Notes under the pieces: model-generated
Seen by the model: the letters and a program-made list of their open reading frames with translations, nothing else
Databases searched by the model: none
Told to the model about the DNA's origin: nothing
Origin: Massilibacteroides sp.
Lineage (GTDB): Bacteria > Bacteroidota > Bacteroidia > Bacteroidales > Tannerellaceae
Assembly: GCF_028705895.1 (NCBI RefSeq)
Contig: NZ_JAQWCQ010000013.1
Coordinates: 1 to 64,000 of the forward strand
Reading direction: 5' to 3'
DNA length: 64,000 bases
Program-made: the position numbers and the translations under genes
Part shown: in pieces, positions 1 through 64,000 of the stretch
How the letters are laid out: every line of letters begins with the position of its first letter
Numbering within the stretch: the first letter of the stretch is position 1

Positions 1-35
1 GGACTGAAGTAAGTTCACCTGAAATTTATAGAATT

Positions 36-77
36 AAAGGCAGTTTTGTTTTATTATTAGACAAAACTGCCTTTTTT
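36..77 (+). terminator. Rho-independent terminator of the gene upstream of the window
   Basis: A perfect 14-bp inverted repeat (36-49 with 61-74, arm AAAGGCAGTTTTGT) closes an 11-nt loop and runs into six T residues (72-77). It most likely ends a plus-strand gene lying left of the window. The first 35 bases are too short to tell which frame that gene used; a TAA at 10-12 is one possible stop. Confidence 0.8.
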
Positions 78-156
78 GCTAAAAAAATGGATTGTAGCGA
101 GGCTTTTGTACATAATTCTTTATATTTGATTATTAAATCCCTAATACCCAACTATT

Positions 157-3072
157 ATGAGTAGAATTTCCAATTTCTCTTTATTTGTGGTGGCTTTATC
201 GCTGATAGTAACTTCTTGCAAAGAGAGTTCACCCTACACCTATGAATCTGTCCCTAATGATCCCCTGAAAGCTCGTATCTATACATTAGATAATGGACTG
301 AAAGTTTACATGACTGTAAATAAAGAAACGCCGAGAATACAAACATTTGTAGCGGTAAAGGTCGGAGGAAAGAATGATCCTGCTGAAACTACCGGATTGG
401 CGCATTATTTTGAGCACTTGATGTTTAAGGGAACAAAACAATTTGGAACTCAGGATTTTGATAAAGAAAAGGTACTGCTTGATGAAATAGAACGTTTGTT
501 TGAAGTTTATCGGAAAACTACAGATGAAGCAGAGCGAAAAGCTATATACCACCAGATTGACAGTGTTTCATACGAAGCCTCTAAAATTGCCATACCCAAT
601 GAGTACGATAAATTGATGTCTGCTATAGGTGCTAACGGGACAAATGCATATACCGGGTTTGATCAGACAGTGTATATAGAAGATATTCCGGCAAATCAAA
701 TAGATAACTGGGCAAAGATACAATCAGACCGTTTTGCAAATAACGTGATCCGTGGATTCCATACGGAGCTGGAAACAGTATATGAGGAAAAAAATATGTC
801 GCTTACATCTGATGCCCGTAAAGTATATGAGGCAATGCTTAGCGCTCTTTTTCCCGATCATCCCTATGGTACACAAACAGTATTGGGTACGCAGGAAGAC
901 CTGAAGAACCCGTCTATAACGAATATCAAGAATTATTATAAAGTTTGGTATGTTCCCAATAATATGGCAATCTGTCTGTCGGGGGATTTTGATCCCGATG
1001 AGATGATCAAAACCATTGATAAATATTTTGGTTCTATGAAACCAAATCCTGAGTTACCAGCTTTGCCTGTAACGCATGAATCTCCGATAAAGAATGTGGT
1101 TGTGAAAGACGTGCTTGGAGTAGATGCTGAAAATGTGTCGTTAGGATGGCGGTTTCCGGGGGCAGACCATCCGGATAATGAATTGTTAGATTTGGCTGTT
1201 CGTATTCTGTATAATGGAAAGGCCGGTTTGATTGATCTGGATTTGAATCAACAACAGAAAGTGTTGAGTTCTTATGCCTACTCTTTTGGGATGACGGATT
1301 ATGATATGGTGTTTATTAATGGTCGTCCAAAGCAAGGGCAGACACTGGACGAAGTGAAAGAACTATTCCTTGGAGAAATAGCTAAAATAAAAACAGGCGA
1401 CTTTGACGAAGGCTTACTTCAGGCTTCTATAAACAATTTCAAGTTGGAACAAATGTTCCGTATGGATGAAAATCGTGGACGTGCTGATGCTTTTGTTTCT
1501 GCTTTTATTTCCGGTAAAGACTGGTCAGATCAGGTGGGCCGGTTAGACAGGCTGAGTAAAGTCACCAAACAGCAGATCGTAGATTTTGCAAATAAATACT
1601 TTGGTGATAATTATGCGGTGGTTTACAAACGTGAAGGAAAAGATCCGAATGAACTGAAAATTGACAAACCGAAGATTACGCCGCTTGCAGTAAACCGGGA
1701 TACTGCCAGCTCTTTTTTGAAAGAGGTGCAGGCAGCAGAGGTAAAACCGATAGAACCTGTATTCTTGGATTTCTCAAAAGATATGCAGATATTAACTGCA
1801 AAGTCTTCTATCCCTGTATTGTATAAGCAAAATACAACGAATGATATCTTCTCTTTGCTTTATGTTTTTGATATGGGTACTGAGAATAATAAAATACTTG
1901 GTACAGCTTTTGAATACATGAAATATCTTGGAACGTCTAAGAAAATATTGAAAGAAATCAATGAAGAATTTTATCGGTTGGCTTGTTACTTCAGCGTACA
2001 TCCGGGAACAGACCGCACCTATGTTGTGTTAGAAGGTTTGCAGGAAAATTTACCGAAGGCGATGGCTCTTTTTGAAGAAATTTTGTCTGATGCTCAGGTA
2101 AATGAAGAAGCGTATAAAAATCTGGCTGTAGATATTATCAAAAAACGGAATGATGCCAAATTGAATCAGGGACAAAACTTTAATCGTTTAATTCAGTACG
2201 CAATCTGGGGACCAAACTCTCCAACAACGCATATCCCGACAACGACGGAGCTGCAACAAATGAATCCGGGTTTACTTGTGGATATTATTCATGGTATAAA
2301 TAGTTATGAACATAAAATATTGTATTACGGGCCGGAGAAAGGAGAGGCTTTGTTGAGAATTATAAACGAACAACATAAGGTTCCTGAAACATTAAATCCA
2401 GTTCCTGCAGCGGCTGATTTTAAACGTGAAATAACAGCTGAGAATAAAGTGTTATTAGCTCATTATGACGCTAAACAAATTTATTATTCAGCGATATCCA
2501 ACAGGGCAGAATCGTTCGATCCGGGCATAGAACCTGTCTTAAATATGTATAACGAATATTTTGGCGGAAATATGAATAGTATCGTATTTCAGGAAATGCG
2601 TGAAGCGCGTGGTTTGGCTTATTCTGCCGGTGCATTTCTGATTACTCCGTCCAAGAAAAAAGATCCTTATATTTATCGTACATTTATTGCTACGCAGAAT
2701 GATAAAATGATTGATGCGATGACAGCTTTTGATGATATTATAAATAACATGCCCGAATCTGAAAAAGCTTTTGAACTGGCAAAAGATGCACTGATTACTC
2801 GTCTTCGTACGGAACGTATCACAAAATATGATGTTTTGTGGTCTTATCTTCGTGCTCAGGATTTAGGCTTAACCGTTGATAGTCGTAAGGAACTATATGA
2901 GAAAGCCCCATCGATGACTTTGGAAGAAATAAAAGCTTTCCAGGCAAAATGGGTGAAAGATCGTACCTATACGTATTGTATTCTTGGCGATGAAAAGGAT
3001 TTGGATTTGAAAGCTCTTGCTCCTTATGGTCCTCTCAAGAAATTAACGAAAGAAGAACTGTTCGGTTACTAA
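157..3072 (+). CDS. M16 family zinc metallopeptidase, lipoprotein
   Basis: This is a 971-residue two-part pitrilysin/insulinase-type peptidase that should cleave peptides in the periplasm or at the outer membrane. The inverted zinc motif HxxEH is seen as H83-Y-F-E-H87, with a Glu-rich downstream segment (ELETVYEEKNM, around residue 200) supplying the third ligand. The second half carries the family's R/Y-type segment (REARGLAYSAG, around residue 822). The N-terminus is a lipoprotein signal with the lipobox ending at Cys21; no acidic surface-export signal follows the Cys, so a periplasm-facing anchor is likely. A TATATTTG -7-like box lies at 121-128, and a bidirectional terminator follows the stop. 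Many Bacteroidetes genomes carry such full-length fused M16 proteins; the substrate is unknown. Confidence 0.9.
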   Translation: MSRISNFSLFVVALSLIVTSCKESSPYTYESVPNDPLKARIYTLDNGLKVYMTVNKETPRIQTFVAVKVGGKNDPAETTGLAHYFEHLMFKGTKQFGTQDFDKEKVLLDEIERLFEVYRKTTDEAERKAIYHQIDSVSYEASKIAIPNEYDKLMSAIGANGTNAYTGFDQTVYIEDIPANQIDNWAKIQSDRFANNVIRGFHTELETVYEEKNMSLTSDARKVYEAMLSALFPDHPYGTQTVLGTQEDLKNPSITNIKNYYKVWYVPNNMAICLSGDFDPDEMIKTIDKYFGSMKPNPELPALPVTHESPIKNVVVKDVLGVDAENVSLGWRFPGADHPDNELLDLAVRILYNGKAGLIDLDLNQQQKVLSSYAYSFGMTDYDMVFINGRPKQGQTLDEVKELFLGEIAKIKTGDFDEGLLQASINNFKLEQMFRMDENRGRADAFVSAFISGKDWSDQVGRLDRLSKVTKQQIVDFANKYFGDNYAVVYKREGKDPNELKIDKPKITPLAVNRDTASSFLKEVQAAEVKPIEPVFLDFSKDMQILTAKSSIPVLYKQNTTNDIFSLLYVFDMGTENNKILGTAFEYMKYLGTSKKILKEINEEFYRLACYFSVHPGTDRTYVVLEGLQENLPKAMALFEEILSDAQVNEEAYKNLAVDIIKKRNDAKLNQGQNFNRLIQYAIWGPNSPTTHIPTTTELQQMNPGLLVDIIHGINSYEHKILYYGPEKGEALLRIINEQHKVPETLNPVPAAADFKREITAENKVLLAHYDAKQIYYSAISNRAESFDPGIEPVLNMYNEYFGGNMNSIVFQEMREARGLAYSAGAFLITPSKKKDPYIYRTFIATQNDKMIDAMTAFDDIINNMPESEKAFELAKDALITRLRTERITKYDVLWSYLRAQDLGLTVDSRKELYEKAPSMTLEEIKAFQAKWVKDRTYTYCILGDEKDLDLKALAPYGPLKKLTKEELFGY

Positions 3073-3083
3073 AAACCATATAC

Positions 3084-3120
3084 AAAAAAAGGATGAGGCA
3101 GGTAAACTTCATCCTTTTTT
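3084..3120. terminator. Bidirectional terminator between convergent genes
   Basis: Run of A, stem GGATGA (3091-3096), loop, TCATCC (3109-3114), run of T. Because A and T tracts flank both sides it can stop both the M16 peptidase transcript and the converging mlaEF transcript. Confidence 0.8.
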
Positions 3121-3129
3121 AGTATCTCT

Positions 3130-3900
3130 TTATCCCTCTTCCTGATTATTTTCCATCTCTTTTACCTTTCGGAAAAGATCGGATGCAAAAATAAAATCAT
3201 TTAATGCCTTATTGTTGGAAGTGATGACCTGATGTTTGTCACCCTGCCATTCCATGATACCTTCCTTAATAAAGATGATATTGTCTCCGATATTCATTAC
3301 AGAATTCATATCATGTGTATTTATTACGGTAGTCATTTTATATTCCTTCGTGATGGAATAGATCAGATCGTCGATAATAAGTGATGTTTTCGGATCAAGA
3401 CCGGAATTTGGTTCGTCACAAAAGAGGTACTTGGGTTGAAGAGCTATCGCTCTGGCAATGGCCGCTCTTTTCATCATCCCACCACTGATTTCGGAGGGGT
3501 ATAAATGACCAGAGTCGGAAAGATTAACACGATCAAGACAGAATTCTGCTCTTTTTCTTCGTTCGCGAGCGGAGTCTTTTGAAAATACATCCAAAGGAAA
3601 CATCACATTTTCAAGAACCGTCATACTGTCAAACAAGGCTGAACCTTGAAATAACATTCCCATCTCCCGACGCAAAAGTTTTAAGTCAGACTTGCTCATA
3701 TTCAGAAAATTGCGACCATCGTAAAGAATCTCCCCCGAATCCGGTGTCATCAGGCCGATAATATTCTTTATCAATACGGTTTTACCTGATCCGCTTCGTC
3801 CAATGATCAGATTTGCTTTACCATCTTCAAACAGAGCACTTATATTGTTCAGGACAATACGTCCGTCAAACGTTTTTGTAATATTTTTAACCTCTATCAT
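3130..3900 (-). CDS. mlaF: ABC transporter ATP-binding protein, MlaF-like
   Basis: A 256-residue ATPase of the phospholipid/lipid-transport (Mla/Mkl) ABC family. Visible motifs are Walker A GRSGSGKT, the signature ISGGMMKR and Walker B LFCDEPNSGLDP; the MMKR form of the signature is typical of MlaF rather than of LptB. It lies 2 nt behind the permease gene on the same strand, so the two form an operon. The partner substrate-binding protein (MlaD/MCE) is not in the window. The complex is expected at the inner membrane, moving lipids between inner and outer membranes; the direction is not shown by sequence. Confidence 0.9.
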   Translation of the reverse strand: MIEVKNITKTFDGRIVLNNISALFEDGKANLIIGRSGSGKTVLIKNIIGLMTPDSGEILYDGRNFLNMSKSDLKLLRREMGMLFQGSALFDSMTVLENVMFPLDVFSKDSARERRKRAEFCLDRVNLSDSGHLYPSEISGGMMKRAAIARAIALQPKYLFCDEPNSGLDPKTSLIIDDLIYSITKEYKMTTVINTHDMNSVMNIGDNIIFIKEGIMEWQGDKHQVITSNNKALNDFIFASDLFRKVKEMENNQEEG

Positions 3901-3902
3901 TC

Positions 3903-4649
3903 CTATGTAAGCATTAAATGGGTTAAGATAACATCAGCCAAAAGAATCATTACACTGCTCATAACAACAGCATTGGTGCTCGCCTTTCCTACTTCCAATG
4001 CTCCTCCTTTTACATAATAACCGAAATAAGCAGCTATAGAGGAAATAATAAAAGCGTAGATTATTGATTTTATGATGGAATACCAGATATAAAAGGAATT
4101 AAAATAGAATTGAAGTCCATATTCAAATGAGGCTGGTGTCATTCCGTCTTTAGCAAGATAACTGGCTGCTATGCCGCCAAGAATACCGGTAAACATACTA
4201 AATATAACGAGAACGGGAATGAAAAGCATCAATCCGGTAATCTTGGGAAAAATCAGATAATTGGCAGAATTAACCCCCATGATTTCGATCGCATCGATTT
4301 GTTCAGTCACACGCATGGTGCCGATTTCAGAAGCAATGTTACTGCCTACTTTTCCTGCAAGTATAAGACACATTATTGAGGACGAAAACTCTAACAGGAT
4401 AATCTCACGGGTAGTATAACCGATTGTAAATTTGGGAATTAACGGAGAACTGATGTTCAGGGATATTTGAATCGCAATTACCGTTCCTATGAATATGGAA
4501 ATTATAATAACAATCCATAAGGAATCTACCCCTAATTTATATATTTCGCGTATCAACTGTTTGAAGAACATATTCCATCGATCCGGTAAAGTGATCGATT
4601 TTTTCATTAACAGGGTATATTCACCCACTCTATGCAATGCTTTATACAT
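3903..4649 (-). CDS. mlaE: MlaE-family lipid transport permease
   Basis: A 248-residue membrane protein of the MlaE/YrbE family with five or so hydrophobic segments and the family-typical stretch around IGTMRVTEQIDAIEIMGVN. It is the permease of the ABC system whose ATPase follows 2 nt downstream. It should sit in the inner membrane and form the lipid translocation path with an MCE protein encoded elsewhere. The ATG at 4649 is the first of the frame; a minus-strand -7-like box (TATATTTG, at 4675-4682) lies just upstream and supports this start. Confidence 0.9.
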   Translation of the reverse strand: MYKALHRVGEYTLLMKKSITLPDRWNMFFKQLIREIYKLGVDSLWIVIIISIFIGTVIAIQISLNISSPLIPKFTIGYTTREIILLEFSSSIMCLILAGKVGSNIASEIGTMRVTEQIDAIEIMGVNSANYLIFPKITGLMLFIPVLVIFSMFTGILGGIAASYLAKDGMTPASFEYGLQFYFNSFYIWYSIIKSIIYAFIISSIAAYFGYYVKGGALEVGKASTNAVVMSSVMILLADVILTHLMLT

Positions 4650-4809
4650 CCCGGTTTCTTTGATTTGTAGTTTGCAAATATAAGGTATTAACCCGTTGGC
4701 GGAATTAAATATTCAAATAATTAATGATTAAAAGTTGTGCGTTTACAATTTTTAGATGTATCAATATTCTGAATATCAGATTGGTAGATCGAATTAAATG
4801 TGTGCTGAT

Positions 4810-4844
4810 TCAGTTTTTTTCAAATACTATGTTGAAGAAACTGA
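4810..4844. repeat. 12-bp inverted repeat (hairpin) between mlaE and lptB
   Basis: Left arm TCAGTTT plus TTCAA (4810-4823, with two unpaired T) pairs with TTGAA, g, AAACTGA (4832-4844) around an 8-nt loop. Neither side is followed by a T tract, so it is not an obvious terminator. It may be an operator-type dyad or a structured RNA. Confidence 0.5.
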
Positions 4845-4913
4845 CCTTAGATGTCTATTATAATCAGTTTAAATATAGGAATTCCTGCTAAAAGAATGTT
4901 AAACGTTCCGGCA

Positions 4914-4947
4914 TTTGCAAGAGGCGTGATTAAATTCTGTTACTTTG
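4914..4947 (+). promoter_or_regulatory. Promoter of lptB
   Basis: TTTG at 4914-4917, a 22-bp spacer, then TTACTTTG at 4940-4947. This is one base off the Bacteroidetes TAnnTTTG consensus. It sits 17 bp before the lptB start codon, giving a very short leader. Confidence 0.6.
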
Positions 4948-4963
4948 CAACAAATCTTTAGTT

Positions 4964-5716
4964 ATGACTGACGAACAGCAAATGGTGCTCCGTACGGAGG
5001 ATCTGGTGAAAAAATATAAAACCCGTACAGTAGTTAACCATGTTTCTATAAACGTGAAACAAGGAGAAATAGTTGGTTTGCTTGGTCCGAATGGAGCCGG
5101 GAAGACAACTACTTTCTATATGACTGTTGGGCTTGTTACACCTAATGAAGGACGAATCTTTTTGAATGATATGGAAATAACTAAATATCCGGTGTATAAA
5201 AGAGCACGCAACGGCATTGGTTATTTAGCGCAAGAGGCATCCGTGTTTCGCAAGATGACAGTTGAAGATAATATCCGTTCGGTGTTGGAAATGACTGAGA
5301 CATCTTTCGAGTATCAGAAAGAAAAGTTGGAAAGTCTGATTGACGAGTTTGGTTTGCATAAGGTAAGGAAAAATCTGGGAGATCAATTGTCGGGAGGTGA
5401 ACGCAGACGTGTTGAAATAGCTCGTTGTCTGGCAATCGACCCGAAATTTATTATGCTTGACGAACCTTTTGCCGGTGTCGATCCTATTGCTGTACAAGAT
5501 ATCCAGACTATTGTTGCTAAGCTCAAGCATAAAAATATCGGTATTCTTATAACCGACCATAATGTATATGAAACCCTAAGTATTACAGACCGAGCCTATC
5601 TTTTGTTTGAAGGGAAAGTTCTGTTTCAGGGAACAGCCGAAGAATTAGCCGAAAATGAGATTGTGCGTGAAAAATACCTCGGTAAAGATTTCCAGTTAAG
5701 AAAAAAAGTGTTTTAA
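4964..5716 (+). CDS. lptB: LPS export ABC transporter ATP-binding protein LptB
   Basis: A 250-residue cytoplasmic ATPase that powers lipopolysaccharide extraction from the inner membrane with LptF/LptG. Seen: Walker [10 protein letters not shown] (around residue 45), signature LSGGERRR, Walker [13 protein letters not shown] and the H-loop in TDHN. The FAGVDP and TDHNV forms are those of LptB. Its stop overlaps the stop of the convergent CPBP gene by 4 nt, with no terminator between them, so the two transcripts must run into each other. An LptA/OstA-like gene lies at 17-18.6 kb. Confidence 0.93.
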
Positions 5717-6603
5717 AGGACTTGTCTCGCTTCTGCTTTGAGCTTTTTATTCAAATAGTAAAACAGCGTAAGGGTGACTGCGGCCAGAATGGAATAGCCT
5801 ATCAAATGCTCACTCTTAATATCTCCACTAATAAACTCGTGCTCATTCAGATCTGCACTTCTACTTGCAAAAACAGCTACGGCATTGTTAAGGAAATGAG
5901 CAAAAACCGGGACCCATATGCTTTTACTCCAATATAATAAATACCCGAAATAAGCTCCTAAAATCATGCGAGGGATAAATCCGTAGAACTGAATATGAAT
6001 TGCGCTAAACAAAATAGCTGCCGACCAGATGACAACATGATGATTGTTCGTCCATTTTTCTATAATCCGTTGTATGGCACCTCTGAAAAAGAATTCTTCA
6101 GTTAACGCAGCAAGAAAAGCAATAACAAACAGGTTTGATATAAGAGCAATTATGCCGGCCTCGTTAATAAGAAGATTAACCAGATCTTCCATTTCTTTTT
6201 CCTTCTGCTGCATCCATAATTCTAATGACTCAAGAAAAGGAGGCAGAACCAATTGCTTGTTAAGTACAGATGTGATATTGATCGTTGGCGACAACAACAA
6301 TAATCCGAATAGTACAAGTAGGAATACTTTCGCAGAAGGTCGTCTTCTTAAAGATAAATAATCGGACGGAGAATCACTGCAAAGCCAGGCAAGGACAAGA
6401 GTTGGTATCAAAAAAGTGAAAAGTACAGATATCGTTTGTATAAAACGTACATAACCGGGGTTCTCCATTGATATACCCGGAATAAACAAGCTGAGGATCA
6501 CAGTGGTTATCGAGGAAATTATTATTCCTCCTAAGACAATTAATAACAAGATCCAAACTTGAAATATGCCGGATTTATCGGAAAGTGAAGCTTTAAGTCC
6601 CAT
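5713..6603 (-). CDS. CPBP-family intramembrane metalloprotease
   Basis: A 296-residue polytopic membrane protein with the three CPBP (Abi) motifs in order: EExxxR in LTEEFFFRG, FxxxH in FSAIHIQF, and HxxxN in HFLNNAV. These residues form the active site in Rce1/CPBP proteases. It has about eight hydrophobic segments, including one near the N-terminus. The substrate is unknown; family roles include peptide maturation and immunity to self-made peptides. The gene converges on lptB with a 4-nt overlap of stop codons. Confidence 0.88.
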
Positions 6604-6631
6604 GATTTATCTTCGTTTATACATATTATAA

Positions 6632-6812
6632 GAGCCTGTTTAAATTTTTATAGGATATTTCTTGAGGGCTTGTTTCGGTCTTCTTTCGTTTTCTTTTTTG
6701 CTTATCTGCATCTCCGCATTCAATCACATAGCCTGCTATGCTCATTCATGCTGATATACAACTAAACAAAAAATAAATCGAATAAGCCACGAATAAAAAT
6801 TTAAACAGGCTC
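6632..6812. mobile_element. MITE-like element with 20-bp terminal inverted repeats
   Basis: The ends are perfect inverted repeats: GAGCCTGTTTAAATTTTTAT at 6632-6651 and its reverse complement at 6793-6812. The trinucleotide TAA is present on both outer sides (6629-6631 and 6813-6815), as a 3-bp target duplication would leave. The 181-bp element has no coding frame and its arms pair further inward (GGCTTGTTTCG with CGAATAAGCC). It sits between the CPBP and RRM genes. The transposase that would mobilise it is not in the window. Confidence 0.6.
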
Positions 6813-6816
6813 TAAT

Positions 6817-6852
6817 AAAAAAAACTCCTGCCAAATATAGGCAGAAGTTTTT
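6817..6852 (-). terminator. Terminator of the RRM gene
   Basis: On the minus strand AAAAACTTCTGCC, a 7-nt loop and GGCAGGAGTTTTTTTT form a stem with one mismatch followed by a T tract, 25 nt past the RRM stop codon. Confidence 0.75.
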
Positions 6853-6876
6853 ATTTCTTCAGAAGAAGTTCGGAAA

Positions 6877-7122
6877 TTACGCTTTAGGTCTTGCTTCTTT
6901 TACAACCATTTGGCGTCCTTCGTATTCAGCTTCGTTCAATTCTTCGATCGCTTTTTTAGCATCGTCATCGTTTGCCATTTCAACAAAAGCAAAACCTTTT
7001 GATCTGCCAGTTTCACGATCTTTGATGATCTTTACTGAGTCAACGACTCCGTATTCTTCCATCACTTGTTTCAAATCCTCTTCCCGAACACGATAGTTCA
7101 GGTTTCCAATGTAAATGTTCAT
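6877..7122 (-). CDS. RRM-type RNA-binding protein
   Basis: An 81-residue protein made of a single RNA recognition motif. It starts with the RNP2-type MNIYIGNLNY and has RNP1 GRSKGFAFVEM in the middle, the two aromatic-rich strands that stack on RNA. Such short RRM proteins are common and highly expressed in Bacteroidales, where they act as global RNA-binding factors. The gene stands alone, with its own terminator and a long AT-rich upstream region shared with the divergent tig gene. Confidence 0.92.
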   Translation of the reverse strand: MNIYIGNLNYRVREEDLKQVMEEYGVVDSVKIIKDRETGRSKGFAFVEMANDDDAKKAIEELNEAEYEGRQMVVKEARPKA

Positions 7123-7428
7123 AAAAATAAAAGTAATTAAAAAAATAAAATTGTTACTTAATGAAAGTAGTAAACCGGAATTTCATAACAATGAGAGATA
7201 TATCCACAAGTAACTGAAGAAATAAAAAACAATGTTAGGTACGTTCAAGGTAAATTGCCTTTCACGTCACAAAGAAATACATTTATTTTTGAATGACAAG
7301 TTTTTAACTCGATAAAATGAATACGTAAGAGATTTTAAGTAAACAATTTGTGTTATTAAAAGATTAACTCTAATTTTGCACCCTGAAAATTGTAAAGGGT
7401 AAAGAATTAATTAAATAAATCGTTCAGA
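7123..7428. other. Divergent intergenic region between the RRM gene and tig
   Basis: A 306-bp AT-rich gap. It holds the tig promoter (7347-7378) and a 7-bp inverted repeat, ATTGTTA/TAACAAT (7150-7156 and 7186-7192), that would lie in the leader of the RRM transcript. No minus-strand TAnnTTTG box was recognised and no coding frame is seen. Confidence 0.5.
7347..7378 (+). promoter_or_regulatory. Promoter of tig
   Basis: TTTG at 7347-7350, a 20-bp spacer and an exact TAATTTTG at 7371-7378, about 50 bp before the start codon. Spacing and sequence fit the Bacteroidetes housekeeping promoter. Confidence 0.75.
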
Positions 7429-8787
7429 ATGAATATTTCACTAAAGAATAACGATGCTGATAATAGCGGTATCCTGAAAATTGAAATAGTGAAGGCTGAT
7501 TATGCAGAAAAATTAGAAAAAAGTATGCGTAATTTCCGTCAGAAAGTAGCTCTGCCGGGCTTTCGTAAAGGTATGGTTCCTATGGGGATGGTAAAGAAAA
7601 TGCATGGAACGCAATTGTTAGTTGAAGAAATTAACAAATTGGTTTCGGAAAGTTTGTTTGATTACATTCGGGATGAAAAGCTGAATATTCTTGGAGAACC
7701 GATGCCGAATACTACTGAACAAAAAGAATTAAACTTCAATACACAAGAAGATTTTGAGTTTAGTTTTGATCTTGCGTTTGCTCCTGAGATTAAGGTTACC
7801 TTAAATAAAAGAGATAAACTGACATCCTATCAGGTCATTGTTGATGATGAGATGGTAAACAAACAAATAGATTCTTATCGCGTAAACTTCGGTACTTATG
7901 AAGAAGCCGATGATGAGATTCAGGAAAAGGATTTGTTGAAAGGAACATTGGCAGAATTAGAAGGTGGAGCTATAAAAGAAGGTGGTATTCTTGTGGAAGG
8001 AGCAGTATTGATGCCTCTTTACTTAAAAGATGAAGAAGAAAAAGCCAAATTCTTGAACGCAAAAAAGAATAATGTAGTTGTCTTTAATCCGAAGAAAGCA
8101 TATGAAGGTGCTAATGCGGAGATCGCATCGCTGTTGAAGATTGAAAAAGAACAGGCTGAAAATGTTATCTCAGATTTTAGTTTTGAAATCAGTGAAGTGA
8201 CTCGCCATAAAGAAGCTGAATTAAATCAGGAGCTTTTTGACAAAGTGTTTGATGAAGGAATGGTTTCTAATGAAGAGGAGTTCAGAGCAAAAGTGAAAGA
8301 AATACTTGCTGAACAATTTGAGCCGCAAGCAAATTATAAATTCTTAACTGATGCGCGCGATCTGCTTATTAAAAAAGCCGGTTCTCCGGTTTTTGCTGAT
8401 TCGGTTTTGAAACGTTGGTTGCTGGAAACAAACAAAAAGAAAACGGAAGAAGAATTAGAAAACGAATATCCTCAATTGATTGAAGACCTGAAGTATCAGT
8501 TGGTGAAAGAATCAATAGTAAAAGAAAATGATATTAAGGTTGAGGATGCCGATATAGAACAGTTTGCGACACGTGTGGCTAAGTCTCAATTCGCTCAATA
8601 TGGAATGATGACAGTGCCCGAAGATGTTCTGGCTGGATACGTTAAAGACATGCTTAAAAACAAACAGACATTACAAAATATCATCGACCGCGTAGTGGAA
8701 GAAAAATTGAGTGAAGTCTTGAAAGGCATGGTGAAATTAGAGGTTAAAGAAGTAACAGTAGAAGAATTTAATAAACTGTTTTCATAA
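7429..8787 (+). CDS. tig: Trigger factor
   Basis: A 452-residue ribosome-associated chaperone that receives nascent chains at the exit tunnel. The N-terminal ribosome-binding signature is clear as GFRKGMVP (about residues 39-46). The middle FKBP-like part is divergent from the proteobacterial form, as is usual in Bacteroidetes, so prolyl isomerase activity is doubtful. The C-terminal arm region is helical and charged. The gene is followed by clpP and clpX, the conserved bacterial order, though clpP has its own promoter here. Confidence 0.92.
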   Translation: MNISLKNNDADNSGILKIEIVKADYAEKLEKSMRNFRQKVALPGFRKGMVPMGMVKKMHGTQLLVEEINKLVSESLFDYIRDEKLNILGEPMPNTTEQKELNFNTQEDFEFSFDLAFAPEIKVTLNKRDKLTSYQVIVDDEMVNKQIDSYRVNFGTYEEADDEIQEKDLLKGTLAELEGGAIKEGGILVEGAVLMPLYLKDEEEKAKFLNAKKNNVVVFNPKKAYEGANAEIASLLKIEKEQAENVISDFSFEISEVTRHKEAELNQELFDKVFDEGMVSNEEEFRAKVKEILAEQFEPQANYKFLTDARDLLIKKAGSPVFADSVLKRWLLETNKKKTEEELENEYPQLIEDLKYQLVKESIVKENDIKVEDADIEQFATRVAKSQFAQYGMMTVPEDVLAGYVKDMLKNKQTLQNIIDRVVEEKLSEVLKGMVKLEVKEVTVEEFNKLFS

Positions 8788-8875
8788 GAATATCAAGCTG
8801 TTCGGTGTAGTTGATGCCGTATGCGATTAAAAAAGGGGAATTCTCTTTAAAAAAACTTGGCGGACAAATAATAAG

Positions 8876-8908
8876 TTTGTTTCTTTCAGAAATTTATTTA
8901 TAACTTTG
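8876..8908 (+). promoter_or_regulatory. Promoter of clpP
   Basis: TTTG at 8876-8879, 21 bp, then an exact TAACTTTG at 8901-8908. Transcription should begin near 8913-8918, just before the hairpin at 8923-8940. Confidence 0.75.
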
Positions 8909-8922
8909 TTTAATCGTTAAGG

Positions 8923-8940
8923 AAAAGGGAGTTCCCTTTT
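8923..8940 (+). promoter_or_regulatory. Hairpin at the 5' end of the clpP mRNA
   Basis: AAAAGGGA (8923-8930) and TCCCTTTT (8933-8940) are perfect inverted repeats; in RNA the loop would be AGTT or similar. It looks like a small terminator but lies downstream of the clpP promoter, so it would form at the very start of that transcript. There it could affect stability or act as an early attenuator. Confidence 0.5.
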
Positions 8941-8975
8941 TGTGTCTTTTATTTATTAATATAAGAATGATGATT

Positions 8976-9638
8976 ATGGAAGAATTTAAAAAATATGCAA
9001 CGAAACATTTAAGAATGAGTGGCACTGCTTTGGATAGTTATATGAATATTTCGAGCAGTTACATTTCCCCTACTATCATAGAGGAACGTCAGTTGAATGT
9101 TGCCCAGATGGATGTTTTTTCGCGTTTGATGATGGACAGAATCATCTTTCTCGGAACGCAAATAGACGACTATACAGCGAATGTGATTCAGGCACAGCTG
9201 TTATATTTAGACTCCAGTGATCCAGGTAAGGATATTTCGATCTATATTAATTCCCCCGGCGGATCTGTTTATGCGGGATACGGGATTTATGATACAATGC
9301 AGTTTATTGGTAGTAAAGTCTCTACGATATGCACTGGTATTGCTGCTTCTATGGCCTCTGTGCTGCTTGTTGCAGGAGAAAAAGGTAAACGCTTTGCGTT
9401 ACAACATTCTCGTGTCATGATTCATCAACCATTGGGTGGAACCCAGGGACAGGCCTCTGATATTGAGATTGCAGCGCGCGAGATATTAAAAGTAAAAAAG
9501 GAACTTTATACGATCATCTCCAATCATTCAGGAAAATCATACGAAGAAGTGGAGAAAGATAGTGATCGCGATTACTGGATGACTTCGGAAGAAGCGAAAA
9601 CTTATGGAATGATTGACGACATCCTTACTCGTAAGTGA
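8976..9638 (+). CDS. clpP: ATP-dependent Clp protease proteolytic subunit
   Basis: A serine peptidase (220 residues from this start) that forms the barrel which degrades proteins fed by ClpX. The catalytic Ser125 is in GIAASMAS, His150 in SRVMIHQP, and the oxyanion region in NSPGGSV. The open frame extends upstream to a TTG at 8940, but that would overlap the 5' hairpin and promoter start region. ATG codons at 8967, 8970 and 8976 are all possible; 8976 gives MEEFKKYATK and is taken here. clpX follows after 28 nt, so the two are co-transcribed. Confidence 0.92.
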   Translation: MEEFKKYATKHLRMSGTALDSYMNISSSYISPTIIEERQLNVAQMDVFSRLMMDRIIFLGTQIDDYTANVIQAQLLYLDSSDPGKDISIYINSPGGSVYAGYGIYDTMQFIGSKVSTICTGIAASMASVLLVAGEKGKRFALQHSRVMIHQPLGGTQGQASDIEIAAREILKVKKELYTIISNHSGKSYEEVEKDSDRDYWMTSEEAKTYGMIDDILTRK

Positions 9639-9666
9639 TTGAATTATTGATTTATAGAACAAAGAT

Positions 9667-10896
9667 ATGGCCAAGACGGGCGATGTATGTACTTTTTGCG
9701 GTAGAGGTAGCAGTGATGTAAATCTTCTGATAAACGGGATTTCGGGTGCAATTTGTGATGACTGTGTACAACAAGCATATGAAATTGTAAAAGAACAAAC
9801 GGAAACCAAAAAACGTCCCTTCGGACTGACTAAAAAAGATTTACCCAAACCAGAAGATATTAAAACTTTTCTCGATCAATACGTAATAGGTCAGGATGAT
9901 GCAAAACGATACTTATCGGTTTCAGTGTATAATCATTATAAACGATTGCTTCAGCGGGTGACAACGGATGATGTTGAGATTGAAAAATCCAATATTATTA
10001 TGGTTGGGGCAACAGGTACAGGTAAAACCCTGTTAGCAAGAACTATTGCGAAACTCTTGCATGTGCCTTTTGCTATTGTTGATGCGACGGTTTTGACTGA
10101 AGCTGGATATGTAGGAGAAGATATTGAAAGCATACTGACGCGCTTGTTGCAAGCCTCTGATTACAATGTGGAAGCGGCGCAACGAGGTATTGTGTTTATA
10201 GACGAGATAGATAAGATTGCCAGGAAAAGTGATAACCCATCCATCACCCGTGATGTGAGTGGGGAAGGTGTCCAACAAGGATTGCTTAAATTATTGGAAG
10301 GCTCGATAGTCAATGTTCCACCTCAGGGAGGACGTAAGCATCCGGATCAGAAAATGATCGCAGTAGATACGAAAAATATTTTATTTGTATGTGGAGGCGC
10401 TTTTGATGGAATCGAAAAAAAGATAGCACAACGACTTAACACTCGCGTTGTTGGTTATTCTGCGAACAAAGAGACAAGTGCTGTTGACCGAAATAATTTA
10501 TTAAAGTACATCACTCCTACGGATTTGAAGTCTTTTGGTTTAATTCCTGAAATAATTGGTCGTTTGCCGATTCTTACTTATCTTAACCCTCTTGATAGGT
10601 CAACGTTACGAAGTATCTTAACAGAACCTAAAAATTCAATTATAAAACAATACATAAAATTGTTTGAGATGGATGGAATTGAATTATCGTTTGACGAAGA
10701 GGTGTATGAATATATTGTAGATAAGGCTTTAGAGTTTAAACTGGGGGCTCGGGGTCTTCGCTCTATTGTTGAAGCGATTATGATGGATGCAATGTTTACA
10801 ATGCCTTCACAGAAAAGCAGAACGCTTCATGTCTCATTAGATTATGCAAAAGAGAAATTTGAGAAATCAGATGTTAATCGATTGCAAACGGCTTAG
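9667..10896 (+). CDS. clpX: ATP-dependent Clp protease ATP-binding subunit ClpX
   Basis: A 409-residue AAA+ unfoldase that delivers substrates to ClpP. An N-terminal C4 zinc finger (C8, C11, C30, C33) for dimerisation and substrate binding is followed by Walker A GATGTGKT (around residue 114), Walker [10 protein letters not shown] and a sensor-type C-terminal domain. The family's pore loop (GYVGEDIES) is present. It lies directly after clpP, the usual arrangement. Confidence 0.95.
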
Positions 10897-10925
10897 GTTT
10901 TTGTATATTGTAAAATAAACCAAGT

Positions 10926-13106
10926 ATGGCAAAGAAGGATATATTGGCTGAGGCGCTGAAGACTCATTTTGGTTTTGATACTTTTAAAGGAAATCAAAAA
11001 GCTATAATAGAAAATGTCCTGGCTGGAAAAGATACATTTGTTCTTATGCCTACCGGAGGAGGAAAATCCTTGTGTTATCAATTACCTTCACTGTTGATGG
11101 AAGGAACAGCGATTGTTGTTTCTCCACTTATTGCCTTGATGAAAAATCAGGTAGATGCGATGCGTAATTTTAGTGAGGAAGATGGTATAGCTCATTTTAT
11201 TAATTCTTCCCTCAATAAAAGTGCAATAGAGCAGGTGAAGAGTGATATCATGAGCGGTCGTACGAAACTGCTTTATGTAGCACCTGAATCGCTAACGAAG
11301 GATGAGAATGTGGATTTTCTACGGCAAGTGAATATTTCTTTCTATGCAGTGGATGAAGCACATTGTATTTCGGAATGGGGGCATGATTTCAGACCGGAAT
11401 ATCGTCGGATACGTCCGATTATTAGTGGTATAGGGAAACGTCCCTTGATTGCATTAACGGCCACTGCTACTCCTAAGGTACAACATGATATCCAGAAAAA
11501 TCTTGGTATGATTGATGCTACGGTCTTTAAATCGTCTTTTAATCGCCCTAATCTTTATTACGAGATTCGACAAAAAGATGCGAATATCGATAAGGAGATT
11601 ATTAAGTATATTAAGGCGAATGAAGGTAAATCCGGCATCATTTATTGTTTGAGCCGTAAGAAGGTGGAGGAATTTGCTGATATTTTACGGGCAAATGGTA
11701 TTAAGGCATTATCTTATCATGCCGGAATGGACTCTGTAACACGCTCTGGCAATCAGGATGCATTCCTGATGGAACAGGCTGATGTCATTGTTGCGACTAT
11801 AGCTTTTGGTATGGGGATTGATAAACCTGATGTCCGTTATGTCATACATTATGATATACCTAAGAGTTTGGAAGGGTATTATCAAGAAACCGGTCGTTCT
11901 GGAAGAGACGGAGGCGAAGGGCAGTGTATTGCTTTTTATGCTTACAAAGATCTACAGAAACTGGAAAAGTTTATGCAAGGGAAACCGGTTGCCGAACAAG
12001 AAATCGGAAGGCAATTATTATTGGAGACAGCAGCTTATGCTGAAACAGCTGTTTGTCGCAGAAAAGTTTTGTTACATTATTTTGGCGAAGAATATTTAGA
12101 AGAGAATTGTGGTTGTTGTGATAATTGTTTGAACCCTAAAAAACAAGTGGAAGCAAAGGATTTATTGAGCGCGGTACTGGAAACTGTCAGTGCGCTAAAG
12201 GAAAAATTTAAGACTGAGTATGTTGTAAATATTTTGATGGGTAATGAAACCTCGGAAATACAGTCTTTTAAACATAATGAACTTGAAGTTTTCGGATCCG
12301 GACAGGATGAAGATGAGAAAACATGGAATGCTGTGATACGGCAAGCACTCATTGGAGGATATCTGGAAAAGGATATTGAAAACTATGGTCTTTTAAAAAT
12401 CTCTAAAAAGGGTCAGGCGTTTATGGAAAAGCCTGTTTCTTTTAAAATTATTAAGGACAACGAGTTTGAAGAAGAAGAGGAAGAAACTCCTGTAAGAGGT
12501 GGTGGTACTTGCGCGGTAGATCCCGTCTTGTATTCCATGATGAAGGATTTACGTAAGAAATTATCTAAAAGATTAGAGGTTCCTCCTTTTGTGATTTTTC
12601 AAGATTTGTCGCTGGAGGCTATGGCTACGACCTATCCTGTTACACTTGATGAATTGCAGAATATTCCTGGTGTTGGAGCCGGAAAGGCTAAGCGTTATGG
12701 GCAGGAGTTTATAACGTTGATAAAAAAACATGTTGAGGAGAATGAGATTGAACGTCCTGAGGATTTACGGGTAAGGACAGTGGCAAACAAATCTAAACTT
12801 AAGGTTTGGATTGTTCAAAGTATTGACAGGAAAGTTGCATTAGATGATATTGCTCTGACAAAAGGACTTGAATTTAATGAATTACTTGATGAAATAGAGG
12901 CTATCGTTTACTCAGGAACAAGAATCAATATTGATTATTTCCTGAATGATGTTATGGATGAAGATCATATTCAAGATATTTATGAATATTTTAAAGACTC
13001 TGAGACAGATGGCTTAGAAGATGCAATTGAAGAACTCGGAGGAGATTATACTGAAGAAGAGATACGTTTGGTAAGAATTAAGTTTTTGTCTGAAATGGCT
13101 AACTAA
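10926..13106 (+). CDS. recQ: ATP-dependent DNA helicase RecQ
   Basis: A 726-residue 3'-5' helicase used in recombination and fork repair. Seen: Walker A MPTGGGKS (around residue 42), DEAH box in AVDEAHCISEWGHDF with the aromatic-rich loop, and helicase motifs V/VI (QETGRSGRDG). A zinc-binding RQC segment follows with four Cys (CRRKVLLHYFGE to CGCCDNC, about 376-400), then an HRDC domain (about 530-610, ending in the helix-hairpin-helix NIPGVGAGKAKRYG). A further 100-residue C-terminal extension follows, longer than in Escherichia coli RecQ and usual in Bacteroidetes. The gene lies 29 nt after clpX. Confidence 0.94.
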   Translation: MAKKDILAEALKTHFGFDTFKGNQKAIIENVLAGKDTFVLMPTGGGKSLCYQLPSLLMEGTAIVVSPLIALMKNQVDAMRNFSEEDGIAHFINSSLNKSAIEQVKSDIMSGRTKLLYVAPESLTKDENVDFLRQVNISFYAVDEAHCISEWGHDFRPEYRRIRPIISGIGKRPLIALTATATPKVQHDIQKNLGMIDATVFKSSFNRPNLYYEIRQKDANIDKEIIKYIKANEGKSGIIYCLSRKKVEEFADILRANGIKALSYHAGMDSVTRSGNQDAFLMEQADVIVATIAFGMGIDKPDVRYVIHYDIPKSLEGYYQETGRSGRDGGEGQCIAFYAYKDLQKLEKFMQGKPVAEQEIGRQLLLETAAYAETAVCRRKVLLHYFGEEYLEENCGCCDNCLNPKKQVEAKDLLSAVLETVSALKEKFKTEYVVNILMGNETSEIQSFKHNELEVFGSGQDEDEKTWNAVIRQALIGGYLEKDIENYGLLKISKKGQAFMEKPVSFKIIKDNEFEEEEEETPVRGGGTCAVDPVLYSMMKDLRKKLSKRLEVPPFVIFQDLSLEAMATTYPVTLDELQNIPGVGAGKAKRYGQEFITLIKKHVEENEIERPEDLRVRTVANKSKLKVWIVQSIDRKVALDDIALTKGLEFNELLDEIEAIVYSGTRINIDYFLNDVMDEDHIQDIYEYFKDSETDGLEDAIEELGGDYTEEEIRLVRIKFLSEMAN

Positions 13107-13202
13107 TGATTATAAAAAACACTAAAAATAAAGGACTATATACTTTTTACCTTAGTATAGCGTTTTATTATTTGTGTTTATTTATATAATGTAGTATCAG
13201 AT

Positions 13203-14798
13203 ATGGAAAAAATATTCAAGAAGAAATACTTGTTTTTGTTAAACTTACTGTTAGTTTCGTTCTTTTGTAATGCTCAGATAGGGGCTGATTCAGTTATTAT
13301 GACTGTTGCAGGGAAAGAGGTTTCGCTTGCTGAATTTGAGTATATGGCAGCTAAAAACAATGAGGTTGATTTAAATAATAAAAAATCATTAAATGATTAT
13401 CTTGAATTATTTAAGATCTTTAAATTGAAGGTTGCAGATGCGGAAGATGCCGGATTTGATAAGAAAACTTCTTTTATAAATGAATATGCTAAATATAAGG
13501 CTGAATTAACGAATAGTTATATGTCTGATCCAAAGGGAGAAGAGGCGGCTGTTAGACTAATTTATGATAGAGGAAATAACGTGTTAGATCTAAGCTATAT
13601 TCTTTTCCGTTTTCCAGGAAAGGTTGTTTCTAAAGATACTGTTGCTATTTATGAGAATGCTTTTGACGCATACCGGCGGATTCTAAAGGGTGAAGATTTT
13701 GATGAGGTTGCTGAAAGCTTGAAAAAGGACGATCCGAACTCTGATAAGGTTTATTCAGGGCGTGTTAATTCCTTTTTGCCTCTTAAGGGGCAGAAGGCTT
13801 TTGATAATGCTGCATATTCTCTGGCAGAAGGTGAAGTCTCCAAACCGGTTAGAACATCTTATGGTTATTATATAATAAAGTTGAGTGAAAAGAAACCCAA
13901 TCTGGGACGGATTAAAGTTGCTCATATTTTGTTTAAAGCAGATGAGGGGAGGGATGTTGAATCTGATGACAGCTTGCTCAATGAATCTGAAAAAGTCAGA
14001 GAAAGAATTCTTGCCGGAGAGGATTTCTATGAAATGGCGAAAGAATTTTCTAAAGACCCGGAAAGTGCAAAGAAGGGGGGAGTAATGCCGTTTTTCTCTC
14101 AGGGAATGATGGTTCCCGATTTTGAGAAGGCTGCATTTGAGTTGACGGAAATAGGAGAGGTCTCTAAACCTGTAAAAACTCAATTCGGCTATCATTTGAT
14201 TAAGTTGATCGATAAGAAACCCCGTCCAACTTTTGAGGAGGTAAAAGAATCTATCGCATCTGTTCTAAAAAAAGACGAATGGAACTTCGAATTTTATAAC
14301 GCTTTTGATTCTCGCCTGAAGAAAGAATATAATTATACTTTTTATCCGAAGGCATATGCTGAATTACAAAAAGTTTGTGATTCTTATTTCCCGACGGACT
14401 CAATGTTTTTTAAAAGCGTGGAAAATATGAAGGATACGTTGTTGGTTATCAATAATCAGGCTTTAACGCAACGTGATTTTTCGTATTATTTGCTTCGTTG
14501 TCCTTTTTCAACAAAAACTTATTCAGGTGATTTCATGCAAGAAGTTTATGACTTGTATTTAAGAGATATTGTAACAACTTTTGAAAGGGAAAATTTAGAA
14601 AAAAAATACCCCGAGTATAGTCATCTGTTGCAAGAGTATCGTGATGGTATTTTGTTATTTGAAATTAGTGATGCACGCGTGTGGCAACATCCTGTAGAGG
14701 ATCAACCTGAGTTGGAAAAGTTATGGGTGCAAGAGATTCAGAAAAAATATCCGGTAACAATTAACACTAAATTATTGAAAAAAATAAAGAAACATTAA
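13203..14798 (+). CDS. Periplasmic peptidylprolyl isomerase with two parvulin-like domains (SurA-like)
   Basis: A 531-residue secreted protein with an N-terminal signal peptide ending near FFCNAQ. A degenerate parvulin-like unit (LDLSYILFRFPGK) precedes a clear PpiC domain (RIKVAHILFKAD through PVKTQFGYHLIKL). It should help outer-membrane proteins fold in the periplasm. It starts a tight run of three envelope-folding genes (2-nt gap to the next), then an LptA-like gene, consistent with an outer-membrane biogenesis operon. Confidence 0.85.
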   Translation: MEKIFKKKYLFLLNLLLVSFFCNAQIGADSVIMTVAGKEVSLAEFEYMAAKNNEVDLNNKKSLNDYLELFKIFKLKVADAEDAGFDKKTSFINEYAKYKAELTNSYMSDPKGEEAAVRLIYDRGNNVLDLSYILFRFPGKVVSKDTVAIYENAFDAYRRILKGEDFDEVAESLKKDDPNSDKVYSGRVNSFLPLKGQKAFDNAAYSLAEGEVSKPVRTSYGYYIIKLSEKKPNLGRIKVAHILFKADEGRDVESDDSLLNESEKVRERILAGEDFYEMAKEFSKDPESAKKGGVMPFFSQGMMVPDFEKAAFELTEIGEVSKPVKTQFGYHLIKLIDKKPRPTFEEVKESIASVLKKDEWNFEFYNAFDSRLKKEYNYTFYPKAYAELQKVCDSYFPTDSMFFKSVENMKDTLLVINNQALTQRDFSYYLLRCPFSTKTYSGDFMQEVYDLYLRDIVTTFERENLEKKYPEYSHLLQEYRDGILLFEISDARVWQHPVEDQPELEKLWVQEIQKKYPVTINTKLLKKIKKH

Positions 14799-14800
14799 GA

Positions 14801-15667
14801 ATGCTGATGAAGATTTGTTTTCCTTTTATAGCATTTGTATTTTTGTTGAGTTCGTGTAAAAACAATTCGTCAACAGAAAAAGATATATTGGTTGAAATGA
14901 ACGGGAAAACTTTGTCTAAATCAGAAGTAACGGAAGTTGTTCCTAAAGGAATTTCATTTGAAGATAGCTTATTGTTTGCCGAAAGTTATATTCGCAAATG
15001 GATTAAAGATGAATTGGTTTATAATGTGGCGTTGAAAAATTTAGGAGATGATGCTGCAGAAATAGACCGTTTGGTGGATGCTTACAGAAGATCTTTAATA
15101 CGATACAGATATCAGGAACGTTTAGTGACGGAAAGACTTTCTGTTAATATTCAGGAGAGTGATAAACTGACCTATTTTGAAGAAAATCAGGATCGGTTTA
15201 AACTGGATAATGCAATTGTTAAAGGATTGTTTTTGAAAATACCCGTGGAAGCTCCTGGTTTATCAGATGTGAAAAAATGGTATAAATCTAATAATGTTGA
15301 GTCATTAGAAAAGATCGAAAAATACAGTATTCAAAATGCTAGTATTTATGAATATTTCTATGATCGATGGATTAGGTTTGACGACATAATAGTTAATATT
15401 CCCGTGACAGTATCGAATGTAAATACATTCTTAAAGTCAAATAAACTTGTTGAAGTTTCTGATAGTTCATTCTGTTATCTGTTAAATATCGAGGAATATA
15501 TGTTGTCTGGACAAGTTGCTCCCTATGATTATGCTGAGCCTCGCATTGTAGAGATGCTTACCAATCAGAAGAGAAAAGAATTTGTTGAAGAAATTGAAAA
15601 TGAATTATATAAAGATGCGGTAAGAAATGGTGATGTGAAGTTTCTTTCTAATCGTAACGAACGCTAA
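14801..15667 (+). CDS. Lipoprotein of the SurA-like operon, possible degenerate peptidylprolyl isomerase
   Basis: A 288-residue lipoprotein (signal with lipobox ending at Cys19, then KNNSS). The body is helical and charged. It resembles the N-terminal chaperone part of SurA/PpiD proteins, with a stretch (YFEENQDRFKLDNAIVKGLFLKI) at the place where a parvulin domain would begin, but no complete PpiC motif is visible. It sits between two parvulin-type genes with gaps of 2 and 14 nt, so a role alongside them in outer-membrane protein folding is inferred from context. Confidence 0.7.
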   Translation: MLMKICFPFIAFVFLLSSCKNNSSTEKDILVEMNGKTLSKSEVTEVVPKGISFEDSLLFAESYIRKWIKDELVYNVALKNLGDDAAEIDRLVDAYRRSLIRYRYQERLVTERLSVNIQESDKLTYFEENQDRFKLDNAIVKGLFLKIPVEAPGLSDVKKWYKSNNVESLEKIEKYSIQNASIYEYFYDRWIRFDDIIVNIPVTVSNVNTFLKSNKLVEVSDSSFCYLLNIEEYMLSGQVAPYDYAEPRIVEMLTNQKRKEFVEEIENELYKDAVRNGDVKFLSNRNER

Positions 15668-15681
15668 ATAATACAGATGCA

Positions 15682-17043
15682 ATGAAAAAGTTACTGACTT
15701 TATTCTTTTTGATGTGTAGCTCTTGTCTCTTAATTGCGCAGGAGAATGTGGTTGATGAAATTGTGTGGGTGGTAGGTGATGATGCGATCTTACGGTCGGA
15801 TATTGAAAAGCAACGTTTGTATATGCAGAATGATGGTGAACGTATTGACGGGGATCCTTATTGTGTGATACCGGAACGAATGGCGATTCAAAAACTCTAT
15901 TTGAATCAAGCAAAGATTGATAGTATTGAGGCGGATGAAAATCAGATCATACAAGAAGTGGATAGATGGATTAATTTTGCTATAAATCAAATTGGATCAA
16001 AAGAGAAATTAGAAGAATATTTTAATCAGAAGATTTCTCAGATTAAAGAGGATCGTAAAGAAATGATTCGGGAACAACAAGTAATCCAACAGATGCAGCG
16101 CCAACTTATTGGAGAAATAAAGCTAACACCTGCAGATGTGAGAAAGTATTATAATCAACTACCTCAAGATAGTTTGCCGACAATACCTACAACTGTCGAA
16201 GTGCAGATTATAACTATGGAACCCAAAATATCTTTTGAGGAGATTGACGGGATAAAGGCTCGTTTGAGAGAGTTTACAGATCAGATAACAAAAGGGGAGA
16301 GAGAGTTTTCTACTATTGCTCGTTTGTATTCTGAAGATCCTGAATCTGCTAAACGGGGAGGAGAATTAGGCTTTTTAGGTAAAACGTCGTTACTTCCGGA
16401 ATTTGCTAACGTTGCTTTTAATTTGACTGATCCCAAACGCGTGTCTAATATTGTTGAAACAGAATACGGTTTTCATATTATTCAATTGATAGAGAAAAGA
16501 GGGGATCGTATAAATTGCCGGCATATTTTGCTTCGTCCAAAAGTGTCGGAAAATGAGATGAATGATGCGATGGTAAAAATGGATTCATTGTATACCGATC
16601 TAATGAATAATAAGTTTTCATTTGAAGAAGCTGCAACATTTGTTTCGTATGACAAAGATACAAGAAATAATAAAGGCCTAATGGTGAATTCTAACTATGA
16701 AGGAAACAACCAAGGAACTCCTCGCTTTGAAATGCAGGAACTCCCCCAGGAGATAGGAAAGGTGATTTACAATATGGAGGTAGGGGAGGTTTCTAAGCCA
16801 TTTCGTATGATCACGAATAAACAGAAAGATGTTGTGGCAATCGTGAAGTTAAAAGCTCGTACAGAAAGTCATAAAGCAAATCTTTCCGATGACTATCAGG
16901 CCTTAAAAGGACTTGTGGAAGCTAAAAAACGTGATGAACTACTGAATGACTGGATTTTGAAAAAACAAAAAACAACATATATACGCATTAGTGAAGGCTG
17001 GCGTAATTGTGACTTTCAGTTCCCTGGATGGGTAAAAGAATAA
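15682..17043 (+). CDS. surA: SurA-like periplasmic chaperone/peptidylprolyl isomerase
   Basis: A 453-residue secreted protein with a signal peptide ending near LLIAQ. It has a SurA N-terminal helical domain followed by two parvulin units; the first is clear (ARLYSEDPESAKRGGELGFLGK ... TEYGFHIIQLIEKRG) and the second begins INCRHILLRPK. This domain order matches SurA. Its end overlaps the next gene's start by 16 nt, implying coupled translation with the LptA-like protein. Confidence 0.87.
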   Translation: MKKLLTLFFLMCSSCLLIAQENVVDEIVWVVGDDAILRSDIEKQRLYMQNDGERIDGDPYCVIPERMAIQKLYLNQAKIDSIEADENQIIQEVDRWINFAINQIGSKEKLEEYFNQKISQIKEDRKEMIREQQVIQQMQRQLIGEIKLTPADVRKYYNQLPQDSLPTIPTTVEVQIITMEPKISFEEIDGIKARLREFTDQITKGEREFSTIARLYSEDPESAKRGGELGFLGKTSLLPEFANVAFNLTDPKRVSNIVETEYGFHIIQLIEKRGDRINCRHILLRPKVSENEMNDAMVKMDSLYTDLMNNKFSFEEAATFVSYDKDTRNNKGLMVNSNYEGNNQGTPRFEMQELPQEIGKVIYNMEVGEVSKPFRMITNKQKDVVAIVKLKARTESHKANLSDDYQALKGLVEAKKRDELLNDWILKKQKTTYIRISEGWRNCDFQFPGWVKE

Positions 17044-18623
17044 TTGTGAAGAATCGGTTATTGTTATTATTATTCGTGTTTTTTTGGTTTGTACCCTATT
17101 CTTTTGGACAGGATCAGGATTCTGTATCCCATAAAGCTACCTCTGTTTATTTAGAACATTCCGATTTATTGTCATATGATAAAGAGGTAAAAGCTGACGC
17201 TCAAATATTAAAAGGAAATGTTTGCTTCAGGCACGATAGTTCGTATATGTATTGCGACAGTGCTTATTTCTATGAAGATAATAATTCATTAGAAGCATTC
17301 AGCAATGTTAGAATGGAGCAGGGAGATACACTTTTTGTCTATGGCGATTATCTTATTTATGAAGGTAATATCCAGTTGGCAAGATTGAGGAATAATGTGC
17401 GTATGGTGAACAACCAAGTCACATTATATACAGATAGTCTTAATTATGACAGAACAGTGAATGTCGGATATTATTTTGATGGAGGAAAAATTGTTGATGA
17501 AGAAAATGTTCTTTCTTCTTTTTTGGGAAAATACTCTCCGGATACTAAAATTGCCGTATTTAATGATAGTGTTAAGTTAGATAATCCTCAGTTTGTATTA
17601 ACGTCAGATACTTTAGAATATAGTACTGACAGTAAGATTGCAACAATTTTAGGACCTTCAGTTATCGTTTCAGATAGTGGAACTATCTATACATCTAAGG
17701 GATGGTACGATACGGTAGCTGATAAATCACTTTTGCTGGATCGTTCTGTGGTTGTATCAGGAAATCGGCTGTTAACAGGTGATTCGATTGCATATAATAA
17801 AAATGCGGGCTTGGGTGAAGCCTTTGGGAATATGAGTATCCGCGATACTGTACAAAAGGTAATTTTAGAAGGTAATTACGGGTATTATAACGAGCTGACA
17901 GAATATGCATTTGCTACTGACAGTGCTCGTTTCTTAGAGTATTCAGGTGGAGATACGCTTTATCTTCATGCGGATACATTGGAAATGGTTTCTGTAGATT
18001 CTGTTTATAGAGAGGTTAAGGCTTTTTACGGCGTTCGTTTTTATAGAACAGACTTTCAAGGAGTATGTGATTCTTTGCAACTTAATACACGAGATTCTGT
18101 TCTGTATATGTTCAGAGAACCTATTCTGTGGAATGAACAGTATCAGATACTTGGAGATACAATTTTAATCTTTATGGGAGACAGCGCAATTGATTATGCC
18201 CATGTGAAAGAATATGCATTTTCATCCCAATATATTGATTCGACTTATTATAATCAGTTAAAAGGGAGTGACTTGAAAGCTTATTTTGAAGGAGAGACAG
18301 TGAAGCAAATCGATATTGCAGGAAATGCTGAAATGTTATATTATCCAATAGAAAAAGATGGAAGTTTTATTGGACTAAATGAAACAAAAAGTGGTTTCTT
18401 AAATATTACCCTGAATGAAGGTAAATTGGAGAGACTGGTTGCTAAACCTATGCCAGTGGGTGTTTTGACTCCTATCCCAGACTTGAATCCAGAACAAAAG
18501 TTTCTTAAAGATTTTAAATGGCATGGAGATTTACGGCCTAAGGATAAAAATGATATATTTACAGTTCATACTCGTGAGGCGCAATCTGATGTGCCAAAAA
18601 GAAGTAATAAATTTGTACATTAA
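17028..18623 (+). CDS. OstA/LptA-like periplasmic LPS-transport protein
   Basis: A 531-residue protein with a hydrophobic N-terminal signal (LLLLLFVFFWF, cleavage near FGQ) and a body of repeating short beta strands (patterns such as YDKEVKADAQILKGNVCF and CDSAYFYEDNNSLEAF). These are typical of the OstA beta-jellyroll fold that bridges LPS across the periplasm. It is much longer than E. coli LptA (185 residues), suggesting several jellyroll units. Overlap with the SurA-like gene points to one outer-membrane assembly operon. It could function as LptA or as a related OstA-like protein. Confidence 0.75.
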   Translation: MGKRIIVKNRLLLLLFVFFWFVPYSFGQDQDSVSHKATSVYLEHSDLLSYDKEVKADAQILKGNVCFRHDSSYMYCDSAYFYEDNNSLEAFSNVRMEQGDTLFVYGDYLIYEGNIQLARLRNNVRMVNNQVTLYTDSLNYDRTVNVGYYFDGGKIVDEENVLSSFLGKYSPDTKIAVFNDSVKLDNPQFVLTSDTLEYSTDSKIATILGPSVIVSDSGTIYTSKGWYDTVADKSLLLDRSVVVSGNRLLTGDSIAYNKNAGLGEAFGNMSIRDTVQKVILEGNYGYYNELTEYAFATDSARFLEYSGGDTLYLHADTLEMVSVDSVYREVKAFYGVRFYRTDFQGVCDSLQLNTRDSVLYMFREPILWNEQYQILGDTILIFMGDSAIDYAHVKEYAFSSQYIDSTYYNQLKGSDLKAYFEGETVKQIDIAGNAEMLYYPIEKDGSFIGLNETKSGFLNITLNEGKLERLVAKPMPVGVLTPIPDLNPEQKFLKDFKWHGDLRPKDKNDIFTVHTREAQSDVPKRSNKFVH

Positions 18624-18647
18624 AAATCTATTTTTAAATTAACGAAA

Positions 18648-18953
18648 ATGGCTGTATTTTCTTTTTTTAAAGTACGTAAACCTCGTAAATTTGAGCATAA
18701 GCCTATTTACTGGGATCCCCGAAAGGAGAAATTGGAGGAACGAGAACTGAGAATTAAACGAGAACTTGGCGTTGAAAAACCTTCTGATGAGTATAAACCA
18801 TTAATAAAAGGAACTTTTATTGAAGGTACTTCTCATTTGAAGAAAAGCATTGAACGTGGGGATAGTGTTGATAGTCGGAAGTACAAAAATGTTAGATTAG
18901 CAATTATACTTGTTGTGTTAGCTTTTCTTGGTTGGTTTATTTTTTTGCGATGA
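18648..18953 (+). CDS. Small conserved single-span membrane protein
   Basis: A 101-residue protein with a basic N-terminal half (KVRKPRKFEHKPIYWDPRKEK) and one C-terminal membrane segment (LAIILVVLAFLGWFIFLR), so a cytoplasmic head with a tail anchor is likely. Function is not recognised. Homologues in Bacteroidales have been labelled riboflavin synthase subunit beta in some annotations, which nothing in this sequence supports. Its stop overlaps the mutL start as ATGA. Confidence 0.75.
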   Translation: MAVFSFFKVRKPRKFEHKPIYWDPRKEKLEERELRIKRELGVEKPSDEYKPLIKGTFIEGTSHLKKSIERGDSVDSRKYKNVRLAIILVVLAFLGWFIFLR

Positions 18954-20794
18954 GTGATATAATCCATCTTTTACCTGATAATATTGCAAATCAGATTGCT
19001 GCGGGTGAAGTTATCCAACGCCCGGCATCAGTGGTTAAGGAATTGGTGGAAAATTCTATTGATGCTGGTGCCGAATGTATTCAGGTAAATATTAAAGATG
19101 CAGGACGCACATTGATCCAAGTGATAGATGATGGTAAAGGTCTGTCGGAAACTGATGCAAGAATGGCGTTTGAAAGGCATGCTACATCGAAAATTTCTAC
19201 TGCAGATGATCTTTTTTCTCTTCAAACAATGGGTTTTCGGGGGGAAGCTCTCGCATCAATTGCTGCTGTTTCACACGTTGAATTGCGTACTCGGCAGAGA
19301 GGAGCAGATATTGGTATAAAACTTTCGATTGCTGGTTCGGAATTAACCGGAATTGAACCCGAGGTTTGTGCAGAAGGTAGTGTCTTTTCTGTTAAGAATT
19401 TATTTTTTAATGTACCGGCCAGAAGAAAATTCTTAAAGTCGAATGAAACAGAATTTAGAAATATAATAAATGAGTTTGAACGAGTCGCATTAGTAAACCC
19501 TCAAACTTCATTAATCCTATATCATAATGATGTGCAGATATTAAATCTCCCTCAAGCCGGGGTAAGACAACGTATTATTGATCTTTATGGTAAGTCTTTG
19601 CATCAAAAATTACTCACACTTGAAGTTCAAAGTAAGTTGGTTACAATCTCCGGGTTTGTGGGTGATCCGTCTTCTGTAAAAAAAAGAGGAGCATTACAAT
19701 ATTTTTTTGTTAATGGACGATTTATGAAACATCCGTATTTTCATAAAGCTATTATGCAGGCTTATGAAAATATCATTCAGGTAGGAGAAATGCCTAATTA
19801 TTTTGTTTATTTTACTTTAGATCCTCAAACTATTGATGTAAATATACACCCGACAAAAACTGAAATTAAATTCGAAAATGAACAGCCTATTTGGCAAATT
19901 ATAGTGTCTGCCGTAAGGGAGGCGTTAGCTAAAGCTAGTGTTGTTCCTATGATTGACTTTGATATGCAGGATTCTATAGATATTCCTGTGTATAATCAGG
20001 GAAAAACTAATGATAAAATTACCTCTCCGAGTGTTCAGGTTAATAAAGATTATAACCCTTTCAGAAATTCTGAAAGAGAAAAAAATGAGACAGAATTTGA
20101 TTGGGATAAATTATATGAAAACTTTACCGATGATCGGACGGTAATCGATCAGGAACTTTTCTCTCAGACTGAGGTAACACCAGAACTCTCGAAAGAACAG
20201 TTGCTGAATGCCGCATCCCAAGTAGAGCAAACGGCGTTCTCGTCATACCAATATAAAAGTAAATATATAATAACATCTTTAAAATCCGGACTTGCTATTG
20301 TTGATCAGCGCCGTGCCCATCTTCGCGTATTGTATGAACAGTATGTAAATTATATTCAGCAGAGGAAGGGGATAAGTCAGAAAAAGCTCTTTCCTGAAAT
20401 CATTGAATTAACAACTTCTGAACTTACAGTGCTTTCTGAATTAGAAGAAGAACTTACTTTTGTTGGGTTCGATTTAGCCAATTTAGGGAATCAGACATAT
20501 GCTATTAACGGTACTCCGTCAGAGTTTGATGGGGTAGATTCCGTGATATTACTCAAAAATGTAATAGCCAATGTGGTTGAAAACAGAAAAACATTGAAGG
20601 AGGACTTAGCTCATGTCGTGGCCTTTACATTAGCGAAAGCTTCAGCAATTAATTATGGAAAATTCTTGTCTATGGACGAGATGGACGACTTGTTGGCATC
20701 TCTTTTCTCTTGTAAAGAAACAAGACTTACCCCGGATGGCAAAAATATACTTTCTATTGTTGGCGAAGATGAGTTAGCGAAACGTTTTAGATGA
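18950..20794 (+). CDS. mutL: DNA mismatch repair protein MutL
   Basis: A 614-residue GHKL ATPase that links MutS recognition to repair. N-terminal motifs are intact: ENSIDAGA, DDGKGL, RHATSK and TMGFRGEALASI. The ATG at 18950 overlaps the previous stop (ATGA) and gives MSDIIHLLPDNIANQIAAGEV; an upstream TTG at 18932 is unlikely. The C-terminal domain reads DQRRAHLRVLYE (from D452) where endonuclease-type MutL has DQHAxxExxxxE, and the final Cys-rich motif is TPDGKN rather than CPHGRP, so metal-dependent nicking is doubtful. Confidence 0.93.
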   Translation: MSDIIHLLPDNIANQIAAGEVIQRPASVVKELVENSIDAGAECIQVNIKDAGRTLIQVIDDGKGLSETDARMAFERHATSKISTADDLFSLQTMGFRGEALASIAAVSHVELRTRQRGADIGIKLSIAGSELTGIEPEVCAEGSVFSVKNLFFNVPARRKFLKSNETEFRNIINEFERVALVNPQTSLILYHNDVQILNLPQAGVRQRIIDLYGKSLHQKLLTLEVQSKLVTISGFVGDPSSVKKRGALQYFFVNGRFMKHPYFHKAIMQAYENIIQVGEMPNYFVYFTLDPQTIDVNIHPTKTEIKFENEQPIWQIIVSAVREALAKASVVPMIDFDMQDSIDIPVYNQGKTNDKITSPSVQVNKDYNPFRNSEREKNETEFDWDKLYENFTDDRTVIDQELFSQTEVTPELSKEQLLNAASQVEQTAFSSYQYKSKYIITSLKSGLAIVDQRRAHLRVLYEQYVNYIQQRKGISQKKLFPEIIELTTSELTVLSELEEELTFVGFDLANLGNQTYAINGTPSEFDGVDSVILLKNVIANVVENRKTLKEDLAHVVAFTLAKASAINYGKFLSMDEMDDLLASLFSCKETRLTPDGKNILSIVGEDELAKRFR

Positions 20795-20837
20795 TATGCT
20801 TTGTTTGTGTTAAAAAAACAAAAAACAAACTCTTGTA

Positions 20838-20871
20838 TTGTTTAAAAACTAAAAACAAATAATTAGCTTTG
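20838..20871 (+). promoter_or_regulatory. Distal promoter of the ribosomal operon (P1)
   Basis: An exact TAnnTTTG box, TAGCTTTG, lies at 20864-20871, with a weak ATTG (20837-20840) 23 bp upstream. It is the first of two tandem candidate promoters before rpsL. Confidence 0.5.
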
Positions 20872-20914
20872 CACCGTTTTTTAATATGTAAGATAATGAT
20901 ATGGGTGTAAGGTG

Positions 20915-20944
20915 TTGATTATATGTAAATAATAACTATCTTTG
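20915..20944 (+). promoter_or_regulatory. Proximal promoter of the ribosomal operon (P2)
   Basis: TTG at 20915-20917, a 19-bp spacer and an exact TATCTTTG at 20937-20944. It leaves a leader of about 55 nt rich in A before rpsL. Tandem promoters suit a highly expressed operon. Confidence 0.7.
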
Positions 20945-21007
20945 CAGCCTAATGGAAATATTTATAGATAATTTTAAAAAAAAACATTCTAAAGTAAAAA
21001 GTAAAAA

Positions 21008-21412
21008 ATGCCTACAATTCAGCAATTAGTTAGAAAAGGAAGGGAAACTTTGGAAGTAAAAGGGAAATCACCTGCATTGGATTCATGTCCGCAAAGACGT
21101 GGAGTTTGTGTTCGTGTTTATACTACTACTCCTAAAAAACCTAACTCAGCGATGCGTAAAGTAGCGAGAGTACGTTTGACAAATACAAAAGAAGTGAACG
21201 CATATATTCCTGGTGAAGGACATAATTTGCAAGAACACTCTATTGTTTTGGTGCGTGGTGGTCGTGTAAAGGATTTGCCTGGTGTGCGTTATCATATCGT
21301 TCGTGGTACATTAGATACTGCCGGTGTGAATGGACGTACTCAAAGACGTTCAAAGTACGGAGCAAAGCGCCCAAAAGCCGGAGCCGCACCTGCTGCTAAA
21401 GGAAAAAAATAA
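21008..21412 (+). CDS. rpsL: 30S ribosomal protein S12
   Basis: 134 residues, slightly long because of a basic Ala/Lys-rich C-terminal tail. The decoding-site loops KKPNSAMRK and [14 protein letters not shown] are intact; both lysines at which streptomycin-resistance changes usually arise are wild type. It is the first gene of the fused str-S10-spc-alpha run, behind two tandem promoters. A 149-nt spacer, much longer than others in the operon, separates it from rpsG. Confidence 0.98.
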
Positions 21413-21561
21413 ATCCCTTTCAAACTGAGAATTTAAATAAAAAAGTGTTTAAGCTGGTTTGAGTTATTTGGATAGGCTATAAGGTTGAGTAAATAGTTCA
21501 GCGGAACTGTTGAAGACGATGTTAAGGCAACCAAAGACAAAGACGTAAATTTTGAAAACAA
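21413..21561 (+). promoter_or_regulatory. Structured rpsL-rpsG spacer, candidate S7 autoregulatory site
   Basis: Within the 149-nt spacer AGTTC (21495-21499) and GAACT (21504-21508) form a tetraloop hairpin, enclosed by GGTTG (21483-21487) and CAACC (21528-21532). In E. coli, S7 binds the rpsL-rpsG spacer to repress its own translation; the same role here is inferred from position and possible folding only. Confidence 0.4.
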
Positions 21562-22038
21562 ATGAGAAAAGCAAAACCCAAAAAAAGACAGATCCTCCCG
21601 GATCCTGTTTATGGTGATGTGACGGTTACGAGATTCGTTAACCATTTAATGTACGATGGCAAGAAGAATATTGCTTTCGAAATTTTTTATTCTGCATTAG
21701 AAACCGTTAAGGCAAAGTTGCCAAATGAAGAAAAGACTGCTCTCGAGATATGGAAAGCAGCATTAGACAATATTACTCCTCAAGTAGAAGTTAAGTCACG
21801 CCGTGTTGGTGGTGCTACTTTTCAGGTTCCTACTGAAATACGCCCAGATCGTAAAGAGTCCATTTCAATGAAAAATTTAATTATTTTCTCTCGTAAAAGA
21901 GGAGGGAAAACGATGTCTGATAAACTTTCTGCTGAAATTGTTGATGCATTTAATAATCAAGGCGGAGCGTTTAAAAGAAAAGAAGATATGCATCGTATGG
22001 CAGAAGCAAACCGTGCTTTTGCTCATTTTAGATTTTAA
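21562..22038 (+). CDS. rpsG: 30S ribosomal protein S7
   Basis: 158 residues, normal length, beginning MRKAKPKKR with the conserved DPVYGD and the [13 protein letters not shown] loop that contacts 16S rRNA. It nucleates assembly of the 30S head. In many bacteria it also represses its own operon by binding the mRNA upstream; the spacer before it is foldable. fusA follows after 29 nt. Confidence 0.98.
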
Positions 22039-22067
22039 TTAGCGTAATATAGTAGATATAAATAAAG

Positions 22068-24194
22068 ATGACAAAAGCTGACGAACTATTAAAGTTTACA
22101 AGGAACATCGGCATCATGGCTCATATTGATGCGGGAAAAACAACAACGTCTGAACGTATTCTCTTTTATACAGGGTTGACTCATAAAATTGGTGAGGTTC
22201 ATGATGGAGCTGCTACGATGGACTGGATGGCACAAGAGCAGGAACGTGGTATTACAATAACCTCTGCTGCTACCACAACCTTTTGGAACTATGCTAATAA
22301 TAAGTATAAGATAAATTTGATAGATACTCCGGGACACGTTGACTTTACCGTAGAGGTAGAGCGTTCATTACGTGTGTTGGATGGTGCTGTTGCTGCTTTT
22401 TGTGCTGTTGGTGGAGTTGAGCCACAATCAGAAACTGTGTGGAGACAAGCAGATAAATATAATGTTCCTAGGATTGGATATGTAAATAAAATGGACCGTT
22501 CTGGTGCCAATTTCTATGAAGTTGTTAATCAGGTTAAGACTGTTTTAGGAGCTAATCCATGTCCTATTCAGATCCCTATTGGTGCAGAAGAAACATTCAA
22601 GGGAGTTGTTGACTTGGTTCGTATGAAAGCTATTCTATGGCATGACGAAGCAATGGGGGCAGAATATGATGTTGAAGATATTCCTGCAAATTTAGTTGAC
22701 GAGGCAGTAGAATGGAGAGATAAAATGCTTGAAGTTTTGGCTGAATGTGATGATGCCTTAATGGAAAAATATTTTGAAGATCCTTCTACTATTACTGAAG
22801 AGGAAATCAGAGTTGCGATACGTAAGGGAACATTAGCTATGCAGATAAATCCGATGATTTGCGGTTCTTCTTTTAAGAATAAAGGAGTGCAAACATTGCT
22901 TGATGCTGTGTGTTCTTATTTGCCAAGCCCAAGTGATACTGCTGCAATTGAAGGTACAGATCCTCGTGATCCAGAAAAGGTTATTATTCGTAAGCCTTTA
23001 TTTGAAGAACCGATGACTGCTTTAGCTTTTAAAATTGCAACAGACCCTTATGTTGGCCGTCTTTGTTTCTTCCGTGTTTATTCAGGTTCATTGTCTGCTG
23101 GATCATACGTGCTAAATACACGTTCTGATAAAAAAGAACGTATCTCTCGTCTGTTTCAGATGCATTCTAATAAACAGAACCCTATGGAAGCCATTGGTTG
23201 TGGTGATATAGGTGCTGGAGTTGGGTTTAAGGATATTCGTACTGGTGATACTCTATGTGATGAGGGACACCCTGTAGTGCTTGAATCAATAGAATTCCCA
23301 GAACCTGTGATTGGTATTGCGGTTGAACCGAAAACGCAAAAAGATTTGGATAAACTGGGTGTTGGACTTTCTAAATTATCCGAAGAAGATCCAACTTTTC
23401 GTGTTCAGACAAATGAAGAAACAGGCCAGACCGTTATCAGTGGTATGGGTGAGTTACACTTAGATATCATTATTGATAGATTGCGTCGCGAGTTTAAAGT
23501 AGAATGTAATCAAGGACGTCCTCAAGTATCATATAAAGAAGCAATCACTAAATCAGTGGAACTTCGTGAGGTTTATAAAAAACAGTCTGGTGGTCGTGGT
23601 AAGTTTGCTGATATCATTGTGAGAATTGAACCTGCAGATGCTGATTTTGTTGGAGAATTACAATTTATTGATGAGGTTAAAGGTGGTAATATCCCTAAGG
23701 AATTTATTCCTTCTGTTCAGAAAGGCTTCTTGAAAGCTATGAAGAATGGGGTATTGGCTGGATATCCGTTAGACCAATTGAAGGTAACTCTAATCGATGG
23801 ATCATTCCACTCTGTTGACTCTGACCAGTTGTCTTTTGAGATTTGTGCTCTTCAGGCATTTAAGAATGCAGCGGAGAAAGCCGGTCCTGCTTTGATGGAA
23901 CCAATTATGAAGATTGAAGTGGTTACTCCTGAAGAAAGTATGGGTGATGTGATTGGAGACTTGAATAAGAGACGTGGACAGGTTGAGGGTATGGAAACAA
24001 GCCGTACCGGTGCTCGTATCGTAAAAGCTAAAGTTCCATTGGCAGAAACATTTGGATATGTAACGGCCTTACGTACTATTACATCTGGACGTGCTACATC
24101 TTCGATGTTGTTCTCTCATTATGCAGAAGTATCTTCTTCAATTGCTAAGCAAGTATTAACAGAAGTGCAAGGCCGAGTTGACTTGATCAAATAA
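22068..24194 (+). CDS. fusA: Elongation factor G
   Basis: A 708-residue translational GTPase that drives translocation. G1 AHIDAGKTT, the switch I region [12 protein letters not shown]3 DTPGHVDF and G4 NKMDR are all present, and length is normal for EF-G. It is placed between rpsG and rpsJ. tuf, which follows fusA in many bacteria, is missing here, so rpsJ follows directly. Confidence 0.98.
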
Positions 24195-24217
24195 ATTATT
24201 AGAAATTATAATATAAA

Positions 24218-24523
24218 ATGAGCCAAAAGATCAGAATTAAATTAAAGTCTTACGATTATTCACTGGTAGATAAGTCTGCCGAGAAGATTGTTAAGACGGT
24301 GAAGGCTACAGGGGCTGTTGTAAGTGGTCCTATACCTCTACCTACGCATAAGCGTATTTTTACTGTGAATCGCTCGACTTTTGTTAATAAGAAGTCTCGT
24401 GAACAGTTTGAACTATCTTCTTATAAAAGATTGATTGATATTTACAGTTCAACTGCGAAAACAGTAGATGCGTTGATGAAGCTGGAGTTGCCAAGTGGTG
24501 TAGAAGTAGAAATTAAAGTGTGA
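24218..24523 (+). CDS. rpsJ: 30S ribosomal protein S10 (NusE)
   Basis: 101 residues, normal. The conserved loop [10 protein letters not shown] and KKSREQFE are seen. Besides its place in the 30S head, S10 also serves as NusE in antitermination. First gene of the S10 block, 23 nt after fusA. Confidence 0.98.
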
Positions 24524-24542
24524 GATATTAAATTAAAGTGAA

Positions 24543-25160
24543 ATGCCAGGATTATTAGGAAAGAAAATCGGAATGACATCCGTATTCAGTGCCGAGGGAA
24601 AAAATCTTCCATGCACTGTTATCGAAGTAGGTCCTTGTGTGGTTACACAGATTAAAACACTGGAAAATGATGGTTATGAATCAGTTCAGTTGGGCTTCCA
24701 GGAAAAGAAGGAAAAGCATACAACTAAACCTGAATTAGGTCATTTCCAAAAAGCTGGAGTAACCCCAAAGAGACACTTGGCCGAGTTCAAGAGTTTTGAA
24801 ACTGCGTATAATTTAGGTGATGTTATCACTGTAGATTATTTGGAAGATGCAGGGTTTGTAGATGTTATCGGAACATCTAAAGGAAAAGGTTTTCAAGGCG
24901 TTGTAAAACGTCATGGATTTGGTGGAGTTGGTCAGTCAACTCATGGTCAGCACAATCGTTTACGTGCTCCGGGTAGTATTGGTGCATGTTCTTATCCTGC
25001 AAAAGTATTTAAAGGAACAAGAATGGCCGGACAGATGGGTAATGCACGTGTGACTGTTCAGAACTTAGAAGTGATTAAGGTAATATCGGAACACAATCTT
25101 TTATTGGTGAAAGGATCTGTTCCTGGAGCAAAAGGTTCAATCGTATTAATTGAGAAATAA
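24543..25160 (+). CDS. rplC: 50S ribosomal protein L3
   Basis: 205 residues. It begins [15 protein letters not shown]; the long loop with [15 protein letters not shown] and the target region [17 protein letters not shown] reaches the peptidyl transferase centre. The stop and the rplD start share one base (TAATG), so translation is coupled. Confidence 0.98.
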
Positions 25161-25789
25161 TGGAACTGAGCGTATTAAATATTAAAGGAGAAGATACCGG
25201 AAGAAAGGTAACTTTGAATGATGCAATTTTTGGGATTGAACCAAATGATCATGCTATCTATCTGGATGTAAAACAATACATGGCTAATCAGAGACAAGGT
25301 ACTCACAAGGCCAAAGAAAGAAGTGAAGTTTCCGGTAGTACGCGTAAACTTATCCGTCAGAAAGGAGGAGGTGGAGCTCGTCGAGGAGATATTAATTCCC
25401 CTGTTCTTGTTGGTGGTGGACGTGTGTTTGGTCCTAAACCCAGAGATTATAGTTTTAAACTGAATAAGAAATTAAAAGGTTTAGCTCGAAAATCTGCACT
25501 GAGTTATAAAGCTAAGGAAAATGCAATAGTTGTAATTGAAGATTTTTCATTTGAAACTCCCAAGACAAAAGAATTGATCTCTATTACTGAAAATCTGAAG
25601 GTTAGAGACTCTAAGCTGTTGTTTGTGTTTGCGGAAAGAAATAAATTCGTATATTTGTCGGCTCGAAATTTGAAAAAGACAAATGTGGTAATTGCTTCTG
25701 ATTTAAATACATATAGAGTTCTTGATGCGAAGAATATTATTCTGACTGAGAGTTCTGTAGTTGCATTGGAAAACTTATTTAAAGCATAA
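25160..25789 (+). CDS. rplD: 50S ribosomal protein L4
   Basis: 209 residues. The arginine-rich tunnel loop is seen as [19 protein letters not shown], followed by [15 protein letters not shown]. In E. coli L4 represses the S10 operon; no leader was examined for that here. It is translationally coupled to rplC by a 1-nt overlap. Confidence 0.98.
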
Positions 25790-25793
25790 GGAG
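25788..25793 (+). promoter_or_regulatory. Shine-Dalgarno sequence of rplW
   Basis: AAGGAG ends 8 nt before the rplW ATG (25802). Such textbook sites are uncommon in this phylum and are absent from most genes in the window. Confidence 0.6.
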
Positions 25794-25801
25794 ATTGAAT
25801 A

Positions 25802-26095
25802 ATGGGAATAATTATTAAACCGATAATAACTGAGAAGCAAACTGCAATTACAGAAAAAATGCCTACCAGATATGGTTTTCGTGTTTCTCCTGATGCAAAT
25901 AAGCTGGAGATTAAAAAGGCTATAGAAGATATGTATGGTGTTGCAGTTGTTGATGTTAATACGATGAACTATTCTGGGAAACGGAAAAGTCGTTATACAA
26001 AATCTGGAATCATCAATGGCAAACAAGCTTCGTTTAAGAAAGCAATCGTGACGTTGAAAGAAGGAGAATCTATTGATTTCTTTAGTAATATTTAA
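25802..26095 (+). CDS. rplW: 50S ribosomal protein L23
   Basis: 97 residues, a normal short L23 sitting at the tunnel exit, where trigger factor and SRP dock. It starts [14 protein letters not shown] and has the typical [20 protein letters not shown] core. The start is set by an AAGGAG site 8 nt upstream. Confidence 0.97.
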
Positions 26096-26100
26096 AAGAA

Positions 26101-26925
26101 ATGGGAATACGTAAATTAAAGCCCACAACACCGGGGCAAAGACACAAGATTATTGGTGCATTTGATAAAATCACTGCAAGTACACCAGAAAAATCTCTTG
26201 TAGTTGGTAAGAAACGTACAGGTGGTCGTAATAACACCGGTAAAATGACAATGCGCTATATTGGTGGCGGTCATAAGCAAAAGTACAGATTAATCGATTT
26301 CAAGAGAAATAAAGATGGCGTTCCCGCAACAGTAAAATCGATTGAGTATGATCCGAATCGTACCTCTCGTATTGCATTGTTGTATTATGCTGATGGGGCA
26401 AAAGCATATATTCTTGCTCCTGAAGGCTTAGTTGTTGGCCAGACAGTGGTTTCAGGGAGTGATGTAGCTCCTGAGATTGGAAATACTTTGCCAATGGCAA
26501 AGATACCGGTAGGTACAATTATACATAATATTGAATTGCGTCCTGGACAAGGAGCCAAAATGGTTCGTTCGGCCGGAGCATTTGCTCAGTTGACGTCTCG
26601 TGAAGGAGATTATGTAATTATAAGAATGCCTTCAGGTGAAACTCGTAAGATTCTTTCTGCGTGTAAGGCTACAATCGGAAGTGTAGGAAATTCAGACCAT
26701 GGTCTTGAAAAATCAGGTAAAGCCGGACGTTCTAGATGGCTTGGACGTCGTCCTCGTAACCGTGGGGTTGTTATGAACCCTGTTGATCACCCAATGGGTG
26801 GTGGTGAAGGACGTGCTTCAGGAGGACATCCTAGATCTCGTAAGGGCTTGTATGCAAAGGGCTTGAAAACAAGAGCTCCTAAGAAGCATTCTTCTAAGTA
26901 TATAATTGAAAGAAGGAAAAAGTAA
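26101..26925 (+). CDS. rplB: 50S ribosomal protein L2
   Basis: 274 residues. The conserved [19 protein letters not shown] region and the peptidyl-transferase-proximal [14 protein letters not shown] (with the essential His) are intact. Basic C-terminal tail [14 protein letters not shown]. Gap of 5 nt after rplW. Confidence 0.98.
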
Positions 26926-26945
26926 TCTGATTAATTAAGTAAACT

Positions 26946-27215
26946 ATGAGTCGTTCACTAAAAAAAGGCCCGTATATTAACGTAAAGCTTGAAAGTAAAG
27001 TCTTGGCAATGAATGAGTCAGGCAAAAAAGCTGTAATTAAGACATGGGCAAGAGCTTCAATGATTTCCCCTGATTTTGTGGGCCATACAATTGCAGTTCA
27101 TAATGGTAATAAATTTATTCCTGTTTTTGTGACAGAAAACATGGTTGGTCATAAGTTGGGTGAATTTTCTCCCACGCGTACTTTTCGTGGTCATGCTGGA
27201 AACAAAAAGAAATAA
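26946..27215 (+). CDS. rpsS: 30S ribosomal protein S19
   Basis: 89 residues. It begins [12 protein letters not shown] and ends in the conserved [19 protein letters not shown]19 sits at the head of the 30S near the A-site tRNA. Confidence 0.98.
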
Positions 27216-27256
27216 GACAGGAATGTTTGGATTTGAAATAAAAAAGAATCAATAAA

Positions 27257-27667
27257 ATGGGTGCTAGAAAAAGAATATCAGCTGAAGCAAGAAAAGAAGC
27301 CCTTAAGCAAGTATCTTTTGCAAAATTAAAGAATGTACCTACTTCTCCTCGAAAAATGCGATTAGTTGTTGACATGATTCGTGGAATGGAGGTTTTTAGA
27401 GCATTGGGTGTTCTCAAATTCTCAAATAAAGAAGCTGCAGCAAGAGTTGAAAAATTACTTCGTTCTGCTATTGCCAATTGGGAGCAAAAGAATGAACGTA
27501 AAGCAGAAACCGGTGAGTTATTCGTTTCATCGATAAGCGTTGATTGCGCTACGACGTTGAAAAGAATGCGACCTGCTCCTCAAGGTAGAGGTTATAGAAT
27601 TCGTAAACGTTCTAATCACGTGACGATATTTGTAGATACGCTTAGTACAAACGAAAGTCAAAATTAA
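27257..27667 (+). CDS. rplV: 50S ribosomal protein L22
   Basis: 136 residues, with an N-terminal basic extension. The core [14 protein letters not shown] and the tunnel hairpin around [16 protein letters not shown] are clear; this hairpin lines the exit tunnel where macrolides act. Gap of 41 nt from rpsS, 6 nt to rpsC. Confidence 0.98.
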
Positions 27668-27673
27668 TTTTAG

Positions 27674-28405
27674 ATGGGACAGAAAGTTAATCCGATTAGT
27701 AATCGATTAGGAATCATCAAAGGTTGGGATTCTAATTGGTATGGAGGGAAAAATTACGGAGATACATTGTTGGAAGACACAAAGATTCGTAAATATTTGA
27801 ACGCCCGTCTTGCCAAGGCTAGTGTATCGCGTATTGTTATCGAACGTACGTTGAAACTGATAACTATAACTGTTTGTACATCACGTCCGGGAATTATTAT
27901 CGGAAAGGGTGGACAAGAGGTAGATAAGTTGAAGGAGGAATTGAAAAAGATAACAGATAAGGAAGTGCAGATCAATATCTTCGAGATAAAAAGACCTGAA
28001 CTTGATGCTGTTATTGTTGCCAATAACATTGCTCGTCAGTTGGAAGGCAAGATTGCTTATCGTCGTGCTGTCAAAATGGCGATAGCTTCAACGATGAGAA
28101 TGGGTGCTGAAGGAATTAAAATCCAGATTTCAGGACGTCTAAATGGTGCTGAAATGGCTCGTTCGGAAATGTATAAAGAGGGAAGAACTCCTTTGCATAC
28201 ATTTAGAGCAGACATTGACTATGCATTGGCAGAAGCACTCACTAAGGTTGGATTACTGGGTGTTAAAGTTTGGATTTGCCGTGGTGAAGTTTATGAGAAG
28301 AGAGATCTTGCCCCTTCATTTACAACATCAAAGGAAGTTGGCCGTCGTAACGAAGGTGGCGGTGGTAGAGAAAAGAACTTCAAAAGAAAAAAAACTAATC
28401 GTTAA
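27674..28405 (+). CDS. rpsC: 30S ribosomal protein S3
   Basis: 243 residues. The KH domain GxxG is [18 protein letters not shown]; the C-terminal domain has the [12 protein letters not shown] motif of the mRNA entry helicase site. A basic Gly/Lys tail ([13 protein letters not shown]) ends the protein. Confidence 0.98.
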
Positions 28406-28424
28406 ACATTAGAACTTAGAAAAG

Positions 28425-28859
28425 ATGTTACAACCAAAGAAAACGAAATTCAGAAGACAACAAAAAGGTCGTATGAAAGGTGAAGCTCAACGCGGTAACC
28501 AATTGGCTTTTGGGTCTTTTGGAATAAAATCGTTACAGAATAAATGGATTACGGGAAGACAGATTGAAGCTGCTCGTATTGCCGTAACTCGTTATATGCA
28601 ACGTCAAGGGCAGGTTTGGGTAAGAATATTCCCTGATAAACCAATCACAAAAAAACCTGCTGAAGTACGTATGGGTAAAGGTAAAGGTTCTCCTGAAGGA
28701 TTTGTTGCTCCGGTAACTCCAGGAAGATTGATTTTTGAGATCGAAGGAGTACCTTTTGATGTGGCTAAAGAAGCATTGCGTTTGGCTGCTCAAAAACTTC
28801 CGGTGACAACAAAATTTGTTGTGAGACGTGACTATGACATGCAAAATCAAAATGCGTAA
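28425..28859 (+). CDS. rplP: 50S ribosomal protein L16
   Basis: 144 residues. It starts [19 protein letters not shown]; the loop [18 protein letters not shown] approaches the A-site of the peptidyl transferase centre. Normal length. Confidence 0.98.
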
Positions 28860-28864
28860 ATGTT

Positions 28865-29062
28865 ATGAAGATAGCAGAAATAAGAGAATTGACAACCGCA
28901 GAATTGCGTGAAAGAGTAGATGCTGAGATCGTAGCTTTAGATCAAAAAGTTATTGGACATAGTATTTCTCCGTTAGAAAATCCTGCTCAGATTAAGAGAC
29001 AACGCAGAACGATTGCTCGTATGATGACTGAGTTGCGATGGAGAGAAATAAATAACAAATAA
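28865..29062 (+). CDS. rpmC: 50S ribosomal protein L29
   Basis: 65 residues, two-helix protein at the tunnel exit. MKIAEIRELTTAELRERVD at the start and the end QRRTIARMMTELRWRE match the family. Gap of 5 nt from rplP, 3 nt to rpsQ. Confidence 0.96.
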   Translation: MKIAEIRELTTAELRERVDAEIVALDQKVIGHSISPLENPAQIKRQRRTIARMMTELRWREINNK

Positions 29063-29065
29063 TCA

Positions 29066-29332
29066 ATGAGCCTGATGGAAACAAGAAATTTAAGAAAAGA
29101 AAGAACGGGCGTTGTTTTTAGCAATAAAATGGATAAAAGCATCACAGTAGCTGTGAAGTGGAAAGAAAAACATCCGATTTATGGTAAATTTGTTAATAAA
29201 ACAAAGAAATATCACGCTCATGATGAAAAGAATGAATGCCAAATAGGGGATACCGTGAAAATCATGGAAACAAGACCCTTGAGCAAGACTAAAAGATGGA
29301 GATTAGTTCAAATAATCGAAAGAGCGAAGTAA
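29066..29332 (+). CDS. rpsQ: 30S ribosomal protein S17
   Basis: 88 residues from the first ATG; a second ATG three codons on (29075) gives [12 protein letters not shown], the form common in relatives, so the start is open between the two. The OB-fold core [16 protein letters not shown] and [20 protein letters not shown] are typical. Confidence 0.96.
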
Positions 29333-29333
29333 T

Positions 29334-29699
29334 ATGATACAACAAGAATCAAGATTAGTAGTTGCAGATAATAGCGGAGCAAAGGAAGCTTTGTGTATTC
29401 GTGTTTTAGGTGGAACCAGAAAGCGTTATGCAACAGTTGGGGATGTGATTGTAGTTGCAATTAAAAGTGTTATACCTTCAAGTGATGTAAAGAAGGGCGC
29501 TGTCTCTAAGGCTATTATTGTTCGTACAAAGAAAGAAATCCGTCGTCAGGATGGATCTTATATTCGTTTTGACGATAATGCATGTGTTTTATTAAATGCA
29601 GGAGGTGATATTCGTGGTAGTCGTATTTTTGGTCCAGTTGCCAGAGAATTACGTACTACAAATATGAAGATTGTTTCACTTGCTCCGGAAGTATTATAA
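29334..29699 (+). CDS. rplN: 50S ribosomal protein L14
   Basis: 121 residues. It begins [24 protein letters not shown], has [13 protein letters not shown] near the end, and lies 1 nt after rpsQ. L14 forms part of the 30S-50S interface and the silencing-factor RsfS docking site. Confidence 0.98.
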
Positions 29700-29716
29700 T
29701 TTATACATTTTAGATA

Positions 29717-30037
29717 ATGAGTAAGTTACATATCAAAAAAGGCGATGTTGTTTTTGTAAATACCGGAATAGATAAGGGTAAAACTGGACGTGTATTGCAG
29801 GTTCTGGTTAAAGAAAGCAAAGCAATAGTTGAAGGTGTTAAGATGGTTTCGAAACACACTAAGCCTAACGCAAAAAATCCACAAGGTGGAATTGAGAAAA
29901 AAGAAGCTCCGATTCATCTTTCTAATTTAAATGTTTTAGATCCAAAGTCTGGTAAACCAACGAGGATAGGACGAAAGTTGAATGATAAGGGTATATTAGT
30001 GCGTTATTCAAAAAAATCAGGGGAGGAAATAAAGTAA
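29717..30037 (+). CDS. rplX: 50S ribosomal protein L24
   Basis: 106 residues. KOW motif near the N-terminus ([26 protein letters not shown]). It starts 50S assembly. Its stop shares one base with the rplE start. Confidence 0.97.
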
Positions 30038-30594
30038 TGAGCAATACTGCCAGTCTAAAGAAAGAGTATCAGGATAGAATTGTTCCTGCTTTGACTAAAG
30101 AGTTTGGATATAAATCAATAATGCAAGTTCCAGTATTGAAGAAGATTGTTATTAATCAAGGACTGGGTTCTGCAACAGCCGACAAGAAGATAATAGATGT
30201 TGCAGTGGCTGAATTGGGATTGATAACTGGACAAAAAGCTGTAGCAACAGTCTCTAAGAAGGATATTTCAAATTTCAAGTTAAGAAAGAAGATGCCAATT
30301 GGTGTAATGGTTACATTACGTCGTGAAAAAATGTATGAATTCTTAGAAAGATTAGTTCGTGTTGCTCTTCCACGTATTCGTGACTTTAAAGGAATTGAAA
30401 GTAAGTTGGACGGACGTGGTAATTACACGTTAGGTGTTCAAGAGCAAATCATTTTTCCTGAAATTAATATTGATAATATTACAAAGATATTAGGAATGAA
30501 TATTACCTTTGTGACTTCCGCGAAAACGGATGAAGAAGGGTATGCTCTGTTGAGAGAGTTTGGATTGCCTTTTAAGAATAATAAAAAAGATTGA
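30037..30594 (+). CDS. rplE: 50S ribosomal protein L5
   Basis: 185 residues. It binds 5S rRNA; the family stretch [26 protein letters not shown] and the end [18 protein letters not shown] are clear. A GGAGG lies about 10 nt upstream inside rplX, and the TAATG overlap indicates coupled translation. Confidence 0.98.
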
Positions 30595-30597
30595 TAT

Positions 30598-30867
30598 ATG
30601 GCAAAAGAATCAATGAAGGCTCGTGAGGTGAAAAGAGCTAAGCTTGTTGCTAAATATGCAGAAAAAAGAGCTAAACTCAAAGCCGAAGGTAATTACGATG
30701 CTTTACAATCACTACCTAAAAATGCGTCACCTGTAAGATTACATAACAGATGTAAAATTACGGGTCGTCCTAAAGGTTATATCCGCCAGTTTGGAATATC
30801 ACGAATTCAATTTCGTGAGATGGCTTCAAATGGATTGATACCAGGAGTGAAAAAAGCAAGTTGGTGA
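30598..30867 (+). CDS. rpsN: 30S ribosomal protein S14
   Basis: 89 residues, the long zinc-free form: only one Cys (in [13 protein letters not shown]) is present, not the CxxC...CxxC of the short form. The C-terminal [25 protein letters not shown] is canonical. Confidence 0.97.
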
Positions 30868-30922
30868 GACCGTAGTTTTAAATATTGTCCGGAAAGTCCG
30901 GATCAATTTAATTTATATAATA

Positions 30923-31318
30923 ATGACAGATCCTATAGCAGATTATTTAACGAGGTTGCGTAATGCAATAAAGGCTAATCACAGAGTTGTAGAAGTGCCA
31001 GCCTCAAATTTAAAAAAAGAAATTACAAAGATTCTTTTTGACAAAGGGTATATTTTAAACTACAAGTTTGTAGAGGATGGCCCTCAAGGCAGTATTAAAA
31101 TTGCTTTGAAATATGATTTAGTGAACAAAGTTAATGCCATCAAGGTCTTAAAGAGAGTGTCTACTCCAGGTTTGCGTAAGTATGTAGGGTATAAAGATGC
31201 CCCAAGAGTATTAAATGGTTTGGGAATAGCTATTATATCTACTTCCAAAGGTGTAATGACAGATAAGGAAATCCGAGATCTTAAAATCGGAGGAGAAGTG
31301 TTGTGTTACATTTATTAA
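30923..31318 (+). CDS. rpsH: 30S ribosomal protein S8
   Basis: 131 residues. MTDPIADYLTRLRNAIKANHR at the start and GLGIAIISTSKGVMTDKEIR at the end match the family. S8 represses the spc operon in E. coli. The 55-nt gap before it is among the longer ones of the cluster. Confidence 0.98.
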   Translation: MTDPIADYLTRLRNAIKANHRVVEVPASNLKKEITKILFDKGYILNYKFVEDGPQGSIKIALKYDLVNKVNAIKVLKRVSTPGLRKYVGYKDAPRVLNGLGIAIISTSKGVMTDKEIRDLKIGGEVLCYIY

Positions 31319-31323
31319 TTGAA

Positions 31324-31328
31324 GGAGG
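31324..31328 (+). promoter_or_regulatory. Shine-Dalgarno sequence that fixes the rplF start
   Basis: GGAGG with 8 nt to the ATG at 31337. It excludes the in-frame TTG at 31319, which lies upstream of it, as the start. Confidence 0.7.
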
Positions 31329-31336
31329 AAGTAAGT

Positions 31337-31888
31337 ATGTCTAGAATAGGAAAATTACCAATACATATTCCAACGGGAGTTATTGTAACAGTGAAAGACT
31401 CTGTTGTGACAGTAAAAGGACCAAAAGGAGAGTTAAGTCAATCAATTAATCCTGATATCCAAGTTAAAATTGAGGATAACGATATTCAATTGGATAGACC
31501 AACAGATGAAAGAAGCCACAAAGCTTTACATGGTCTTTATCGATCTCTGATAAATAATATGGTTATTGGAGTATCTGAAGGATATAAAAAAGAATTAGAA
31601 TTAGTTGGTGTTGGATATCGTGTATCTAACACGGGACAGCTATTAGATTTTTCTTTAGGCTATACTCATAATATCTATTTGATGTTGCCTAAGGAGATAA
31701 AGGTTGAAACAAAAACGGAGAGAAATAAGAGTCCTCTTGTTATTTTAGAGTCTGCCGATAAACAGTTGATAGGTCAGGTTTGTGCAAAAATCCGATCTTT
31801 TAGAAAACCTGAACCATACAAAGGAAAAGGTATTAAATTTGTTGGTGAGGTTATTAGAAGGAAATCTGGTAAATCAGCAGGAAAATAA
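31337..31888 (+). CDS. rplF: 50S ribosomal protein L6
   Basis: 183 residues from the ATG at 31337, giving MSRIGKLPIHIPTGV. The end GKGIKFVGEVIRRKSGKSAGK is the conserved L6 C-terminus. A GGAGG site 8 nt upstream supports this start. It lies close behind rpsH. Confidence 0.97.
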   Translation: MSRIGKLPIHIPTGVIVTVKDSVVTVKGPKGELSQSINPDIQVKIEDNDIQLDRPTDERSHKALHGLYRSLINNMVIGVSEGYKKELELVGVGYRVSNTGQLLDFSLGYTHNIYLMLPKEIKVETKTERNKSPLVILESADKQLIGQVCAKIRSFRKPEPYKGKGIKFVGEVIRRKSGKSAGK

Positions 31889-31909
31889 TCTATTAAAACT
31901 GGAATTAGC

Positions 31910-32254
31910 ATGACAACAAAAGAAGAAAGAAGAAAAAAAATAAAACAACGCGTTCGTAGTAAAATCGTTGGAACGACTGAACGTCCGCGTTTGACTGTTT
32001 TCAGAAGCAATAAACAAATTTATGCCCAAATAATTGATGATACTAAAGGAGCAACGATTGCTGCTGTTTCATCCTTGAAAATAGAAAAAACTGAGGCAAA
32101 AAAGGCTATTGCAGCAAAAGTGGGAGAACAAATAGCTATAAGTGCAATTGAAGCTGGAGTTCAAACTGTTGTATTTGATCGTAACGGCTACTTATATCAT
32201 GGCAGAATTAAAGAATTGGCAGATGCTGCACGCAATGGAGGTCTTAAATTTTAA
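31910..32254 (+). CDS. rplR: 50S ribosomal protein L18
   Basis: 114 residues. [23 protein letters not shown] and the end [26 protein letters not shown] are typical of L18, which binds 5S rRNA together with L5. Confidence 0.98.
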
Positions 32255-32259
32255 TAAAG

Positions 32260-32778
32260 ATGGTAGGAAATAAAAATAGAATAAAATCGACTAACGATAT
32301 TGAACTAAAAGACCGTTTAGTTGCGATAAATCGTGTTACTAAAGTGACAAAAGGTGGACGAACTTTTAGTTTTGCTGCGATCGTTGTTGTTGGTAACGAA
32401 GACGGAATCGTTGGATGGGGGCTTGGTAAAGCTGGTGAAGTAACTACTGCTATAGCAAAAGGCGTTGAAGCTGCGAAGAAAAATTTAATTCGTGTACCCG
32501 TTCATAAAGGAACAATTCCGCATGAACAGATTGCAAAATTTGGAGGTGCAGAAGTTCTTCTTAAGCCAGCAACATTGGGTACTGGAGTAAAAGCCGGAGG
32601 TGCTATGCGTGCAGTTTTGGAAAGTGTTGGTGTGACAGATGTATTGGCAAAGTCGAAAGGATCTTCTAACCCTCATAATTTAGTTAAGGCTACTATTGAG
32701 GCTTTAGGAGAGTTGAGAAGCCCATTTGATGTTGCTCAAAATAGAGGAGTATCAGTAGAAAGAGTGTTCAAAGGTTAA
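32260..32778 (+). CDS. rpsE: 30S ribosomal protein S5
   Basis: 172 residues. The double-stranded RNA-binding-like N-terminal domain ([20 protein letters not shown]) and the ribosomal S5 fold with [17 protein letters not shown] are seen. It lies at the mRNA entry with S3 and S4. Confidence 0.98.
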
Positions 32779-32790
32779 TTTTGTGTGAAA

Positions 32791-32967
32791 ATGGCAACAA
32801 TTAAAGTAAAACAAATAAAAAGCAGAATTAAATGTCCTGCAGATCAGAAAAAAACTTTAGATGCTTTGGGGCTAAGAAAGTTGAATCGTACAGTTGAGCA
32901 CGAAGCTACTCCATCGATTTTAGGGATGATTGAAAAAGTGAAACATTTAGTTTCAGTTGAAAAATAA
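32791..32967 (+). CDS. rpmD: 50S ribosomal protein L30
   Basis: 58 residues from the ATG at 32791 ([13 protein letters not shown]); a GTG two codons upstream is a less likely start. The core [32 protein letters not shown] is canonical. Confidence 0.96.
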
Positions 32968-32996
32968 ATAGTAGTTATAATTTACAGACTAAAGAT

Positions 32997-33443
32997 ATGA
33001 ATTTATCAAATTTAAAGCCTGCTGCTGGATCTACAAAAACAAGAAAGAGAATTGGTCGTGGACCAGGCTCTGGCTTGGGTGGCACTTCTACCAGAGGGCA
33101 TAAAGGGGCGAAGTCAAGATCTGGATATTCGCGGAAGATTGGATTTGAAGGAGGTCAAATGCCAATTCAGAGACGTCTTCCAAAATTTGGATTTAAGAAT
33201 ATAAATAGAGTAGAATATAAAGCAATTAATCTTTCTGTATTGCAACAATTGGCTGAGAAGGAGAGTTTGGCTAAGATTGGATTAGATGATTTGATAAATG
33301 CCGGTTTTATTTCTTCTAATCAGTTAGTGAAAATACTTGGTAACGGTAGTTTAAACTTGAGTCTCGAGGTTGCTGCTCATGCATTTTCAAAGAGTGCAGA
33401 GGCTGTGATACAAGCTGCTGGCGGAACAGTTGTAAAACTCTAA
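32997..33443 (+). CDS. rplO: 50S ribosomal protein L15
   Basis: 148 residues. Gly-rich N-terminus KRIGRGPGSGLGGTSTRGHKGAKSRSG and FEGGQMPIQRRLPKFGF are diagnostic. It lies directly before secY, as in most bacteria. Confidence 0.98.
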   Translation: MNLSNLKPAAGSTKTRKRIGRGPGSGLGGTSTRGHKGAKSRSGYSRKIGFEGGQMPIQRRLPKFGFKNINRVEYKAINLSVLQQLAEKESLAKIGLDDLINAGFISSNQLVKILGNGSLNLSLEVAAHAFSKSAEAVIQAAGGTVVKL

Positions 33444-33446
33444 GAT

Positions 33447-34787
33447 ATGAGAGCAATTGAAACTATAAAGAATATTTGGAAAATTGAGGATTTGAGAAAT
33501 CGAATCCTCACTACTTTGCTTTTAATAGCTATTTATCGTTTTGGTACTTATGTAGTGCTTCCAGGTATTGACCCTAAAGCGTTAACCGCTCTACAAGAAC
33601 AAACAAGAGGTGGATTGTTAGCTTTACTTGATATGTTTTCCGGAGGAGCTTTTTCTAATGCTTCTATTTTTGCATTAGGTATAATGCCATATATTTCTGC
33701 TTCTATTGTTATGCAGTTGTTAGCAATTGCGGTACCTTCTTTTCAAAAAATGCAAAGAGAAGGAGAAAGTGGTAGAAAAAAGATTAATCAATATACCCGC
33801 TATTTAACTATTGCAATTTTGTTATTACAAGGACCAACTTACTTGATTAACCTTAGTGTACAACTTAAAGCGGTAGGAGCTTCTTTGCCTGCTAATGTTT
33901 GGTTTACGGTTTCTTCTACAATAATATTGGCAGCGGGTAGTATGTTTATTCTTTGGTTAGGAGAAAGGATTACTGATAAAGGAGTTGGAAATGGTATCTC
34001 TTTTATTATTTTAGTAGGAATTATCGCTCGATTACCTCATTCTTTATTTCAAGAATTTATTTCAAGAACTACTGATAAAACAGGAGGGCTTGTAATGTTT
34101 TTAATTGAAATGTTGTTTTTATTATTTGTAATTGCTGGGGCAATTTTATTAGTTCAAGGTGTAAGGAAAGTTCCTGTACAGTATGCTAAAAGAATTGTTG
34201 GTAACAAGCAATACGGTGGTGCTCGACAATACATTCCTTTAAAAGTTAATGCAGCCAACGTTATGCCAATTATTTTTGCTCAGGCTATAATGTTCATTCC
34301 AATATCTATTGTCGGTTTTGCAAACTCAGAGAATACAAGCCCATTTTGGTCTGCATTTATGGATAATACAGGCTTTTGGTACAATTTTGTTTTTGCTGTT
34401 TTAATTATTTTATTTACTTATTTTTATACAGCAATAACGATTAATCCAACGCAGATGGCCGATGATTTGAAGAGAAATAATGGTTTTATTCCTGGTATAA
34501 AACCTGGTAAAGAAACTAAAGATTATCTTGATTCTATAATGGATCGTATAACTTTGCCTGGTGCTTTCTTTTTGGCTTTGGTGGCTATAATGCCTGCTTT
34601 TGCTAGGATTGCTGGAGTGAGTATGGATTTTTCTCAATTTTTTGGAGGAACATCTTTATTGATTTTAGTTGGTGTTGTTTTAGATACATTACAACAAATA
34701 GAGAGTCATCTTCTTATGCGACATTATGATGGGTTACTTAAATCAGGAAGAATTAAAGGACGTTCAGGAGCTGTAGGAGCTTATTGA
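33447..34787 (+). CDS. secY: Preprotein translocase subunit SecY
   Basis: 446 residues with ten membrane segments; the channel of the Sec translocon. Conserved: LPGIDPKAL, the TM2 region ALGIMPYISASIVMQLL, KGVGNGISFII and the C-terminal IESHLLMRHYDGLLKSG. It sits 3 nt after rplO and 11 nt before the ATG of map. Confidence 0.98.
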   Translation: MRAIETIKNIWKIEDLRNRILTTLLLIAIYRFGTYVVLPGIDPKALTALQEQTRGGLLALLDMFSGGAFSNASIFALGIMPYISASIVMQLLAIAVPSFQKMQREGESGRKKINQYTRYLTIAILLLQGPTYLINLSVQLKAVGASLPANVWFTVSSTIILAAGSMFILWLGERITDKGVGNGISFIILVGIIARLPHSLFQEFISRTTDKTGGLVMFLIEMLFLLFVIAGAILLVQGVRKVPVQYAKRIVGNKQYGGARQYIPLKVNAANVMPIIFAQAIMFIPISIVGFANSENTSPFWSAFMDNTGFWYNFVFAVLIILFTYFYTAITINPTQMADDLKRNNGFIPGIKPGKETKDYLDSIMDRITLPGAFFLALVAIMPAFARIAGVSMDFSQFFGGTSLLILVGVVLDTLQQIESHLLMRHYDGLLKSGRIKGRSGAVGAY

Positions 34788-34798
34788 TAATTGTTAAA

Positions 34799-35587
34799 AT
34801 GATATATCTAAAAACAAATGAAGAGATTGAGTTAATGTATTTGGCTAATCAATTAGTAGGTAAGACCCTTGGAGAATTAGCTAAATATATTAAACCGGGA
34901 GTTTCAACATTAGAATTGGATAAAATTGCAGAATCTTTCATAAGAGATAATGGTGCGCAACCTGCATTCCTTGGTTATGGAGGGTTTCCGAATTCTATCT
35001 GTACCTCAGTAAATGAACAAGTAGTTCATGGAATACCATCGAATAAAGCTATCTTAAAAGAAGGTGACATTATTTCGGTAGATTGTGGAACAGTCTTAAA
35101 TGGTTTTGTAGGTGATTCTGCATATACCTTTGCTGTTGGAGAAGTTGATGATGAAACTCAAAAGCTATTAACTGTGACGCGTGAGGCGCTGTATGTTGGG
35201 ATAAATAATGCAGTTGAAGGAAAACGTGTTGGTGATATAAGTGCCTCTGTACAAGAATATTGTGAGAAGAACGGTTATTCTGTTGTTCGCGAACTTGTAG
35301 GTCATGGTATTGGTAAACAAATGCATGAATCTCCAGAAGTTCCCAATTATGGGAGAAAAGGTAGCGGAAGTTTGCTGCGGGAAGGTATGTGTATCTGTAT
35401 TGAACCAATGATTAATCTTGGTAAGAGAAATGTTGTGTTTGAAAAAGATGGTTGGACGGTACGAACAAAAGATCGACGACCATCAGCTCATTTTGAACAT
35501 TGTATAGCAATACAATCTGGTTCGGCTCGTATCTTATCATCATTTAGTTTTTTGGAAGAAGTTTTAGAAAACAGGCATAATTGTTAA
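34799..35587 (+). CDS. map: Type I methionine aminopeptidase
   Basis: 262 residues from the ATG at 34799 (MIYLKTNEEIELM); an upstream TTG at 34784 overlapping secY is unlikely. The enzyme removes initiator Met. Metal ligands are visible: Asp in SVDCGTVL, Asp in GFVGDSAYTF, His in VGHGIGKQMHE, Glu in CIEPMINLG and the final Glu in HFEHCIAIQ. Confidence 0.97.
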   Translation: MIYLKTNEEIELMYLANQLVGKTLGELAKYIKPGVSTLELDKIAESFIRDNGAQPAFLGYGGFPNSICTSVNEQVVHGIPSNKAILKEGDIISVDCGTVLNGFVGDSAYTFAVGEVDDETQKLLTVTREALYVGINNAVEGKRVGDISASVQEYCEKNGYSVVRELVGHGIGKQMHESPEVPNYGRKGSGSLLREGMCICIEPMINLGKRNVVFEKDGWTVRTKDRRPSAHFEHCIAIQSGSARILSSFSFLEEVLENRHNC

Positions 35588-35593
35588 TTTTTT

Positions 35594-35812
35594 ATGGCTA
35601 AGCAATCAGCAATAGAACAAGATGGAGTAATTGTAGAAGCATTATCGAATGCTATGTTTCGTGTCGAGTTGGAAAATGGACACGAGATAACAGCTCATAT
35701 TTCCGGTAAAATGCGAATGCATTATATTAAAATACTTCCTGGTGATAAAGTGAGGGTGGAAATGTCACCATACGATTTAACAAAAGGAAGAATTTCGTTT
35801 AGATATAAATAA
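35594..35812 (+). CDS. infA: Translation initiation factor IF-1
   Basis: 72 residues, one OB fold. [30 protein letters not shown] and [15 protein letters not shown] are typical. It blocks the A site during initiation. It is placed between map and rpmJ. Confidence 0.98.
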
Positions 35813-35827
35813 TAAAAATATAGAGAA

Positions 35828-35944
35828 ATGAAAGTAAGAGCATCGTTGAAGAAGCGTACGCCTGAATGTAAAATTATTCGTAGAAAAGGGCGTCTGTATG
35901 TTATAAACAAGAAAAATCCTAAATATAAACAACGTCAAGGATAA
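35828..35944 (+). CDS. rpmJ: 50S ribosomal protein L36, zinc-free type
   Basis: A 38-residue gene, [14 protein letters not shown] onward, ending YKQRQG. In zinc-binding L36 the ligands are C11, C14, C27 and H33; here only C14 remains and the others are T11, N27 and Y33, so no zinc ribbon can form. Position between infA and rpsM and the conserved ends make the identification firm. Confidence 0.95.
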
Positions 35945-35949
35945 TTTCT

Positions 35950-35957
35950 TATTTTTG
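35950..35957 (+). promoter_or_regulatory. Possible internal promoter before rpsM
   Basis: TATTTTTG matches TAnnTTTG and lies 25 bp before the rpsM start; no TTTG or TTG is found at the right upstream distance, so it is weak. Confidence 0.3.
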
Positions 35958-35981
35958 CAAACTAATAATTAAGATTAAAAT

Positions 35982-36362
35982 ATGGCTATAAGAATAGTAG
36001 GTGTAGATTTGCCACAGAATAAGAGAGGTGAGATAGCTTTGACTTATATTTATGGTATAGGTCGTAGTGCTGCAAATTCTATATTAGAGAAGGCTGGCAT
36101 AGATCGTGACATAAAAGTAAAAGATTGGACTGATGATCAAGCAGCAAAAGTACGTGAAGTAATAGGGCTTGAATACAAAGTAGAAGGAGACCTTCGTTCA
36201 GAGGTTCAGCTGAACATAAAACGTTTGATGGACATTGGTTGTTATCGTGGCGTGAGACATCGTATTGGCTTACCGTTGCGAGGACAGAGTACAAAAAATA
36301 ATGCTCGTACACGTAAGGGAAGAAAGAAAACAGTTGCAAATAAGAAAAAAGCTACTAAATAA
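35982..36362 (+). CDS. rpsM: 30S ribosomal protein S13
   Basis: 126 residues. [29 protein letters not shown] and [22 protein letters not shown] are canonical. Contacts tRNA and the 50S in bridge B1. First gene of the alpha block. Confidence 0.98.
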
Positions 36363-36370
36363 TATTTGAT

Positions 36371-36760
36371 ATGGCAAAAAAAACAGTTGTTGCAAAAAAA
36401 AGAAATGTTAAAGTAGAAGCGTATGGCCAAGCGCACATACATTCTTCTTTTAATAATATAATAGTTACACTTGCAAATGGCGACGGCCAAGTTATTAGCT
36501 GGTCATCAGCTGGTAAAATGGGATTTAGAAGTTCAAAGAAAAACACTCCTTATGCAGCACAAATGGCTGCTCAAGATTGTGCTAAAGTTGCTTTTGACTT
36601 AGGCTTGAGAAAAGTAAAAGTTTTCGTTAAAGGACCTGGTAATGGACGTGAGTCTGCTATCAGAACTATACATGGTGCAGGTATTGAAGTTACAGAAATT
36701 GTTGATGTTACTCCTTTACCACATAATGGATGTCGTCCTCCGAAAAAGAGACGAGTATAA
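36371..36760 (+). CDS. rpsK: 30S ribosomal protein S11
   Basis: 129 residues. [27 protein letters not shown] and the end [13 protein letters not shown] are diagnostic. Followed by an unusually long 107-nt spacer before rpsD. Confidence 0.98.
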
Positions 36761-36772
36761 TTTATTAATGTT

Positions 36773-36845
36773 TGAATTTGAAAAGGTAAAATGATTATAT
36801 ACACCTTACCCTCTCTATAATCGCGGCTGAACTTTTTCAAATTTA
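36773..36845 (+). promoter_or_regulatory. Hairpin leader before rpsD, candidate S4 autoregulatory element
   Basis: Bases 36773-36787 pair with 36831-36845 in a 15-bp stem (13 Watson-Crick pairs and two G-U), closing a 43-nt loop that can itself pair (GGTAA with TTACC as an alternative). It fills most of the 107-nt rpsK-rpsD spacer in an operon where neighbouring gaps are about 5-60 nt. S4 is an autogenous repressor in other bacteria; that role here is inferred from position. Confidence 0.5.
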
Positions 36846-36867
36846 TATTGAATCAAAAATAAAAATA

Positions 36868-37473
36868 ATGGCAAGATATACTGGACCTAAAACAAGAATA
36901 GCTCGAAAATTTGGAGAAGCTATATTTGGACCTGATAAGGTACTTTCAAAAAAGAACTACCCTCCTGGACAACACGGTAATTCAAGAAAGAGAAAAACTT
37001 CTGAATACGGTATTCAATTACGTGAAAAGCAGAAAGCAAAATATACTTATGGCGTTTTAGAGAAACAATTTAGAAATCTCTTTGAAAAAGCATCACGTTC
37101 AAAAGGTATTACCGGTGAAGTATTGTTACAATTGTTAGAATGCCGTTTAGACAATATTGTTTATCGGTTAGGTATAGCTCCAACAAGAGCAGCCGCAAGA
37201 CAATTGGTTTCTCATAGACATATTACTGTTGATGGTAAAGTTGTGAATATTCCATCATATGCTGTAAAACCAAGTCAAGTAATTGGTGTTAGAGAAAAAT
37301 CCAAATCATTAGAAGTTATATCTGATGCTTTGTCTGGCTTTAACCATAGTAAGTATCCTTGGATTGAGTGGGATTCTGCTTCTTTAAACGGTAAGTTTTT
37401 ACACATTCCTGAAAGAAGTGATATACCAGAAAATATAAAAGAACAGCTGATTGTAGAATTGTATTCTAAATAA
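36868..37473 (+). CDS. rpsD: 30S ribosomal protein S4
   Basis: 201 residues. It begins [17 protein letters not shown]; the S4 RNA-binding domain is at [31 protein letters not shown]. One of the primary 16S binders. The N-terminal Cys cluster of zinc-type S4 is absent. Preceded by a foldable leader. Confidence 0.98.
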
Positions 37474-37486
37474 TAAAATTGATTCC

Positions 37487-38479
37487 ATGGCGATATTAGC
37501 ATTTCAAAAACCCGATAAAGTATTAATGTTGGAAGCGGATAACTTCTTCGGTAAATTCGAGTTCCGTCCATTAGAGCCCGGTTATGGCATAACAATAGGT
37601 AATGCTTTACGCCGTATTCTCTTGTCATCACTTGAAGGTTTTGCTATTACATCAATTAAAATAGATGGAATTGACCATGAATTCGGAACAATTCCAGGCG
37701 TTTTAGAGGATGTAACAAATATTATTTTAAATCTAAAAAAAGTTAGGTTTAAACACATTGTAGAAGATATCGAAAGTGAGAAAGTTAGTATTTCAGTTTC
37801 GGGAACAGAAGTGTTTAAGGCGGGTGATATCGGTAGGCATTTAACAGGCTTTGAAGTATTAAACCCTGAATTAGTGGTTTGTAAATTAGATCCTAATGCC
37901 AGTTTCCATATTGAATTGTCTATAAATAAAGGGCGTGGATATATTCCAGCTGATGAAAACAGAGAATTAGTTTCGGATTTACAAGGAATTGCAATTGATT
38001 CAATTTTTACACCAATTCGTAATGTTAAATATTCAATTGAAAATTTCCGTGTGGAGCAAAAAACAGACTATGAAAAATTAGTGTTGGAGATTGCCACTGA
38101 TGGTTCGATTCATCCCAAAGACGCTTTAAAGGAAGCAGCTAAGATTTTGATACATCATTTTATGTTGTTTTCAGATGAAAAGATTGCTATTGAAACATCA
38201 GATACGGAAGGAAATGAAGAATTTGATGAAGAAGTACTTCATATGCGCCAACTGCTTAAGAGTAAGTTGTCAGATATGGATCTTTCAGTCCGTGCTTTGA
38301 ATTGTTTGAAGGCGGCAGATGTTGAAACTTTAGGTGAATTGGTTAAATTCAATAAAAATGATTTATTGAAGTTCAGAAACTTCGGAAAGAAATCATTAAC
38401 TGAATTAGATGAATTACTGGAAAGCCTGAATCTTTCTTTCGGCATGGATACTGGTAAATATAAATTAGACAAAGAGTAA
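37487..38479 (+). CDS. rpoA: DNA-directed RNA polymerase subunit alpha
   Basis: 330 residues. N-terminal assembly domain with [22 protein letters not shown], and a C-terminal domain with the helix-hairpin-helix [34 protein letters not shown] for DNA and activator contact. Standard place between rpsD and rplQ. Confidence 0.98.
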
Positions 38480-38484
38480 CTAAG

Positions 38485-38982
38485 ATGAGACATAATAAAA
38501 AATTTAATCATTTAGGTCGTACAAATACTCATAGAGCAGCTATGCTTTCGAATATGGCTACTTCGTTGATTTTACATAAACGTATTTTTACGACAACTGC
38601 AAAAGCTAAAGCTTTGCGTAAATATGTTGAGCCTCTGATTACTAAAGCAAAAGAAGATACCACTCATTCAAGACGTATCGTTTTTAGTAGTTTGAAAAAT
38701 AAATATTCTGTAACGGAACTGTTTAATGATGTGGCTCAAAAGGTCGGAGAACGTCCCGGAGGTTATACTCGCATTATTAAAACAGGGAATCGTTTAGGTG
38801 ATAATGCAGCGATGTGTTTTATTGAATTAGTAGATTACAATGAAAACATGTTAAAGGAGACTAAAAAAGCTCCGAAGGCTAGACGTCAGAGAAAAAAATC
38901 TGCTGCTGTAGCTGATGAGGCTGCACCTTCTCAACCTACAACTGAAGAAACATTAGATGTTTCTTCAGAAACAAAAGAATAA
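38485..38982 (+). CDS. rplQ: 50S ribosomal protein L17
   Basis: 165 residues: a normal L17 core ([28 protein letters not shown] ... [26 protein letters not shown]) plus a C-terminal extension of about 40 residues that is first basic ([11 protein letters not shown]) and then acidic/Ser-Thr-rich. Such tails occur in Bacteroidetes. Last gene of the ribosomal run, followed by a terminator. Confidence 0.97.
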
Positions 38983-39001
38983 CGATAAAAAAGTTATCCA
39001 T

Positions 39002-39038
39002 AAAAAAGCCTGTCTGTTGTAAACGGACAGGCTTTTTT
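39002..39038. terminator. Bidirectional terminator after rplQ
   Basis: AAAAAAGCCTGTC, a 10-nt loop and GGACAGGCTTTTTT. It ends the ribosomal operon, and its A tract can also serve the converging lipoprotein gene. Confidence 0.85.
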
Positions 39039-39079
39039 GTTGTAAATGTCTTTTTATTGGTAGCTGTTTCAGCTTTATT

Positions 39080-39496
39080 TTAATAAAGATTGTTCATAAC
39101 ACAGACATTTAAATCTGCTTTTCCGTTTATCGCTTCAACAAAAGCCTTAAAGTGTGTCGTTTCATTGTGTATATTAATTGCTTCTTGCGATTTCCATACT
39201 TCGATAAAAGCATAGGTTAGCGGCGTATTTGATTTTCCTAATTCATAATATACACATCCTTCCTCTGCTCGAGATCCTGCTACAACTGCAGAAGCTGCTT
39301 TCTCGAAGTCTGCCGTGAAACTTTCATCTTTCAATGTGACAATGGCAACAATACGTAAAGCATCTTTGGGGAGTTCTACTGTCTTTTCAATAATTGGAGT
39401 TTTTACGATTTCCTCCGTTTGCGCCGGCTGTTGTTTACATGATGAAAATAGTGCGCTGCCTGCAACTATTAATGTAATCAAAAAGGCTTGTTTCAT
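39080..39496 (-). CDS. ABM-domain (antibiotic biosynthesis monooxygenase-like) lipoprotein
   Basis: 138 residues: lipoprotein signal with lipobox ending at Cys20, a short linker, then one ABM ferredoxin-like domain (IVAIVTLKDESFTADFEKAA ... EEGCVYYELGKSNTPLTYAFIEVWKSQEAINIH). Members such as YgiN act on quinols or degrade haem, but the catalytic chemistry cannot be told here. A putative periplasmic location is unusual for the family. TAnnTTTG-like boxes on the minus strand lie at 39531-39538 and 39575-39582. Confidence 0.8.
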   Translation of the reverse strand: MKQAFLITLIVAGSALFSSCKQQPAQTEEIVKTPIIEKTVELPKDALRIVAIVTLKDESFTADFEKAASAVVAGSRAEEGCVYYELGKSNTPLTYAFIEVWKSQEAINIHNETTHFKAFVEAINGKADLNVCVMNNLY

Positions 39497-39603
39497 TTTT
39501 ATTTGTTTTTGTTAGTTGGACAATACATAGCAAAAATACTTCTTTTTGTCGAAAAAATATCCTATTTGATAAGACAAAAGTATTAAATGTCGTCCAGAAG
39601 CCT

Positions 39604-40611
39604 TTATTTGTCGATGTATTCCGTTTTAAATATGTTGATCAATAAAAAAAACAAGGATAAGAGTAGAGGACCGAAAATGACTCCCCAAAAACCAAATAAA
39701 GATAGTCCCATGATGACACCAAATACCGTAATCAAAGGATGAGTGTCTGCTAACCTCTTTTGTAGGATAAAACGAATGACATTATCTATGTTTGTTAAAA
39801 TCACAAGAGCGTATATTAGCAAGCCAATAGCGCTAACCCAGTTGGACGTTAAAGCGAAATAGACACATAGCGGAACCCACACTATTCCTGTTCCCAGCAG
39901 TGGTATAATAGTGGCGAAGCAGGTGATGACACTAAACAATAAGGCACTTGGCACTCCAAATATTAAATATCCGATAAAAGCGAATACACCTTGAATAATA
40001 GCAAGTAAAGGTATCCCAATCGCATTAGATAACACTAATCGTTTTATTTCATCCATTACATGCGATTTGTTTTTGTCATTAAATGGTAGTAGAGCATAAA
40101 CATAACTCTCTAATTTTCGTCCGCTAATCAACATAAAGTAGAGAAAGAATATTAGTACAACAGAATTTACTACAATATTACTTACCTGTCCAATAAGGAC
40201 TTGAATCCCTCTGGTAGCATAACTTGTAATCGTTCCTAAGTTGCCCACACTTAATAAATCGTATCCTGTCTTTTCTTGTACAAGCGTAATGAATTGTTGT
40301 ACAAATGCAATCAAAGGGGCAATGTCTAAATTTACGTGCTTTATTTTCCCAAGCAACATCCATATGACCAGAAACGTAGGAATCAGAATGCATAAGATTA
40401 CTTCAGATATGACTAATAACGCTGCTCCTGTCTGATTGATTCTTTTCTTTTCCACAAGAAAAAACATCTGTTTCCTAAGAAGTACATACATGGTGAAAGC
40501 TCCTAACAGACCTGTAAAGAAAGGGCGGAATTGATTGAATAAAATAATTCCGATAAAAACAATCAATATAATTAAAGAGTATTTCCAATAATTTTCCTTC
40601 AATGTTGCCAT
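39604..40611 (-). CDS. AI-2E family transporter (PerM-like)
   Basis: 335 residues with about eight membrane segments, paired at the N-terminus (ILIVFIGIILF, LLGAFTMYVLL) and the family's C-terminal half (GIPLLAIIQGVFAFIGYLIFGVPSALLFSVITCFATIIPLLGTG). The family includes autoinducer-2 exporters and sodium/proton antiporters, so the substrate is open. It stands alone, divergent from the porin operon; a minus-strand TAGATTTG (40642-40649) may be its -7 box. Confidence 0.85.
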   Translation of the reverse strand: MATLKENYWKYSLIILIVFIGIILFNQFRPFFTGLLGAFTMYVLLRKQMFFLVEKKRINQTGAALLVISEVILCILIPTFLVIWMLLGKIKHVNLDIAPLIAFVQQFITLVQEKTGYDLLSVGNLGTITSYATRGIQVLIGQVSNIVVNSVVLIFFLYFMLISGRKLESYVYALLPFNDKNKSHVMDEIKRLVLSNAIGIPLLAIIQGVFAFIGYLIFGVPSALLFSVITCFATIIPLLGTGIVWVPLCVYFALTSNWVSAIGLLIYALVILTNIDNVIRFILQKRLADTHPLITVFGVIMGLSLFGFWGVIFGPLLLSLFFLLINIFKTEYIDK

Positions 40612-40777
40612 ATATGAATAAATATCAAAAGATTATTGAAGCAAATCTACAGTAAAAAATTGAATATAAATAGATCAAATAAAAAAATGGAATCTTTCTG
40701 TTGTTTCGTCTGAATTTTGACAACAACAGTTATATACGCTCTTTTGTTCATGTTTTTTTCTTTTTAATACTTATTTG

Positions 40778-40804
40778 TAGGTATTCTTCTTGTTTGAATA
40801 CCTA
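40778..40804. promoter_or_regulatory. 9-bp dyad, candidate operator of the porin/imelysin operon
   Basis: TAGGTATTC (40778-40786), 9 bp, GAATACCTA (40796-40804): a perfect inverted repeat ending 10 bp upstream of the -33 element. Position fits an activator or repressor site. It does not look like a standard Fur box. Confidence 0.5.
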
Positions 40805-40814
40805 TTATGTGCTA

Positions 40815-40845
40815 TTGTCAACTCTTTTGAAGCACTCTACTTTTG
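40815..40845 (+). promoter_or_regulatory. Promoter of the porin/imelysin operon
   Basis: TTG at 40815-40817, a 20-bp spacer and an exact TACTTTTG at 40838-40845. Transcription would start near 40852, so the translation start must lie downstream; this selects the ATG at 40864. Confidence 0.7.
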
Positions 40846-40863
40846 TTGAAAATATTTAAAGGA

Positions 40864-42174
40864 ATGAGAAAAATATCACAATTATTCACTTTGTTGTTTA
40901 TTCTCACGACGGCACTAACCGCACAGACAAATAAAACTCAGAAAAATGATGAAACATCGAACCCGATAACAAAAGCGTCCGGTTTGAGTCTTGGTGGTTA
41001 TGGTGAGGCAACATATAGTCGTAATTTTTATAGTGACAACGTCTTTCGTTACATGACTCCTGAAACATACAAAAATGATCCGGCTCATGGACGTTTTGAT
41101 TTACCTCATGTAGTCTTTTTTGTAGGATATGAATTTGGAAACGGTTGGAGAATGAATTCCGAAATCGAGTTTGAACACGGAGGTACTGAATCTGCTATGG
41201 AAATTGAACCTGAAGAAGGAGGAGAATACGAAGCAGAAGTAGAACGCGGGGGGGAAGTTGTTTTGGAACAATTCTGGATTGAAAAAACATTCAATAAGTC
41301 GTTTAACTTACGAATGGGACATATTATTGTGCCGATTGGGTTAACCAATGGCAACCATCTTCCCACACAATTTTTTACCGTATTCAGACCACAGGGTGAG
41401 CGAACAATATTACCTTCTACCTGGCACGAAACAGGAGTAAGCCTTTGGGGGAAAGTTGATAAATGGAGATATGAAGTACAAGTCTTAGGAGGCCTTGACT
41501 CAGAACTTTTCGGAAGTGATTCGTGGATCTCCGGAGCTTCAGCTTCACCGTATGAATTTAAAGTTGGTAATAAATTAGCGACTGCCCTGCGACTCGATAA
41601 TTATTCAGTTCCCGGTCTTAGAATGGGAGTGAGCGGCTATTATGGACAAAGTTTCAATAATGGAATAAAGACCACATCCAGTGATAAGTATAAAGGAATA
41701 AAAGGTGAAGTCATGATCGGAAGTTTTGATTTCGAATATAATAAACATAACTGGATTGCGCGAGGATATTTTGACTATGGACATTTGGGAGATGCGCAGA
41801 CAATATCTGTGTATAATCGGAACCTGCCCAATCAGTCCGCTTCACCACGTTCAAATGTAGCATCAGATGCACTTGCGACAGGTGTTGAAGTCGGTTATGA
41901 TATTTTTTCGCAAATAGCAAAAATGAAACAGAAAAAACAAAAACTCTACTTGTATGGTCGTTACGAGTTTTTCGATTCTATGTATAAGGTTTCAAAAAAT
42001 ATAACCGATCAGGATTGGTGCGGACGTCAGGTTCTTGTAGGAGGAATTAATTATTTCCCAATAAAAGATGTTGTTATAAAAGCGGAATATTCAGCCGGAT
42101 TAATGAGCTCTGCCTTTAAAAATGAGAACGCTATTAATATAGGCGTTGCTTATGCCGGGTTTTTCACAAAATAA
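40864..42174 (+). CDS. Outer-membrane beta-barrel porin-like protein
   Basis: 436 residues from the ATG at 40864 (MRKISQLFTLLF), chosen because the promoter -7 box overlaps the upstream TTG at 40843. A signal peptide ends near LTAQ. The body has alternating amphipathic strands and aromatic turns typical of a barrel (LGGYGEATYSRNFY, HGRFDLPHVVFFVGYEFGNGWRMNSEIEFEH), and ends with a strand finishing in Phe-Phe-Thr-Lys. An acidic loop (EIEPEEGGEYEAEVE) may bind cations. It leads the operon with imelysin and a di-heme oxidoreductase, so a role in iron or haem entry is inferred. Confidence 0.75.
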   Translation: MRKISQLFTLLFILTTALTAQTNKTQKNDETSNPITKASGLSLGGYGEATYSRNFYSDNVFRYMTPETYKNDPAHGRFDLPHVVFFVGYEFGNGWRMNSEIEFEHGGTESAMEIEPEEGGEYEAEVERGGEVVLEQFWIEKTFNKSFNLRMGHIIVPIGLTNGNHLPTQFFTVFRPQGERTILPSTWHETGVSLWGKVDKWRYEVQVLGGLDSELFGSDSWISGASASPYEFKVGNKLATALRLDNYSVPGLRMGVSGYYGQSFNNGIKTTSSDKYKGIKGEVMIGSFDFEYNKHNWIARGYFDYGHLGDAQTISVYNRNLPNQSASPRSNVASDALATGVEVGYDIFSQIAKMKQKKQKLYLYGRYEFFDSMYKVSKNITDQDWCGRQVLVGGINYFPIKDVVIKAEYSAGLMSSAFKNENAINIGVAYAGFFTK

Positions 42175-42209
42175 GGATTTAATAAACTATACAACTAAAA
42201 AATATAAAC

Positions 42210-43391
42210 ATGAAAAAGTACTTAAAATTGCCAGTTTATCTGGCCTGCATGGCACTGTCCGTTATTGGCTTTGGCTGTAGTGATGACGATGATGATCCGG
42301 TTGACGAAACTGATCCCAAAACGGAGGCCTTAAAACCAGTTGTGGAAAATTATGTAAATAATATTGTGATCGCGACTTATAATAAGTTAGCAGACGCGAC
42401 GATTGATTTGCAGGAAAAAATAGAAGCATTGAAGGCTGATAAAACAAACGCTAATCTTGAAGCGGCAGCAAATGCTTGGAAAGATACCCGTAAACATTGG
42501 GAATTGAGCGAGGCATTCTTATTTGGTGCTGTAGCTGATTTCGGAATCGATCCACACATCGATACGTGGCCTTTAGATGAAGTTCAATTCAAGAAACTAT
42601 TAGTAAATAAAGACTTCATGGAACAACTTGCCGGTGAAGACGGTGATGTATGGGCAAGCCAATATCTGGGAATATCATTATTAGGTTTCCATGGTATTGA
42701 AAATATTTTGTTTGCAGAAGGAGCTACTAAAGATGTTTCAATAATAACTGACGCAGAAATGGACTATGCTGTTGCCGTTGGTGGCGATTTAAGAAATCAA
42801 TGTGTTCGTCTTGAGGCAGCTTGGGCAGGACTTGATAATGTAACTTCGGCTAAACAAGCATTGATTGAAGAAAAGGAACTTGAAATCGGAAGAACATCCA
42901 GTGAAATGTCTTATGGAGAAGAGATGTTGAAAGCAGGTGAAGCGGGTAGTGGATATCGTACAGTGACAGCTGCTGCCACTCAGATACTTGAATATGCATT
43001 TGTTATTGCCGATGAGGTTGGTAATGTGAAGATTGGTACAGCTGCAAATGAAAGCGCCAGTGATGAAGATAAAAATTACATTGAATCTCCTTATAGCTAT
43101 AACTCTTTAGAAGATTTTAAAGATAATATTCAAAGCATCGAAAATGCCTATCTGGGAACAGCATATGGTGTATCGGGCGCTTCTGTCAGTGAATATCTTG
43201 CAGGTGTTAATGCCGACGCAGACAAAGCTGTAAAAGATGCTATCGCAGCTTCTTATGCAGCGATTGAAAAAATCCCATATCCTTTTGCGAAGAATTATAC
43301 TTCTGCTGAAGCAGACGAAGCTGTAACAGTAATTGGTGAAACTTTGGCTAATGCATTAACTAAAGCAAAATCAGCGCTTCTTGCAGAATAA
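42210..43391 (+). CDS. Imelysin-family (M75) lipoprotein, putative surface-exposed
   Basis: 393 residues. Lipobox ends at Cys23, followed by SDDDDDP; acidic runs of this kind direct lipoproteins to the cell surface in Bacteroidetes. The imelysin motif GxHxxE is GFHGIE, and the paired SEAFLFGAVADFGIDPHIDTWP region is present. Imelysins such as IrpA and the EfeO M75 domain bind iron or take part in its uptake; peptidase activity is doubtful for the family. It lies 35 nt after the porin gene. Confidence 0.87.
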   Translation: MKKYLKLPVYLACMALSVIGFGCSDDDDDPVDETDPKTEALKPVVENYVNNIVIATYNKLADATIDLQEKIEALKADKTNANLEAAANAWKDTRKHWELSEAFLFGAVADFGIDPHIDTWPLDEVQFKKLLVNKDFMEQLAGEDGDVWASQYLGISLLGFHGIENILFAEGATKDVSIITDAEMDYAVAVGGDLRNQCVRLEAAWAGLDNVTSAKQALIEEKELEIGRTSSEMSYGEEMLKAGEAGSGYRTVTAAATQILEYAFVIADEVGNVKIGTAANESASDEDKNYIESPYSYNSLEDFKDNIQSIENAYLGTAYGVSGASVSEYLAGVNADADKAVKDAIAASYAAIEKIPYPFAKNYTSAEADEAVTVIGETLANALTKAKSALLAE

Positions 43392-43425
43392 TGCAAAACA
43401 ACGTTTGATCATTTTTAGGATAAAT

Positions 43426-43462
43426 AAGAGGATGTTCAGGTAATTGATAACATCCTCTTTTG
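43426..43462 (+). terminator. Hairpin between imelysin and oxidoreductase genes
   Basis: AAGAGGATGTT (43426-43436) and AACATCCTCTT (43449-43459) form a perfect 11-bp stem with a 12-nt loop, followed by only a short T run. It could be an attenuator or 3'-end stabiliser lowering expression of the downstream gene. Confidence 0.6.
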
Positions 43463-43485
43463 AACATTTAAAGAAGATAGCGAGT

Positions 43486-45024
43486 ATGAAAAAAAATGGT
43501 GTATATATTTTAATCTCTTTTCTTGCTTTTCTGATTGCTTGTAGCGATGATGACAAGAAAGACTCGGGAGTTGATCCTGAAATAGAATTGAGTGAAGATT
43601 ATTATTCGGGAGGATTATTAGGTACTTTTTTCCCGGTAGATCCGTCTGTTCAGAAACCCGTATGGGAACATTTTACGTCAAGCTCATTTGAACAGCCAAC
43701 GCCAGCGGTAGAAGAAGCCGGAATGGATTTGGATTTTGTTTATGGAGAAGCATTTTTCGAAAAACAATTCAATGCCAATATTTCAGGTGTTCGTCACGGA
43801 CTTGGGCCTGCTTATGTACGAAGTGCTTGTATAACATGTCACCCTGGATATGGACATGGAAAACGCATGGATAGATATCGTGCGGATGATTACGGAAACG
43901 GATACTTGTTGGTTGTTGTCGATGAGGATGATAATTACGTAACCACCCTTACCGGTATGCCGCAAACAAAAGCTGTGTCTCCCTTTTTACCGCCGATTGA
44001 TGAATCGGGAATCAATATAGAGTGGAAGAATCATGTGGATGAATTTGGTAATACATTTCCTGATGGTGAAACATATAGTCTGATTTATCCGGAGGTGACA
44101 ATCGACAGATCTGCTTTTAATGTTCCTATGCCTGACGTATATCATGTTAAGTTAGAGGCAACGATTGGGGTGTACGGAACCGGATTGATTGACGCCATTC
44201 CTGATGATTCAATTATTGCACAATATCAACACGAGAAAAGCTTAGGATATACATTAAACGATGCTAAATATCAGCCGGAAAACTTTATTGTAGAGGTGGA
44301 CGGAACTTCTCATCCCGGACGTTATACTTACGGCTTGACTCGTGGTACGTTGCAAAATGGACCAGGTGCTAATGCGGTTTGGAATATAACGAATGTTACC
44401 CGCCCATCAAGAACCTATAATTATATGACTACCGCGTATGCTACTTCTATGTCTCAAAATAAAGACATTCAAGATGCTTTAGACTTGACAGAAAAGGAAA
44501 TCTATGACCAACTTATGTCTAAAGAACTTCCCGTTGAGCTTAGCGAAAAGGAATATGTACAGTTTATGATCTGGCATCGCGGGCTGGCTGTTCCGGCTGC
44601 CCGTAATTTAGATGACCCTACTGTACAGCAAGGAAAAGAGTTGTTTGCTCAAATCGGCTGTACCAACTGTCATAAACCATCCTGGACAACCGGACCTGAT
44701 GAATATACGGGTGATCCGCTACTGAAAGATAAATTACCCCGATACCCGTATCAGAAAATATGGCCATATACAGACCTTCTTCAACATCGTTTAGAAATGG
44801 TGAATAATATTCGTACCGGATGGTGTAGAACTACACCATTGTGGGGTAGAGGTTTATCTGAATTATGTACCGGAGCCGGAGATCATCTTCATGACATGCG
44901 TGCCCGCAATTATACTGAAGCAATCATGTGGCATGGAGGTGACGGTAAATACGCACGAGAAAAATATCGTAATTTGTCAAAAGCAGACAGGGATGCAATT
45001 GTTGAATTCCTGAAATCTATCTAA
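43486..45024 (+). CDS. Di-heme thiol oxidoreductase-like lipoprotein (DUF1111 family)
   Basis: 512 residues from the ATG at 43486; the frame opens earlier at a TTG inside the upstream hairpin. Lipobox ends at Cys19, then SDDDKKD, a surface-export type signal. Two haem c sites are seen: C115-I-T-C-H119 and C392-T-N-C-H396. The C-terminal block (TTPLWGRG ... HDMRARNYTEAIMWHGGDGKYAREKY) is that of the DUF1111 family. This family is repeatedly found beside imelysin genes, as here. Expected to be an electron-transfer or peroxidase-type haem protein. Confidence 0.87.
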   Translation: MKKNGVYILISFLAFLIACSDDDKKDSGVDPEIELSEDYYSGGLLGTFFPVDPSVQKPVWEHFTSSSFEQPTPAVEEAGMDLDFVYGEAFFEKQFNANISGVRHGLGPAYVRSACITCHPGYGHGKRMDRYRADDYGNGYLLVVVDEDDNYVTTLTGMPQTKAVSPFLPPIDESGINIEWKNHVDEFGNTFPDGETYSLIYPEVTIDRSAFNVPMPDVYHVKLEATIGVYGTGLIDAIPDDSIIAQYQHEKSLGYTLNDAKYQPENFIVEVDGTSHPGRYTYGLTRGTLQNGPGANAVWNITNVTRPSRTYNYMTTAYATSMSQNKDIQDALDLTEKEIYDQLMSKELPVELSEKEYVQFMIWHRGLAVPAARNLDDPTVQQGKELFAQIGCTNCHKPSWTTGPDEYTGDPLLKDKLPRYPYQKIWPYTDLLQHRLEMVNNIRTGWCRTTPLWGRGLSELCTGAGDHLHDMRARNYTEAIMWHGGDGKYAREKYRNLSKADRDAIVEFLKSI

Positions 45025-45039
45025 TTGATATAATTTGCG

Positions 45040-45086
45040 CAACCATACTGTTCGTCATTTATGGATGAGCAGTACGGTTGTTTTTA
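45040..45086 (+). terminator. Terminator of the porin/imelysin operon
   Basis: Long imperfect stem: CAACCATACTGTTCGTCAT pairs with ATGGATGAGCAGTACGGTTG (several G-U or mismatched positions), followed by TTTTTA. Confidence 0.75.
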
Positions 45087-45362
45087 TGTTCTTTTATACA
45101 TCTATCTTATTACTACATAGATATGGGTAGTATCGTATTTTTTTTACCTATTTTTTGTGATTGAAAAACAGCCCTGTTCAGACTAACTTTGCTGGTGATA
45201 TTTGAATAGAAGCACCAGACCATTCAACAATCATGGTCTTAATATGGTTCTTTGTACAAGATAGCTTTCACTAAAACAAAATAATAAGTAATAATTAGAA
45301 GAAGAACGTTTGTGGAAATAGTGTATCTTTGATCTGCAAGCGTAAAATGAGCAAGTTATATT
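45087..45362. other. Leader/promoter region of the hemerythrin-like gene
   Basis: This gap holds a promoter candidate (TTG 45161-45163, 19 bp, TAACTTTG 45183-45190), a 7-bp inverted repeat AGACCAT/ATGGTCT (45216-45222 and 45232-45238) in the implied leader, and a second -7-like TATCTTTG at 45324-45331 without a good partner. No coding frame is evident. Confidence 0.5.
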
Positions 45363-46055
45363 ATGTACAAAAAGGGAAACTACCGGGAAACCGATAAAAT
45401 GAGTGATTTGATATGTGAGAACTATCCAATGCTGCTTGTTATGAGTCGTTTTGGTATAGCACTTGGATTTGGAGAGAAGAGTATAGGAGAAGTATGCCGG
45501 CAGAACAATGTTGATAGCTGCACCTTTTTAAATGTCGTAAATTTTCTTTCTGATGATCATTCAACAACTATTCCTAAAGTAAGCACTTGTCTTTCACTTG
45601 AATCATTGATTACGTATTTGCATAACTCCCATGATTATTTTCTGAAATTCCGTTTGCCCCATATACGGGCTAAACTCTTAGAAGCGATTAGTAATTCAAC
45701 CGATGATGTAACGTTTGTTATTCGTCGTTTTTTTGACGAGTATGCGGAAGAAGTAAATAAACATATGCTATATGAAGAGAAAACAGTATTTCCTTATGTG
45801 AGATCTCTTTTATCAGGAGAAAAGAATAAGAAATATAATATTTCAATCTTCATGAAAAGACATGATCAGATAGAGTTAAAGATAACTGAGCTGAAAAATA
45901 TATTAATAAAATATTATCCGGGAGCCACAAACAATATGCTTAATAGTGTCTTGTTTGACATCTTCTCGACTGAGGAAGATTTGGCTTCACATAATCGGAT
46001 TGAAGATTCGCTTTTCATTCCGGCTATATTGGAGCTTGAAAAAACGCTTTCATAA
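45363..46055 (+). CDS. Hemerythrin-like protein with ScdA/YtfE-type N-terminal domain
   Basis: 230 residues. The N-terminal part (LICENYPMLLVMSRFGIALGFGEKSIGEVCRQNNVD) resembles the DUF542 segment of the YtfE/RIC di-iron proteins that repair iron-sulphur clusters. It is followed by a four-helix hemerythrin domain with candidate iron ligands in HMLYEEKTVFPYV, KRHDQIE and HNRIEDSLFIPAI. The domain departs from YtfE in length and spacing. The LuxR-type gene follows after 2 nt, so the two are co-expressed and probably work as sensor or effector plus regulator. A second ATG at 45399 is possible. Confidence 0.8.
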   Translation: MYKKGNYRETDKMSDLICENYPMLLVMSRFGIALGFGEKSIGEVCRQNNVDSCTFLNVVNFLSDDHSTTIPKVSTCLSLESLITYLHNSHDYFLKFRLPHIRAKLLEAISNSTDDVTFVIRRFFDEYAEEVNKHMLYEEKTVFPYVRSLLSGEKNKKYNISIFMKRHDQIELKITELKNILIKYYPGATNNMLNSVLFDIFSTEEDLASHNRIEDSLFIPAILELEKTLS

Positions 46056-46057
46056 GA

Positions 46058-46678
46058 ATGCCTAATATAAACCTTAAGATAATAATAGCAGAACCCTCTG
46101 CAATTATACGAGGCGGCCTCGAACTTCAGCTAAAAAGAATGGTCGGCTTTCGGTGTCAGATTGTTGAAGTCAGTGGATTTGATTCTTTACCTGAGTCACT
46201 ACGAATCAACAGGCCTGACGTGCTTATCGTCAATCCGGATATGATCGGCGGTGTTGCATTGGCAACTCTTAAGGAGGAAAGTGGCTCTCACTCGATGAAG
46301 TGTATCGCTTTAGTCTATTCTCTGTTTGAACATGTCAGAATGCGTGCGTATGACGAACAGATCAATATTTACGACAGTGTAGATGAGATCAGACATAAAT
46401 TAGAACGACTAAATACTGAAGAGCTTGTTCGGACAGAAGAAGCGGAAGAACAACAAATGTTGAGCACCAGAGAAAAAGAAATCGTTGTCTGTGTAGTAAA
46501 AGGAATGACAAATCGTGAGATAGCTGAAAGTCTGTTCCTTTCTACTCATACTGTCATTACGCACCGACGTAATATTGCCCGTAAACTCCAAATCCATAGT
46601 GCCAGCGGTTTGACTATTTACGCGATCGTGAATAAACTCGTTGAACTGAGTGATATAAAAGTCGAAAAAGACGGTTAA
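46058..46678 (+). CDS. LuxR-type transcriptional regulator with degenerate receiver domain
   Basis: 206 residues. The C-terminal half is a clear LuxR/NarL helix-turn-helix (LSTREKEIVVCVVKGMTNREIAESLFLSTHTVITHRRNIARKL). The N-terminal half has the length and strand pattern of a response-regulator receiver, but the phospho-acceptor position is Asn (PDVLIVNPDM where NarL has Asp) and the usual DD pair is EP (IIIAEPSAIIR). Phosphorylation is thus unlikely. Its partner gene encodes a hemerythrin-like protein, suggesting a regulator that works without a kinase, perhaps sensing oxygen, NO or iron through the partner. Confidence 0.87.
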   Translation: MPNINLKIIIAEPSAIIRGGLELQLKRMVGFRCQIVEVSGFDSLPESLRINRPDVLIVNPDMIGGVALATLKEESGSHSMKCIALVYSLFEHVRMRAYDEQINIYDSVDEIRHKLERLNTEELVRTEEAEEQQMLSTREKEIVVCVVKGMTNREIAESLFLSTHTVITHRRNIARKLQIHSASGLTIYAIVNKLVELSDIKVEKDG

Positions 46679-46724
46679 TCAGGGGGGGTTGTAAGTGCTT
46701 GAAAATCAGAATCATTTTTGGGGC

Positions 46725-46789
46725 AAAAATATAAAGGTTATTTTTGCAATTATATCCTTTATTTTTCCGAAAATAACCTTTATATTTTT
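46725..46789. repeat. 20-bp perfect inverted repeat downstream of the LuxR-type gene
   Basis: 46725-46744 (AAAAATATAAAGGTTATTTT) and 46770-46789 are perfect reverse complements with a 25-bp spacer; the spacer holds a third, degenerate copy (TATCCTTTATTTTT). As RNA it is a strong AT-rich hairpin with a T-rich 3' side and may terminate the regulator transcript, but its perfection and the third copy are more than a terminator needs. Confidence 0.7.
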
Positions 46790-46863
46790 TTTCTTATTCT
46801 GTGCAAAAAAATAACAACCGGTATTCCGGTTTATTTCCTCAAACGGCTATGACCTGAAAACAA

Positions 46864-46898
46864 TAAGGGCTTGAATAAACGAGTTACCCAAGCCCTTA
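46864..46898 (-). terminator. Terminator of the ROK kinase gene
   Basis: TAAGGGCTTG (46864-46873) pairs with CAAGCCCTTA (46889-46898) in a 10-bp stem; on the minus strand a short T-rich stretch follows. It is 18 nt past the ROK stop codon. Confidence 0.65.
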
Positions 46899-46915
46899 TA
46901 AAAATATAGGAATAT

Positions 46916-47878
46916 TTATTTAGCTTCCCATCCTAATGCACTGGCACCTAATACCGCTGCATCGCTTTCTTTTAATTGAGAGAATAATAGTTTTGTTTTT
47001 CCTTCAAATACTTTGAGCATGTTCTTGTTCATTGATGCCTTGATAGGATTCATGATCAAGTCTCCTGCCTTTGTTAACCCGCCAAACAAAATGATTGCTT
47101 CCGGGCTGGAGAATGCAACGAAATCTGCAAGAGCTTCACCTAAGATAGTACCTGTTGCTTCGAATATTTCAAGGGCAATCTTGTCGCCTTTTATAGCCGC
47201 ATCGAATACATCTTTAGAGGTAATTTCATCTGAGTCGATTTCTCGCAACAGACTGTCTTCTTTACGGATTTCCAAGTATTCACGAGCTGTACGTGCCACA
47301 CCGGTTGCTGAAGCATAAGCTTCAAGACAGCCATGACGACCACAACCACACAGACGACCGTTGTGACGACGCATAATCACGTGTCCTAATTCTCCTGCAA
47401 AACCATCGTGTCCGTAAACTAAATTGCCACCGATAACGATACCGCTACCAACACCTGTTCCAAGTGTAATAACAATAAAGTCTTTCATTCCACGAGCAAC
47501 ACCGTAAGTCATTTCTCCGATTGCAGCAGCATTCGCGTCATTGGTTAATGATACGGGAATTCCACCGACAGATTCACTGATTAATTGTGCCAAAGGAATT
47601 TTTCCTTTCCACGGCAGGTTAGGGGCAAATTCGATACAACCGTTAAAATAGTTTCCGTTAGGAGCACCTACACCTATTCCTTTAATTTTATCTTTACCGC
47701 CGGCCTGATCAATAACAAGGTTGAGTCCTTTTGCAAGTTCTGCAACATATTCGTTAACGTCATCATACTTGCCGGTTTTGATGGAACCACTGTATAAAAT
47801 AGTTCCCCTTGCATCAACAACACCAAACACCGAATTGGTACCACCTATGTCTATACCAACTACATAAGGTTTATCCAT
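46916..47878 (-). CDS. ROK-family glucokinase-like sugar kinase
   Basis: 320 residues, cytoplasmic. The ATP-binding phosphate motif GIDIGGTNSVFGVVD at the N-terminus, the catalytic Asp in SLTNDANAAAIGE, the LGTGVGSGI loop and the ROK zinc motif CGCGRHGCLEAYAS are all intact; there is no N-terminal DNA-binding domain, so it is an enzyme rather than a repressor. Glucose is the likely substrate. A minus-strand TATATTTG (47920-47927) with TTTG 16 bp further up may be the promoter. Confidence 0.92.
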   Translation of the reverse strand: MDKPYVVGIDIGGTNSVFGVVDARGTILYSGSIKTGKYDDVNEYVAELAKGLNLVIDQAGGKDKIKGIGVGAPNGNYFNGCIEFAPNLPWKGKIPLAQLISESVGGIPVSLTNDANAAAIGEMTYGVARGMKDFIVITLGTGVGSGIVIGGNLVYGHDGFAGELGHVIMRRHNGRLCGCGRHGCLEAYASATGVARTAREYLEIRKEDSLLREIDSDEITSKDVFDAAIKGDKIALEIFEATGTILGEALADFVAFSSPEAIILFGGLTKAGDLIMNPIKASMNKNMLKVFEGKTKLLFSQLKESDAAVLGASALGWEAK

Positions 47879-47990
47879 GATTTTATATTTTAGATTAATA
47901 ATGAGATTTTTCAGCCCAGCAAATATAATCGTTATAAATATAACAAACCATAGGAAGACTGATAAAAAAGTAGAAAACCGAAATCTAACG

Positions 47991-48371
47991 TTATTTTATA
48001 ACAGGAAGTATCTCAATCCAGTAATCGTCCGGATCATTGATGAAGTATAATCCCATTGCTTCATTTTCGAAACAGACACATCCCATTTCTTTATGGTATT
48101 TGCGTACTTCGTCATAATCTCCTTCAACGCGATAGCATAGATGGCTCTCATTTTCTCCCAGTTCATAGGCTTCTTTATGATCGCGAAGCCAGGTTAGTTC
48201 TAACAGAAAACCTGTAGTTTCATCAGTGAGATAAACTAAAATAAAAGAGCCGTCTTTTGCTTCTTTTCTGCGGGCTTCTTTTAGTCCCAATGCCTTTTCA
48301 TAAAATGAGATACTTTTATCCAAATCAACCACATTGATGTTGAAATGATCAAAATGTCCTTTTATCTTCAT
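47991..48371 (-). CDS. VOC-family protein (glyoxalase/dioxygenase-like)
   Basis: 126 residues, one pair of beta-alpha-beta-beta-beta units. Metal ligand candidates are His in FDHFNINVVDLDKS, His in ESHLCYRV and Glu near the end (DPDDYWIEILP); this layout resembles lactoylglutathione lyase-like enzymes. Two nt separate it from the upstream MBL-fold gene, so the two are co-transcribed and may act in the same detoxification step. The substrate is not known. Confidence 0.85.
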   Translation of the reverse strand: MKIKGHFDHFNINVVDLDKSISFYEKALGLKEARRKEAKDGSFILVYLTDETTGFLLELTWLRDHKEAYELGENESHLCYRVEGDYDEVRKYHKEMGCVCFENEAMGLYFINDPDDYWIEILPVIK

Positions 48372-48373
48372 GA

Positions 48374-49096
48374 TTAAATATTTATTGATTGTCCTTTACT
48401 GGTGATGTGCGGATAGTGGCAACCGTTTTCCTTTGCGTATTCATTAAATGTTGCTATTTTTTCATAGGCTTCACCGAAATGCATCGGAAGAAGTGTTTTT
48501 ACCGGTATCCGTGTTATAAATTGTATCGCTCCTTTCATGAAATCCGTGCCTAAACGAGGGTCGATAGGAAACATGGCTACGTCTAATTGTCTGATCTCTT
48601 TTGCTACATCGTTAAGTTCACGTTCATAAAAGTCTTCTGCTTCTTTTATTTCTTCCGGTGTAGATTCATCTTTCCAATGCCAGTTATTCAAATCTCCGGC
48701 ATGGAAGATCGTTTTCCCTTCTGTCTCGATGTAAAATGAAATGCCTACATCGGTTGATCCAAATGCTTTTACATAAAGATTCTTGTCTTTATATTCTTCT
48801 CCTTTTGTAAGATAAAGACCTTCGCCGGCTCCGGCTTTCTGATTCTCTAAGATGTCTTTGGAGAAAATATATAGGATGTCTTTTCGTAGAGATTTCCATG
48901 CAAGGATATCCCGGTTGAAGTGATCCGGATGAAAATGCGAAGAAAAAACATATAAGGGTTTTTTGTCAGATAAAATGCGGTCGTGTATGATTCCACTTCG
49001 CGGTTTGTCGCCACTATCTTTGTAATAGTCGAAAATCAGGTTAAATTTCTCTGTTTCCAACAAATAGCAACTGTGATATATATAAGTAAGTTGCAT
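48374..49096 (-). CDS. MBL-fold metallo-hydrolase
   Basis: 240 residues. Metal-binding HxHxDH is seen as HFHPDH, with a further His in IFHAGDLNNWHW and a C-terminal MHFGEAY. This resembles the UlaG-like branch of the metallo-beta-lactamase fold. Co-transcribed with the VOC gene behind it. Its promoter overlaps the 3' end of the APC permease gene. Confidence 0.87.
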   Translation of the reverse strand: MQLTYIYHSCYLLETEKFNLIFDYYKDSGDKPRSGIIHDRILSDKKPLYVFSSHFHPDHFNRDILAWKSLRKDILYIFSKDILENQKAGAGEGLYLTKGEEYKDKNLYVKAFGSTDVGISFYIETEGKTIFHAGDLNNWHWKDESTPEEIKEAEDFYERELNDVAKEIRQLDVAMFPIDPRLGTDFMKGAIQFITRIPVKTLLPMHFGEAYEKIATFNEYAKENGCHYPHITSKGQSINI

Positions 49097-49116
49097 AGGT
49101 TTCTTTATTTATATGT

Positions 49117-49147
49117 CAAAGATACGATTTTCTTACTTCACGTTCAA
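49117..49147 (-). promoter_or_regulatory. Promoter of the MBL/VOC operon
   Basis: On the minus strand TTG (49145-49147), 20 bp, then exact TATCTTTG (49117-49124). The -33 element lies inside the last codons of the permease gene, and transcription starts just before the MBL start codon. Confidence 0.7.
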
Positions 49148-50578
49148 TTTACTGTGTTTAGATCCGTAGAAAATATAGAGAACAAGGCCTATCAACATCC
49201 AAACAATCAGCCGTAACCAAGTGTCAAAAGGAAGAGCAATCATTTGCGCGATACAAATAAGAGCTCCTGCGATGGGGACGAAAGGAACCCACGGTGTTTT
49301 AAATGGCCGGTTGATGTTCGGTTGTTGTTTTCTTAATACGAGAACAGAAATACATACGATCGTAAAAGCCATTAATGTGCCGATAGAAACCAATTCCCCC
49401 AGAATGTTTATCGGAAATAGTCCGGCTATTATGGCAGAAATACTTCCGGTTATAATTGTTGTAATATGTGGTGTTTTATGTTTGGAATGAACCTTGGAAA
49501 AGATTGGAGGTAATAAGCCGTCTTTCGACATGGAATAAAAAATACGACTTTGCCCTAAAAGCATTACTAATACGACAGAGCTTAATCCGGCAATAGCTCC
49601 GATTTTTATAAACGATGCTAACCAGGCAAGTCCTTCACTTGTCCGATCAATTGCCAAAGCTATAGGTGCAGGTACATTTAATTCCGTATAATGTACGATT
49701 CCGGTAAGTACAGCAGTCACCAATATGTATAATACCGTACAGATTAATAAAGAGCCTAATATTCCTTTCGGCATGTCTTTTTGTGGGTTTTTAGTTTCCT
49801 GAGCAACTGTTGAGACCGCATCAAAACCGATATAAGCAAAGAAAATGACACCGGCACCGGTTAAAATTCCCGACCAGCCGAACTCTCCGAATTTTCCTGT
49901 GTTTTCCGGAATGTAAGGAACCCAGTTTTCCGTATTGACATAAGCAATACCAAAACCAATAAATAACAAGATGACGGCTAACTTAATCACGACAATAAAA
50001 TCGTTTGCTGAAGCCGACTCTTTGATTCCGACAATGAGTAAAGAGGTTACGATTAGAACGATAAACATGGCCGGGAAATTGATGATACTACCCGTCATAA
50101 TCCAACCTTCTCCTGCTATATGATCGAATGGGGCATGTGCAAGATATGCCGGGATATGTATCCCAAAATCCGCTAAGAAACTAACCACATAGCCCGACCA
50201 ACCAACAGATACTGTAGCTGAGGCAAATAAATATTCAAGAATTAAATCCCAGCCAATAAACCAGGCGATGAATTCACCTAATGAGGCATAGCTATATGAA
50301 TAAGCACTACCCGACACCGGAATCATGGCAGCAAACTCTGCGTAACATAGACCCGCCATAACACACCCTAAAGCCGAAATAATAAAAGAAATAGTAAGAG
50401 CAGGACCTGCATGATTTGCGGCCGCTGTACCCGTAAGAACAAAAATACCAGTACCAATAATACAACCGATTCCTAAAGCTATCAGATTTGTTGCAGTTAA
50501 CGTTCTCTTAAGTTCGTTGTTTTTACTATTATCAACTAAATCTTCAACATTCTTAATCCTAAACCAATCTGATCTCAT
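49133..50578 (-). CDS. APC-superfamily amino acid permease
   Basis: 481 residues from the ATG at 50578; the frame opens 24 nt earlier at a TTG that is unlikely to be used. About 12 membrane segments, with the APC signature LIALGIGCIIGTGIFVLTGTAA at the N-terminus and a conserved IFFAYIGFDAVSTVAQETKNPQKDMPKGI loop. This fits the cationic amino acid/YfnA-like permeases. The specificity is not visible. No clear promoter was found in the gap upstream. Confidence 0.9.
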   Translation of the reverse strand: MRSDWFRIKNVEDLVDNSKNNELKRTLTATNLIALGIGCIIGTGIFVLTGTAAANHAGPALTISFIISALGCVMAGLCYAEFAAMIPVSGSAYSYSYASLGEFIAWFIGWDLILEYLFASATVSVGWSGYVVSFLADFGIHIPAYLAHAPFDHIAGEGWIMTGSIINFPAMFIVLIVTSLLIVGIKESASANDFIVVIKLAVILLFIGFGIAYVNTENWVPYIPENTGKFGEFGWSGILTGAGVIFFAYIGFDAVSTVAQETKNPQKDMPKGILGSLLICTVLYILVTAVLTGIVHYTELNVPAPIALAIDRTSEGLAWLASFIKIGAIAGLSSVVLVMLLGQSRIFYSMSKDGLLPPIFSKVHSKHKTPHITTIITGSISAIIAGLFPINILGELVSIGTLMAFTIVCISVLVLRKQQPNINRPFKTPWVPFVPIAGALICIAQMIALPFDTWLRLIVWMLIGLVLYIFYGSKHSKLNVK

Positions 50579-51000
50579 AAGTGTAATGTCTTTTTTATAC
50601 AAAGAAAATGATTTTTGATAAAAATATGCTATTTTGAGTTTTGTTTTTCTGTTTTGGTGTTTATTTGTTCTGTTTATTCGCTTTTTGCTTACTATGAGGA
50701 TTTGAAATGCTTTGTCTTTCTATTCTGTATGTAAATTTATAATACCCCTAATTGTTCATTCTTTCCCAACTATGCAGTAACGTCGTTTGAGAATTGTAGA
50801 AAACTTCTTTTTGTACATCAATGGATCACTAATAGAATAAACAATGATGAGGGGGTATAACAGCTATTCCTTTTTTTCTAATTTGTTATTATTATAATAT
50901 GTGATTGGAATAATAGCTTTTTGCTGTACTGCTTGCGTAAATTTGCTTAATAGGCGGATGATAGCTTTTTTATGTGATACTAATATTATTGTTTATTATT
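50579..51000. other. Divergent region between APC permease and serine recombinase
   Basis: A 422-bp AT-rich gap. It holds a likely recombinase -7 box (TAAATTTG, 50938-50945) and three related short repeats near 50862-50971. Otherwise no gene is seen. Confidence 0.5.
50862..50971. repeat. Three related repeats upstream of the recombinase gene
   Basis: GGAATAATAGCTTTTT (50907-50922) is repeated directly as GGATGATAGCTTTTTT (50957-50971), and its first part occurs inverted as AGCTATTCC (50862-50870). They flank the TAAATTTG box and could be recombinase binding sites used for autoregulation. Confidence 0.4.
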
Positions 51001-51837
51001 ATGATTTATGGTTATGTAAGAGTCAGTACTGACAAGCAGACCGTTGAGAACCAACGGTATGAAATTAATGAGTTTGTCAAGAAAGAGGAGATTGGAATAG
51101 ATTCCTGGATAGAGGAAACTGTTTCAGGGAGTAAGGAAGTAGATGAACGCAAACTGGGTTATGCTTTACAGCGAATGAATAAGGGTGATGTACTTATTTG
51201 TGCTGAGCTTTCTCGTTTGGGGCGTAATCTTTTAATGATTATGGGGCTTCTGAATCAATGTATGAGGCAAGGCATACAGGTGTGGACAATAAAAGATAAT
51301 TATAGACTGGGAAATGACATCAGCTCTAAGGTTCTGGCTTTTGCTTTTGGCTTGAGCGCAGAGATTGAGCGTAACCTGATCTCACAACGCACGAAAGAGG
51401 CACTTGCCAGAAGAAGGTCTGAAGGAAAGGTATTGGGAAGGCCGAAAGGTAGTCGTTCAAAAGTGCGTAAACTTACAGGCAAGGAGGGGACTATCGAGAA
51501 GTTGCTTGAACAGAAAATTTCGATCAGTATGATTGCCCGGAAATTGAAAGTTCATCGCTTGACGGTAACGTCTTTTATCAAAGACTTCCTGCTTGAAAAG
51601 AAAATTACCATCAATGGAAATACGCTTTATTTGGATGGCCGTATTTTTTTTCGACACAAGCGATCGTCGGGCATCTCAGAGTGGCAACCGGAGACTTCCA
51701 GCACTTTAGAAGCCTCAAATCACAGATTTCCATTGGGTATGATAAAGGAGAAGTTAGAAAGGCTGTGTCATATAAAAAATGATCCAAGTGTTTCTCAATT
51801 GTTGACAATTTGGCATTTAGGACATGACTCGGTATAA
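51001..51837 (+). CDS. Serine site-specific recombinase (invertase/resolvase family)
   Basis: 278 residues from the ATG at 51001. Catalytic Ser9 is in IYGYVRVSTDKQ; the second conserved block is ICAELSRLGRN, and the arm region ends in GRPKGSRSK, followed by a helix-turn-helix (ISMIARKLKVHRLTVTSFIKD, about residues 180-200). This is a small DNA-invertase type enzyme, like the promoter invertases of Bacteroides. A further 75 or so residues after the HTH match nothing recognised and are unusual for the group. It is the immediate upstream neighbour of the S-layer-like gene and the obvious candidate to invert that gene's promoter. Confidence 0.9.
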   Translation: MIYGYVRVSTDKQTVENQRYEINEFVKKEEIGIDSWIEETVSGSKEVDERKLGYALQRMNKGDVLICAELSRLGRNLLMIMGLLNQCMRQGIQVWTIKDNYRLGNDISSKVLAFAFGLSAEIERNLISQRTKEALARRRSEGKVLGRPKGSRSKVRKLTGKEGTIEKLLEQKISISMIARKLKVHRLTVTSFIKDFLLEKKITINGNTLYLDGRIFFRHKRSSGISEWQPETSSTLEASNHRFPLGMIKEKLERLCHIKNDPSVSQLLTIWHLGHDSV

Positions 51838-52249
51838 AGACTAATTACCCTTTCTGTTTATTAGAGGTTTAACCGTGATTACCTTTCTTTAGAGAAGGGG
51901 AGGAGGTGTTTTGTGTTTATTGAATAGCTCTCTTTTGTTAAAATGTGTCTGATCTTTAACGATTTATGGGCTTGCGTCTCACAAAATAAATAGACGTTTA
52001 TTTAGTCATAAATATCTTCCAAAAGAATGTCTGTAAAGAGACTCTTTCAGCAAGCCGAATTTTTAATTTAATACAGGTTAGGGGGAAATAATCAGGAATT
52101 AGTGTTTAGAACGGCTTGAAAAAACAAAAAACGAATACTTATTATGACCAATTAATATCATCAGCAAAGATATATATAAGATTAACATAACCAATACCTT
52201 TATACGATTTTTTATTTTATGCTAACGTATTCTTATCCATTGAATATCC

Positions 52250-52258
52250 TTTGCTATA
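52250..52258 (+). repeat. Left inverted repeat of the putative invertible promoter
   Basis: TTTGCTATA, reverse complement of the copy at 52331-52339. It lies within a 22-bp imperfect dyad (52240-52261, TTGnATA...TATnCAA) of the form expected for a serine recombinase crossover site. Confidence 0.5.
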
Positions 52259-52288
52259 CAAAAGTAAGACTTTTCACAACAAACTCAA
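52259..52288 (-). promoter_or_regulatory. Promoter pointing away from the S-layer gene (OFF orientation)
   Basis: On the minus strand TTTG (52285-52288), 18 bp, then exact TACTTTTG (52259-52266). It sits between the 9-bp inverted repeats; inversion would place it 70-80 bp before the S-layer start codon, facing it. Confidence 0.55.
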
Positions 52289-52330
52289 ATATCTTCTTTC
52301 GAAAACTGTATAATTTAATTGGTGGTATAA

Positions 52331-52339
52331 TATAGCAAA
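52331..52339 (-). repeat. Right inverted repeat of the putative invertible promoter
   Basis: TATAGCAAA, reverse complement of 52250-52258. It lies inside a dyad TATAAT (52326-52331) / ATTATA (52343-52348). Confidence 0.5.
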
Positions 52340-52416
52340 CTGATTATATCGCCTTAAAAGGCTGATTCTTTAGGACTTTTAATTAATACAGTTATTAATA
52401 ATAAATTAATTTGATT

Positions 52417-55400
52417 ATGAACAAGAAAATTTCTACTTTTTTAGTCGGCGCCCTGCTGACTGTAAGTGCTGGAGTTTTTGCACAAGCACCCGGACACGGT
52501 TTTGATTACCGCTCTCAGAGTGTGTTTAGTGCTGCATCAGTAGGTTCTGATATCTCTGAATTCGATCAAGATCAGTGGTATCAGATTAATGTAATAACAA
52601 AAGCGGAACAAGAGAGTGCGGACTATGGATTTTACAAGCCAACTCAATTAGGTTCCTGGATTTTTCTAGATGGTGAATGGTATTGGCAGTCGAACAAGCC
52701 GATTTCTCAATTTTCTGGACATGGACATGGACATGGACATTGGATAGATACTCCTGAACCGAGAACTTCATCTGAAGCTGAAGGTAAAGGTGAATGGGTA
52801 AAACGATTTGGATTTAATGTATGGCTTTTTAAACATACTGCATCAGGACCTGCTCCTTCTTCTCCAGAGTCTAATCAAGTGTTGATTCAAGAACGTTTGA
52901 CCACAGGCCAAATAATCCTGAAAGTTGTTGAAGCTGAAGACGCTCCTATAAATGCATCTTTGTGGAAAGTGGTTTCTGCTGACGATTCATTCAGTGGGAA
53001 GAATTTCACATTAATAAATAAGGAAACAAATCTTCCAATTGTTATCGACCTTGGTAAAACGGTTAAAGCTAACGACAATATAGATGTTGATGATGTTGTT
53101 GTTGGAAAAAAAGCTACTGTTTTAGAAGGTTGCTTAGAAAACTGGGCATGGTACACTACTGAAGCTACAGATGGAACATTTGACTTTGAAGATTTCTATA
53201 CATATGAAGGTGACAACGTATATGCACTTGGTAAGAAAGATAATGGTGAAGTTGTTGTAGTTAAATATGCAAAGGCTGTTGCCGGTTCACATGTTCAATT
53301 GTTGGAAAATAATCTCCAATTTAAGCCTGTTTTAGCAGCACCTATAAACTTAGATGCTAACGGTATCAATTCAATGGTTGATTTTCAGGATGCTGTTGAT
53401 GGTACATTCAAATTATCATTCAAAAATTCTGAACCAAAAGCTACTCCTTTCTTTGGAACAAAATTTGTCGCAAAAGATGCCGCTGATGATCTTTTAGATC
53501 CTGATTTTGTTAAAACTGTAACTACTGAAAACTTTGTAGTTTTGGAAAATGATGATAAATACCTTGCGGTTGATGCTGCATTCTATGAATCAGATCGGAA
53601 GCCGTCTTTAAGCAATCTGAAATTTGCTCTAACTACATTTGGAGATTTGCAAGAAGCGACTTCAGCTGCCTTTACAGATATTCTTGTTTCTGCTCGTTTT
53701 CAATACGCATTCTATTTCTACCCAAGCACTGAAACGTTGGATATCAAAGTAGCAAAAGGTGGTGTGGCTATTTATTCAGATGCAGACTATACAGCCGGTA
53801 ATAATTGGTCAAATGCGACTACATTAGAAAACGAAACAGTTGAAGATGCTTATGTAAGAATAGCTGATTCAAATGATGATAAATTATTGACCGCTGCTCC
53901 AAAAGAAATTAATGAAACATATCCTTCTCCGGGTTCTATTTTAACTACGATATCTTTCGAAGGAAGAAACTTCACATATGTAGAAGACTACAGAACAACA
54001 TTCAAGACTGGTTTGTATTTCATCAAGAACAAAGAAAACGGTAAATATTTAGTTGCGAACTTCAATGGTACATTCCAATGGGATGCTCCGGCAGAAGACC
54101 AAAACTACAATAATATGCCTGCTACTCAATGGGTAATTGATTCATTGACTTGTGGTATTGGTGAATTAGCTATCACTAACCGTGAATTTGGTGTAAAGGA
54201 TGAGCCACTTTTTAAAGGTCAACTTTATGAAAAAGATTATGTATTCTATGTTAATCCAACTGCTTCAGATGTTTTGGATCAAGCAGGTGAATATGAAATC
54301 GTTGCAGTAACAGACGAAGCAGCCTTAACTGATAAGAATCATGGTTATAAATATTTAGATGCAAATGAAATTGATTATACGCAGTATTATCTGCACTATA
54401 ACCAAAAGGTTAATAGTGATTTGTATTTGAATATTACGGATGAAAACTTCTTTGCTGCTGTTGAAGGTTTGAATTCTTCTTACGAATTGATTCCTGACGA
54501 GCCTGAAAAATTCGGTTATGTTGGAACAACAAAATTGAAAGAGCTGGAAAAGACAGCCTATACAATTAAAGTAAAAGATGTTAATCTGATTGATAACGAC
54601 AAGAACTTCATTGCATTGGTGGAAGAAGTAGGTAAACCAGCATATTATAAGGTAGTTGAAGCTAAGGATGCCACTAAATTCTATCTGAAATCAGATCAGG
54701 TACAAGGTGAAACTGAATATTATGTTCTTATTGATCTTCAGACACCATCTGTACAGGCTCACGTAGAAGATGGTACTGCTAAGTTGAATTATACAGACTT
54801 GGATAATAAACCAAATGACAGAGCTTCTGCATTTACATTGTCTGTTGATCCTCGTCCTAAATACTTATCAGTAGAAAACGGATCAGTAGTTAAGATCTAC
54901 CGTGAAAGAGGTACCGCAAAAGAATTCTTGTTTGAAGATGGACACAACCAAAGTAAAGTTAGTACTCTTAATGAATCATTTGGTTATCTTGGGGTAACAG
55001 CTGAAGGTTTGATCCCTGTGGGTGAAAACAGTACAACTGCAATCTATCTTGATTCAGTAGTAAACTCTAATCCTCACATGCCTCAATACTTGTTCGTATT
55101 AAGTCCGGATTCAGTAAAAGACGGAAAATGGCATGGAACAAAGGGTTATAACTATCTTGAAGATGCTTGTACACAGTGTATTAGTGATTATAATGGTTAC
55201 TTAGCTGGTCGTTTCTTAGTAAATTTGGAAGACTCAACAAAAACTACATACAAATTCCAGGACTACACACGATTTGGTTATGTAGAAGGAGTTCACCGCG
55301 TAGAAGGTGATAAGGAATACCTTTATATTGTAAAAGCCGGTAATACACTGGAATCATTGACTGAAAAATGGGGTGTTATAGAACCTAAAGCATTTGAAGA

Positions 55401-55923
55401 TTCAAAGATTTTTGATAAAAAAGTCTTAGATGGATCACATAAGAATTATGCATTCTCATTCCGTTTGACAGAAGATATAAAAGAAGCATTGAGTGAAAAT
55501 CCGATCTTGTTAGAATCTAATGGTCCTGAAGCTAAGATTGGAGGTTTTGAAGGTGGTTGGTTGAAAGTTCATAACAATGTCCCTGTAGTAGCTAAGATCA
55601 ACTACTCAACAACAGGTCATGACGATGAAAGTGCTACCATCAGCGAATTGATCAACCAGGCTCAGGTTCTTCATGTAACGACTACAGACGAACTTCCTGT
55701 TGCAAACAAAGACTTAAATGTAAACGATGTTCAAGTTATAGCTGGACAAGGTTCTGTAGTTATTTACAATGGCGCTAATAAGAGTGTAGTTGTAACTAAC
55801 ATTCTTGGTCAGACTATAGCAAGTACAGTGTTAACATCTGATGAAGTTTCTATCGTTGCTCCTAAGGGAATCGTGGTAGTTGCTGTTCAGGGTGAAAAAG
55901 CTGTAAAAGCAATCGTAAAATAA
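52417..55923 (+). CDS. Large secreted S-layer-like protein with C-terminal DUF6383-type domain
   Basis: 1168 residues from the ATG at 52417 (MNKKISTFLVGALLTVSAG); a TTG two codons earlier is not needed. Signal peptide cleaved near VFAQ. No enzyme motif is seen; the body is acidic, Asn/Asp/Lys-rich and beta-strand-like, with few Cys. The last 65 or so residues (GQGSVVIYNGANKSVVVTNILGQ to the end VKAIVK) resemble the DUF6383 domain and the beta-sandwich tails that sort proteins to the surface. At least four sites fit the phylum's O-glycosylation motif (DSL, DSV twice, DST). Best read as an S-layer glycoprotein whose promoter is switched by the neighbouring recombinase. Confidence 0.75.
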   Translation: MNKKISTFLVGALLTVSAGVFAQAPGHGFDYRSQSVFSAASVGSDISEFDQDQWYQINVITKAEQESADYGFYKPTQLGSWIFLDGEWYWQSNKPISQFSGHGHGHGHWIDTPEPRTSSEAEGKGEWVKRFGFNVWLFKHTASGPAPSSPESNQVLIQERLTTGQIILKVVEAEDAPINASLWKVVSADDSFSGKNFTLINKETNLPIVIDLGKTVKANDNIDVDDVVVGKKATVLEGCLENWAWYTTEATDGTFDFEDFYTYEGDNVYALGKKDNGEVVVVKYAKAVAGSHVQLLENNLQFKPVLAAPINLDANGINSMVDFQDAVDGTFKLSFKNSEPKATPFFGTKFVAKDAADDLLDPDFVKTVTTENFVVLENDDKYLAVDAAFYESDRKPSLSNLKFALTTFGDLQEATSAAFTDILVSARFQYAFYFYPSTETLDIKVAKGGVAIYSDADYTAGNNWSNATTLENETVEDAYVRIADSNDDKLLTAAPKEINETYPSPGSILTTISFEGRNFTYVEDYRTTFKTGLYFIKNKENGKYLVANFNGTFQWDAPAEDQNYNNMPATQWVIDSLTCGIGELAITNREFGVKDEPLFKGQLYEKDYVFYVNPTASDVLDQAGEYEIVAVTDEAALTDKNHGYKYLDANEIDYTQYYLHYNQKVNSDLYLNITDENFFAAVEGLNSSYELIPDEPEKFGYVGTTKLKELEKTAYTIKVKDVNLIDNDKNFIALVEEVGKPAYYKVVEAKDATKFYLKSDQVQGETEYYVLIDLQTPSVQAHVEDGTAKLNYTDLDNKPNDRASAFTLSVDPRPKYLSVENGSVVKIYRERGTAKEFLFEDGHNQSKVSTLNESFGYLGVTAEGLIPVGENSTTAIYLDSVVNSNPHMPQYLFVLSPDSVKDGKWHGTKGYNYLEDACTQCISDYNGYLAGRFLVNLEDSTKTTYKFQDYTRFGYVEGVHRVEGDKEYLYIVKAGNTLESLTEKWGVIEPKAFEDSKIFDKKVLDGSHKNYAFSFRLTEDIKEALSENPILLESNGPEAKIGGFEGGWLKVHNNVPVVAKINYSTTGHDDESATISELINQAQVLHVTTTDELPVANKDLNVNDVQVIAGQGSVVIYNGANKSVVVTNILGQTIASTVLTSDEVSIVAPKGIVVVAVQGEKAVKAIVK
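52717..52740 (+). repeat. Hexanucleotide tandem repeat in the S-layer-like gene
   Basis: Four perfect GGACAT units encode alternating Gly-His (HGHGHGH) about 100 residues into the protein. Unit changes would keep the frame, so length could vary without inactivation; the His run may bind metal. Confidence 0.7.
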
Positions 55924-55951
55924 AATAATTAATATTAGTAAAACACATGCA

Positions 55952-55973
55952 CTACCTCTTTTCGGAGAGGTAG
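55952..55973 (+). terminator. Hairpin in the 3' region of the S-layer-like gene
   Basis: CTACCTCT and AGAGGTAG form a perfect 8-bp stem with a 6-nt loop 28 nt past the stop codon. No T tract follows, so it is more likely a 3'-end stabiliser than a terminator. Confidence 0.5.
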
Positions 55974-56068
55974 TAAGTAACCTGCGAAGGAGAAAAAATG
56001 TGTTGTGTTAAAATAAAGTTATAATCCTCGGATAGCCTGTGAAGGTTGCCGATGCGTTAAAAAAGTTC

Positions 56069-56108
56069 GAAGAAGGGTGAGGTCTCAATGAGATTTCATC
56101 CTTCTTTT
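56069..56108 (+). terminator. Terminator of the S-layer-like gene
   Basis: AAGAAGG...CCTTCTT stem extended by TGA/TCA and GGTCTC/GAGATT (with G-U pairs), then TTTTG. It leaves a 3' untranslated region of about 185 nt that also contains the hairpin at 55952 and a short TCGG/CCGA stem near 56032-56052. Confidence 0.75.
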
Positions 56109-56162
56109 GTGTAATAAAGGATGTTATTAAATACTATCGAAGTGATAAAAAATGAATCTTGT

Positions 56163-56194
56163 TTTGTTCGCGTCCTTAAATGCCTATATCTTTG
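56163..56194 (+). promoter_or_regulatory. Promoter of the RluA-like gene
   Basis: TTTG (56163-56166), a 20-bp spacer, exact TATCTTTG (56187-56194). The transcript would start near 56200, which rules out the ATG at 56121 and selects 56217. Confidence 0.75.
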
Positions 56195-56216
56195 CGTTGA
56201 ATACATTAATATACAG

Positions 56217-57134
56217 ATGGGATTACGTTCGGATAAAAAGAATACATATAAACCCCGACAAGCAGGGGGAAGGCGATTGACAGTCAAAGAAGAGGATACG
56301 TTACTTCCTTTTCTTTACAAGTCATTGGAAAAAGAGCATAGCAGGACGGCTGTTAAGTCTCTGTTAAGTAAGGGACAAGTTTCGGTAAATGGAGAAACAA
56401 CTACTCAGTTTGATACTCCTCTATCTCCTAATTCCTTAGTTCAGATTACTTATGGGAAAGGGAAGGTAGTACTTAGCCATCCGATGTTAAAGGTCGTTTG
56501 GGAAGACGAATCACTTATTGTGGTCAACAAAAAACAAGGGCTGTTATCTGTCTCAAATCCAAAAGTAAAGGAGAAGACAGCTTATCATCTGTTGAGTGAT
56601 TATGTGAAGAAAACGGACTCTCGAAATAAAATTTTTATTCTCCACCGATTAGAACGCGAAGCTTCCGGTTTGATGGTTTTTGCAAAGAATAAAGGAGTGC
56701 AAACCCAACTACATGCAAACTGGAATGTGATGGTGACAAATAGAAGTTATGCCGTGGCAGTAGAGGGACGTCCGGAAAGGGATACTGATTTGTTGACTTC
56801 TTACAACTCTATCGGAGAAAGGCAAACTACCTATATCACTTCTGCTGATAGTGGTACGGAGAGTATTATGCGGTACAGATTGCTGAAGACAAATAATCTG
56901 TATTCATTAATGGAGCTTACCATCGAGTCCGGACATAGAAATCTGATTCGTGAACAAATGGAATCTCTCGGAACTCCGGTAGCAGGAGATGAAAAATATG
57001 GAGCGAAAACAAATCCGCTTGGACGTATTGCTCTGCATGCGAATAAACTTTTTTTTGTTCATCCTGTTACAAATAAAGAAATGCGTTTCGAAATACCGAT
57101 CCCATCGTCTTTCATTACCCTTGTAAAGAAATAA
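56217..57134 (+). CDS. RluA-family pseudouridine synthase-like protein with altered catalytic motif
   Basis: 305 residues from the ATG at 56217, chosen from the promoter position. An S4-type RNA-binding segment (about residues 25-80: VKSLLSKGQVSVNGE) precedes the RluA catalytic domain. The catalytic motif HRLD is HRLE here (H143-R-L-E146, then REASGLMVFAK), so the nucleophilic Asp is replaced by Glu. The rest of the fold (SVSNPK, GHRNLIREQMESLGTPVAGDEKYG, RIALHA) is well kept. It may still bind rRNA without isomerising uridine, or act with Glu. Confidence 0.87.
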   Translation: MGLRSDKKNTYKPRQAGGRRLTVKEEDTLLPFLYKSLEKEHSRTAVKSLLSKGQVSVNGETTTQFDTPLSPNSLVQITYGKGKVVLSHPMLKVVWEDESLIVVNKKQGLLSVSNPKVKEKTAYHLLSDYVKKTDSRNKIFILHRLEREASGLMVFAKNKGVQTQLHANWNVMVTNRSYAVAVEGRPERDTDLLTSYNSIGERQTTYITSADSGTESIMRYRLLKTNNLYSLMELTIESGHRNLIREQMESLGTPVAGDEKYGAKTNPLGRIALHANKLFFVHPVTNKEMRFEIPIPSSFITLVKK

Positions 57135-57153
57135 AAGAAAAAATAAATCCGTT

Positions 57154-59214
57154 ATGAAAAAGATATATTCTATCCTTTTATTCCTTGTTCTTGTAATTAC
57201 AGCGCATGCGCAGATACTAACCCCTGTAAAGTGGGATATAAAATTAGAACAAACCGGTAAACCGGAAAAGGAAATTGTGTTTACTGCCGTGCTTGATGCA
57301 GGTTGGCATTTATATGATATGGATTTGCCGGAAGGAGGTCCTGTTTCTACGTCTTTTACTTTTGAAAAGATAAAAGGAGTGGAACTTGTTGGTAAGCCGA
57401 TTGCTTCAGTAGCACCAACGACTGTGTATGATGAATTATTTTCCATGAACCTGAGGTGGTATGCCGATAAAGTCAGCTTCAAACAAAAAATAAAGGTAAC
57501 GGACCCTGCAAAGTTTAATCTTGTGGGAGAAGTGGAATTTATGGCTTGTAATGACGAGACATGTCTTCCGCCAGATCGTGTTGAATTCAATTTCAACAAG
57601 AAAAATATTTCAATAACAGATGTTCAATCAGCGAGTGAAACAGAGGGTGAGAAAGTCGCAGATCTGGGAGAAGGAGAGGACTCTGTGGCTGAAGAGGTGC
57701 AGGAAACAAAAACGATTCCTACTATTCCCGTAGTAAAATTAGAAAACAAGGCGATTGATAATGTTGTCTCAGCCGATGCTCTTTGGACACCGGTAATTGA
57801 CGAATTAAAATCTTACGGCGACAAAATAGTTGCAGCTCCTGATACTTCCTGGTTGTTTATTTTCTTTGCCGGTTTTGTAGGTGGACTAATTGCTTTATTA
57901 ACTCCGTGTGTCTGGCCTATGATTCCGATGACCGTAAGCTTTTTCTTGAAACGAACGAAAAACAGAAAGAAGGCAATAAGTGATGCATTGACCTATGGGG
58001 TATCTATTATTGTGATCTATTTAGTAATGGGTTTGCTTATTACCGGAATTTTTGGAGCAAGTGCTTTAAATGACCTTTCAACGAATGCGGTATTTAATAT
58101 TATCTTCTGCCTTCTATTAGTGATCTTTGCCGTCTCTTTCTTCGGTGCATTTGAGATGGTATTGCCAGCTTCGTGGACAAGTAAATTAGATAGTAAAGCC
58201 GATTCTACTACAGGAATCCTGAGTATCTTCTTTATGTCGTTTACCCTTGTGTTAGTTTCGTTCTCTTGTACAGGGCCGATTATCGGTACCTTACTTGTGC
58301 AGGCTGCTTCTATGGGTAGTGCAGTTGGTCCTGCAATCGGAATGTTTGGTTTTGCTTTAGCATTATCTATTCCATTTTCATTGTTTGCGATCTTCCCGAA
58401 TATGCTACAAAGTATGCCTAAGTCAGGAGGTTGGTTAAACTCCGTAAAGGTGGTTCTTGGTTTCCTTGAACTTGCTCTTGCCTTAAAATTCTTATCCGTA
58501 GCCGATTTAGCATACGGATGGCGTATTCTTGATCGTGAGGTGTTCTTAGTCCTTTGGATAGTAATATTTGCTCTATTAGGTTTCTATTTATTAGGTAAGA
58601 TTAAATTCAGTCACGATAGTGATCTGAAGCATGTTTCTGTGCCTCGTTTATTTATGGCAATTATATCATTTGCGTTTTCTGTCTATATGATACCCGGACT
58701 ATGGGGTGCACCATTAAAAGCGATAAGCGCCTTTGCTCCGCCTTTACATACGCAAGACTTTAATCTGTACGATGGTGGCGTTCATGCTTCTTTTGATGAT
58801 TATGAAATAGGTATGGCTTACGCAAAACGTGTAAATAAACCCGTAATGATTGATTTCTCCGGACATGGATGTGTGAACTGTCGGAAAATGGAAGCATCTG
58901 TATGGACTGATTCGAAAGTGAAACAGATCATTGAGAATGATTATGTGTTGATCACACTTATGGTGGATGATAAAACAAGACTGCCGGAAGTAATCGAAAT
59001 TGAGGAACATGGTAAAGCCCGTAAATTGAAAACGATAGGAGATAAGTGGAGCTACCTGCAACGGAGTAAATTCGGTGCGAATGCTCAACCGTTCTATGTT
59101 TTATTGAACGCGGAGGGAAAACCTCTTGCGCCATCTTATGCTTATGATGAAGATGTTGATAAATATATAGAGTTCTTACAGGGAGGGTTGGCAAATTTTA
59201 AGAAAAATGAGTAA
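57154..59214 (+). CDS. dsbD: Thiol:disulfide interchange protein DsbD-like
   Basis: 686 residues: signal peptide, an N-terminal periplasmic domain (about 25-160, with MACNDETCLPP), a central eight-segment DsbD/CcdA membrane domain containing the Cys in ALLTPCVWPMIPM and in VSFSCTGPIIG, and a C-terminal thioredoxin domain with the active-site pair in SGHGCVNCRKME. It moves electrons from cytoplasmic thioredoxin to periplasmic thiols, needed for disulphide isomerisation and cytochrome c maturation. Overlaps mazG by 8 nt. Confidence 0.93.
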   Translation: MKKIYSILLFLVLVITAHAQILTPVKWDIKLEQTGKPEKEIVFTAVLDAGWHLYDMDLPEGGPVSTSFTFEKIKGVELVGKPIASVAPTTVYDELFSMNLRWYADKVSFKQKIKVTDPAKFNLVGEVEFMACNDETCLPPDRVEFNFNKKNISITDVQSASETEGEKVADLGEGEDSVAEEVQETKTIPTIPVVKLENKAIDNVVSADALWTPVIDELKSYGDKIVAAPDTSWLFIFFAGFVGGLIALLTPCVWPMIPMTVSFFLKRTKNRKKAISDALTYGVSIIVIYLVMGLLITGIFGASALNDLSTNAVFNIIFCLLLVIFAVSFFGAFEMVLPASWTSKLDSKADSTTGILSIFFMSFTLVLVSFSCTGPIIGTLLVQAASMGSAVGPAIGMFGFALALSIPFSLFAIFPNMLQSMPKSGGWLNSVKVVLGFLELALALKFLSVADLAYGWRILDREVFLVLWIVIFALLGFYLLGKIKFSHDSDLKHVSVPRLFMAIISFAFSVYMIPGLWGAPLKAISAFAPPLHTQDFNLYDGGVHASFDDYEIGMAYAKRVNKPVMIDFSGHGCVNCRKMEASVWTDSKVKQIIENDYVLITLMVDDKTRLPEVIEIEEHGKARKLKTIGDKWSYLQRSKFGANAQPFYVLLNAEGKPLAPSYAYDEDVDKYIEFLQGGLANFKKNE

Positions 59215-59992
59215 CAGAGAAGAACAGATGGCCGCTTTCGGGCGGCTTTTGGACATTTTAGATGAACTTAGAGTCAAATGCCCGTGGGATAGGAAGCAGA
59301 CGAATGAAAGTTTGCGGACAAATACGATAGAGGAGACCTATGAACTTTGTGAAGCCATTATGAAGAATGACGACGCAGAGATAAAAAAAGAATTAGGCGA
59401 TTTGTTGTTGCACGTTGTTTTCTATGCAAAGATTGGCTCAGAGAAGAGTGCCTTTGATATCAAAGACGTTTGTGACAGTTTATGCCAGAAGCTAATTTAT
59501 CGCCATCCGCATGTATTTGGCGATGCTGTTGCTGAAACCAGTAAGAAAGTAGAGCAAAGTTGGGAAGAGTTGAAATTAAAAGAGAAAGGCGGTAATAAAA
59601 CTGTTCTCCAGGGAGTCCCTTCTTCGTTGCCCTCACTTGTTAAAGCACATCGCATACAGGATAAAGCACGCAATGTGGGGTTTGACTGGGAAGAACGAGA
59701 ACAGGTCTGGGAGAAAGTGCATGAGGAGTTTACAGAGCTAAAAGCAGAAATAGATAAGATGGATGCCGATAAAATGGAAGCTGAATTCGGAGATCTGTTC
59801 TTTAGTCTGATTAATGCTGCCCGATTGTATAAAATCAATCCGGATAATGCACTTGAACGTACAAACCAGAAGTTTATTCGTCGTTTTAATTATCTCGAAG
59901 ATCATACCATCAAAGAAGGGCGTTCTCTGAAAGACATGTCTTTAGAAGATATGGATAAGATCTGGGATAAAGCAAAAGCTAAGGGGTTATAA
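59207..59992 (+). CDS. mazG: Nucleoside triphosphate pyrophosphohydrolase MazG
   Basis: 261 residues, all-alpha NTP hydrolase. Two MazG units: the first has CPWDRKQT, EETYELCEAI and ELGDLLLHVVFYA (metal-binding EExxE and ExxD); the second has EEFTELKAE and EFGDLFFSLINAAR. It removes non-canonical NTPs and can deplete NTPs in starvation. Translation is coupled to dsbD by the 8-nt overlap. Confidence 0.94.
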   Translation: MSNREEQMAAFGRLLDILDELRVKCPWDRKQTNESLRTNTIEETYELCEAIMKNDDAEIKKELGDLLLHVVFYAKIGSEKSAFDIKDVCDSLCQKLIYRHPHVFGDAVAETSKKVEQSWEELKLKEKGGNKTVLQGVPSSLPSLVKAHRIQDKARNVGFDWEEREQVWEKVHEEFTELKAEIDKMDADKMEAEFGDLFFSLINAARLYKINPDNALERTNQKFIRRFNYLEDHTIKEGRSLKDMSLEDMDKIWDKAKAKGL

Positions 59993-60029
59993 ATTCGCCT
60001 CTGAATTCTAAATGTGAATCATTAAAAGA

Positions 60030-61091
60030 ATGATTAGTGTTAAGCTAAGAGATTGGTATCAAAAAAACAAACGAGACTTACCCTGGCGAAAGACTGATGA
60101 TCCGTATATCATATGGATATCAGAAATTATGCTGCAACAGACACGTGTGGCTCAAGGATATGATTATTTTTTAAGATTTACAGAACGCTTTCCGGATGTA
60201 CGTTCTTTGGCTGAGGCTCCTGAAGATGAGGTGATGAAACACTGGGAAGGTTTGGGTTATTATAGCAGAGCTCGAAATTTGCATGTGACAGCTAAACGAA
60301 TAGTGGAAGAGTTTGGTGGAATTTTTCCTTCAGATTATGAAACCGTTTTATCTCTGAAAGGCATTGGCGAATATACAGCAGCTGCCATAGTTTCCATCTC
60401 GTGGAATAAACCATATGCCGTTGTGGACGGCAATGTATATAGGGTGTTATCCCGTCTTTTTGGGGTAGAGACACCGATTGATACGGGAAAAGGGAAAAAG
60501 GAATTTGCTGAATTGGCTGCACATATAATGGATGTTAAGCATGCAGGCGAACATAATCAGGCATTAATGGAGTTTGGAGCTTTGTATTGTATTCCCCGAA
60601 ATCCGGATTGTGAATCATGTATCTTTGCCGATCGTTGTCTGGCATATGCTAAAGGAAACGTTTCTCAGCTTCCGGTTAAACAAGGAAAAACGAAAGTCCG
60701 CCATCGCTATTTTTATTATTTTCATATATTGAGTGGCCGAGATACGTTTCTGAATAGGCGCGGCAAAGGAGATATCTGGGAAGGTTTGTATGAATTTCCT
60801 CTGATAGAGACCGACCGGAAGATGGATTTTGTGGAAATAGAACAAACCGCTGCTTTTAGGCAACTTTTTTCCGGATCCCTACATCTGGAAATAAATTCTA
60901 CTCTTACCGATGTTAAGCATGTCTTATCTCATCAGATATTACATGCTGTTTTTTTTCAAATCCGATTGGATTGTATAGGAGAAGGGATGGAGGATTATCT
61001 TCGGATTCCTTCGGGAAATCTGGATGATTATGCCTTTCCCAGGTTGTTACATATTTATTTGGAGAAAATAAAAGGAAACTTGGCTAAGTAA
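60030..61091 (+). CDS. mutY: A/G-specific adenine glycosylase MutY
   Basis: 353 residues. Excises A opposite 8-oxoG. Seen: the N-terminal WRKTDDPYIIWISEIMLQQTRV, the helix-hairpin-helix LKGIGEYTAAAI, the catalytic Asp region VVDGNVYRVLSRLF, and the [4Fe-4S] ligand pattern CIPRNPDCESCIFADRC (C-x6-C-x2-C-x5-C). The C-terminal NUDIX-like domain senses 8-oxoG. Stands 38 nt after mazG. Confidence 0.95.
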   Translation: MISVKLRDWYQKNKRDLPWRKTDDPYIIWISEIMLQQTRVAQGYDYFLRFTERFPDVRSLAEAPEDEVMKHWEGLGYYSRARNLHVTAKRIVEEFGGIFPSDYETVLSLKGIGEYTAAAIVSISWNKPYAVVDGNVYRVLSRLFGVETPIDTGKGKKEFAELAAHIMDVKHAGEHNQALMEFGALYCIPRNPDCESCIFADRCLAYAKGNVSQLPVKQGKTKVRHRYFYYFHILSGRDTFLNRRGKGDIWEGLYEFPLIETDRKMDFVEIEQTAAFRQLFSGSLHLEINSTLTDVKHVLSHQILHAVFFQIRLDCIGEGMEDYLRIPSGNLDDYAFPRLLHIYLEKIKGNLAK

Positions 61092-61137
61092 TCGAATTTA
61101 TGTTTCTTTGTATAATCATTTATAAAACAAAAAGTTT

Positions 61138-61611
61138 ATGTCCTTAAATAAAGTTATATTGATCGGAAATGTGGGAAAAGATCCTGAAGTACGCTATTTT
61201 GATAGTGGGGCGGCAGTAGCAAATTTCCCTCTTGCAACGAATGAAAGAGGCTATACTTTGGCTAATGGAACCGTTGTGCCCGAACGCACTGAATGGCATA
61301 ATATTGTTATTCGCCGTGACCAGGTTTCCTTTGTGGAAAAATGGGTAAAGAAAGGCTCTTCTGTTTATGTAGAAGGAAAAATTCGTACCCGAACCTATGA
61401 CGATCAAAACGGTGTTAAACGTTATTTGACCGAAATACACGCAGATCGTATTGAATTTTATAATACCGGCTCACGTCCGGCAGATGGTCAGCAAACAGCT
61501 GGTTCAACAACTCCTTCTAATCAGACGGGATCGAATATCTCTTATCAACAGCCTAATGCAAATCAGGCTTCTGTGCCGGAAACGAACGAGGCGGATGATC
61601 TCCCGTTCTGA
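61138..61611 (+). CDS. ssb: Single-stranded DNA-binding protein
   Basis: 157 residues: an OB fold (MSLNKVILIGNVGKDPEVRYFDSG ... EKWVKKGSSVYVEGKIRTRTYDD), a Gln/Ser/Asn-rich linker, and the acidic tip ADDLPF at the very end that docks repair and replication partners. Full length, functional in appearance. Confidence 0.97.
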   Translation: MSLNKVILIGNVGKDPEVRYFDSGAAVANFPLATNERGYTLANGTVVPERTEWHNIVIRRDQVSFVEKWVKKGSSVYVEGKIRTRTYDDQNGVKRYLTEIHADRIEFYNTGSRPADGQQTAGSTTPSNQTGSNISYQQPNANQASVPETNEADDLPF

Positions 61612-61636
61612 TATTGTCTAACTAATACCGTACCCC

Positions 61637-62962
61637 TTGGACTCAGATTATTATTTATCGGGCTTATATGAACAAATGGCTTTTTGGGACTCTGCTGTAA
61701 GCCCTGTTATTGCATTAAGTCTTGCTTTTTTATTTTTGATTCTTTATACACTGATGTCTGCTTCCGAAGTTGCTTATTTCTCCCTTTCTCCGGAAGATAT
61801 GAATGAACTACAACGATGTAAAAAAAACTCAGACTCACTTGTCTTACGTTTAATAAATAGCCCCAAACACCTTCTGGCTTCCATTCTTATTCTGAATAAT
61901 CTGATGAATGTAGCCATTGTGATTCTTTGTACTTTTGCATTCTATTCCACGTTCGATTTTTCATTTGCTCCTTTTCTCGGATTTATCCTATTGGTATTGG
62001 TGTTGGTTTTTGTTATTTTGATCAGTGAAATAATGCCCAAACGGTATGCCCGGATGAATCCATTGCAATTTGCCCGGTTTCTGGCGCCGTTAATGAGTGT
62101 TATAAACTTTATATGTTATCCATTTTCGGAGTTATTGCTTCTTAGTACTTCTTTTGTCCAAAAGAAATTAGCGAATCAAAACTCAGATAATACGACAAAA
62201 GATTCATCCAATTCTTTTGACCATTCTTCTCAGCACCGGACGGAAGATAAAGAAATGATTGCGGAGGTAATAAAGTTTTATGATAAAACAGCCGATGAGA
62301 TCATGACTTCCCGATTGGATGTAGAAGATATTGACATAAAATCCGGTTTTAGATCTGTTGTTGACTTTGTGTTGGAATCCGGCTATTCTCGCATTCCGGT
62401 TTATGAAGAATCGGAAGATAATATGAAAGGTATTCTTTATTTGAGGGATCTTTTACCACATCTGAATAAGGCCGATGACTTTGAATGGCAAGCGCTTATT
62501 CGTCCGGCTTATTTTGTGCCTGAAACAAAGAAAATCGATGACTTGCTGGAGGAATTACGACAGAATAAAATTCATATGGCCATTGTTGTAGATGAGTTTG
62601 GTGGAACTTCAGGGATTGTTACTATGGAAGATATTCTTGAAGAAATTGTCGGTGAAATTTTTGACGAATATGATGAGGACGAAAAACAATGTATTCGTTT
62701 AGCAGATGGTAGTTTTGTTTTAAAAGCAAAGATCTTGTTGACAAACTTTTTCCGTATGACTGATGTTGATCCGGATGAATTTGAAGACCTGACAGAAGAA
62801 GTAGAAACTTTAGGCGGTTTGTTGCTCGAAATAAAAGGTGGTTTCCCGCAACGTAAAGAAATGATTGAATATAAAAAATACCGGTTCCAAATATTGGAAC
62901 TTGACAACCGGCGTATTCTGAAAGTGAAATTCTCCATTCTTGACAAAGAGACTGAATCCTAA
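61637..62962 (+). CDS. gldE: Gliding-motility-associated CNNM/CBS protein GldE
   Basis: 441 residues from a TTG start (LDSDYYLSGL); the first in-frame ATG is at 61676, so the start is uncertain. Domains: DUF21/CNNM membrane domain with about four spans (ALSLAFLFLILYTLMSASEVAYFSL), a CBS pair (DIMTSRLDVEDIDI... and MAIVVDEFGGTSGIVTMEDILEEIVGEI) and a C-terminal CorC/HlyC domain. Gene order gldE-gldD is that of the gliding/type IX secretion neighbourhood. The motility role may not hold in non-gliding Bacteroidales. Confidence 0.87.
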   Translation: MDSDYYLSGLYEQMAFWDSAVSPVIALSLAFLFLILYTLMSASEVAYFSLSPEDMNELQRCKKNSDSLVLRLINSPKHLLASILILNNLMNVAIVILCTFAFYSTFDFSFAPFLGFILLVLVLVFVILISEIMPKRYARMNPLQFARFLAPLMSVINFICYPFSELLLLSTSFVQKKLANQNSDNTTKDSSNSFDHSSQHRTEDKEMIAEVIKFYDKTADEIMTSRLDVEDIDIKSGFRSVVDFVLESGYSRIPVYEESEDNMKGILYLRDLLPHLNKADDFEWQALIRPAYFVPETKKIDDLLEELRQNKIHMAIVVDEFGGTSGIVTMEDILEEIVGEIFDEYDEDEKQCIRLADGSFVLKAKILLTNFFRMTDVDPDEFEDLTEEVETLGGLLLEIKGGFPQRKEMIEYKKYRFQILELDNRRILKVKFSILDKETES

Positions 62963-62975
62963 GAGTGATAATTAA

Positions 62976-63536
62976 ATGAACAGACGTGCTTCTATCGGAC
63001 TACTATTCTTGTTGCTACTATTCTCTTGTACAGAATATACTCCAAAGCCTAAAGGATACTTAAGATTGGAGCCTGAGAAGGCAAGATATGTCAAATTGCC
63101 GGTCAAAAATCTACCCTATACATTTTATATTTCAGATAAGGTTTCAGTGGAAATACCGGAAGAACAAAATAATGAATGGTTGAATCTGTGTTATAAAGAT
63201 TTTGACGTCAAAATCTATTGCAGTTACTTTCCAGTGACTAAAACAAAACTACCGGAACTCACTGAAGAAACATTCAAAATAATAGAACGGATAAGTAAGC
63301 AAACGAAGGTTTCTGCCTACGATAATCCAGAACAAAATGTGTATGGGATGCTATTTGACTTAGGTGGCAATACGGCTTCTCCTATTCAGTTCTACGTAAC
63401 GGATAGTCTTGACCATTTCTTTCGTGGCGCATTGTATTATAACGCAGTGGCCAATGCGGACTCTTTAGCACCTGTGACAAGGTATCTGAGGGAAGATATT
63501 GTTGAACTGATTCAATCCTTTTCCTGGAACAACTAA
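62976..63536 (+). CDS. gldD: Gliding-motility lipoprotein GldD
   Basis: 186 residues with lipobox ending at Cys18 (TEYTPKPKGYLRL follows). The PKPKGYLR start after the Cys is typical of GldD. It is an essential partner of the gliding/type IX secretion lipoproteins in flavobacteria; in Bacteroidales the exact function is unclear. It lies 13 nt after gldE and shares one base with the next start. Confidence 0.87.
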   Translation: MNRRASIGLLFLLLLFSCTEYTPKPKGYLRLEPEKARYVKLPVKNLPYTFYISDKVSVEIPEEQNNEWLNLCYKDFDVKIYCSYFPVTKTKLPELTEETFKIIERISKQTKVSAYDNPEQNVYGMLFDLGGNTASPIQFYVTDSLDHFFRGALYYNAVANADSLAPVTRYLREDIVELIQSFSWNN

Positions 63537-64000
63537 TGCCATTATTCGAAAAACATCCTTCACTCCTTTTGGGAATCTGGAAAATAGAAGAAACAGTTCC
63601 CGAATTAATGGATTTGATTGGCAAGTCTGATGATTACAGTTGTTTTCTGAAAGAATGTAAATCAGAGTCCCGAAAAAAAGAATGGTTGGCTACTCGTATC
63701 CTGCTTAAACACCTTTTAGAAAGAGATGAAAAGATTGCTTACTATTCTGATGGTGCTCCGTATGTCCCTAATTCTCCCGATCTATCAATCAGTATATCAC
63801 ATACAAAAGGCTATGCTGCCGTTTATTGTTCGAGAAATAAGACCGTAGGAGTAGATATCGAATACAGAGGGGAGAGAGTACAAAGAATAAAAAAACGATT
63901 TTTGTCTGAAGGAGAGCTTGCGGGAATTAACCTTGAACATGAAACCGAACATTTGCTAATCCATTGGTGCGCAAAAGAAACCCTCTTTAAACTTATCCGA
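63536..64000 (+). CDS. 4'-phosphopantetheinyl transferase, 3' end outside window
   Basis: Partial, 155 codons to the window edge. It begins MPLFEKHPSLLLGIWKIEE, overlapping the gldD stop as TAATG. The Sfp-type motifs are all present: SISHTKGYAAVYCS, VGVDIEYRGERV with the metal-binding Asp/Glu, and WCAKETLFKLI. It attaches phosphopantetheine to acyl or peptidyl carrier proteins. Target carrier unknown. Confidence 0.88.
   Translation, partial: MPLFEKHPSLLLGIWKIEETVPELMDLIGKSDDYSCFLKECKSESRKKEWLATRILLKHLLERDEKIAYYSDGAPYVPNSPDLSISISHTKGYAAVYCSRNKTVGVDIEYRGERVQRIKKRFLSEGELAGINLEHETEHLLIHWCAKETLFKLIR

What the first reader, a model, noticed from the sequence alone, without database searches (positions are those of the whole stretch)
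51838..52416. S-layer-like gene with a promoter that appears invertible and is OFF in this sequence
Seen: the only TTTG-n18-TAnnTTTG promoter in the 579-bp gap reads leftward, away from the S-layer-like gene. It is bounded by 9-bp inverted repeats TTTGCTATA/TATAGCAAA (52250-52258 and 52331-52339), each embedded in a larger dyad. Inversion of the roughly 90-bp segment would aim the promoter at the gene. Known: Bacteroidales use serine invertases to switch surface genes, and Parabacteroides S-layer glycoproteins have been reported as phase-variable through promoter inversion. Inferred: the recombinase encoded next door acts on these repeats. An alternative pair, ACCAATTAA/TTAATTGGT (52147-52155, 52315-52323), would give a 177-bp segment.
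Basis: partly seen in the sequence, partly recalled or inferred. Interest (0 to 1): 0.75.

Follow-up and report, generated by a model that had tools for sequence, protein, structure and literature searches.

The report
Invertible S-layer promoter, currently OFF
A gut-type Bacteroidales bacterium carries a surface-coat gene whose promoter sits on a roughly 177-base DNA segment that a neighbouring recombinase probably flips, and in this genome it points away from the gene; this is a new example of a known kind of on/off surface switch, with its boundaries corrected here.

Summary
The 579-bp gap lies between an intact Mpi-family serine recombinase and an S-layer-like (DUF6383) gene. It holds a promoter module that reads leftward, away from the gene. 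The favoured TTTGCTATA pair gives no gain. Neither repeat is significant alone (2 seen, 1.34 expected). There are two leftward promoter matches. In a sister species with the same gene order, two contigs overlap by exactly 127 bp and break on the last base of the repeat, which suggests both orientations were in the reads. In two complete related genomes the orthologous segment lies in opposite orientations, with Mpi-type sites at the breakpoints. Across the family, 47 of 52 modules with clear inverted repeats are OFF, and 21 of 25 without are ON. Phase-variable S-layer glycoproteins are already known in Parabacteroides distasonis, so this is a new member of a known kind. Inversion in this strain is not shown.

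The parts
51001..51837 (+). Mpi-family serine recombinase, 278 aa, intact, with about 75 aa beyond the 203-aa Mpi model
   Evidence: NCBIfam NF009949 322.5 bits, cut-off 272; Pfam Resolvase 2.4e-33; aligns to the DNA invertase and gamma-delta resolvase catalytic domains, VRVST and SRLGR motifs kept
52147..52323 (.). Proposed invertible promoter segment (177 bp), in OFF orientation
   Evidence: Inverting it in silico raises alignment to L038 from 79 to 180 and to L037 from 44 to 138; L035 and L036 prefer it as it is. Unbiased endpoint scan: optimum within about 15-27 bp outside these ends
52147..52155 (+). Left recombination site arm ACCAATTAA
   Evidence: Core (Y)CAATTAA in the same place in L035, L036, L038 and L195
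52315..52323 (+). Right recombination site arm TTAATTGGT
   Evidence: Perfect inverted partner; followed by GGTATAATAT, conserved outside the segment in L035, L038 and (as GGTATAAAATAT) L195
52165..52194 (-). Main promoter: TTG-N19-TATCTTTG, reads leftward (away from the gene) in this assembly
   Evidence: Exact Bacteroidales -7 element; invariant in all five same-genus modules
52230..52239 (-). Invariant box TGGATAAGAA inside the segment, function unknown
   Evidence: Identical in all five same-genus modules
52259..52289 (-).
   Evidence: Exact -7 only in the window copy
52417..55923 (+). S-layer-like surface protein gene, 1168 aa, leader MNKKISTFLVG..., C-terminal DUF6383
   Evidence: PF19910 7.3e-25; same leader and C-terminus as the gene family downstream of this module across the family
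52250..52258 (+).
   Evidence: Not supported by relatives; such repeats are expected by chance

Best explanation
This is a phase-variation switch for an S-layer-like surface protein. A segment of about 177 bp (52147-52323) carries the gene's promoter and is bounded by short Mpi-type sites with core CAATTAA. The adjacent Mpi-family serine recombinase inverts the segment. In the sequenced (OFF) state the promoter starts near the left site and reads toward the end of the recombinase gene. In the ON state it would start next to the right site and give a leader of about 105 nt before the S-layer ATG. Shown: module anatomy, orientation, breakpoints near the ACCAATTAA pair by comparison, conserved gene order, opposite orientations among relatives. 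Inferred: that this recombinase acts on these sites, that inversion occurs in this strain, and that P1 is the working promoter.
For: The recombinase is Mpi family by curated cut-off and intact. Two same-genus loci carry the segment reversed relative to the gene, and two in the window's orientation; only inversion at the 177-bp pair reconciles them. In sister species G002 the same order (recombinase, 173-bp segment with 11-bp arms, S-layer gene) is split over contigs C5 and C8. These overlap by exactly 127 bp, and C5 ends on the last base of arm TACGATCAATT. The 127-mer occurs nowhere else in G002, so the assembly-graph branch fits two orientations in the reads rather than a repeat. In complete genomes G106 (ON) and G049 (OFF), flanks are collinear and a 207-bp segment is inverted at 86% identity, with AACGTACGTTTT at both ends. 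That matches the published Mpi repeat ARACGTTCGTN (PMC8375218). Modules with arms scoring at least 11: 47 OFF, 5 ON; without: 4 OFF, 21 ON. No exact + strand TAnnTTTG lies in the gap. In B. intestinalis, invertible promoters of 183-186 bp start transcription inside the proximal repeat (PMC8375218), as predicted here.
Against: The window's arms are only 9 bp and not significant alone. The unbiased endpoint scan peaks at 52129-52132/52344-52350, outside the arms, so the comparison gives ends good to only about 15-27 bp. The own-genome contig is unbroken and no alternative orientation was found in it. L037 and its syntenic copy in the own genome (C15) lack repeats, so L037 may be a fixed locus rather than a flipped one. 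No reads or expression data were available.
Confidence: 0.82

Rival explanations
1. The locus is a relic locked in the OFF orientation: it descends from an invertible switch, but its sites have decayed and no longer recombine.
For: Arms are only 9 bp, against 11-14 bp in G002 and longer in Parabacteroides-type genomes. A decayed sister locus exists in G001:C28, with repeats but no S-layer gene. No alternative orientation in the own assembly.
Against: Recombinase intact; promoter and box conserved; site core conserved.
Confidence: 0.13
2. The segment is the 90-bp one between TTTGCTATA and TATAGCAAA.
Against: Inversion there gives no alignment gain to any oppositely oriented relative. The repeats are not conserved in relatives, and this many repeats are expected by chance.
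Confidence: 0.02
3. The gene is expressed from a fixed promoter and the leftward promoters serve something else, such as an antisense or small RNA against the recombinase.
For: IR-less modules elsewhere are fixed ON. A weak sigma-70-like match lies at 52116-52145 +. The leftward promoter faces the recombinase 3' end.
Against: No + strand TAnnTTTG in the gap. Sigma-70 hexamer matches are at the chance level (2 found, 3.6 expected) and Bacteroidales use another promoter type. Relatives show the same module facing the gene.
Confidence: 0.03

Closest known systems
Phase-variable S-layer glycoproteins of Parabacteroides distasonis (Fletcher et al. 2007, cited in PMC8400631 and PMC11647740; original not held)
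   Same: S-layer-type surface proteins, switched by DNA inversion, in the same family of bacteria; nine such glycoproteins reported. G049 here shows nine module-bearing S-layer loci.
   Different: The window's genus has a single switchable locus in this genome, with its own recombinase next door and a diverged site core (CAATTAA rather than AAACGTACGTTT).
Mpi of Bacteroides fragilis and its capsule promoters (Coyne et al. 2003; site ARACGTTCGTN in PMC8375218)
   Same: Same recombinase family by NCBIfam cut-off; short inverted repeats around a promoter segment of about 180-200 bp.
   Different: Mpi is a global regulator of about 13 regions (PMC4747536); here the gene sits beside one S-layer target and the protein carries an extra C-terminal stretch.
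BT1927 S-layer switch of Bacteroides thetaiotaomicron (PMC12548429)
   Same: S-layer gene under a promoter flanked by inverted repeats; mostly OFF (about 1 in 1,000 cells ON).
   Different: Its repeats (CCGTTACCTABVRAGTAAC, next to site-specific integrases; PMC12118408) are unlike those here.
B. intestinalis PVR capsule promoters (PMC8375218)
   Same: 183-186 bp segment, 10-bp repeat GTTCGTTTAA, transcription start inside the proximal repeat, Mpi homologues in the genome.
   Different: Controls capsule operons; no recombinase beside the locus was noted.

Membership tests
Mpi-family serine DNA invertase | Match to the curated Mpi model above cut-off | tested here: met
   NF009949 322.5 bits against 272
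Mpi-family serine DNA invertase | Intact resolvase catalytic domain | tested here: met
   PF00239 2.4e-33 full length; catalytic motifs align to invertase 4m6f
Mpi-family serine DNA invertase | Acts on ARACGTTCGTN-like repeats | tested here: inconclusive
   Window core is ACCAATTAA; L035 and L038 carry ACGTTC/ACGATC before CAATTAA, a partial likeness; Parabacteroides-type relatives have AAACGTACGTTT
Mpi-family serine DNA invertase | Catalyses inversion in vivo | not testable with these tools
   No reads or mutants; only an assembly-graph sign in a sister species
Phase-variable S-layer promoter switch | Promoter between inverted repeats upstream of the surface gene | tested here: met
Phase-variable S-layer promoter switch | Both orientations occur at homologous loci | tested here: met
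   G106 against G049 orthologues; L038 against L035 and L036; survey
Phase-variable S-layer promoter switch | Both orientations in this strain | not testable with these tools
   Own assembly shows only OFF
Tannerellaceae S-layer-like proteins | Signal leader and DUF6383 C-terminus shared with the family | tested here: met
   PF19910 7.3e-25; leaders
Tannerellaceae S-layer-like proteins | Forms a surface lattice / is glycosylated | not testable with these tools
   Needs protein work

The most novel reading that the evidence does not exclude
The family uses a two-tier S-layer design: usually one module-bearing gene with a fixed, repeat-less ON module plus a battery of repeat-flanked genes kept mostly OFF. 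In the window's genus the global Mpi system has become a private, locus-bound switch with a diverged site and an extended recombinase.
Probability: 0.4. Interest if true: 0.5.

Novelty: new member of a known kind. Interest (0 to 1): 0.38.

Why it matters
It gives exact, testable coordinates for a surface on/off switch in a little-studied Tannerellaceae genus. It extends the Parabacteroides S-layer switching family with a module that can be recognised by sequence across most family genomes sampled. If the two-tier pattern holds, it makes testable why isolates carry many silent surface coats and one constant one, which bears on phage escape and immune recognition.

Tried and rejected
Repeats alone as evidence were rejected. 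Strict one-ON-per-genome exclusivity was considered and rejected: G106, G100 and G046 have more than one ON module. L037 as proof of inversion was downgraded, because it and its syntenic copy G000:C15 lack repeats and appear fixed. The genome-contig scan by recombinase returned distant relatives but no same-genus strain. The own genome showed no alternative orientation. The Fletcher 2007 paper is not held; its content is taken from citing papers. A first attempt to hand in this report was returned for a formatting fault only.

Full report
What is there. The gap 51838-52416 separates a serine recombinase (51001-51837) from a 1168-aa S-layer-like gene (52417-55923). The recombinase passes the curated Mpi cut-off (322.5 against 272 bits) and has an intact resolvase domain. 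The surface protein has a signal leader and a C-terminal DUF6383 domain. It is the only copy of this recombinase in the genome; three DUF6383 proteins are present.

The observation. Shuffling the gap gives 1.34 such repeats on average, so two are unremarkable. Two exact Bacteroidales -7 elements read leftward and none rightward.

Where the segment ends. Same-genus loci L035 and L036 have the module in the window's orientation; L037 and L038 have it reversed relative to the gene. Inverting the window in silico at 52147-52323 raises its alignment score to L038 from 79 to 180 and to L037 from 44 to 138. Inverting at 52250-52339 gives 67 and 46. L035 and L036 prefer the window as it is (218 against 98; 115 against 56). 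A scan of 6624 endpoint pairs peaks at 52129-52132/52344-52350, so the comparison places the ends only to about 15-27 bp. The sole perfect repeat of 9 bp or more in that zone is ACCAATTAA/TTAATTGGT. Its core is shared with sites at the other genus loci: AACCGTCAATTAAA (L036, 14-bp arms, 0.012 expected), TACGATCAATT (L038, 11-bp arms, 0.046 expected), ACGTTCAATTAAT (L035, left) and GACAATTAAT (L195).

Does it flip? For the window strain this is not shown: its contig is unbroken and the reverse form was not found. In sister species G002 the same gene order is split between contigs C5 (recombinase) and C8 (segment plus S-layer gene). They overlap by exactly 127 bp, and C5 ends on the last base of the left arm, exactly where the two orientations would first differ. 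The 127-mer is not repeated elsewhere in G002. A 127-bp overlap is what an assembler using 127-mers leaves at a graph branch (own knowledge), so this suggests both orientations were in the reads. That G002 recombinase has a stop after codon 202, still Mpi length; a second full-length copy lies at C4.

Family context. A sequence profile of the module found matches in 63 of 70 family genomes (E at most 0.01, weak ones included). Of 88 loci fetched, 77 could be called ON or OFF. With arms scoring at least 11: 47 OFF and 5 ON; without: 4 OFF and 21 ON (Fisher P about 1e-10). The loci are related, so that P value is only indicative. The window itself falls in the 'without' group at that threshold. 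In G106 (ON) and G049 (OFF), orthologous loci have collinear flanks and a 207-bp segment inverted at 86% identity, with AACGTACGTTTT at the ends. This matches the Mpi repeat ARACGTTCGTN (PMC8375218). The family contains Parabacteroides: G009's contig C5 has the same length as a contig of Parabacteroides sp. PF5-6 (inference).

Mechanism. Recombinase dimers bind the two sites, pair them and invert the segment. OFF: P1 fires leftward toward the recombinase 3' end. ON: P1 fires from beside the right site with a leader of about 105 nt. That transcription starts inside the proximal repeat has been reported for B. intestinalis (PMC8375218). Binding, strand exchange and transcription here are inferred.

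Comparison with what is known. Phase-variable S-layer glycoproteins switched by inversion are reported in P. distasonis (PMC8400631, PMC11647740, citing Fletcher 2007), and a phase-variable S-layer in B. thetaiotaomicron (PMC12548429). The finding is therefore a new member of a known kind. Its small distinguishing points are the recombinase sitting beside one S-layer target, the diverged site core and the extended recombinase C-terminus.

Noticed in passing
L227 (G020), L197 (G053), L200 (G056): The same promoter module lies between two divergent S-layer genes, so inversion would swap which of two coats is made rather than switch one off. G020 has a 28-bp imperfect repeat with a 342-bp span.
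   Followed up: partly
G049, G106, G100, G016, G023, G103, G046 module loci: Each genome has one (G103: two) repeat-less S-layer module in the ON direction among the loci sampled, plus 3-9 repeat-flanked modules mostly OFF.
   Followed up: partly
window 51601-51834: The recombinase has about 75 aa beyond the Mpi model with no Pfam match above cut-off; kept in sister copies G001:C28 and G002:C4, cut off by a stop in G002:C5.
   Followed up: partly
window 51838-52158: In the OFF state the promoter would transcribe antisense into the recombinase 3' end; no leftward terminator-like site was found between them. Possible feedback.
   Followed up: no
L195 (G001:C28) 3480-3630: A decayed sister locus: recombinase and repeats GACAATTAAT/ATTAATTGTC remain, the promoter is degraded and no S-layer gene follows.
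   Followed up: yes
L193 (G000:C15:48045-48212): The own genome has another module, syntenic with G002 L037, at a contig end 38 bp after the module; its S-layer gene is not on that contig.
   Followed up: partly
window 52230-52239: A box TGGATAAGAA is identical in all five same-genus modules, between the two promoter-like elements; role unknown.
   Followed up: no
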